Of a stretch of 35,052 nucleotides of DNA, positions 1 through 35,052 are shown in pieces. Each line of letters begins with the position of its first letter. The stretch's first letter is position 1. Below the pieces are notes generated by a model that was given only the letters and a program-made list of their open reading frames with translations, searched no databases and was not told the DNA's origin. A program made the translations under genes and the position numbers. This DNA comes from a virus: IMG/VR virus record IMGVR_UViG_3300013099_000914, positions 1 through 35,052 of that record; one strand, 5' to 3'.

Positions 1-3000
1 ATGGAGCCTGACTCCGGCTATATGTTCGTGGCCATGGGGAACCGGAAGATCCCCCTCTACTCTGTGCTCAATGCGTCCGGCGTGTCGGACGAGAAGATGA
101 AGAAGGCCTGGGGGGAATCGAGCTTTGCGTCCAATCGCAAGAGGGCTAAGCCCGAGAAGGACCTGACCTCCTTCCACATCGCGTCCGGCAAGGGGAAGCC
201 CGAGGCTGGGGCCGACATGAAGATGGAGCTTCAGCGGTACTTCGCTGGGACTGAGATGGATCCCGAAGTCACCAAGGCCACCTTGGGGAAGGGGTTCGCT
301 CAGGTCAATGAGGACGTCCTGTTCCGTGCCTCCAAGAAGTTGATCTCCGTCAGCGCGGGGAACACCAAGGCTGATCAGATTGACTCCCTTGAGTTCAAAG
401 AGTTGTGGACTGCCAAGGATCACTTTTCTGAGCGGTTGAGTGCCTCCAAGAACGACATCCACAACAGGGTTCGGAAGACCCTCAACAAGGACAAGATCCA
501 AAAGTCTATCCGTGATGGGGATGTAAGGGTTCGCGACATCATCATGCCGGACCTAGTGCAGAAGCCCTTGATGCATGTGTTCGGGACATCGCTGTCCTCC
601 AACTCGAATCAGATCAACCCCCTGTCGATGCTGTCGGATAGATCCCACGTGACCATCATGGGTCCAGGCGGGATTCAAAATGAGCATGCCATCTCAGGCC
701 AGAACACATCGCTCGATCCTTCTCAGCTCGGCTTCGTCGATCCGATATACACCCCGGAGTCAGCGCCGGGTACATCCATGCACCTGTCGGCAGGTACGGT
801 CATCAAAGATCGGAAGCCCCACACGAAGCTATTCAACCTGAAGACAGGGAAGGTTGAGTCAGTAACCCCTCAGCAGGCAGCAAGGAGCACCGTCGTGCTC
901 CCCGATCAGGTGAAGTGGGTGGGCGGTAAGCCTCGCCCCAACCAGAACATGGTTCGAGTCTCCGACCACGAGGGGGAGATCCGTGATGCCCCCTTCAAGG
1001 ATGCGGACTACACCCTCATCGATGCCTCTCAGGTCTTCGCTGTCGAGTCGAACCTTGTCCCCTTCATACAGAACGACTCGGCCCACCGCTCGACGATGTC
1101 TGCACGCCACATGGGGCAGGCCATCAGTGTTACGGGTCGAGAGGCCCCTGTGGTTCAGGTGGAGTCAGCTCCGGGACAGACCTTCGAGAAGCTGGTAGCT
1201 GGCCGCTTCCTAGCGCACAAGACTCCCGTCGATGGGATGGTGCTTGCTGTCGAGAAGGATCACGTAGTCATCAAGGGTTCGGACGGGAAGAAGCATGAGG
1301 TCGACCTCTACGACCACTACCCGCTGAACGATCCCAAGGCGATGCTCCACTCAACCCCCCTCGTGAAGCCGGGGGACAAGGTCAAGAAGGGGCAGTCCCT
1401 CGCCGACAACAACTTCACGAAGGACGGGCAGCTCGCCCTGGGCACCAACATCCGTACGGCCTACCTAGCGAACGGGACGAACCACGAGGATGGGGTTGTC
1501 CTTTCGGAGAGTGCTGCGGCCAAGCTGGGATCGGAGCATCTCTACAAGCCGTCGCTACTGTCATCTCCTGACACGGTCTTCGACATGAAGAAGTTCTTGG
1601 CACACAAGCCCAAGGCTTTCGGGTCGGCTCAGCTCAAGAACCTCGGGACAGAGGGGGTTGTTGCTGTGGGGGCCACAGTCAACGCAGGTGATCCCCTCAT
1701 CCTGGCGCTGAACCCGGAGACGAACCCGGACAGCATCGACGTGAAGATCATGTCCCGCCTCTCCAAGAAGACGCGGCTGGACTACAAGAACGCGAGCCTT
1801 ACCTGGGACCACGAGCATCCCGGCGAGGTCGTACGCGTCACCAAGAAGGGCAAGAGCTGGGTCGTCCATGTGAAGACTAAGGAGCCTGCCATTGTCGGTT
1901 CCAAAATCTCCACCCGCCATAGTGCCAAGGGCATCGTGGCTGAGATCCTCCCCGACAATGAGATGCCTCAGGACCAGAAGGGCAAGGGTGTGGGCATGCT
2001 CATCAACCCTGTGTCTGTGCCTGGCCGGATGAACCCTGGGCAGATCTTGGAGACTGTCGCTGGGAAGATCGCCGAGAAGACGGGGAAGCCCTACAAGGTC
2101 AAGAACTTTGATGGCAACAAGGACTACCTGGCAGACCTGAAGAAGGACCTGAAGAAGCACGGCATCCCAGAGACCGAGACCCTATTCGACCCGAAGACTG
2201 GGCGGAAGCTCGGTAAGGTTACGGTGGGGCCCCACTACGCCTTCCAGCTGGTCCACCAGATCGACAAGAAGACTCACGTGCGTCACGGCGGCTTCTATGT
2301 GAAGGGCCTCGCACCCCACATCCGTTACGACCAGAACAAGGTTCCCCGCGGTGGTGGCGAAGGTGGGGCCCAGTCTCTGGGCGCACTCGGCATGTACGGG
2401 GCGCTGTCGTCCGGGCTCAAGGACAATCTCCGGGAGATGCAGACCTGGAAGTCCGACCAAGAGCAGGCGGAGAACGTTTGGAACTCCCTGACCCGAGGAG
2501 AGCTTGTACCTCCCCCCCAGGTTCCCTTCGTCCACAACAAGTTCAAGGCCCAGATGACAACCATCGGCCTCAACCTGGACAAGCAGGGGAACCACCTTCG
2601 TCTCATCCCCAACACGGACGAAGAGGTGATGGCGCTGAGCCGCGGCGAGGTGACCCGCCCGGACATGGCAGTCATCGCCAAGAACGTGAAGCCGGAGAAG
2701 GGTGGCATCTTCGACACCCGGATCTTCGGGGGGCAGAATGGTAGGCACTGGGGGCACGTCAAGCTCGTCGAACCCATGCCCAACCCTGTCTTCGCCAAGC
2801 CCATCGCACAGCTTCTCGGGGTCAAGCCTGCTGAGATTGAGCTGGTGGTAGCGGGTAAGCAGACCCTGCCCAAGTACGGTACCGGACCGAAGGCCATCCA
2901 CAAGGCACTGAAGGCAGTGAGTGTTACGGCCAAGATTCAAGAGGTCGAGAAGCAGCTCAAAGATCCTCGGGTGAAGGGGACAGAACTCAACAACGCCAAC

Positions 3001-5754
3001 GCTCTGCACAAGAGCCTGAGGATGTTGCAGGAGACCAAAACCCACCCCTCCAAGGCGTTCTTGATGCAGAACGTCCCAGTCATGCCTCCGATCTACCGCC
3101 CCTTCGTCTCCTCGCCGGACAAGACAGACCGCATCGATCCGATGAACAACTTGTACCGCCGGCTCGGGCAGGTGAACGTGAGCTTGCAGGCGAGTGACAA
3201 GGACAAGGTTCCCTACGACCTGACCCTGGCGAACCGCGGTGACCTCTACAAGGAGATGCAGAACCTCTTCGGCACCACGCCCAAGGGGAAGAAAGCCTTC
3301 GACATCGACATCCGAGGCACGAAGGAGATCCGGGATAGGACTCTGCCCGGTGTTCTCCACATGGTTGCCGGGGCCTCACCGAAGGACGGCTTCTTCCAGG
3401 ACAAGATGGTCGGGAAGAAGCAGGACTACACGGCCCGAGCCACCATTGTGGCTGACCCCAGCCTCGGTCCTGATGAGGTGGGTGTCCCCAAGAAGATTGC
3501 CATCGAGCTATTCCGACCTCATGTCTCTCGGCATCTCATCCGCTCGGGGCTCAACCCCATCGAGGCTCAGGAGAATATCCAGAAGCGATCACCCAGGGCC
3601 TTTGCAGCTCTGGAAAAGGTAGTTGAGAACCACCCTGTCTTGCTGAAGCGGGACCCCGTGTTGCACGCCTATGGACTGGTGGGGCAGAACGTGAAGCTCA
3701 CCAACTCCCGCGCCATCAAGGTCAGCCCCCTCATCCTTCCGCCCATCAACGGTGACATCGACGGTGACCAGGTCGCCCTCATGGTTCCCCTGTCTGAGAA
3801 GTCGAAGGCGGAGGTGCGGAAGATCCTACCTTCCCAGCGCCCCATCTCAGATGCCTCTGGGGATGTGCTGTTCAAGCCCACCAACGAGTCGATGCTCGGC
3901 CTCTACCGATCTTCCTTGAGGAGTCATGGCAAGGTCACGGGGAAGAAGTTCCTGTCCTTGCGGGAGGCAGAAGCAGCGTTCACACAGAACCGCATCGACC
4001 TTCCCGACACCATCACCATCGGGAAGGCGCGGACGACCCTGGGTCGTGCCCGCATCGCTCAGGTCGTGCCCGACAAGTTCAAGCAGGAGATTCTCACAGG
4101 TAGCGCACCCTTCGGTAAGAAGGAGATGCACGAGGTCTTGAAGCACACTGCTGTGAAGGAGCCCAAGCACTTCGCTTCCGTGGCGTCAGGCCTGAGTCAG
4201 CTCGGGTTCAAGATGGCCTACGAGTCCGGGCACAGCGTGACCTTGGACGACCTGGAGCCCCTGAGGCCTGAGCGGAAGCTGATCATCGACAAAGCGAAGC
4301 GTCAGGTCGCCACACTCAAGGGTCCCCAGGCTGGAGAGAAGGCGACCGACATCTACCTGGACGCTACCCGGCAGCTCCACACGGCCTACGACAAGCACTA
4401 CGAGAAGTTCCCCACCAATATCTCCGACATGGCCAAGGGTGGGATCAAGTCCAAGAAGCCGCAGTTCCAGGGCATGGTCATGGCCCCTATGCTGGTGCAG
4501 GACTACAAGGGCAGGCCCTCGAAGGTCCCGATCACCAAGAGCTTTGCTGAGGGCATCAGCGTTGGTGACTACTGGATGCAGTCCCAGGGTGCTCGGCGCG
4601 GAGTCATCCAGAAGGTTGATGGTATCTCGGAGCCGGGGTACTGGACCAAGCTCATGGTGCAGGTGAACATCGATCAGCCGGTCACCAACAAGGACTGCGG
4701 TACGCGCAATGGCCTCATGATGCCTGTGTCCAACCGGGACATCATGGATCGACACCTCGCCTCCCCCGTCAAGCTGGGTACCCGGGTTCTCCCTGCTGGA
4801 ACCACGGTCACTCCTGAGCTTCAGCGTGCCTTCGGTAAGGCTAAGATGAAGTCGATCGCTGTGCGGTCTCCCTTGAAGTGCCGGCAGCCTCAGGGTGTGT
4901 GCGGTGTCTGCATGGGGCGTCACCCCAGCGGACAGCATTATGAAGTCGGAGAGAATGTGGGGTTGGCCGCTGCTCAGTCTCTCGGTGAGCGGGCTGCCCA
5001 GATCATGCTGAGGCAGACCCACGGTGGGGGGCTGGTCACAACCGACAAGCAGGTTATTGATGACTTCGACACGGTGAAGTCCCTCTTCGCCATGCAGCGT
5101 CAGCGTCGGCCACACCAGGCACCCTTGGCTACCCGAGCAGGCACGGTAGTGAAGGTCGAGGCTCAGAAGCAGGGCGGGTGGGCGATCTATGTCTCCGGCT
5201 CGAAGAAGCCCTTCTACTCTCGGAAGCGTCCCCTCACCCACATCAAGCCTGGGTATCACTTCAAGAAGGGTGAGAAGCTGACCCAAGGTGACCCGAACAT
5301 GCACGACCTCCTCAAGACCAAGGGTCTCGAATCGGTGCAGGACCATATGGTCCAGCGCATCGGAGGCATCTATGGTGGGGAAGGGATCAAGCAGAGGCAC
5401 GTCGAGCTGGCGGTGCGGAATGCTACGGGCCTGGTGCGTGTCGCTGATCCCGGGGACCACCCTAGCTTCGTGCGCGGGGACTACCTTCAGAAGTCTGTGG
5501 TGGATGAGGTCAACCGCAATGTCCTCAAGGGCAAGAAGCCCATCCGTGCGAACACGGTGCTGAAGAGCATCGCTGAGATCCCTCGGGCTCGCCAGAAGGA
5601 TTGGATGGGTCGGCTGATGACGAAGAACCTGGGGGAGGTGGTTACGACCGCAGCTCAGCAGGGTCAGAGGTCAAACCTTCATGGACTCCACCCCATCCCG
5701 GGGCTGGCCTATGGTAAAGAGTTCGGCCGGGGCAAGGGTCCGGCAGGATACTAG
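1..5754 (+). CDS. Single-chain multisubunit-type RNA polymerase, beta and beta' fused
   Basis: DNA-dependent RNA polymerase of the two-barrel type. Residues 8-40 match the bacterial beta region around E. coli residues 200-230 (RKxP..LL.A). Residues 194-257 match the fork/rifampicin region (NPLS, GPGG, PI.TPE). Residues 630-690 hold the two beta active-site lysines (K635, K643), and about 755-870 match the beta C-terminus. Beta' begins near residue 878 (GEV..P). The catalytic loop is NGDIDGDQ at 1250-1257 with all three aspartates. A bridge-helix match (QGARRG) precedes a zinc site of C1566, C1627, C1634 and C1637. The trigger loop is at 1654-1677 with H1674 and R1671. The beta' N-terminal zinc finger is absent. 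No alpha, omega or sigma gene is seen in the window. The ATG is the first base of the window, and about 200 residues of beta are missing before it, so the true start may lie upstream. The stop abuts the spike-like gene. Confidence 0.95.
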   Translation: MEPDSGYMFVAMGNRKIPLYSVLNASGVSDEKMKKAWGESSFASNRKRAKPEKDLTSFHIASGKGKPEAGADMKMELQRYFAGTEMDPEVTKATLGKGFAQVNEDVLFRASKKLISVSAGNTKADQIDSLEFKELWTAKDHFSERLSASKNDIHNRVRKTLNKDKIQKSIRDGDVRVRDIIMPDLVQKPLMHVFGTSLSSNSNQINPLSMLSDRSHVTIMGPGGIQNEHAISGQNTSLDPSQLGFVDPIYTPESAPGTSMHLSAGTVIKDRKPHTKLFNLKTGKVESVTPQQAARSTVVLPDQVKWVGGKPRPNQNMVRVSDHEGEIRDAPFKDADYTLIDASQVFAVESNLVPFIQNDSAHRSTMSARHMGQAISVTGREAPVVQVESAPGQTFEKLVAGRFLAHKTPVDGMVLAVEKDHVVIKGSDGKKHEVDLYDHYPLNDPKAMLHSTPLVKPGDKVKKGQSLADNNFTKDGQLALGTNIRTAYLANGTNHEDGVVLSESAAAKLGSEHLYKPSLLSSPDTVFDMKKFLAHKPKAFGSAQLKNLGTEGVVAVGATVNAGDPLILALNPETNPDSIDVKIMSRLSKKTRLDYKNASLTWDHEHPGEVVRVTKKGKSWVVHVKTKEPAIVGSKISTRHSAKGIVAEILPDNEMPQDQKGKGVGMLINPVSVPGRMNPGQILETVAGKIAEKTGKPYKVKNFDGNKDYLADLKKDLKKHGIPETETLFDPKTGRKLGKVTVGPHYAFQLVHQIDKKTHVRHGGFYVKGLAPHIRYDQNKVPRGGGEGGAQSLGALGMYGALSSGLKDNLREMQTWKSDQEQAENVWNSLTRGELVPPPQVPFVHNKFKAQMTTIGLNLDKQGNHLRLIPNTDEEVMALSRGEVTRPDMAVIAKNVKPEKGGIFDTRIFGGQNGRHWGHVKLVEPMPNPVFAKPIAQLLGVKPAEIELVVAGKQTLPKYGTGPKAIHKALKAVSVTAKIQEVEKQLKDPRVKGTELNNANALHKSLRMLQETKTHPSKAFLMQNVPVMPPIYRPFVSSPDKTDRIDPMNNLYRRLGQVNVSLQASDKDKVPYDLTLANRGDLYKEMQNLFGTTPKGKKAFDIDIRGTKEIRDRTLPGVLHMVAGASPKDGFFQDKMVGKKQDYTARATIVADPSLGPDEVGVPKKIAIELFRPHVSRHLIRSGLNPIEAQENIQKRSPRAFAALEKVVENHPVLLKRDPVLHAYGLVGQNVKLTNSRAIKVSPLILPPINGDIDGDQVALMVPLSEKSKAEVRKILPSQRPISDASGDVLFKPTNESMLGLYRSSLRSHGKVTGKKFLSLREAEAAFTQNRIDLPDTITIGKARTTLGRARIAQVVPDKFKQEILTGSAPFGKKEMHEVLKHTAVKEPKHFASVASGLSQLGFKMAYESGHSVTLDDLEPLRPERKLIIDKAKRQVATLKGPQAGEKATDIYLDATRQLHTAYDKHYEKFPTNISDMAKGGIKSKKPQFQGMVMAPMLVQDYKGRPSKVPITKSFAEGISVGDYWMQSQGARRGVIQKVDGISEPGYWTKLMVQVNIDQPVTNKDCGTRNGLMMPVSNRDIMDRHLASPVKLGTRVLPAGTTVTPELQRAFGKAKMKSIAVRSPLKCRQPQGVCGVCMGRHPSGQHYEVGENVGLAAAQSLGERAAQIMLRQTHGGGLVTTDKQVIDDFDTVKSLFAMQRQRRPHQAPLATRAGTVVKVEAQKQGGWAIYVSGSKKPFYSRKRPLTHIKPGYHFKKGEKLTQGDPNMHDLLKTKGLESVQDHMVQRIGGIYGGEGIKQRHVELAVRNATGLVRVADPGDHPSFVRGDYLQKSVVDEVNRNVLKGKKPIRANTVLKSIAEIPRARQKDWMGRLMTKNLGEVVTTAAQQGQRSNLHGLHPIPGLAYGKEFGRGKGPAGY

Positions 5755-6882
5755 ATGGCCAACTCACGAGGCTCACCCAGCGATAGTAACTTCTCGCGGT
5801 TCCGCTGCGAGGAGATGGTGATCACGAACGTCGACAAGAGGATGTGGACGATCGACGCCGAGTCCCGTCACACCGCCAAAAAGGTCAACGACATCCAGTG
5901 CCTGGTCCCCTACCATCACTTCGAGGGTGGGGAGGGGATCCACTTCCTTCCTGAGGTGGGGGCCATCTGCTACATTGCATGGCCCAGCGACAACACCGCG
6001 CCCTTCATCATGGGGTTCAAGGGGGCAGCGTCCCAGGTAGGCTCCATCGATACCGAGGGTGACCCGCAGGGCTCCACAGCTACGGAGGCAACAGGCTCAC
6101 CTTCAGGGGTGAGTTTCAGGAGCAACAGGCCCAACCTTCTCCCCGGTGACATCGCCATGACGACTCGGGATGCCAACTTCATCATCCTCCGACGCGGTGG
6201 GGTGTTGCAGCTCGGGGCTACCGCTGTCTCGCAGAGGATCTACATCCCGATCCTCAACTACATCAAGGACTTCTGCGAGAACTACAGCATGTCCACCTTC
6301 GGAGGGGACATCGCCTGGACCGTGGAGCGTTCGGAGAGTGACCCCTCTGGGAATGCGCCGGCCTCCTACACCTTCCACATGAACGAGTTCGCTCAGGATG
6401 AGAAGGCCTCGGTCCGAGTCCGACATTTCCCCTTGGCCGCCCCTGGTGGGGGTGAGAAGGCAGCGTGGGAAGTCCATGTTGCCAAGAACAATATCGATCG
6501 GGACTCGGGGGAGGTCACCTCGGAGACCTACAGCCTTTCGATCCTCATGGATGGCTCCAAGACCGAGGTGGTAGGGGCGAACTATGACCTGACCATCAAG
6601 GGGAACCAGACCGTCACCGTTGAGGGGGATCGCCAGGTCGCCGTCAAGGGTAAAGAGCAGCACGATGTCGAGGGGGACTACATCGTCAAGGCAGGGCCTC
6701 GGGTGGCCTTAGAAGCCATGGGTGTCTACCTGGGACCCAATGCATCAATGCCAGCCGTACTTGGCACACCCCTGATGATCTGGCTCTCTACCCACACTCA
6801 CCCTGTGGCGGGGGCCCTAGCGAGCCCCCCTGCTGCACCACCCCCGAACTCTATTCTCTCTCAGATTGTCAAGCTCAAGTAG
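5755..6882 (+). CDS. Baseplate spike / gp5-VgrG-like protein
   Basis: 375 aa. The N-terminal part (about residues 40-90) has the alternating pattern of the gp5/VgrG OB-fold, including a segment on a constant-width pore protein (EVGAICYIAWP) followed by PFIMGF. The C-terminal third (about 280-320) has short repeats rich in G, V, T and D (TVTVEGD, QVAVKGK, HDVEGDY), typical of the triple-stranded beta-helix needle. The end carries HTHPVAG (about 347-353), a sequence often seen near the C-terminus of such spikes. No lysozyme domain is apparent. It should sit at the centre of the baseplate and pierce the host envelope. The ATG follows the polymerase stop with no gap, and an AGGA 6 nt upstream lies inside the end of the polymerase gene, so the two are probably co-translated. 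Confidence 0.8.
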   Translation: MANSRGSPSDSNFSRFRCEEMVITNVDKRMWTIDAESRHTAKKVNDIQCLVPYHHFEGGEGIHFLPEVGAICYIAWPSDNTAPFIMGFKGAASQVGSIDTEGDPQGSTATEATGSPSGVSFRSNRPNLLPGDIAMTTRDANFIILRRGGVLQLGATAVSQRIYIPILNYIKDFCENYSMSTFGGDIAWTVERSESDPSGNAPASYTFHMNEFAQDEKASVRVRHFPLAAPGGGEKAAWEVHVAKNNIDRDSGEVTSETYSLSILMDGSKTEVVGANYDLTIKGNQTVTVEGDRQVAVKGKEQHDVEGDYIVKAGPRVALEAMGVYLGPNASMPAVLGTPLMIWLSTHTHPVAGALASPPAAPPPNSILSQIVKLK

Positions 6883-6914
6883 GCCAGAGCCTCTTCACAG
6901 TGTAGGATATCGCC

Positions 6915-9164
6915 ATGGACCTGTTCATTTCCGAGCCGGAGCTGACGTTCGAGCGAACCAAGCAAGCTGCCGTGCAACTCGACGAAGATCCCTCGATGTG
7001 GCCGAGGCAGATTCTTCAAGAACTATTCCGCCAGGTACCCGAGGCTTCGGAGTACGTGCCCCGGGTGGTGATGGTCAAGACCGACAAGGAGCAGGGCTAC
7101 GGCCTGGGCGCCCTCGTCATCGCCTCCACCACGGACAGCTCGATGTCCACCACCGCGGGTGGCGTGGAAGCGAAGCAGGCCCTCGTGCCCGTGATCATCA
7201 AGCAGAACATGCTTCAGCCGCTCGATCTGCTGATGACGAAGAACAAAATGCGTCCCCTCACGGGTGACCGTCTGCGGGAGGCCCTCTTCCGCCCGTCCAC
7301 CTTCGAGCTGATGACCAAGGACTGGGGAGACCAGTCCCTCTACAACCTCTTCTACCCCCCGGGACGTTCGGAGAATGACTTCGGCTCAGGTGTGGGGACC
7401 ACGGCGTCGGGTGGTGGTGCCTCGTCGGTCTTTGGGGGCGGGATCAAGCACTCTGCGGATGAGCGAGACATCGGAACAGCCGTGGGTGCGGGGCTCGGGG
7501 CTGTGCCTGGGCTAGTCCACCAGTACCGCAATCCAGGCCTGAAGGGGTTCGGGATTCAGGTGGCAGGAATGGGCGCAGGAGCGATTGCGGGGCAGCTCGC
7601 GGGCGCCAAGATCCAGAAGATGAAGCGAGAGGAGAGGGCTGCGCAAGAGAAGCAGTCGTCTCTTCTCAGCACCATCGCCCCTACCCTCACGCAGCAGGAC
7701 CTCGACAAGCTCTCCTCGGACATTCAGGCAGAGCCCGCCGTCCAGCAGCAGATGGTGGCGAACCCCTCCTTCCGCCAGGCAGTGTCCAAGCTGGCCGCCT
7801 ATGATGGCCAGCTCCTCTCCAGCGCTGACTCGCTCTTCCAGAAGGTCGAGTCGGCCATGCCCACGCACGTCATGCAGATGGGCTACGACGATGCGCAAGG
7901 CACCTACTGGGTCAAGACGGCCTGTCGTTCCTACGCTCGTCAGGTTGAGCGTGTGTCCATGTCTCGGGGGGACTTCCTGAAGATCGCCGGACCTGAGGTA
8001 GCTCAGAAGGTCGACACCGAGGGGACGGTCACCGTTGCCGCACCCAATCAGGACTCGGACATCGAAGTCGACTCCTCCTCGTGGGATGTGGTCGAGGAGT
8101 CCGGCGTCTACAAGGTGATGACCGAGACAGGCAAGGAGATGATGGGGTGGGTCATCCCCAACCTCCTCGACATGGATGGTACCCGCCTGCCCATGTCGGT
8201 CTTCACCAACGGGACCGCAGCCACCGTGCAGGACGTAGTGGCGGGTTCTCGTATCGCCCTCGGCATCAACCTGCCTGACGACGTCCCCAAGGGGACGGGC
8301 ATCTTCTACATGGCTGGGCCCCACGGTGTGGAGGCGACGGTCCCTGTCACGGTCAGTGGCCGTGAGGCTGGCACCGATGGCGCCGAGGTCTACCACGTCA
8401 CTACCGTCATGGGCGGTGAGCACCGCCTGAAGATGGTCCCCGGCCTCAAGAAGCTGATGGCTGACCAGGGCAATGGCGAGGTGATGCTCCCGGGCACCGC
8501 CAAGTTCCTGTCGATGGACCAGGAGATCCAAACCCCCCTGGTGAGCGAGCCCAGCGGCGTGAACAAGACCGCCGGGTACTACGCCTCTCCCAGGGCTCGG
8601 GTCTACTCCGATGGCTCCCACTTCGGCTTCGACCTGGAGAACCTGCCCAAGCTGGCCTCGGTCTTCCCCACGCAGAACCTCTCCTACGACGACGCCACCT
8701 TCCTCCTGTGCCTGGCGGGGGTCGAACCTCTTCAGGCTCACCAAGCCCTCAAGAAGACCGCCGCCCACCTATCTCACGATGGCTTCTCCGGGCTGTACGA
8801 TGTGCGTCCCGCCACCGAGATGATGGACGCAGCCCTCGAAGAGGGTACGAAGGTCGCCGCGGCTACGAAGAGTCTCCGCCGGCACCTGATCAAGGAGGCC
8901 TCAGTCCTCCCCGACATCCAGACCGTTGACTCGGTCCTCAGCCTGGGGTTCATCAACCCCGAGAACGTCCGCATGTACGTGGGGCACCTGCCCTACCTCG
9001 ACCGTGCCCTCAGCAGCGTGTGTGAGCTGACCTTGGCGTCTCGCCTGGGGCTCAACGAGGTGCCCGAGTTCGCCGCCGCCCGCGCATGCCGTGCGCTCAA
9101 CGAGGTGATCGAGGGGCTGAAGGGCCTGGCGCTGCGGGAGGTCGACGAGAGCGCCGTTGTATGA
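6915..9164 (+). CDS. Large unknown virion-type protein with glycine-rich hydrophobic segment
   Basis: 749 aa; family not recognised. Residues 1-150 are mixed alpha/beta. About 155-180 is a Gly/Ser/Ala linker. About 188-236 is Gly/Ala-rich and hydrophobic (AVGAGLGAVPGL, AGMGAGAIAGQLAG) and could insert in a membrane or pack as a glycine zipper; it is followed by a basic, charged helix (KIQKMKREERAAQEK). The C-terminal 400 residues look globular. The protein contains at least seven K-x-A-[SAG] tetrapeptides (KLAA, KIAG, KTAG, KLAS, KTAA, KVAA, KEAS), as do other putative internal head proteins here. The start follows a 32-nt spacer with TAGGA 10 nt upstream. The stop overlaps the next start as ATGA. 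Its place between spike and terminase genes suggests a structural or ejected role; this is inference only. Confidence 0.7.
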   Translation: MDLFISEPELTFERTKQAAVQLDEDPSMWPRQILQELFRQVPEASEYVPRVVMVKTDKEQGYGLGALVIASTTDSSMSTTAGGVEAKQALVPVIIKQNMLQPLDLLMTKNKMRPLTGDRLREALFRPSTFELMTKDWGDQSLYNLFYPPGRSENDFGSGVGTTASGGGASSVFGGGIKHSADERDIGTAVGAGLGAVPGLVHQYRNPGLKGFGIQVAGMGAGAIAGQLAGAKIQKMKREERAAQEKQSSLLSTIAPTLTQQDLDKLSSDIQAEPAVQQQMVANPSFRQAVSKLAAYDGQLLSSADSLFQKVESAMPTHVMQMGYDDAQGTYWVKTACRSYARQVERVSMSRGDFLKIAGPEVAQKVDTEGTVTVAAPNQDSDIEVDSSSWDVVEESGVYKVMTETGKEMMGWVIPNLLDMDGTRLPMSVFTNGTAATVQDVVAGSRIALGINLPDDVPKGTGIFYMAGPHGVEATVPVTVSGREAGTDGAEVYHVTTVMGGEHRLKMVPGLKKLMADQGNGEVMLPGTAKFLSMDQEIQTPLVSEPSGVNKTAGYYASPRARVYSDGSHFGFDLENLPKLASVFPTQNLSYDDATFLLCLAGVEPLQAHQALKKTAAHLSHDGFSGLYDVRPATEMMDAALEEGTKVAAATKSLRRHLIKEASVLPDIQTVDSVLSLGFINPENVRMYVGHLPYLDRALSSVCELTLASRLGLNEVPEFAAARACRALNEVIEGLKGLALREVDESAVV

Positions 9165-10135
9165 TCCCGCTGAAGCATCCTTCGCGGCACTACATCCTCT
9201 ACCTGTTGACCCGTCGGTCGATGAGTGCCGAGGTGATCGCCGCAACCCTGGCTGAGCAAGGGCTCCCTGTTCCGGTTCACACGGAGCAGCCCCTGAAGCT
9301 GAAGGAGAAGGGCAAGAAGAGGAAGCCTCGGCGCGTGGACACCTATCCGGAGTTCATCGACCACCTCCGCCGGGTCCAGAGGTCCTTGGACTTCCCCCCG
9401 GGGTTCCACCCCCTCCGGAAGAACCACGAGCCCTCACAGGTGTTCCTGAAGCGCCTGGGGGTAGCTGACTTCTGGAGGCAGGACCCCTTCACCATGGCGG
9501 CCTTCGAGTATCTGTCGGACCCACACATCTGCCGGATGCTCAAGACGATGCTCCTGGGTCCTCTCGGACTCCTGGCTATCTCCCGCAGGCTTGCCGAGAA
9601 GTTTGGCCTCCCCGCTACAGCCATGAACCCCCAAGTGATCCGAGCCTTCGCCCACTACTTCTGGGACTACGATGCCTTGGATCGAGCCGAGTGGGACCGG
9701 GTCCTGTGGGACTGGGTGACGGGGGATACGACCGACTACCACATCGCCCTCAAGTCCCCTCGGTCCTCGGTGGGGGCAGCGATGGTGCTCCACATTACTG
9801 ATCAGGGAGGGAGTGAATCCCTCAAGGAAGTCCTGACGTACCGCTTCGGGCGTGACGCAAACTTCATGGAGATTGTCCGCGCCACCATCGGCATGAGCAC
9901 CGGGGTAGCCAAGGCCACCACGATGATGATGCATACCCAGGCGATGATCCAGCATCAGGACCAGCTGGACCTACGTCGAGGTGGTAGTGCTGAACTACTT
10001 GAAGAACTACGTCGAATCGAGGCAACCTATGATCCCAGGAAGCTCACCACGGTGAAGGATCTGCCCCTGCACCAGCTTCCTCCGGGATATATCGACGTCG
10101 AATACGAGGAAATGAACGATGACAGCCCCCAGTAG
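9161..10135 (+). CDS. Unknown protein upstream of terminase; possible small terminase or DNA-binding subunit
   Basis: 324 aa. I start it at ATG 9161 because this overlaps the previous stop as ATGA; an earlier in-frame start at 9086 would lie deep inside the upstream gene. Two segments look like helix-turn-helix elements: residues about 20-37 (SAEVIAATLAEQGLPVP) and about 142-160 (LAISRRLAEKFGLPA), the second followed by an aromatic stretch (FAHYFWDYDALDRAEW) that resembles the segment after the HTH in some phage small terminase-like proteins. A basic loop (KLKEKGKKRKPRR) lies near residue 50. The gene sits two positions before the large terminase, where a small subunit is often found. The similarity is weak, and a general DNA-binding or structural protein is equally possible. 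Confidence 0.7.
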   Translation: MIPLKHPSRHYILYLLTRRSMSAEVIAATLAEQGLPVPVHTEQPLKLKEKGKKRKPRRVDTYPEFIDHLRRVQRSLDFPPGFHPLRKNHEPSQVFLKRLGVADFWRQDPFTMAAFEYLSDPHICRMLKTMLLGPLGLLAISRRLAEKFGLPATAMNPQVIRAFAHYFWDYDALDRAEWDRVLWDWVTGDTTDYHIALKSPRSSVGAAMVLHITDQGGSESLKEVLTYRFGRDANFMEIVRATIGMSTGVAKATTMMMHTQAMIQHQDQLDLRRGGSAELLEELRRIEATYDPRKLTTVKDLPLHQLPPGYIDVEYEEMNDDSPQ

Positions 10136-10505
10136 CACCGAAGAACGTGGCGCCTTGCAGACCTTCAACACTCCGGAGAAGGTCCGTCACTCCATCCCCA
10201 ACATGCAGGCCCAGGCCAAGCCTCACTACACGGTGGAGTGGGGTGGGCGTGTCACGGATGGCGCCATGATCTTCCACTTCTTCCCACCCCTTCAGCCCAA
10301 CGGCAAGATCGGGAAGTGGCCCAACACCTCCCGCATGGACAAGCGCCTGGAGAAGGCGATGCCTGAGGTCTTCGATGTCCAGCGACTCACTGCTGGCTTT
10401 GAGGAGTCGTGGGATTCTTTTTTTGTGATTGCCGGGGGTTATGCCTCGTCCTTGGATCCTCGGCTCCTTGCCCAGAAGTTTTTCGACGCGATTGACGCCG
10501 CTTGA
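10119..10505 (+). CDS. Small unknown protein
   Basis: 128 aa, overlapping the previous gene by 17 nt in another frame. Codon third positions are strongly G/C up to about 10405, then become T-rich through the last 30 codons. That tail still reads as a plausible protein end (FFVIAGG, DPRLLAQKFFDAID). The change may reflect the constraint of a probable minus-strand gene whose 3' end overlaps here. The tail also contains a run of seven T at 10418-10424, read in frame as Phe-Phe after a Ser codon. No domain is recognised. Position just before the terminase suggests a packaging- or structure-related role, but nothing in the sequence proves it. Confidence 0.65.
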   Translation: MTAPSSTEERGALQTFNTPEKVRHSIPNMQAQAKPHYTVEWGGRVTDGAMIFHFFPPLQPNGKIGKWPNTSRMDKRLEKAMPEVFDVQRLTAGFEESWDSFFVIAGGYASSLDPRLLAQKFFDAIDAA

Positions 10506-10704
10506 GCGTCATGCGGAACTTCTTCGGGAAGGCTACGCTGAAGTGGGTGCGGTGGTACTTGTTGTACTGCTTCACGTAGTTCCGAACAGCGGACTTCATA
10601 TGGGGTTCCGGATCCATACGGAAGGCGTACCATCGGTGCCCCTCCTTCGTGGTGCGTGCCCCATGTACGATGTCCCCCAGGGCTTTGACCAGGAACCCAC
10701 TCAT
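10387..10704 (-). CDS. Probable small basic protein encoded on the minus strand
   Basis: 105 aa from the ATG at 10704; a longer form could start at 10758. The first two thirds of the minus-strand reading frame use the G/C-ending codons typical of this genome (TAC, AAG, CAC, TTC, CGC), and the product looks like a folded basic protein (GHRWYAFRMDPEP, VRNYVKQYNKYHRTHF, PKKFRMTLKRR). The last 35 codons lose this bias, become rich in Q, N, K and T, and overlap the plus-strand gene ending at 10505 tail-to-tail. Without this gene, 10506-10702 would be a 197-nt hole in a region otherwise without gaps. The start overlaps the terminase start head-to-head by 2 nt. No good ribosome binding site is visible, so confidence is moderate. 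Function unknown; the basic helices could bind nucleic acid. Confidence 0.5.
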   Translation of the reverse strand: MSGFLVKALGDIVHGARTTKEGHRWYAFRMDPEPHMKSAVRNYVKQYNKYHRTHFSVAFPKKFRMTLKRRQSRRKTSGQGAEDPRTRHNPRQSQKKNPTTPQSQQ

Positions 10705-12538
10705 GGCATCTAGGCTGAACGATTTCTCTGACGACTTCGACAAGGGTGCCTCCACCAAGCGCAGGGTTGTAGACCCATTCTACCAGTCTCGGTCACAAAA
10801 AAGGATGCGGAGGCACACCCTGAAGATGCTGCCGTCCGATTGGGTGAGTCGGTTCGTGAGGATCAAGGACGGGGACACGGGTAAGGTCAAGAAGATCGAC
10901 TTCTCTGAGCGGAAGTATCTCATCCGCCCCTACAACTCCTCGGCCAAGAAGATGCTCCTCATGACGAGTCGTCAGGCGGAGAAGTCCACCACCCTGGGGA
11001 ACAAGCTCTTCGCCCTGAGTGGGATGCGCCCCATGTACACGTCGCTCTTCGTGTCGCCCTCGGCGATGCAGACGACAGTGTTCTCCCGGACAAGGCTCGA
11101 TGACATCGTCACCGTCAGCCCCCTGCTCCAGGCCATGGTGACCAAGGGGAACACCTGGAACATCCTGGAGAAGGTCTGGGGCAACATGTCCATGATCTAT
11201 TTGCGATATGCCTTCCTTACGGCTGACCGTATCCGAGGCCTCGCGGTCAACGCTATCTTTGGCGATGAGCTTCAGGATCTCCTGGTCGACAACATGCCGG
11301 TCATCGAAGAGACGGCCTCTCACCAGAAGGATCCGATCTACGTCTACTCCGGGACACCCAAGTCTCTCGACAACAACATCGAGCAGTACTGGGCCAAGTC
11401 TTCGACCATGACTGAGTGGGCCATCCCCTGCGAGAGGCATGGGACCCCGAAGAATCCTGCGTCCTGGCATTGGAACATCCTGGGGGTGAAGAACCTCGGA
11501 CTCAGTGGCCCGATTTGTGAGCAGTGCGGCGGACCCATCAACCCCGAGCACCCCTACGCACGGTGGGTGGAGACGAACCCGGGAGACCCGAAGCGTCCGG
11601 AGACCCGCCCCGAGTTCGAGGGGTACCGCCTCTGCCGCCTGATGGTCCCATGGTTCTGGAAGGACCCAGGCAAGTGGAAGGAGATCCTCGAAGCCTACGA
11701 GAGGTATCCTACCGCCCAGTTCATGAACGAGGTCTTGGCGGTCTCGTATGACTCAGGTACCAAGCCCATCACCCGGGCGGAGTTGATCCGAGCCTGTGAC
11801 TCCAAGTACACCAACGACCTGGCGCAGGTGTCGGAGCTGGCCAAGACACACCCCATGTACTTTGGGATCGACTGGGGCACAGGGCAAAAGGCCTACACGG
11901 TCCTGACAGCCTGGTGCTACTGCCGAAGCGATGACGCTCTCCAGTGCGTCTACATGTACCGCTTCGAGGCACAGGAAGCTGACCCGGAGGTGCAGGTCGA
12001 GATGATCGAGAGGCTTGTCTCCGACCTGCATGGCAAGTACATCGGAGCTGATTACGGGATGGGCTTCTACCAGAACAAGAGACTCACCTCGACGTTCGGT
12101 CCGCAGCGTATCCATGTGTTCCAGTACGCAGCTCGTCTACCTATGAAGGTGGCCTACAGCAGCAAGCTCCACAGGTACCTGGTCTTCCGCACCCCTCTCC
12201 TGGCGGACATCTTCCATGCCCTGAAGAGGGGGAAGCTCCGCCTCCCTGACTGGGAGGCAATCAAGGAGCCCTTCGGATCGGATGTCCTCTCAATCTTCTC
12301 CGAGTATTCCGAGACGATGAAGATGATCAAGTACGACAAGCCGAAGTCAGCGACCGACGACTCATTCCACGCGATGGTCTATGGCGTCTTGGCCTCCTTC
12401 CTCGATCACCAACGGCCGGACATCATCACCCCGACCCAGGACAGGTCGGCTCAGGCCAGTGACGAGTACACCCTCTTTGAAACGTACGCTCAGGATGTCG
12501 ACTCCGAGGAGATGGAAAACCCGAACCAGTGGGGGTAG
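10703..12538 (+). CDS. Terminase large subunit
   Basis: 611 aa from ATG 10703. It packages the genome: an ATPase motor plus nuclease acting at the portal of the prohead. The Walker A-like motif is at residues 89-96 (SRQAEKST, K94). Walker B is at about 182-189 (VNAIFGDE, D188 and E189). A coupling-type motif is at about 215-219 (YSGTP). A zinc-binding insertion has C243, C272 and C275 (CEQCGG). The nuclease domain begins at about 386 with FGIDWGTG (D390), followed later by GADYGMG. The insertion with cysteines and the overall order resemble terminases of large myophages and the GpA type. The Walker A lacks the usual glycine before lysine (E in its place). An in-frame earlier start at 10649 exists, but 10703 is preferred because the upstream residues look non-coding in this frame. 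Confidence 0.92.
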   Translation: MASRLNDFSDDFDKGASTKRRVVDPFYQSRSQKRMRRHTLKMLPSDWVSRFVRIKDGDTGKVKKIDFSERKYLIRPYNSSAKKMLLMTSRQAEKSTTLGNKLFALSGMRPMYTSLFVSPSAMQTTVFSRTRLDDIVTVSPLLQAMVTKGNTWNILEKVWGNMSMIYLRYAFLTADRIRGLAVNAIFGDELQDLLVDNMPVIEETASHQKDPIYVYSGTPKSLDNNIEQYWAKSSTMTEWAIPCERHGTPKNPASWHWNILGVKNLGLSGPICEQCGGPINPEHPYARWVETNPGDPKRPETRPEFEGYRLCRLMVPWFWKDPGKWKEILEAYERYPTAQFMNEVLAVSYDSGTKPITRAELIRACDSKYTNDLAQVSELAKTHPMYFGIDWGTGQKAYTVLTAWCYCRSDDALQCVYMYRFEAQEADPEVQVEMIERLVSDLHGKYIGADYGMGFYQNKRLTSTFGPQRIHVFQYAARLPMKVAYSSKLHRYLVFRTPLLADIFHALKRGKLRLPDWEAIKEPFGSDVLSIFSEYSETMKMIKYDKPKSATDDSFHAMVYGVLASFLDHQRPDIITPTQDRSAQASDEYTLFETYAQDVDSEEMENPNQWG

Positions 12539-12539
12539 G

Positions 12540-12577
12540 CAAAAGAAAACTGCCAGGGACTTTCGTCCCCAGCAGTT
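12540..12577 (-). terminator. Rho-independent terminator for the minus-strand block
   Basis: An inverted repeat pairs AACTGC at 12548-12553 with GCAGTT at 12572-12577, then a CA/CA internal mismatch, then GGGAC at 12556-12560 with GTCCC at 12565-12569 around a TTTC loop. Read on the minus strand the hairpin is followed by a T-rich tract (12540-12547). It lies 2 nt after the terminase stop and 22 nt after the stop of the convergent minus-strand gene, so it should end the minus-strand transcript. On the plus strand no T-run follows. Confidence 0.75.
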
Positions 12578-12598
12578 CCTCACACGTCGAGGGCTAGT

Positions 12599-13075
12599 TC
12601 AGCCTTCGAGCTGGTCGGGCTCTCCGGCGTCGCCGGCCGAGAGGAGACGACTGACCGCCTCTTCGCCGCCAGCCTGTCCGGCCTTGTTGGCCATCGACAC
12701 CACGAGGAAGCCACCGAGGCCGCCAGTGCCGATGACGAAGAGGCAGGTTCCGACAAACCCCGCCACTTTCCAGGGATCGACCGCGTACTCCGGGCTCCGA
12801 GGGTCCCCACCCTTGAACCCGATGCACTTGCTGAACCACGACGACTCCGTGCATTCCGCCTGGTGGCGGACCAACGTGTGAGCGTAGTTCGACTCACCCG
12901 TGTGGTGCGTGCTGTCGAGGACCTCCACCATGGAGTCCATGGTGCCCGTAAGGGACTGAATGGTTTCGCGGCTGCTGTTCGCGGCGTTCACCGCCTTCTC
13001 GGCCTTCTCTTCCACCTCCACCTTTGCAACCTGTTGTTGCAGCTGTCGGTTCTGGTCTTGTTTCTCATCAGGCAT
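12599..13075 (-). CDS. Small protein with N-terminal coiled coil and one transmembrane segment
   Basis: 158 aa from ATG 13075, chosen because an AGGAGGAGG stretch lies just upstream on the minus strand; a longer form from 13117 would bury that site. Residues about 5-50 are charged and Q/K/E/A-rich with heptad-like spacing, so probably coiled coil. Residues about 107-132 form one hydrophobic segment (FVGTCLFVIGTGGLGGFLVV), followed by a short Gly/Ala/Glu-rich acidic tail. Two cysteines flank a short loop (CTESSWFSKC by numbering near 75-83). It is the last gene of the minus-strand block and is followed by a strong terminator. The layout could fit a holin/spanin-like or other membrane protein, but no family is recognised. 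Confidence 0.7.
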   Translation of the reverse strand: MPDEKQDQNRQLQQQVAKVEVEEKAEKAVNAANSSRETIQSLTGTMDSMVEVLDSTHHTGESNYAHTLVRHQAECTESSWFSKCIGFKGGDPRSPEYAVDPWKVAGFVGTCLFVIGTGGLGGFLVVSMANKAGQAGGEEAVSRLLSAGDAGEPDQLEG

Positions 13076-13167
13076 GTTCTTGGATCCTCCTCCTGAGGGT
13101 TGCCCCTCGTGGCGCAAGGTTCTGCGCTCACCATGCTAATAGATCGTTACGATCGGTTTTTCTCAGA

Positions 13168-15569
<2,402 letters not shown>

Positions 15570-15638
15570 GCTGCCCTTCCCCTCGTGTAAACAGATAGGG
15601 TACCCTACACGTGGAACTAGGTGATGGAGATCGCCACA
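15570..15638. promoter_or_regulatory. Divergent intergenic region with 12-bp palindrome
   Basis: This 69-nt spacer separates the minus-strand gyrB block from the plus-strand head block and must hold the minus-strand promoter, and probably a plus-strand promoter too. It contains the perfect palindrome TAGGGTACCCTA at 15596-15607. A second inverted repeat, CGTGTA at 15584-15589 and TACACG at 15606-15611, overlaps it with a different centre. No convincing -35/-10 pair for a housekeeping sigma factor was found. The palindrome could be an operator or part of a phage-type promoter. The plus side holds alternative starts at 15621 and 15624. Confidence 0.5.
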
Positions 15639-16463
15639 ATGACGACCGACCCAATGCGCTTCTTCCCTGGAGCACAGGCTGTTGATGCAGGGCATCTCGA
15701 ACTTCTCGGGAAGCAGGCTGCATCTCTTGCTGATGCCGGCCCCCTAAGCCTGGCCGATGCCGCGGTGCGCCTACTCAACTCCGAGAAGCTGAGTTCGGAG
15801 CAGGTGCGTCGCGTCGTTGAGTTCGCCAACACTGAGGCCTTCAACCGTAAGTTCGGTGCCCTCGACCCCGCAAACCGGGTCGTCGACATCGAGGGTGGGC
15901 CCGCTGATCCGGAGCAGGTCATTCAGACTCTGAACAATCAGGCTCGTCCGCAGGCCGTGGAGTTCCAGTCCTCGGATTACAGCATGCCTCCAGAAGCTAA
16001 GGTGGCTCACGAGGTCGACTTCGGCCTGGGCCCAGTGCCTGTCCCCCATCGGGGAGGGGTCATTCAGCGTGTGCTGAACCTTCAGTCGAAGGTCGCTCGG
16101 GCTCACGAGGAGACGGTGCAGAACGCAGAATCTGCCCGGTTCCAGATGGTGGCTTCCATCGGGGAGCTTCAGGGTGTGGTGAAGACCGCTGTCCTAGACG
16201 GCCTGTGTCGGGAGGATCTGGTGGCCTCGTGGCTAGCAGCTGACCCCACGCTGGTGAAAGAAGCCTTGTCCTACATGCCTCGAATCCCTGTCCGTACGGG
16301 GATCAAGGTAGCTCATCGGGTCAACCCGAAGCACCCTGTGGTGGCGCGCTACTGCGAGTTCGCGAAGCAGGCCAACCACTTCGCTACCTTTACGGTCGCT
16401 CGGCAGAACTTGGAGCGGCGACTGATCGAGATCAACTCCTTCATCACGGAGCACACTTCGTGA
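15639..16463 (+). CDS. Unknown protein, first gene of head block
   Basis: 274 aa from ATG 15639, which has GGAGA about 9 nt upstream; GTG 15621 or ATG 15624 would add six residues. The sequence is mostly helical. Residues about 15-60 are Ala/Leu-rich (LGKQAASLADAG, VRLLNSEKLSSEQVRRVVEFA). A Pro-rich linker lies near 115-140, and a long helical region covers about 145-270. It has several K-x-A variants (KQAA, KTAV, KVAH). The C-terminus overlaps the next start as GTGA. No family is recognised. By position, upstream of the protease and capsid genes, a virion or prohead-core protein is plausible. Confidence 0.7.
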   Translation: MTTDPMRFFPGAQAVDAGHLELLGKQAASLADAGPLSLADAAVRLLNSEKLSSEQVRRVVEFANTEAFNRKFGALDPANRVVDIEGGPADPEQVIQTLNNQARPQAVEFQSSDYSMPPEAKVAHEVDFGLGPVPVPHRGGVIQRVLNLQSKVARAHEETVQNAESARFQMVASIGELQGVVKTAVLDGLCREDLVASWLAADPTLVKEALSYMPRIPVRTGIKVAHRVNPKHPVVARYCEFAKQANHFATFTVARQNLERRLIEINSFITEHTS

Positions 16464-16828
16464 AGGGGCACCTCATCACGTTCCTGAAGGTGGCAGATGC
16501 CTCCGGCGTGAAGAAGGTCATCTCAGGGGCTGCCAGCGCGGGGGGGAAGTACCTCCGCGGGGCAGCTAGCCTGGGGAGTAGGGCCGTCGGTAAGGCCGGC
16601 GGAGGTGAAGTCTCCAAGGCGTTGGGGGCCACCGCGGCTCTCGGGGCTGCGGCTGCCGCCCCAGTCATCGCCCTTCGGTATGAGCCCACAGGGTATGGCC
16701 GGAAGTTCGAGCGGGCCGCAGGCAAGGGCCTCGGCGCGGCCGGACGTGGGGCCGCTCGTGCAGGGCAAGTGGTCGAGCAGGGATTGACAGCCAAAGACTG
16801 GGGCAGCCGAGCCGGGGAGACGTATTGA
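16460..16828 (+). CDS. Small Gly/Ala-rich hydrophobic protein
   Basis: 122 aa starting at GTG 16460, which overlaps the preceding stop (GTGA). After a short amphipathic N-terminus (HLITFLKVADAS) it is dominated by Gly, Ala, Ser and Lys, with a hydrophobic Ala-rich stretch at about 55-71 (ALGATAALGAAAAAPVIAL) able to span a membrane, and basic Gly/Ala-rich segments on both sides. The stop overlaps the next start as TGATG. It shares composition and layout with the Gly-zipper proteins encoded at 27046-32523. No enzyme motif is present. Confidence 0.65.
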   Translation: MKGHLITFLKVADASGVKKVISGAASAGGKYLRGAASLGSRAVGKAGGGEVSKALGATAALGAAAAAPVIALRYEPTGYGRKFERAAGKGLGAAGRGAARAGQVVEQGLTAKDWGSRAGETY

Positions 16829-17532
16829 TGTCCTATTCTCAACACAAAGCTGTTGCCGGCATGCTCCGGAAGATCGCTGCTAAGAAGCTCGCCGTCGGGG
16901 TCAGTGGCCTCCATCCGGACCAGATGGCTCGGATGGCGAGGGATATGCCCATGCGATCTTTCTACAAGACCCCTGAGTTTGCTGGGGCTGCTGCGGCTGC
17001 GGCCATCCCCTTCGCTCTGATGGAGGGGACGCGGGCCATCAAGGGCCTCGTGAACTCCCGGAGGAAGTCCAAGGTCTTCAAGCAGACCATGGAGGCCAAC
17101 CCCCGTCTGAAGCAGCTCGACTCCAAGGCGACGCAGCGGTATTTCAACACGCTCTACCGCGTGAACCCGGAGATGGCTAAGGACCCGACCATCGCAGCCT
17201 CCTTCATCCACAATCAGCATGAGCTGAGCGATGCCACCTTCCCTGACCGAGGGATCATCGCGGGCGCCAACGAGATGGCGAAGATGCGGGAGAGTCTGGG
17301 CAAGGCTCGCTCGACAGAATCCAGTGGGCGAGTTCAGACCCACGCCATGGCAGCTGGACGACTGGGTCAGGCTACCTTCGAGGGCGTGGCTAGGGGAAGG
17401 TCCGACGCAGCTGAGCGGGCCTACATCAGTGGCCGAGCCTTGGCGGGGGACGTTCCCGCCATGTCCGATCTTCGCCCTAGCTTCGGCAGGGGTGGCGGTG
17501 GCCGAGACCGAGACCCCCGTAACCGCCGGTAG
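16828..17532 (+). CDS. Unknown protein with a hydrophobic alanine-rich segment
   Basis: 234 aa from ATG 16828, with GGGGAGA about 8 nt upstream; a TTG at 16825 is possible but less likely. The N-terminus has LRKIAAKKLAV (about 13-23), matching the K-x-A-[SAG] pattern. An Ala-rich hydrophobic stretch at about 53-66 (AGAAAAAAIPFALM) could be membrane-inserted. The middle is helical (NPRLKQLDSKATQRYFNTLYRVNPEMA). The last 30 residues are Gly/Arg/Asp-rich and probably disordered. The stop is 2 nt before the protease start. No family is recognised. Position suggests a prohead or internal virion protein. Confidence 0.65.
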   Translation: MSYSQHKAVAGMLRKIAAKKLAVGVSGLHPDQMARMARDMPMRSFYKTPEFAGAAAAAAIPFALMEGTRAIKGLVNSRRKSKVFKQTMEANPRLKQLDSKATQRYFNTLYRVNPEMAKDPTIAASFIHNQHELSDATFPDRGIIAGANEMAKMRESLGKARSTESSGRVQTHAMAAGRLGQATFEGVARGRSDAAERAYISGRALAGDVPAMSDLRPSFGRGGGGRDRDPRNRR

Positions 17533-17534
17533 TC

Positions 17535-19352
17535 ATGGCCTTGATCAAGCGCGCGTGGTTCCCGGGGGAACAGGACGGGGAACCACTCGTCCGCATCGTT
17601 CGTCCGGGCGTGATGGAGAAGACCTCCTCGGCCATGGTGCCCGAGGTCCAAGACTTCATCTCGAAGCTGCGCCCTGATCCCCGCTACACATATGTCCTGG
17701 TGAACGCCATGGGGTACTCCGAGTTTTTCGGAGCCAACTCCAACAAGGACTACTACGGGCACAACCACCACCTGGACTTCAACGGTCTGCTGAACGCCCC
17801 CTCTGACTGGGGTGCGGATGCTTGCAAGGATTTGGTAGCTGGGAAGAAGTGGCTCTACGGATTCCCGACCTACTATGGTGCGACGGTCTACGCCCACCAC
17901 AAGAACTCCTGCCGAGACACCCTTGGTTTTGGCGATGTCATCTTCGTCATGCCGAACCACCGGATGAAGCGCATCGAGTTGGTGATGCGTGTGGACAACG
18001 AGCTGGCTGCCGAGCGGGGGCGCACCAGCATCCTCGATCGGATCCAACAGAACGCTCGTGTCGATGTGTCGATGGGTTGCAAGGTGCCCTTCGACTTCTG
18101 TTCGATCTGCACTGACTGGGAGCATGTCCAGACAGCCTGGAAGACATTCGACCCAGGGAAGCATGCACATCCAGGCATCGCCATCCTGCATTACCACCGT
18201 GGGGTAGCCCCCATCAGAGGGCTCAGCATCACTCGCGCAGATTACTGCGAGCACATGCGGCTTACCCCCGGTGCCATCCTTCCCGACGGTCGGAAGGTCT
18301 ACGTCTACAATGACTTCCCCCGCTTCTTCGACATCAGCTTCGTGTGGATCGGAGCCGACAAGACTGCACGGGTCATGTGGTACATGGGGGGTAAGTCCAA
18401 CGTGGCTATGCCCCAGACTGGGGCTCCTGCTCCCAGCCCCTTCCAAGCCATTGATCAGCAACGCTCCGCAGTGAAGATGGCCATGGAGAAGCGGGCGGAG
18501 AACACCATCTTCTTCAAGCGTGGGGAGATCGAGAAGGAGATCCCTGCCACCTACGCCAAGAAGATCGAACTGTGTGCTTCACAGGAACCCGATCTCCCCT
18601 TCAATCTCTTGGGTGATGCGGCGGAGATCTCTGGCCCCAAGACTCTTCTCTCTACCCTTGCGGCACTGGGGATCGTGCTCAAGCCGAGAGAGTTCCACAT
18701 GGTGGTGACCAAGGGTCGTCCGATGGGGGAGAAGCTTGCGGGCTTGGCTCTGGCTCAGAACGCTGAGTTCAACACCTTCTCCTCGGGGATAGACGACACC
18801 TACGCCATAAGTGGGGACAAGGTCAGTGCGGATATGGCCAGGGTCTTCCAGCCTGCCGCAGGGTCTCGGTCTTCCTTTGCTCCCCACCTTGGACCCAGGG
18901 TAGAGGGGATGTCCGAGGGACCTTCCAGCTTCAACAAAGAGGCGAGCGTCCTGACCTCAGATGTGATGAACGAGCTGGCGGCCCAGTACAATGGCTACCG
19001 ACTTTCTATTTTGGAGCAGGCCCCTGAGGTCTTCCCCAAGTACGCGTCCCTCTCCTTAGGCCCTATGGATCTAGAGTCTTTCCTCGGAAAGACGAGTTCG
19101 ATCCTTACTAAAGCTGTGCCCCTTCTCCTGGGTCTTGGCCCCATGATACATTTGGTCTCAGCCCATCTCCGGAAGAAACAGGATGCCGGAGAGGATCTTG
19201 GAACCATGGCCAAGTTTGTAGCAGAGAACCCTACCTTCACCACGATCGCGACAATCGGAGCAGGGCTCCGGGTAGCGATGGGGATTCAGAGGGCCGGGGG
19301 ACTCGGTTTGGCCGTAAAGGGTGTAGTTTCCGCACTACGTACAGTAGTGTGA
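17535..19352 (+). CDS. Prohead protease-like protein with long C-terminal extension
   Basis: 605 aa. Residues 1-285 look like the head-maturation protease family of large myophages: GANSNKDYYG at 66-75, a TYYGATVYAHHKNS segment at 112-125 offering the catalytic histidine (H121 or H122), a beta segment (RIELVMRVD), then DVSMGCKV with S179 as the likely nucleophile, a Cys cluster (C182, C189, C192), and FFDISFVWIGAD. In assemblin-fold proteases the His and Ser of such segments cut scaffold and capsid precursors inside the prohead. The remaining 320 residues are not part of that core. They are helical, carry KLAG and KEAS tetrapeptides, and end in a Gly/Leu-rich hydrophobic region (about 525-540 and 570-605). 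A fused prohead-core or scaffold segment is possible. The gene lies between terminase and capsid genes, as expected. Catalytic assignments are by pattern only. Confidence 0.75.
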   Translation: MALIKRAWFPGEQDGEPLVRIVRPGVMEKTSSAMVPEVQDFISKLRPDPRYTYVLVNAMGYSEFFGANSNKDYYGHNHHLDFNGLLNAPSDWGADACKDLVAGKKWLYGFPTYYGATVYAHHKNSCRDTLGFGDVIFVMPNHRMKRIELVMRVDNELAAERGRTSILDRIQQNARVDVSMGCKVPFDFCSICTDWEHVQTAWKTFDPGKHAHPGIAILHYHRGVAPIRGLSITRADYCEHMRLTPGAILPDGRKVYVYNDFPRFFDISFVWIGADKTARVMWYMGGKSNVAMPQTGAPAPSPFQAIDQQRSAVKMAMEKRAENTIFFKRGEIEKEIPATYAKKIELCASQEPDLPFNLLGDAAEISGPKTLLSTLAALGIVLKPREFHMVVTKGRPMGEKLAGLALAQNAEFNTFSSGIDDTYAISGDKVSADMARVFQPAAGSRSSFAPHLGPRVEGMSEGPSSFNKEASVLTSDVMNELAAQYNGYRLSILEQAPEVFPKYASLSLGPMDLESFLGKTSSILTKAVPLLLGLGPMIHLVSAHLRKKQDAGEDLGTMAKFVAENPTFTTIATIGAGLRVAMGIQRAGGLGLAVKGVVSALRTVV

Positions 19353-19422
19353 TCCCTCTGAGGTAGCTTCGCGCCACCGCCGACGAGGCCCAGTCAGCAA
19401 CCGCAGAAAAGGATTTAGGAAA

Positions 19423-20304
19423 ATGAACGACTATCTCAGCACGATCTACGACACGCCCCACGAAATCGACCCGCAGCTTGCGGCAGCCGGTGAGCTGCTC
19501 GCCAAGGTCGCCGAGGAAGAGGGCGTCGATCTCGACGACTACTCGGACGGCGAGATCAACGAGATGCTCTCCGGCATGGTGGGCCAGGAAGAGCAAGAGG
19601 ACGAAGGCATCGAGCAAGAGGGTGCCCCCGTCGAAGAGAAGACCTCGGGTTTCCTCCCCAACCACATCACGACGGCCGACGTCGCCGCGGAGCTGGCCAA
19701 GGTGGCTTCCAACGAGGGTGTCGACCTCGCCGACCTCAGCCGCGAGCAGTACCATGACGCGTACAACTATGTGCATGCCACCCTCACCGACCCCGCCGTG
19801 TACCAGCAGAAGGTCGCGATGGAGGAGAAGGTCGCCGAGGCGGACATGCTCGGCCGCGTGATGGCCCACAGCTTCGACGACGAGCTTCGCAAGGTCGCCT
19901 CAGGTGATGCGACCTCGACGGGTGCCGCCGATGTCGGCCGCGCGGGGGCAAGCAAGGCCCGTGAGATGGGCGGCAAGATGAAGGACGTAGCCGCCAAGGG
20001 CTACGGCAAGGCCAAGGAGCACGCCGGAGCGGCGTACGAGTTCTCCAAGAAGAAGATTCGGGACAACCCCGGTAAGGCGGGCATCGCCGCCGGTCTCGGT
20101 GTCGGCGCCGGTCTCGGTGCGGTGGCAGCCGCTCGCCGCGCCAAGAGGAAGAGTGAGTCGGAGAAGAACAGCTCCCTCGTCCTCGACCGCGCTCGGGAGA
20201 TCGCGTACGCCAACGGCTTCGACCCGGACACGGGCGAGAAGGTCGCCTCCGACCTCGACATGGCCGCCGTCAATCTCCTTCGGGAAAACGGCTACGATCT
20301 CTGA
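19423..20304 (+). CDS. Acidic protein with repeated K-V-A-S motifs and Gly-zipper segment
   Basis: 293 aa. The N-terminal half is acidic (EEEGVDLDDYSDGE, QEEQEDEG), then helical. About 215-235 is a Gly/Ala-rich hydrophobic segment (AGLGVGAGLGAVAAA) followed at once by a basic patch (RRAKRKSE). Two similar modules end the halves: KVASNEGVDLADLS near 91-104 and KVAEEEGVDLDDYS near 29-42, so the N-terminal part contains an internal repeat. KVAS occurs three times. It starts 70 nt after the protease gene with AGGA 5 nt upstream (a second GGAT lies further up). Its acidity and place between protease and capsid suit a scaffold or internal head protein; this is inferred. Confidence 0.7.
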   Translation: MNDYLSTIYDTPHEIDPQLAAAGELLAKVAEEEGVDLDDYSDGEINEMLSGMVGQEEQEDEGIEQEGAPVEEKTSGFLPNHITTADVAAELAKVASNEGVDLADLSREQYHDAYNYVHATLTDPAVYQQKVAMEEKVAEADMLGRVMAHSFDDELRKVASGDATSTGAADVGRAGASKAREMGGKMKDVAAKGYGKAKEHAGAAYEFSKKKIRDNPGKAGIAAGLGVGAGLGAVAAARRAKRKSESEKNSSLVLDRAREIAYANGFDPDTGEKVASDLDMAAVNLLRENGYDL

Positions 20305-20312
20305 GTCATCTG

Positions 20313-20552
20313 ATGTTTGACCGTGTCCCCCAGACTGAGTTGGTAGAGAGCTTCTTGAAGGAAGCTGCGGCCATGCCGGGTGCAACCACCCGGAAGACCT
20401 ACGCTCAACCAGCCACGACGGGGGACATGCTCAAGCAGACTCGTCAAAAAGCCGTTCAGCCGCAAAACTATTCACAGCCGGTCGGCAAAACCGACCACAC
20501 TAACCCATCGCTCGCAGCAGCTCATAAGGCGGTACCCCCGCCACCCGTATAG
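20313..20552 (+). CDS. Small unknown protein
   Basis: 79 aa. It begins with a short amphipathic helix ending in FLKEAAAMPG (a K-E-A-A tetrapeptide) and continues as a low-complexity tail rich in Gln, Thr, Ala, Lys and Pro, ending in PPPP-V. The second half uses fewer G/C-ending codons than neighbouring genes. The ribosome binding site is weak, so translation may depend on the gene 9 nt upstream. It resembles a small, processed head peptide in layout, but nothing more can be said. Confidence 0.5.
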   Translation: MFDRVPQTELVESFLKEAAAMPGATTRKTYAQPATTGDMLKQTRQKAVQPQNYSQPVGKTDHTNPSLAAAHKAVPPPPV

Positions 20553-20565
20553 TGAGGACACACCA

Positions 20566-21990
20566 ATGGAGATGACTCTAAATGCACTCGTTCGTAGTGC
20601 CCTCTCTGAGGCGGATGGACAGCTCAAGCTCGCCTCGACCCAAGACGTGGTCGATCCGATGAGCAAGCTCGCCATGCCCATGGATTTGGGCGATGGTGGA
20701 GAGAGCAGCGGCGACGACGAAGAGGACAAGGACAAGAAGAAGTCCAAGAAGAAGGGCGATGACGAGGACGAAGACGAGGAGAAGACCTCGGGTCTCAACC
20801 TCGCCGACCACGCCATGAAGCTCGCGGAGGCCATCGATCACGTCGGCTTGATGTGGACGAAGCAGGCCGAAGCCATGCCGACCTTCGCAGGTCAGCACAA
20901 CGTGGGGGACAACACCCAGCACACGAAGACTTCCCCGGCCACCGTGCCGGCTGCTCAGGCAGGTTCCGGCGGCGGCCCGAGCGAGAACTCGCAAGGGTAC
21001 CCCGCGGGGATCGACACCAACGCCAGTGAGTTCAAGAGCCCGGAGTGGGCGGGCAACCCTGAGGCACGCGAAGGTGCCATCCGGGTGAAGGGCGCCAAGC
21101 CTGGTGAGACAGCCGCGGGCAAGAAGACCGCCTCGATCGCTGCCCAGCATCGCAACCTCCTTCGGCAGCACGGCGCCAAGTTCGCCGCTGACCCTTCGAG
21201 CCCTCAGGCTGTGGGCATCAGCAAGGGCAAGGACCCAGGCAAGCTCGACATGGTGCCCCCCAGCCCGACCGAGATCCCGGGCAACAATGGCATGGCCACC
21301 ATGACCAAGAAGAAGGCCAAGACCAAGCACGTCCAGAACGACACCAGCAAGGTCATCGGTGAGCCTGCCTTCTCGGGGCGGACCGACAAGGGCATCTCCG
21401 ACAACCTCGCCCAGAACGGTGGCAACAAGCTTGCGGGCATCCCCGGAGCAGCCTTGCAGGCTCTCGAAGAGGGTGCCTACAAGAACCCCACCCTGCGGCG
21501 TGCCCTCGGCGGCGGTGCGGCTGGTGCGGCGGCCGGCGGTCTCGCAGGAGCGAACTACGCTGATCCCGGAGAGCGGGGGAAGGGTGCCCTCGGCGGGGCC
21601 ATCCTCGGCGGTGGGATCGGTGCCCTGACGGGTGGCCTCCACGGCGCCATCGAGAACGAGGGTGTCAAAGGCATCCTGAGAGGGCGAGGTAACAGCGGGG
21701 ACATAAAGGACCTGGGCCGCCTTCAGACCGCAACCTCAGTGCTCGGGGGAGCGGGTGCCTTCGCTGGTGGTGCAGATGCCGCCCACCTCCTGCGCGCCAA
21801 GAAGCAGCAGGCTGCCGAGGTAGCAGCTGCCGAGGGAGGCAAGACCGCATCCCAGACGGCTGCGGCTCGCAGCTACCTGAGCAAGATCGCTTCCCAGGCC
21901 CAGAACCCTCATGCATCCCCGCGTATGCGAGTGAAGGTCGCCAAGTTCCACAACGCGCTTCAGCGCATCAACACGCAGCGCCAGGGCTGA
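20566..21990 (+). CDS. Acidic/Gly-rich internal-type virion protein
   Basis: 474 aa from ATG 20566, with GAGGA about 8 nt upstream. Residues about 40-75 are a highly charged Asp/Glu/Lys stretch (SSGDDEEDKDKKKSKKKG), followed by EEKTSG, a short sequence also present in the protein from 19423. The middle is low-complexity. About 310-365 is a Gly/Ala-rich zipper (LGGGAAGAAAGGLAGANY, LGGAILGGGIGALTGGLHG), with a further Gly/Ala stretch near 405-415. It contains at least five K-x-A-[SAG] tetrapeptides (KLAS, KTAS twice, KLAG, KIAS). The layout closely matches the large protein from 27564. Probably an internal head, scaffold or ejected protein; no known family recognised. Confidence 0.7.
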   Translation: MEMTLNALVRSALSEADGQLKLASTQDVVDPMSKLAMPMDLGDGGESSGDDEEDKDKKKSKKKGDDEDEDEEKTSGLNLADHAMKLAEAIDHVGLMWTKQAEAMPTFAGQHNVGDNTQHTKTSPATVPAAQAGSGGGPSENSQGYPAGIDTNASEFKSPEWAGNPEAREGAIRVKGAKPGETAAGKKTASIAAQHRNLLRQHGAKFAADPSSPQAVGISKGKDPGKLDMVPPSPTEIPGNNGMATMTKKKAKTKHVQNDTSKVIGEPAFSGRTDKGISDNLAQNGGNKLAGIPGAALQALEEGAYKNPTLRRALGGGAAGAAAGGLAGANYADPGERGKGALGGAILGGGIGALTGGLHGAIENEGVKGILRGRGNSGDIKDLGRLQTATSVLGGAGAFAGGADAAHLLRAKKQQAAEVAAAEGGKTASQTAAARSYLSKIASQAQNPHASPRMRVKVAKFHNALQRINTQRQG

Positions 21991-22004
21991 TTCAGGAGAC
22001 CATG

Positions 22005-22400
22005 ATGAGTGACACCAGGAAGATGGCTTCTCAGGTCCCCGCAGTTCTTGCGGAGGCCAGCGCCACGCTGCGGAAGACTGCCTCACGCCTCATCGAGGCC
22101 GAGAACGAGAACGGGATTCTGAGGAATGAGTTGCGGCTCGCCAAGATTGCGCGCCGCATGGAGCAGCGGGGGCTGGAGCCTGCGCTGGACTTCGAGCAGA
22201 AGATCGCTCAGCTCAAGGAGGTTCAACCCTCCAAGCTCGATGCGCTGGAGCATGCGGTCGAACTGACTGCGGGTGGCTTCAAGCTTGGCTCTCTCGAAGA
22301 GCCGAACGACAACGTCGAAGGTGTTCATGGGGAGTCGGTGTCCGCCACCAACTATGCGTCCCTGGACAACTTCATTCTGAGCGGGCGGGCTCTGGGCTGA
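22005..22400 (+). CDS. Small coiled-coil protein
   Basis: 131 aa. ATG 22005 is preferred to ATG 22002 because AGGAG at 21994-21998 would be only 3 nt from the latter. Residues about 5-75 are a long charged helix with leucines at regular spacing (VLAEASATLRKTASRLIEAE, ILRNELRLAKIARRME), so a coiled coil is likely. The C-terminal 50 residues are less ordered. It includes one KTAS tetrapeptide. It lies two genes before the major capsid protein, which suits a scaffold or capsid accessory protein; this is inference from position. Confidence 0.65.
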   Translation: MSDTRKMASQVPAVLAEASATLRKTASRLIEAENENGILRNELRLAKIARRMEQRGLEPALDFEQKIAQLKEVQPSKLDALEHAVELTAGGFKLGSLEEPNDNVEGVHGESVSATNYASLDNFILSGRALG

Positions 22401-22440
22401 TCCAAGAATAGCGCTCTGAGCGAAGAAAGGGATATTACAC

Positions 22441-22914
22441 ATGGCATCGTTCGATAGGCAGTTCGAGGTGGTTCGTCCAAGCCTCGACAAGCTCACCCGG
22501 ATGTCGTTGGAGGTTGCCGATGGGCGCCTCCTCGACCCCAGCAACACGGCGGTCGTGCCGTTCATCGACGGCGAGTTCGCCCAGGAGGATGCCACCTACA
22601 AGTGGGTCCGAGCGGCCGACTTCGCACGTCCCTCATCGGCCATCCTGGAGTGGCGGGGAGACACGGGCGTTCAGGCGTCCCGCAAGCTCTCCGTGCTCCG
22701 TGTGGGTGGCTACGAGGCGGACACGATCGTGTTCGATCCGGCCCTCACAACTCTCGGTGCCGCCGTACAGGTCGGCGTCGTGAACAACGCAGCTTCGGGC
22801 AGCGTCAACCGCGCGGGGCTCATCGCCTCGGGTGGTGGGCTGATCCTCGGCTACATCACCCGCGTGTCCGCCAGCAATGGTGGAAGGCTTCGGTTCCTTC
22901 AGACTCAGGTCTGA
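22441..22914 (+). CDS. Possible capsid decoration protein
   Basis: 157 aa, beta-rich, without cysteines. The first 70 residues mix helix and strand (RPSLDKLTRMSLEVADGRLL). The C-terminal part has short beta segments ending with a Gly-rich turn and GLILGYITRVSA, a pattern seen in some small capsid-binding proteins. It contains no K-x-A-[SAG] tetrapeptide, unlike the putative internal proteins, so it may act on the outside of the head. It starts after a 40-nt spacer with AAGGGA 9 nt upstream and directly precedes the major capsid gene, where decoration proteins are often encoded. The assignment rests mostly on position. Confidence 0.6.
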   Translation: MASFDRQFEVVRPSLDKLTRMSLEVADGRLLDPSNTAVVPFIDGEFAQEDATYKWVRAADFARPSSAILEWRGDTGVQASRKLSVLRVGGYEADTIVFDPALTTLGAAVQVGVVNNAASGSVNRAGLIASGGGLILGYITRVSASNGGRLRFLQTQV

Positions 22915-22958
22915 GACCCGGGAACCAGTGGACAACATGAAATCAGGAGGAAGATAAG

Positions 22959-24068
22959 ATGGCAGACGCGAAGGAAATGCTTCTCGCGCAGCTCTCGGAT
23001 CCCGGGGCCAAGGCCAAGATTGCTGCGCAACTTGGTGGCTACATCCGGGACCGGCTTCGTGAGGCGAGCTATACGGAGCGTGTGCTCCCGCCGCAGACGG
23101 TCGATCGAAGCCAGTGCCAGGTGTCCGTGAATCACGACGCGCTCGTGAAGATCGAATACTTGGAGCCGAAGAGCCGCGCCATGGTGGTCACCTTCCGAGG
23201 TGAGCCCCGTACGCAGTTCATTCGTGGTGAGAAGGTCGAAGTGCCTTTCATCACGATCATGAGCGACATGTTCCAGAAGCCGGAGCAGGAGTTCCTGGCT
23301 TACGCCTTCCCCATCGGCAAGGTCATCGAGCAGAACGCTGTTCGTGACATCGGTGAGGTTCAGGATCGTGAGTTCACGCTCCACATCGAGTCGGCATGCC
23401 AGGCTCTCCAGACGGAGGCCAACGGCGGTGCCGTCACTTCGCTCAACGCCACGGGCATCGCTGCCGGTTCGGTCGTCGAGCACTCGGTCGTCAAGGGTGA
23501 GCTGGCTCGTGTGGCCAGCGATGATGACGCCACCGTGCGTCCCATCCAGCGTCCCGACATCGTGGCGCTCATGAAGCTCCTCGACCGCAACCGCTTGGAG
23601 TCCGACCTCATCCTCCTGACCACTCCCGACTGGGACGACATCCTTCAGTGGACCGTCGAGGATCAGGGCGACAAGATCCAGTCCGAGACCGTCGTCAACG
23701 GCTGGAAGTACAACTTGCTCCTGGGCAAGCGGTACGTCCGGACCATCAAGACGGACATCCTTCGTCCCGGGAACGTCTACGCGTTCACCAGCCCCGACTT
23801 CCTCGGTCGGTTCTACATCCTGAACAACATCAAGTTCTACATCGACAAGGTGATCAACCTGATCAAGTTCGTCGCGTGGAAGGATGTCGGGATGTCCATC
23901 ATCAACATCGCCGCCGTGCGGAAGCTGGAGCTGTACTCCGGTGACGCCACGAGCAACGACGCTGATGCCATCCTCACCTCGGTCACTCCGGTGGGCGAAG
24001 AGGACATGGGCGCTGAGAACAACCGCGCAGCACAGCGGCAGTTCTTCCCGACGGTGGTGTCCTTCTAA
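22959..24068 (+). CDS. Major capsid protein, HK97-fold type
   Basis: 369 aa. An N-terminal arm of about 45 residues, mostly helical (EMLLAQLSDPGAKAKIAAQL), precedes a beta-rich core. The C-terminal half has the pattern of HK97-fold capsid proteins of large myophages: LLTTPDWDDIL near 220, LGKRYVRTIKTD near 250, FYILNNIKFYIDK near 285, and DVGMSIINIAAVRKLEL near 310. It has one KIAA tetrapeptide at about residues 19-24 that could mark removal of the arm by the protease encoded at 17535. A strong AGGAGG is 8 nt upstream of the start, and tandem hairpins follow the stop, as expected for a highly expressed gene. No crystal-fold evidence is available from sequence alone. Confidence 0.8.
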   Translation: MADAKEMLLAQLSDPGAKAKIAAQLGGYIRDRLREASYTERVLPPQTVDRSQCQVSVNHDALVKIEYLEPKSRAMVVTFRGEPRTQFIRGEKVEVPFITIMSDMFQKPEQEFLAYAFPIGKVIEQNAVRDIGEVQDREFTLHIESACQALQTEANGGAVTSLNATGIAAGSVVEHSVVKGELARVASDDDATVRPIQRPDIVALMKLLDRNRLESDLILLTTPDWDDILQWTVEDQGDKIQSETVVNGWKYNLLLGKRYVRTIKTDILRPGNVYAFTSPDFLGRFYILNNIKFYIDKVINLIKFVAWKDVGMSIINIAAVRKLELYSGDATSNDADAILTSVTPVGEEDMGAENNRAAQRQFFPTVVSF

Positions 24069-24080
24069 GGACCGCACTGC

Positions 24081-24099
24081 CTGTCGCTTCGGTCGACAG
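24081..24099 (+). terminator. Stable UUCG-loop hairpin after the capsid gene
   Basis: CTGTCG at 24081-24086 pairs with CGACAG at 24094-24099 around a C-TTCG-G cap with one unpaired T. It lies 12 nt after the capsid stop. There is no T-run after it, so it may protect the capsid mRNA or assist the second hairpin rather than terminate alone. Confidence 0.6.
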
Positions 24100-24104
24100 C
24101 GAGG

Positions 24105-24146
24105 ACCGGCGGGCTGGCATATTTCTGGCCTGCCGGTTTTCTATTT
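24105..24146 (+). terminator. Rho-independent terminator downstream of major capsid gene
   Basis: ACCGGCGGGC at 24105-24114 pairs with GCCTGCCGGT at 24128-24137 (one G-T wobble) around a 13-nt loop, and TTTTCTATTT follows directly. This is a normal intrinsic terminator. It should end or weaken the head-block transcript before the gene at 24158, giving more capsid mRNA than connector mRNA. Confidence 0.75.
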
Positions 24147-24157
24147 GGAGGTAGCGA

Positions 24158-24712
24158 ATGAAGAACGTGATGATTGTCGGGGCGGCACGAGACGCTCGCA
24201 CCCGTACGAAACGAGCGCAGGCTGGGGCTCGGCGACGTCGGGTCCGCATCGGCGGCATCCATCGCGTCCGCCCCAACCGAAGCATCTCCCTCTCTCCTGC
24301 GCAGTGCATGGAGTACGAGGCAGATCTTCGGGAGTGCTTCAAGGACGGCCTCATCCTCTTCCAGGATGTGGACGGTCGGCCGGTCCCTCTGGAGATGGTG
24401 TTCGGGGGCAAGGCTCCTGCACCTCCCGAGATGCCTGCTCCCTCGGAGCCAGAACCTGAGCCCGAGCTGGAGGCTGCTGAGCCTGAGCCCGAGCCCGAGC
24501 CCGAGCTGGAACCTGAGCCTGTCGAGGTCATGTTCAAGGACGGGGCCGCGTCGACCACGGTTGAGCCCGAGCCCCTTCCTGAGGGGTACGCGGACTTCAC
24601 GAAGAGGGAGCTTCTGGCTCTCTTCGAGGGCCGTCTCGACGTGCCTGAGAATACCCGGAATGCCACGCTGGTTGAGGCGCTGGCTGCCTGGGAGGACGAG
24701 AACTTCGAGTGA
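24158..24712 (+). CDS. Protein with Pro-Glu repeat linker and C-terminal SAP/HeH-like helix pair
   Basis: 184 aa. The N-terminal 75 residues are basic then mixed (ARTRTKRAQAGARRRRVRIG). An acidic linker of alternating Pro and Glu spans about 97-121. The C-terminal 40 residues (FTKRELLALFEGRLDVPENT, then a helix LVEALAAWE) resemble the HeH/SAP-like helix-extension-helix often found at the ends of small phage head-tail proteins. The start has GGAGG 7 nt upstream, just after the terminator. Rigid Pro-Glu linkers usually act as spacers. The gene opens the connector block, so a head-tail joining role is plausible; not proven. Confidence 0.65.
   Translation: MKNVMIVGAARDARTRTKRAQAGARRRRVRIGGIHRVRPNRSISLSPAQCMEYEADLRECFKDGLILFQDVDGRPVPLEMVFGGKAPAPPEMPAPSEPEPEPELEAAEPEPEPEPELEPEPVEVMFKDGAASTTVEPEPLPEGYADFTKRELLALFEGRLDVPENTRNATLVEALAAWEDENFE
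24446..24520 (+). repeat. Coding Pro-Glu (PE) repeat
   Basis: A 75-nt stretch of GAG-CCx or GAx-CCx codon pairs, interrupted by two Glu-Leu-Glu steps and one Ala-Ala step, encodes the acidic linker of the gene at 24158. Such repeats can vary in copy number between relatives by slippage. Confidence 0.8.
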
Positions 24713-24720
24713 GGTAAGAC

Positions 24721-25230
24721 GTGTCCGGACCCCAGCTACAAGGACTTGCGCAACCAGAGTCTGACCTCGTCAAGGCTTTCACCCAATCGGTGAGGCTCTG
24801 GATGCGCGACTTCGGTGAGCTGAACCTCCTCATTCGTGGGGAGGAGAGTACGGATAGGATGATCGTGTTTGCGATCAATGACTTCCTGTCCGACTTCAAT
24901 GGCACCCCCCACTTCACGAGCTTCAGCTTGGGGGACCTGTTCGCGCGCAACCAGCAGTCCCTTGCCCTCCGGGGCACGGCCATCTCTCTGCTACAGAGCG
25001 TCATGCTCATCCACGCGAGGAACCACCTACCCTTCTCGGATGGTGGCCTCTCCATTCAGATCAACGACAAGGCTCCCCTCATCCAGTCTATTCTTCAGCT
25101 CCTCCAGGGGGCCTATGAACAGAACAAGCGGATGGTGAAGATCGCCATCAACATCGAGGGGCTCTTGGATACAGGGCCGTCAGGCGTACACTCGGACTAC
25201 TACGCGCTCAGCGCCATTGGACTCTACTGA
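24721..25230 (+). CDS. Unknown structural-type protein
   Basis: 169 aa with a GTG start and GAGGT 6 nt upstream. The sequence looks globular and helical (SDLVKAFTQSVRLWMRDFGE, IVFAINDFLSDFNG, ISLLQSVMLIHARNH, LIQSILQLLQGAYEQNK), with a C-terminal beta or extended part. Similar size and position are seen for head-completion or neck proteins in large myophages, but no specific motif allows a name. It lies 6 nt before the next gene. Confidence 0.65.
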   Translation: MSGPQLQGLAQPESDLVKAFTQSVRLWMRDFGELNLLIRGEESTDRMIVFAINDFLSDFNGTPHFTSFSLGDLFARNQQSLALRGTAISLLQSVMLIHARNHLPFSDGGLSIQINDKAPLIQSILQLLQGAYEQNKRMVKIAINIEGLLDTGPSGVHSDYYALSAIGLY

Positions 25231-25236
25231 GGAATC

Positions 25237-25749
25237 ATGCCCTACGAACTCCTTCAGACTCAGACGCCTACGGAGATGGTGCAGCTCCTCAACGGGATCA
25301 TCTTCGCTCCGAAGGCCGTAGCATCCCGGCGTGTGGACGGCGGACCTATGGTTCCGGCCACCGAGGAGGTCATCGACGGGCTCAACGGCCTGACCCTGGT
25401 CTTCACCACCCCTGCGGTCACGGTCACCTTCGCTACGGTGAACCCAGTGAAGGTCTCCGACATGCTCGACGAGATCGACACTCAGTTGAAGGTAGCCGAC
25501 GCCCTTGCCGAAGTGGGTCTCGTCAACAACCACACCGCTCCGGGGTCGCTCAACCCTCCTGGGAAGCGTCTGACCCTGGTCACCAGCACGCCTGCGGGGC
25601 TTGCCCTCAATCTGACCACCAGCACCGCTGCGGCTCTGCTCGGGTTCAAGACTGCGGGCACCCTGACTCGGGCTCCCATCGTCTCCACACGCATCGTCGG
25701 GGGTGGAGATACCATCAGCGGCGGACACTACGTTATCCTGGCTCCGTGA
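25237..25749 (+). CDS. Beta-rich virion protein sharing a repeat with the tail sheath candidate
   Basis: 170 aa. About residues 50-140 form one copy of a domain that recurs in the probable sheath protein at 33263: a strand (LTLVFTTPAVTVTFATV), a helix (VSDMLDEIDTQLK), a second strand (RLTLVTST) and a final segment ending with LLGF. The N-terminus (MPYELLQTQTPTEMVQLLNG) is helical. The pattern is typical of surface-exposed beta domains on virion proteins. It contains no K-x-A-[SAG] tetrapeptide. A fibre, neck or tail accessory role is possible. The start has GAGGA 5 nt upstream. Confidence 0.65.
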   Translation: MPYELLQTQTPTEMVQLLNGIIFAPKAVASRRVDGGPMVPATEEVIDGLNGLTLVFTTPAVTVTFATVNPVKVSDMLDEIDTQLKVADALAEVGLVNNHTAPGSLNPPGKRLTLVTSTPAGLALNLTTSTAAALLGFKTAGTLTRAPIVSTRIVGGGDTISGGHYVILAP

Positions 25750-25756
25750 GGACGGC

Positions 25757-27049
25757 ATGAGCTACGAAGACATCGACAACTTCCTCTCCGACCTCGCCGT
25801 TCCCTCGGAGATCCCCGCGGGCGCAGCGGCCGTTGGGCTCCTCGCGTTCAAGAAGATGGCTGCGGGCGTCCCGGAACCGTCCCGCGCTACCTCTGGCGTG
25901 AACGTCGCGGCCCTCTCGACCACTCTGAAGCAGCTCGTGTCCTACAGCTTCGAGAAGGACGCTGCCGGCTTGGAAGGGCGAGGTCATGCGGAGTACCTGC
26001 TCGGGTGCCTCGAAGACCTGCACCCCGAAGGGTTCGTGATCCCCGACCCCGTCTTCCGAAAGATGGCTGGGGTCTCCCCCCGGGAGTCGAGGGACCAGCT
26101 CATCGCCCTGGAGCAGCAGTCCATCACCATGATGGAGAAGCTCTGCTCGTTGGTGGGAGACCACACGACCGGCCACACCTTCCGCAGCTTCATCCAAGAC
26201 GCACAGCGCAGCATCCAGAAGCTGTCCGCCTACCGCCTCCCCTCCACGAAGAAGACGGCCGGTGAGCGTATCCGTGCGCGCATCAAGGTGGCGATCCAAG
26301 CACACCCCGCTCAGGTCCCTTCGGTCGATGGGACCGGGAAGCTGGACGAGGCCCTCTATGACGTCGACTCCGGGAAGGCCCGCAAGAAGGAGGCAGCCGC
26401 TCCAGTAGTGGTTCCTCCCCCGAACATGGACTCGTCGGAGACCTACGTGGCTCGGGAGCGGCAGCTTCAGCTCGACCAGGCAATGCAGGAGCTGGCCCAC
26501 ACCAAGATGCAGCTCAACTCGACTGCCCAGATGATGCAACAGACCCAGCAAGAGGGTCAGGAAGCACAGCAGCAGCTCCAGGGAATGGAGCAGCAGGTCC
26601 AGGAGACCCAGGCTATGGCTGACCAGTCCAGCCAGGAGTCTCAGGCCAGCCAGCAACAGGCGGTCGAGGCTGAGGGTCGTGCCGCGGAGCACGCCAGCCA
26701 GAAGATGCAGCTCGGCATGCGTGTCCAGCAGATGCGTCAGGCCCTTGCGGAGATCGCTACCCAGGACCCCGTCACCGAGGTCGGCGCCAACACCAACGAC
26801 CTGGCAGCTCAGGGAGCCCCAGCTACCCCTGATCAGATGGCCCAGGAAGAGCAGGCAGCGGCGGAGCAAGAGCAGGCAGCAGCAGGCCAGCCCCCGGCTC
26901 CGGCTGAGGCACAGGAAGAGGCGGAGCAGGCTGATCGCGCAGCCGGTGAAGCAGACCAGCAGGCACAGCAAGCAGAGCAGGCAGCTGGACCCGGTGCAGC
27001 CCCCGCTGGCCCGGCAACAGATCCCGCAGGCGGAATGGCGGCAGCATGA
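25757..27049 (+). CDS. Gln/Ala-rich coiled-coil virion protein
   Basis: 430 aa from ATG 25757; the in-frame 25703 start lies inside the previous gene. The N-terminal 200 residues look folded and contain KMAA, KMAG and KTAG tetrapeptides, then KEAA near 217. About 235-345 is a long Gln-rich coiled coil (LQLDQAMQELAHTKMQLN, MMQQTQQEGQEAQQQLQ). The last 80 residues are a low-complexity Ala/Glu/Gln/Pro tail. It overlaps the next gene as ATGA. Candidate roles are a prohead-core/scaffold or internal protein. A tape-measure role is less likely because of its short length and its place before the sheath gene. Confidence 0.7.
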   Translation: MSYEDIDNFLSDLAVPSEIPAGAAAVGLLAFKKMAAGVPEPSRATSGVNVAALSTTLKQLVSYSFEKDAAGLEGRGHAEYLLGCLEDLHPEGFVIPDPVFRKMAGVSPRESRDQLIALEQQSITMMEKLCSLVGDHTTGHTFRSFIQDAQRSIQKLSAYRLPSTKKTAGERIRARIKVAIQAHPAQVPSVDGTGKLDEALYDVDSGKARKKEAAAPVVVPPPNMDSSETYVARERQLQLDQAMQELAHTKMQLNSTAQMMQQTQQEGQEAQQQLQGMEQQVQETQAMADQSSQESQASQQQAVEAEGRAAEHASQKMQLGMRVQQMRQALAEIATQDPVTEVGANTNDLAAQGAPATPDQMAQEEQAAAEQEQAAAGQPPAPAEAQEEAEQADRAAGEADQQAQQAEQAAGPGAAPAGPATDPAGGMAAA

Positions 27050-27564
27050 CAATCGATCCACAAAGTCTTCGCTCCATGGGGCATGAGCTTCACCGCCTGA
27101 ACAAGGAGGCGGTCTCCGTTTCCGGGGTTGCGCAAGCTGCCAAGGGCTTCGGCAAGAAGGTCCTCTCCAAGGCTCGCGGAGGCATGGAGGCTGCCGAGTT
27201 CGGTGTCCGCCGAGGGATGGCTGGTGTTCGGGATCGAGTCAAGGGCAGGGCTGCGGCTGGTGTCCAGGGTGTCGGGCAGAACGCAGTGGCTGGTGCCAAA
27301 AAGGAACTCACCCCCACGTTCCTGGCGCAGGCGGGCGAGAACGTGGCCACCGGCATCAAGAGGGGCCTCACTCCCTCTCGAAAACAGGCGCTGGGTATAG
27401 GTGCCGGAGCCCTTGCTCTCGGCGGTGCGGCTGGTGCAGGCCTGGTCCACAAGGGCAAGCAGGACCGCATCAAGCGTAAAGAAGACATGCAGGAAGCCAT
27501 GAGTGCGGCCATCCAATCGCAGAACAATCCGGCGGCTCAGCCGGCCGGAGGGGACTACTACTGA
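27046..27564 (+). CDS. Gly-zipper protein with shared N-terminal motif
   Basis: 172 aa. The N-terminal IDPQSLRSMGHELHRLNKEA (residues 3-22) matches the starts of the proteins from 30554, 30940, 31295 and 31963. A basic Gly/Ala-rich middle follows. About 120-142 is a hydrophobic Gly/Ala segment (IGAGALALGGAAGAGLV), ending in a basic stretch (HKGKQDRIKRKED) and a Gln/Asn/Ala-rich tail. This order (tag helix, zipper, basic end) recurs in the family. Starts and stops overlap the neighbours (ATGA upstream, TGATG downstream), giving coupled translation. Probably an internal or membrane-active virion protein; function inferred only. Confidence 0.65.
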   Translation: MTIDPQSLRSMGHELHRLNKEAVSVSGVAQAAKGFGKKVLSKARGGMEAAEFGVRRGMAGVRDRVKGRAAAGVQGVGQNAVAGAKKELTPTFLAQAGENVATGIKRGLTPSRKQALGIGAGALALGGAAGAGLVHKGKQDRIKRKEDMQEAMSAAIQSQNNPAAQPAGGDYY

Positions 27565-29636
27565 TGGGCTACTCAGAGATCAGCGACTTCATCAACGGCC
27601 TGTCCTACCCCAACCATGACAAGCCTGGCGACAGCATCAAGATCGCCCAGAACCTGGAGGACCTCTCTGAGGGAGCCCTCCTGGAGATGGCGGGTTACAA
27701 GGAGTCATCGGAACTCCTCGTGGATTCCTCGAAGGTGTCGATGTACGGGGACAAGTCCGAGTGGCTGGAGCAGTTCGAGGGCTCTCCTCTCTACGAGCAG
27801 GCCATTGGTTTGTGTGAGCAGGACCTCCAGATGGAGCAGCAGCATCTCGCCACCCGTCAGCAACGTCGTGCGGCGGAGCAGGCGGCCGGTGGTTGGGAGC
27901 AGGAGAGCAACGACCGCGACATGATGCGGATCCAAAAGCAGCAGCTCACCCTGGCCCTCCACAAGACCAAGGCGCAGACCCAGGCGGCGATGGCTGCCGC
28001 TACGGCTCCCGCAATGCCTGCTGGTCCTCCGGGGGCAGAGGAGCCCGAGATCCCTGCTGAGGCTCCTCCTGAGGAGGCAGCAGCCAAGATGGCTGCGCTA
28101 TCCACAGCCGCCCGGGGCGCCTTGATGGGTGCAGGGGGAGGCGCCCTCCTCGGTTCAGGAGTTGGTGCTGGAGTGGGCGCCCTCGCCGCAGATAGGGGTC
28201 GTCGAGGCCAAGGAGCCCTTCGTGGGGCTACGATCGGAGGAGCGACTGGAGCCCTTGGTGGGGGCCTAGTGGGTCATGGTATGGGCGAGCTGGTTGGCGT
28301 CGGGGCCGGGAAGCCTGTCAAGAGGGTCCTCGCAGGCCATGCCCTCGGCGCCCTCGGAGCCACGGCGGGTGCAGCCGGTGCGGGCCTGACCGCCGTCCAC
28401 CCCAAGAAGAAGAAGGAGAAGAAGGAGAAGGCCAAGACCTCTGCCCTCTCCACCGCCGTCAAAGGTGCCCTGAGGGGTGGTGCTGCCGGAGGTCTCCTCG
28501 GTTCAGGAGTTGGTGCCGGAGTGGGCGCTCTCGCCGCAGACAGTGGTCATCGAGGCCAGGGTGCTCTTCGTGGGGCAGCGGTTGGAGGAGCGACTGGGGT
28601 CCTTGGCGGAGCCATGATGGGTCATGGTACCGGCAAGCTGGTCGACACTGGCGCGGCGTTGGCCCCCGGTATCGAACGAGCAATGAAAAGCTCCCCCCAA
28701 GGCATGGCGCCCGGTAGGGGTCGGCTAAACGCCAAGATGGAGCAGCATATGGAGAAGCTGCTGCTGGAGAAGCAGCTGGAACGGGCGGCGACGTCGTCTG
28801 CCGGTCAGGGCAAGAAGATCCTCGCAGGTACAGCCATTGGTGGTCTCGGAGCTACGGCAGGTGCAGCCGGCGCGGGCATGACCGCTCGGAAGAAGAAGAC
28901 CCCTGCGGCTGAGGTGCCCGCCGAGAAGAGCGCCATGTCGGCGCTGGAGTTGGGGGCCGCCGGGACCGCAGCCTTGGCCACAGGGTACGGAGCCAAGAAG
29001 CTCTACGACCGCAAGAAGAAGGTCTCCGCCAAGCTCGCCCTCTACAACCCGGATGGTGCGACGCGCGCCATCCCCGCGATGGCCGACCGTCAGGCCGCCG
29101 GGCGTACCGGTGCTGAGAGGGCAGCACAGGTGGGCCGTACCGCCCGAGACAAGGTGGTGAGCGGAGCCAGCAGGATTCAAAAAGCCACGAAGGGTAAGGG
29201 CAAGTACATTGCAGGTGCGGGTCTCGCCGCAGGTGCAGGACTCGCCGGCCTAGCGGCTCTGCGCCACAAAAAGCAGCAGGACAAGGTTGCAGCCTCGTAC
29301 AGTAAGAGCGTTGCTCGGCAGTCCAAGTCTCGTGAAGAGGCAGTAACCCGAGCAGGCAAAGAGACCCGTGCGGCAGGCGCCCCCACCTCGACTTTCTGGG
29401 GATACCGACACACCCCAAACCTCAAAGCCCACGAAAAGGGTATTCGTAAAGCCAAAAGGAAGGCAGGGAAGGCTTGGGACAAGCAACAAGACAAGGTTGC
29501 CCTTCGACTCCCCTCAAAGGTCCAGGCAGAGATCGCCGGCCGGAAGGCCATCGACACCGCGGGTAAGCTCAAGTCGAGGCTGAGCCCTCGGGTCTCTGTC
29601 GACGCAATCAAGCGGACTCTGGCAGCCCAGAGCTAG
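27564..29636 (+). CDS. Large Gly-zipper protein with internal duplications
   Basis: 690 aa. The N-terminal 125 residues are charged and helical (SEWLEQFEGSPLYEQ, QQHLATRQQRRAAEQAAGG). About 175-280 and 293-370 are two copies of a Gly/Ala-rich zipper module (GSGVGAGVGALAAD, RGQGALRGA, GGATG), and a shorter third element (LAG, GATAGAAGAG) recurs near 255-275 and 420-440. Between modules are lysine blocks (KKKKEKKEKAKTS). A further zipper at about 545-565 (AGAGLAAGAGLAGLAAL) is followed by RHKKQQDKVA. The last 70 residues are basic. It carries KMAA and KVAA tetrapeptides. Repeated hydrophobic zippers separated by basic loops suggest multiple membrane insertions or tight packing against DNA. No family is recognised. 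The nucleotide repeats show the duplication is recent. Confidence 0.7.
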   Translation: MGYSEISDFINGLSYPNHDKPGDSIKIAQNLEDLSEGALLEMAGYKESSELLVDSSKVSMYGDKSEWLEQFEGSPLYEQAIGLCEQDLQMEQQHLATRQQRRAAEQAAGGWEQESNDRDMMRIQKQQLTLALHKTKAQTQAAMAAATAPAMPAGPPGAEEPEIPAEAPPEEAAAKMAALSTAARGALMGAGGGALLGSGVGAGVGALAADRGRRGQGALRGATIGGATGALGGGLVGHGMGELVGVGAGKPVKRVLAGHALGALGATAGAAGAGLTAVHPKKKKEKKEKAKTSALSTAVKGALRGGAAGGLLGSGVGAGVGALAADSGHRGQGALRGAAVGGATGVLGGAMMGHGTGKLVDTGAALAPGIERAMKSSPQGMAPGRGRLNAKMEQHMEKLLLEKQLERAATSSAGQGKKILAGTAIGGLGATAGAAGAGMTARKKKTPAAEVPAEKSAMSALELGAAGTAALATGYGAKKLYDRKKKVSAKLALYNPDGATRAIPAMADRQAAGRTGAERAAQVGRTARDKVVSGASRIQKATKGKGKYIAGAGLAAGAGLAGLAALRHKKQQDKVAASYSKSVARQSKSREEAVTRAGKETRAAGAPTSTFWGYRHTPNLKAHEKGIRKAKRKAGKAWDKQQDKVALRLPSKVQAEIAGRKAIDTAGKLKSRLSPRVSVDAIKRTLAAQS
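28146..28294 (+). repeat. Direct repeat copy 1 (149 bp)
   Basis: This stretch is repeated in frame at 28494-28642, 348 bp (116 codons) downstream, with high nucleotide identity by eye; differences are mostly in third positions. It encodes the GSGVGAGVGALAAD zipper module. Confidence 0.8.
28320..28391 (+). repeat. Second direct repeat copy 1 (72 bp)
   Basis: Repeated at 28812-28883, 492 bp downstream and in frame. Both encode a ..LAG..LGATAGAAGAG.TA segment. Together with the 149-bp repeat it suggests that a whole zipper-plus-linker unit was duplicated and then changed in between. Confidence 0.7.
28494..28642 (+). repeat. Direct repeat copy 2 (149 bp)
   Basis: Second copy of the repeat at 28146-28294. 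Confidence 0.8.
28812..28883 (+). repeat. Second direct repeat copy 2 (72 bp)
   Basis: Second copy of the repeat at 28320-28391. Confidence 0.7.
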
Positions 29637-29639
29637 GGG

Positions 29640-30554
29640 ATGCCTGTTGCCCTCGAAGTCACGGAACTCCTGTGTCGCTCCCTCGATGTGGATCGACATG
29701 AGTTGTCGTGGTGCGTCGTGGACACCCAAGAGGATGTTCACGACTACCTCTTCGAGGTACTGAGGAGCCAGTCTCCTGAGGGTCCCTTCGAGAAGCTCGC
29801 AGACTCCTTCGAGGACAGGTACTTCTTCATCGACTCTCGTGCGCCGGTCTCCGACAAGTTCGGGGTCGTCCACTACATCCTGCGGGTCACGCACAAGTCC
29901 TCGGGAGACACGAAGGACTTCGGACCTGTTGCTCGTGCAGCTCCGGCTGATCTCACCGCCTCCTACATCCGGAAGGCGGAGTACACCCTGCTCACCCAGG
30001 TCATTGGGCGGCAGATCTGGCTCTTCCCTCGACGACGCTTCGGCTCTCGGTGCCCGAGCTGCTGGGACTTCACCCTCTCGCAGAAGAAGCGCTCCAACTG
30101 CCTCGACTGCTTCGACACGGGCTACCTCCGTGGGTACATGAACCCCATCGAGCTGTGGATGCAGATCGACCCGGGCACCAAGAACTACCAGACCCAGAGC
30201 CAGCAGAAGGACCAGCAGTCACAGGTCTCGGCTCGAACCACCTACTACCCACCCATCTCCCCGGGTGATGTCATCGTTGAACTGGAGAACCGGCGGTGGC
30301 GTGTGGTCACGGTCACGACGAGCCAGCGTCTTCGTGCGGTGGTGAAGCAGGAGCTGACGGTGCGTGAGATTCAGCGAACCGACATCGAGTTCAAGCTGCC
30401 TCTCAACATCAGCGAGGCGCTCAAGGACATTCAGGCCAGCCCGAGCCGGATGTTCTCGAACCCGCACAACCTGGACAATATCATCCAGGACAGGCTACCT
30501 AATGCTCACGCCATCTATCCAACGTTCCCCAGCAATGACAAACTGGAAGAGTGA
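29640..30554 (+). CDS. Head-tail connector/neck-like protein with zinc ribbon
   Basis: 304 aa. The first 130 residues are mixed alpha/beta with a beta sandwich-like stretch (FGVVHYILRVTHK). Residues about 139-162 hold a zinc ribbon: C-P-S-C, then C-L-D-C about 15 residues later, followed by a DTGYLRGYMNPIELWM segment. This Cys pattern with a following G-Y-x-x-P-I is known to me from virion proteins of several large myophages, near neck genes. The C-terminus is beta-rich with a helical end. It has no K-x-A-[SAG] tetrapeptide. It starts 3 nt after the previous stop and overlaps the next start as TGATG. The neck assignment is based on this pattern and position. Confidence 0.65.
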   Translation: MPVALEVTELLCRSLDVDRHELSWCVVDTQEDVHDYLFEVLRSQSPEGPFEKLADSFEDRYFFIDSRAPVSDKFGVVHYILRVTHKSSGDTKDFGPVARAAPADLTASYIRKAEYTLLTQVIGRQIWLFPRRRFGSRCPSCWDFTLSQKKRSNCLDCFDTGYLRGYMNPIELWMQIDPGTKNYQTQSQQKDQQSQVSARTTYYPPISPGDVIVELENRRWRVVTVTTSQRLRAVVKQELTVREIQRTDIEFKLPLNISEALKDIQASPSRMFSNPHNLDNIIQDRLPNAHAIYPTFPSNDKLEE

Positions 30555-30943
30555 TGCCCACCTACGCCAAGACAGCCTCTTTTCAGATCTCCCCCATCGC
30601 ACTTCGGTCGATGAGTCGGGAGCTGGCTAAGCTCGCGTTCCTGGTCCAGAACGAGGCGGACTACGCTCGCTCCCAGGCGGAGGGTTTGATAGTCGGTCCT
30701 GGTGGGATCGCTCGGTCCCGTGAGGCTCACCGTGCGGCTCTGAAGGATGTCACTGCGAAGAGCGAGAAGGCTATAGCTGCGCGAGCACCGACGCGGGTAC
30801 TCCCTAAGCCGGGCTTTCTCAGTAAGGTGGGGCCGAAGAGTAAGATGTTGGGTGCCGCCGTCTTGGGTGCTGGTGCCGGCGCAGCAGGTCTGGCCGCCTA
30901 CAAGAGCCACCAACGAAAGAAGCAGCAGGGAGCAAGGGTATGA
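30554..30943 (+). CDS. Gly-zipper protein with shared N-terminal motif
   Basis: 129 aa from ATG 30554 (TGATG overlap); a GTG at 30551 would add one residue. The N-terminus begins with AKTASFQ, then the family motif ISPIALRSMSRELAKLAF (about 12-29). The middle is basic and helical. Near the end, LGAAVLGAGAGAAGLAAY is a Gly/Ala hydrophobic segment, followed by KSHQRKKQQG, almost the same ending as in the proteins from 27564 and 31963. KTAS at residue 6 is in the position expected for trimming of a short leader. The stop overlaps the next start as ATGA. Confidence 0.65.
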   Translation: MPTYAKTASFQISPIALRSMSRELAKLAFLVQNEADYARSQAEGLIVGPGGIARSREAHRAALKDVTAKSEKAIAARAPTRVLPKPGFLSKVGPKSKMLGAAVLGAGAGAAGLAAYKSHQRKKQQGARV

Positions 30944-31293
30944 GCGAGATCAATGGGGTGACCCTTCAAGCCATGAGTGAGGAGCTGGTCGCTCTCAACC
31001 ATGAGCATCAACTGGCCAAGGAAGCCCTCTTTGGTGCGCTCGGCAGCAAGGTGCTGAGTGGGGCCGGCAAAGCAGTCAGCTCTCTCGTTTCCAGGGGTGG
31101 CCGAGTCGGTCGGGCAGCGGGTAAGGCCCAGTCTGTCCTCGGCAAGGGCGTCAGCAAGGGCGTGAACCGGTTTGGCGGAAAGGCTGGACTCCATAAGGCC
31201 GTAGGCGCTGCTACGGTAGGTGCGGGTGCCGTAGGTGCGGGTGCCGTAGGTGCTGGACTCGGACGGGCTACGGCCCCCACCAACCGGAGGTAA
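30940..31293 (+). CDS. Gly-zipper protein with shared N-terminal motif and VGAGA repeats
   Basis: 117 aa. The family motif appears as GVTLQAMSEELVALNHE (about 6-22), then LAKEALFGAL. The centre is basic and Gly/Ser-rich (SRGGRVGRAAGKAQSVLGKG). The end consists of VGAGA repeated three times, encoded by a 15-bp tandem repeat, then a short basic tail. No enzyme motif. Probably a paralogue of the neighbouring small proteins. Confidence 0.6.
   Translation: MSEINGVTLQAMSEELVALNHEHQLAKEALFGALGSKVLSGAGKAVSSLVSRGGRVGRAAGKAQSVLGKGVSKGVNRFGGKAGLHKAVGAATVGAGAVGAGAVGAGLGRATAPTNRR
31216..31256 (+). repeat. 15-bp tandem repeat
   Basis: GTAGGTGCGGGTGCC occurs at 31216-31230 and 31231-31245, followed by a partial third copy. 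It encodes the VGAGA repeats in the gene at 30940 and could change length by slippage. Confidence 0.85.
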
Positions 31294-31294
31294 T

Positions 31295-31966
31295 ATGGTC
31301 TCCCCCCTACAGATGAGGGCGATGCGTCTAGAGATAGGCAAGATCGCGGAAGCCGTGGGGGGTAGCTCACCTCCTACGGTGAACTCGATCGCAGCTCTTC
31401 AGAAGAGGATGCAGCCTGGGGACATCCTCGTGATGACCGGGGCTCCTCCTCCCAAGGGGAAGGAGAACACCCCTGTCGGGCTGGTCAACAAGCTCTTCGG
31501 CGCAGCTAGCCGAAAGCTCCAGGGGGGCGAGTACGTTCACTCGGCGGTCTACACGGGGAAGGGCCACATCACTGAGATCCGAGGCGGCGAGGACATGTCC
31601 CGCAAGCCCTTGAAGATGGGGCTGAAGTACCTCGATGCTCAGGTCGTGCGTCCGAACGTCGCACCGAGAAAGCGTCAGCAGGCTCTGAAGAAGCTCGATA
31701 AGTTTGTCGAGGAGGGCGCGACGTACGACTACAAGACCTTGGGCGCAGCTGCTGTTGCCGGACCCTTCGGTCTCAAGGGGAAGTCCTACCGAAGCCGGAT
31801 CAATGACAACCAGCTCATCTGCTCCAACATGGTCAGCCGTGCGTACAGCGGTGTGAAGTTCAACAAGGACAAGGACCCTGAGCTGATGATGCCTGCGGAC
31901 TTCCTTCGCTCGCACAAGGTCTCGCCCGTGGCCACTTTCCATAACCCCGATCGTGGTGCTGGATGA
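31295..31966 (+). CDS. Permuted NlpC/P60-like (papain-fold) hydrolase with family N-terminal motif
   Basis: 223 aa from ATG 31295, with GGAGG 5 nt upstream. The N-terminus VSPLQMRAMRLEIGKIAEA (2-20) is the tag shared with four neighbouring proteins. Then comes a catalytic domain with the layout of permuted NlpC/P60 (YiiX/YaeF-type) enzymes: PGDILVMTG at 41-49, EYVHSAVYTGKGHITEI at 79-95 with H82 as the likely catalytic His, and LICSNMVSRAY at 174-184 with C176 as the likely nucleophile. Enzymes of this fold cut amide or ester bonds, for example in peptidoglycan or acylated substrates. Within a virion cluster a cell-wall-degrading or host-protein-modifying role after ejection is possible. The catalytic roles are inferred from the pattern. 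The stop overlaps the next gene as ATGA. Confidence 0.75.
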   Translation: MVSPLQMRAMRLEIGKIAEAVGGSSPPTVNSIAALQKRMQPGDILVMTGAPPPKGKENTPVGLVNKLFGAASRKLQGGEYVHSAVYTGKGHITEIRGGEDMSRKPLKMGLKYLDAQVVRPNVAPRKRQQALKKLDKFVEEGATYDYKTLGAAAVAGPFGLKGKSYRSRINDNQLICSNMVSRAYSGVKFNKDKDPELMMPADFLRSHKVSPVATFHNPDRGAG

Positions 31967-32523
31967 TCTCCCCCCTACAGGTCCGTGCGATGAGGCTTGC
32001 TCTTACGGAGAAGCTCGCCACACGTACGACCGCGGGGGATACTGCGGAGCAGATGTCGGGGCCGCGCTGGAAGCAGACGGCGTTTGATCTTCCTGCGGTT
32101 GCTGTGGGTGCGGGTCTTGGGTATGGGGCAGGCCGTGTTCTTAGCGAGGGTGTGGCTCGCACCCTCCTCAAGTCGAGCCCCGTGGCGCAGCAGCGTTTCC
32201 TGAAGGCTGCGCCGTACGCCAACGTCGCCCTCTCTTCGATGGGGGCTTACGCCCTTGGTCGTCAGCGAGGGATCATGCGCGACCGTCGTGATGAGGCGGA
32301 GGCTCTTGCTCAGACCAACGGCAGCGTGAAGCAAGCTCGGGACACCGCGACAGGGCTCATGGGTGAGTTAGGCGGTGTCATGAAGGACTACGCCTCGGGC
32401 ACAGCTCCCAAGATGCCTGCCCTCAGTGGGAAGGCCAAGCTCATCGGGGGAGGTCTCCTGGCTGGCGGCGCAGCTCTTGGTGGCTTGGCCCATCACCGCA
32501 AGAAGCAGCGGGCTCTCGGGTGA
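31963..32523 (+). CDS. Gly-zipper protein with shared N-terminal motif
   Basis: 186 aa. The start ISPLQVRAMRLALTEKLA (2-19) is nearly identical to that of the preceding hydrolase, and 14 nt of DNA (TCTCCCCCCTACAG) are identical just after both start codons, which points to duplication. A hydrophobic Gly/Ala segment follows at about 43-60 (LPAVAVGAGLGYGAG). Another lies near the end (LIGGGLLAGGAALGGLA), followed by HHRKKQRALG. So there are two possible membrane segments. The stop overlaps the next GTG start. Function unknown; grouped with the neighbouring family. Confidence 0.65.
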   Translation: MISPLQVRAMRLALTEKLATRTTAGDTAEQMSGPRWKQTAFDLPAVAVGAGLGYGAGRVLSEGVARTLLKSSPVAQQRFLKAAPYANVALSSMGAYALGRQRGIMRDRRDEAEALAQTNGSVKQARDTATGLMGELGGVMKDYASGTAPKMPALSGKAKLIGGGLLAGGAALGGLAHHRKKQRALG

Positions 32524-33266
32524 CGACTACCCCTGTCACGGCCCCGGAGTACCAGCAGTCTGAGAACTGGCTGGGCAGCCCCTTCCTGCACATCAAGCGG
32601 GTGATCGTGAAGTTCCTTCAGGGGCTCCACGCTCAGTGTCCTCCGGGTGCCTACCAGTGGTGCCCTGCCCAGAACACCTCCCCCGACCATTTCAAGGCAT
32701 CTGAGATCTGGATAGGCTCGGAGACCCCTCTCAACCCGGATGTCATCGGTCAGCGCCCCGCCATCACGGTCCTTCGAGGGCCTGGGATGTTCCAGGGTGT
32801 GGGTCTTGGGGATCAGGCTTTCCATGATCTCCGCACAGGAGCCAAGGTCCTCATGGATATGCTTCCCGTGACTGTGACTGTAAACGTCCTGTCTCGGATC
32901 CCTGCTGAGGCAGAGGGCATCGCCTGGTTCGCGGCCAAGCACATCTGGGCGCTGCGGGAGGAGATCATGCGGGGCGAGGAGGGCATCATGTTCCTCGGAA
33001 GTCGCCTCAATATCTCCCCTCCCTCCCCTGCGGGGAGCCTGGTGGGGCCCGATACGGAGCACAACTGGGTCGTCTGCTCGGTATCCATCCCGTGCTATCT
33101 CCAGACCTCGGTGACTCGGATGCCTCTCAACACAGGGGTTGTTCAGTCCATCGCAGTCAAGATGACGACTCAGGACTCGCGGACCCTTCCCCCAGGGGGG
33201 GAAGATGAGAGACAATCTACGGAGCCCCTGGAGGCTCGGCTCATCGTCGATAAGGAAACAACATGA
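32520..33266 (+). CDS. Probable neck or tail-completion protein
   Basis: 248 aa with a GTG start overlapping the previous stop (GTGA). The N-terminus (ENWLGSPFLHIKRVIVKFLQ) and the following beta-rich region with repeated long strands (VTVTVNVLSRIP, NWVVCSVSIPCYL) look like globular structural proteins encoded just before the sheath gene, where tail terminator or neck proteins are normally found. No K-x-A-[SAG] tetrapeptide occurs. Four cysteines are scattered and do not form an obvious zinc site. The stop overlaps the sheath start as ATGA. The assignment rests on position. Confidence 0.6.
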   Translation: MTTTPVTAPEYQQSENWLGSPFLHIKRVIVKFLQGLHAQCPPGAYQWCPAQNTSPDHFKASEIWIGSETPLNPDVIGQRPAITVLRGPGMFQGVGLGDQAFHDLRTGAKVLMDMLPVTVTVNVLSRIPAEAEGIAWFAAKHIWALREEIMRGEEGIMFLGSRLNISPPSPAGSLVGPDTEHNWVVCSVSIPCYLQTSVTRMPLNTGVVQSIAVKMTTQDSRTLPPGGEDERQSTEPLEARLIVDKETT

Positions 33267-35052
33267 CAGCACCCACCATTCCGAGGCCTGGGGTAAAGGT
33301 CTTCCAGGAGTTCCAGGCTGCCTCTCCCACCGTCATCGTACCCAACCTTCAGGCCGCCATTGCTGGCGTAGCCAACCAGGTTGTCGAGGCAGTGGATGAT
33401 ACGGGCGCCTTGAACCCCGAGTCCTTCCTGGATCTTCCTGCTCGCTTCAACTTCCCGAGGGTAGGCTTGGCTGCCGGCTACGTTGGCCTGCATACCACCA
33501 CCCTCATCTTCTCGTTCAACAACGGGCCTGCGGTCACGTTCACCTTCCCGGCGACGCCGACAGATCCCGACCCCGTGACGGTGAAGAACTTCATCGACGC
33601 ACAGGAGATCCCGGGCATCCGTACGGTTGTCGAGGTGACCTCCACCGATCGTCGCCTGGTCATCGAGACCCTCACGACAGGCCAGTTCGCCAGCGTCGAG
33701 CTGGTGGGAGGTACCGCCCTGGCGGTGACCCCTCTGTTCGACCCCCCGGCCTCTCGCCCCGACCTCCCCTATGGTGAGGGCGGCTACCGCACCGTTGGCC
33801 TGAATGGGTACAACAATATGTTCCATGCGGACATGCAGCGGAACGACTACCCCGATCCTCGGGGCAACATCGACCAGCTGGTCATCGACTACGCCACCGT
33901 CCGCATCTTTCTCGATACGGGGAACTCGTTCATCGAGGTCCTCAACACCGAGAGCGTCCTTCGTGGGGCTGATGCAGGCACGGCGGGGATCACCGTCTTC
34001 GATGATGGTGACGGGGACAACCTCTCGCCCTACGTCGACATCGCCCTCGCTGACCTCCAGGATGCGGATGGCTACGTCCTCAGCACCTTGGATGTAGGGG
34101 CGCTGGGCTCGGTCTTCGGCACAGACACCCTCATGATCGAGACGGATGATGGTGCCGGTGGCGTGACCACGACCACGGTCACCTTCGCCACCCCCGCCGA
34201 TGGTACGGCTGCGGCAGTCGCGATCGACACCGCCCTCGGTGCCGCCGGTTCGGCGTCCATCCAGGCAGTCACGGGCTTCCTGATCATCAAGACCGACTTC
34301 GCAGGCTCCACAGGTCACGTCCGTGTCCTCGATGAGGGCTCCATGGTTCTGGCGACGATGGGCCTCACGGCTGGGCAGACGGGCCAGAGCTTCCCCGGTC
34401 GTGCGCAGGTCATCGGGACCATCGATCTCACGGCGGCGGTGCCGGTCATGACGGGTAACCTCGTCATCTCCGTGGATGGTGACCCTGCTCAGATCATCCC
34501 CATGCCCACGGCCCCCACTACGGGTCCGGCTGTGGTCACGGCCATCAACAACTTCCTTCGGGACGACACCACCCCTGGTGAGGTGGTCGCCGACCTGGTC
34601 GAGGATGCCACGGTGGGTTCAGCGGGAACCAATCTTCGCCTTCGTTCCACCCTCCTGACGGGTGGCGACGAGTCGTCCATTGAGATCCTGGCCACCAGCA
34701 CGGCCGCGGACCTCACGGCTCTCGGCCTGACGGTCGGGCTCCAGCAGGGCAACGCGCACAACGTCGAGGTCGGGGACGAGTTCCTGGTCGATGGTGTTTC
34801 CCAGGGCCTGGTGACCGAGGTCGTCAGCGGCACTCGGATCCGCCTCGACACGGAGCTTCTGCTCACCTTCACGGGTGATCGGTACGTCTTCATGGCCAAG
34901 GGGCTCGACAACGAGTTCTCGACGGCGACCCGCCCCACCCCCAACTACCGCATCGACGACGATACGGGGACGGTCTACATCCGCCACTTCCTCTTCCGGG
35001 ATACGGCAGGAACCCCGACCCCTGCCGTGAACATCGGCATCTACCTGGGGTA
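33263..35052 (+). CDS. Probable tail sheath protein (N-terminal part, truncated by window end)
   Basis: 596 codons visible with no stop before the window edge. The N-terminus IPRPGVKVFQEFQAASPTV (6-24), then AAIAGVANQVVEA, matches the start of contractile tail sheath proteins (RPGV.V.E...., I.G.A..VV). An inserted region follows with three copies of a beta domain (about 78-155, 285-372 and 390-490), each with a strand, a helix (AIDTAL, AINNFL) and a strand pair ending in LG. The sheath should wrap the tail tube and contract to drive it through the envelope. The conserved C-terminal sheath core, expected downstream, is not in view. ATG 33263 overlaps the previous stop as ATGA, with AAGGA 7 nt upstream. 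Confidence 0.75.
   Translation, partial: MTAPTIPRPGVKVFQEFQAASPTVIVPNLQAAIAGVANQVVEAVDDTGALNPESFLDLPARFNFPRVGLAAGYVGLHTTTLIFSFNNGPAVTFTFPATPTDPDPVTVKNFIDAQEIPGIRTVVEVTSTDRRLVIETLTTGQFASVELVGGTALAVTPLFDPPASRPDLPYGEGGYRTVGLNGYNNMFHADMQRNDYPDPRGNIDQLVIDYATVRIFLDTGNSFIEVLNTESVLRGADAGTAGITVFDDGDGDNLSPYVDIALADLQDADGYVLSTLDVGALGSVFGTDTLMIETDDGAGGVTTTTVTFATPADGTAAAVAIDTALGAAGSASIQAVTGFLIIKTDFAGSTGHVRVLDEGSMVLATMGLTAGQTGQSFPGRAQVIGTIDLTAAVPVMTGNLVISVDGDPAQIIPMPTAPTTGPAVVTAINNFLRDDTTPGEVVADLVEDATVGSAGTNLRLRSTLLTGGDESSIEILATSTAADLTALGLTVGLQQGNAHNVEVGDEFLVDGVSQGLVTEVVSGTRIRLDTELLLTFTGDRYVFMAKGLDNEFSTATRPTPNYRIDDDTGTVYIRHFLFRDTAGTPTPAVNIGIYLG

Follow-up and report, generated by a model that had tools for sequence, protein, structure and literature searches.

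The window analysed here is a complete IMG/VR record of 35,052 bases, and it begins inside a gene in which the β and β′ subunits of RNA polymerase follow one another in a single polypeptide, as the original prediction had proposed (Table 1). The contig breaks off within the frame: the start and about 147 codons lie outside the window, and the ATG at base 1 is merely the first codon present, not a true start. Full-length relatives start with GTG, and their complete chain has about 2,070 residues. β domains occupy residues ∼100–855 and are followed by β′ domains at ∼866–1905, with no linker domain between them. The Pfam matches stand in order along the chain, with Rpb2_3 (203–263) and Rpb2_6 (444–766, E 8.5e-51) in the β half and Rpb1_1 (866–1112), Rpb1_2 (to 1276, E 5e-21) and Rpb1_5 (1518–1682) in the β′ half. 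When the window protein was compared with the PDB using phmmer, solved β′ chains were matched with E-values down to 6e-95, which excludes a chance match. The joint had been predicted near residues 870–880 but was found at about 855–866, where β-type PFVHNKFKAQMTTIGLNL passes through DKQGN into β′-type HLRLIPNTDEEVMALSRGEV; in the alignment, only these ∼5 residues lie between the positions corresponding to the last residues of bacterial β and the first of β′.

Alignment to the E. coli subunits showed that the D-x-DGD triad and the equivalents of K1065/K1073, R425 and E813/D814 are all kept. K635 and K643 of the window protein align with K1065 and K1073, and D1252, D1254 and D1256 form the metal triad of the β′ barrel, which is invariant in alignment A1. 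The bridge helix (GARRG), the trigger loop QIMLRQTHGGG including its His, and the four Cys of the second zinc site are also present. Judged from sequence, the triad, the two lysines, the bridge helix and the trigger loop together satisfy the sequence criteria for a two-barrel DNA-dependent RNA polymerase; RNA synthesis itself is inferred. All fused members in the alignment have lost the β′ N-terminal zinc domain, and the part of the β′ coiled coil that contacts sigma is changed. Rifampicin contacts are altered in the alignment (Q513S, F514N, D516N, H526D, R529H and S531T), and the fused enzyme is therefore predicted to resist rifampicin. The claim that the enzyme carries much bacterial-like sequence held in that it aligns to the bacterial subunits, but identity to twelve bacteria is only 24–28% for each half, with no group favoured, and the first zinc domain is missing. 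An AlphaFold2 model of residues 300–1425, running through the joint, gave a pLDDT of 86.8 and a pTM of 0.78; the hairpin at the joint is ordered in this model (pLDDT about 93), and its closest PDB matches are bacterial β chains (E 2e-38).

Table 1. Features of the 35,052-base window (positions on the window; residue numbers refer to the truncated polymerase chain).
Feature	Position	Strand	Remarks
Fused β–β′ RNA polymerase gene, 5′-truncated	1..5754	+	1917 aa, uninterrupted frame, TAG stop
β part, residues 1–855	1..2565	+	Rpb2 domains 3 and 6; E496/D497; active-site lysines K635, K643
β/β′ joint, residues ∼856–870	2566..2610	+	Predicted ordered β hairpin, pLDDT about 93
β′ part, residues 856–1917	2566..5754	+	Without N-terminal zinc-binding domain
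Catalytic motif NGDIDGD, residues 1250–1256	3748..3768	+	Asp 1252, 1254, 1256
Bridge helix motif GARRG, residues 1530–1534	4588..4602	+	
Second zinc site	4693..4911	+	Four Cys kept (DCGT 1565–1568; C1627, C1634, C1637)
Trigger-loop N-terminal helix, residues ∼1662–1678	4984..5034	+	AAQIMLRQTHGGG region
T4 gp5-like baseplate spike/hub gene	5755..6882	+	ATG at the base after the polymerase stop
Terminase large subunit (TerL)	10649..12538	+	Matches PF05876
DNA gyrase B/topoisomerase II large subunit	13168..15126	-	Start probably ATG at ∼15108
CTATCAG-N8-GGAGG..ATG	15106..15137	-	Sole promoter-like box of the clade-specific type in the window; before the gyrase B gene
Major capsid protein	22959..24068	+	

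The spike, TerL and capsid genes confirm that the polymerase gene sits in a phage structural cluster, as had been anticipated. In most relatives the start of the spike gene overlaps or abuts the polymerase stop. TerL was matched in 15 of the 16 records searched, the window's own among them, together with those of Salmonella phage Arash and Vibrio phage D69. The major capsid protein is 74–81% identical within the window's subclade and 25–30% identical in Arash and Vibrio D69. On the plus strand at 31250–31966, an enoyl-CoA hydratase-like family of PHROG was weakly matched. For questions of gene content, a set of thirty records of 117–208 kb carrying a fused-family enzyme was used, none of proven completeness. 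With that reservation, an α gene (PF01000) was detected in none of the thirty (13 of 14 control genomes were positive), nor was a second polymerase seen, each record holding a single Rpb1_2 frame.

A first scan of IMG/VR had returned nine relatives at 54–56% identity; a second, alignment-based scan gave 76 loci, partly on the same contigs. In-frame analysis resolved four forms of this polymerase family. The commonest is the full fusion of ∼1,985–2,170 residues, so that the expected rarity of such a fusion is not borne out by the 76 loci from the wider scan. The second form is a full fusion with an insert of ∼270–530 residues at the catalytic motif or at the β lysine motif (L075 and near-copies). 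In the third, found in Salmonella phage Arash and Vibrio phage D69, β is fused to the first third of β′ and the remainder is a second gene, and the fourth has an additional break ∼100 residues into β′ (L097, L098, L100 and L105). No member seen has a break at the β/β′ joint itself, and this includes those in which β′ is split. Inserts lie exactly at the catalytic DFDGD motif in L068, L071, L065, L082, L083, L086, L103 and L095. The L068 insert matched LAGLIDADG_3, with Intein_splicing below the Pfam cut-off; no intein domain was found by Pfam in the L075 insert. The inserts are probably inteins at two active-site positions, a reading that Pfam supports for L068.

Trees were built separately for β and β′ (fast trees with aLRT support), and in both the phage sequences fall together in one group on a long stem, in which the window's neighbours are L057, then L037, then L009/L006/L035. 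Support for the phage group is 98.6 in the β tree. In the β′ tree, the phage group together with the long-branched Cobetia phage Carin-5 has a support of 100. Carin-5 and Mycoplasmopsis were left out of second trees for their long branches; without Carin-5 the phage group is monophyletic in the β′ tree, for which no support values are available. The phage clade joins beside the longest bacterial branches and the trees lack an archaeal outgroup, so no claim is made on the depth of the clade. Carin-5 (L149), with its very long branch, has separate β and β′ genes next to a sigma gene; in Rhizobium phage Y65 (L148), β′ retains the first zinc domain. Both represent other phage RNA polymerase lineages.

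These data bear on whether the fusion is real. Bacterial rpoB and rpoC adjoin, and phage-labelled records with bacterial rpoBC do exist (e.g. Acinetobacter phage MD-2021a), so that an assembly artefact reading through two separate genes, or contamination with host DNA, has to be considered. Complete, continuous frames were nevertheless recovered from dozens of independent IMG/VR contigs, with the sequence of the joint conserved, which rules out assembly error and upholds the proposal of a natural fusion. Host contamination was likewise ruled out: the separate phylogenies that had been suggested as a check put both halves in the same phage clade and not in any bacterial genus, and relatives have phage genes flanking the polymerase gene on both sides. 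The chance that the gene is an artefact of either kind is negligible. Among bacterial and archaeal genomes a single fused relative was found; the contig carrying it belongs to an uncultured MAG in which an ordinary rpoC is also present. Separately, CAKLQF020000005.1, AGRM01000005.1 and AFYI01000006.1 are filed as phages and carry ordinary bacterial rpoBC; they are either wrongly labelled or consist largely of host DNA.

Because the window opens within the polymerase gene and lacks the upstream region, evidence on the promoter of this gene comes from relatives only. Twelve distinct sequences from the window's subclade show TTGACC-N18-TANACT (TAGACT or TAAACT) ahead of the polymerase gene, with GTG following after 5–6 nt. 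The hexamers are near-invariant, whereas agreement in the spacer is near chance (30–50% in most columns). This strict pattern occurs once per record in 10 subclade records, at the polymerase every time; none was present in seven other full-fusion genomes searched, and the one site outside the subclade, in Vibrio D69, lies away from the polymerase gene. In the subclade genome G007, three looser sites (TTGAC-N17–19-TANNNT), candidates for more leaderless messages, were noted at 35255, 119229 and 149382, with a start codon 6–7 nt on; the products behind them are unknown proteins of 499 and 297 aa and one 62-aa protein, which by eye resembles a ribbon-helix-helix DNA binder and has no Pfam match. 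In other fused-polymerase subclades, a TANNCT-like box lies close before the polymerase start (L049, L054, L055, L062, L064, L065, L071 and L074), some of these loci also having TTCTTG further upstream; going by sequence, this is possibly a different host promoter.

A second type of box, CTATVAG followed by a Shine–Dalgarno sequence and ATG, occurs 3–18 times in each subclade genome of 149–195 kb and 1–3 times in shorter subclade records. Its consensus is CCTATMAGCA, a few bases before the Shine–Dalgarno sequence. Because the box was spotted through enriched words in G007, the case for its significance is carried by the other genomes and by a reversed control pattern, which gave no matches in the long subclade genomes. 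It is absent from the seven full-fusion genomes outside the subclade. Of 38 sites, nine immediately follow a T tract, where 1.2 would be expected, and in 9 of 10 subclade records a box on the opposite strand adjoins the host-type promoter of the polymerase. In G007, CTATVAG boxes stand at the head of small-gene arrays and replication blocks, with host-type promoters heading the polymerase block and another plus-strand block. No promoter island upstream of the capsid gene was seen by eye.

Canonical sigma (PF04542) was not found in the long genomes of the window's subclade that were searched; its region 2 was detected in seven of the thirty records, namely six of Arash type and the full-fusion genome G015. 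A divergent sigma-like gene was reached through PF04545. Its product in the subclade genome G009, of 263 residues, matches Sigma70_r3 above the cut-off (E 3.4e-9), with region 4 weak. A homologue in G007 (167912–168724; 33% identity, E 1e-33) lies directly behind a CTATCAG box; its Sigma70_r3 match is only below the Pfam cut-off, so its identity as a sigma rests on the alignment. Confirmation of the gene is confined to two subclade genomes, in one of which it has no CTATVAG box, and relatives at about 26% are present in Arash-type genomes. Another weak PF04545 match in G007 (161240–161329) was dropped, as it is not a homologue of the G009 protein.

A host-type start on the polymerase gene and a phage-specific start elsewhere suggest, at the level of sequence, a relay of polymerases. 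The gene product would serve as the catalytic core of a two-barrel DNA-dependent RNA polymerase that belongs to the phage and is made as one chain, and the fusion, by inference, would hold the two barrels together and make the host α dimer unnecessary. Host RNA polymerase would read the polymerase gene from its consensus-like promoter as a leaderless GTG message, a pattern present in relatives whose use is inferred. The fused core would then pair with the divergent sigma-like protein of the phage to read the CTATVAG boxes; boxes and gene are both found in relatives, and the pairing is inferred. Its putative targets would be the small-gene arrays and replication genes, a scheme resembling that of phage T7 with a multisubunit-type enzyme replacing the T7-type one. 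There are no expression or activity data, function and timing being inferred, and we judge this T7-like relay from host enzyme to fused enzyme to CTATVAG promoters to have about an even chance of being right. The fuller picture, in which an α-less one-chain polymerase started from a host promoter works with a divergent sigma and a −10-like promoter that are likewise the phage's own, and sister phages carry splits that preserve the joint and inteins in the active site, is offered as a tentative one. Transcription of the cellular kind would in that picture be pared down to two proteins.

Several observations count against the relay. Its promoter and sigma evidence is drawn from relatives, the window itself contributing one CTATCAG box, and a sigma gene needing a CTATVAG promoter would require a second start route. 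Neither type of promoter precedes the large capsid block of the reference relative, and coupling of the polymerase to the tail-spike gene fits late expression or packaging equally well. The main rival, which differs in timing, builds on this last point: a virion polymerase would be synthesised late, along with the tail genes, then packaged and injected together with the DNA, and would read the CTATVAG genes first, the structural operon headed by the polymerase gene being left to the host enzyme. The place of the gene at the front of that operon, the stop–start coupling to the gp5-like gene in most relatives and the placing of the two promoter types in G007 are all in keeping with this, and phage P23-45 offers a precedent, having virion and tape-measure-fused RNA polymerases with late genes read by the host enzyme (PMC10770324). 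A host-consensus leaderless promoter is, however, more typical of an immediate-early gene, and the chain has no fused targeting or tail domain. We rate packaging in the virion as the less likely of the two, though the sequence data do not decide between it and the relay.

CTATVAG could also be a box of the host enzyme, read with an alternative sigma, or a translation-linked element, in which case the promoters of the fused enzyme remain unseen. The box lies within a few nucleotides of the Shine–Dalgarno sequence, where a role in translation is conceivable, and its link to the enzyme is without biochemistry. Its absence from the full-fusion genomes outside the subclade is, on the other hand, what would be expected of an element tracking the enzyme; it is enriched behind terminator-like T tracts, where transcription must restart, and it heads gene blocks in G007. 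We consider it improbable that the box is not read by the fused enzyme.

Among known systems, the fused RpoBC models NF007172 and NF011417 (2,840–2,890 positions), which we take to be those of Helicobacter and Wolbachia, also place β and β′ in one chain. The Helicobacter and Wolbachia fusions are cellular enzymes and use α. The window protein scores 426 and 350 bits against these models and does not meet their cut-offs (5372 and 4632); the NCBIfam rpoC (454 bits, cut-off 963.5) and rpoB (253 bits, cut-off 801) models are not met either, and the complete relative P0005 fails too. The nearest described group is the mReC phages, for which β and β′ subunits were described and a fusion is unmentioned (Weinheimer and Aylward 2020, PMC7481178). 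They share with the window tailed-phage contigs, bacterial-like β/β′, a deep branch apart from cells and structural genes around the polymerase. Their selection required the motif NADxDGD (PMC7481178), whereas the window has NGDIDGD and its close relatives GGDIDGD, so that the mReC filter would have missed it. The mReC capsid (PF07068) and terminase (PF03237) families were unmatched by window proteins. The mReC group likely overlaps the wider fused family, although no direct comparison was made.

Other phage enzymes are further removed. The phiKZ/AR9 polymerases are also phage-owned two-barrel enzymes without α that use a short promoter box; they are divided among at least four polypeptides, and each phage has two such enzymes (PMC7598289, PMC7824862), whereas the window's family has one chain in one copy. 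The crAss-like gp66 and P23-45 gp64/gp96 hold both barrels in one phage polypeptide as well; these single chains are highly divergent and belong to another major two-barrel clade (PMC10770324), whereas the window enzyme aligns with bacterial β and β′ over nearly its full length. The isolates Arash (gp206/gp216) and Vibrio D69 have the same β–β′ joint and homologous TerL and capsid proteins, and differ in that β′ is broken after the catalytic domain, its C-terminal part being a separate gene, and in having a recognisable sigma (PF04542). No literature was found on phage Arash or describing this fusion, a search limited to open-licence papers and hence weak evidence of novelty; within it, neither the conserved full-length fusion nor the two-class promoter organisation was found described.

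If the interpretation is correct, these phages would possess a simplified, self-contained machine of bacterial type, with two barrels in one chain, no α, a small sigma and a short promoter. For laboratory work two isolates are available, Salmonella phage Arash and Vibrio phage D69, and one expressible protein would make it possible to test whether α is needed for assembly, how the β/β′ split arose and how promoter recognition evolved.
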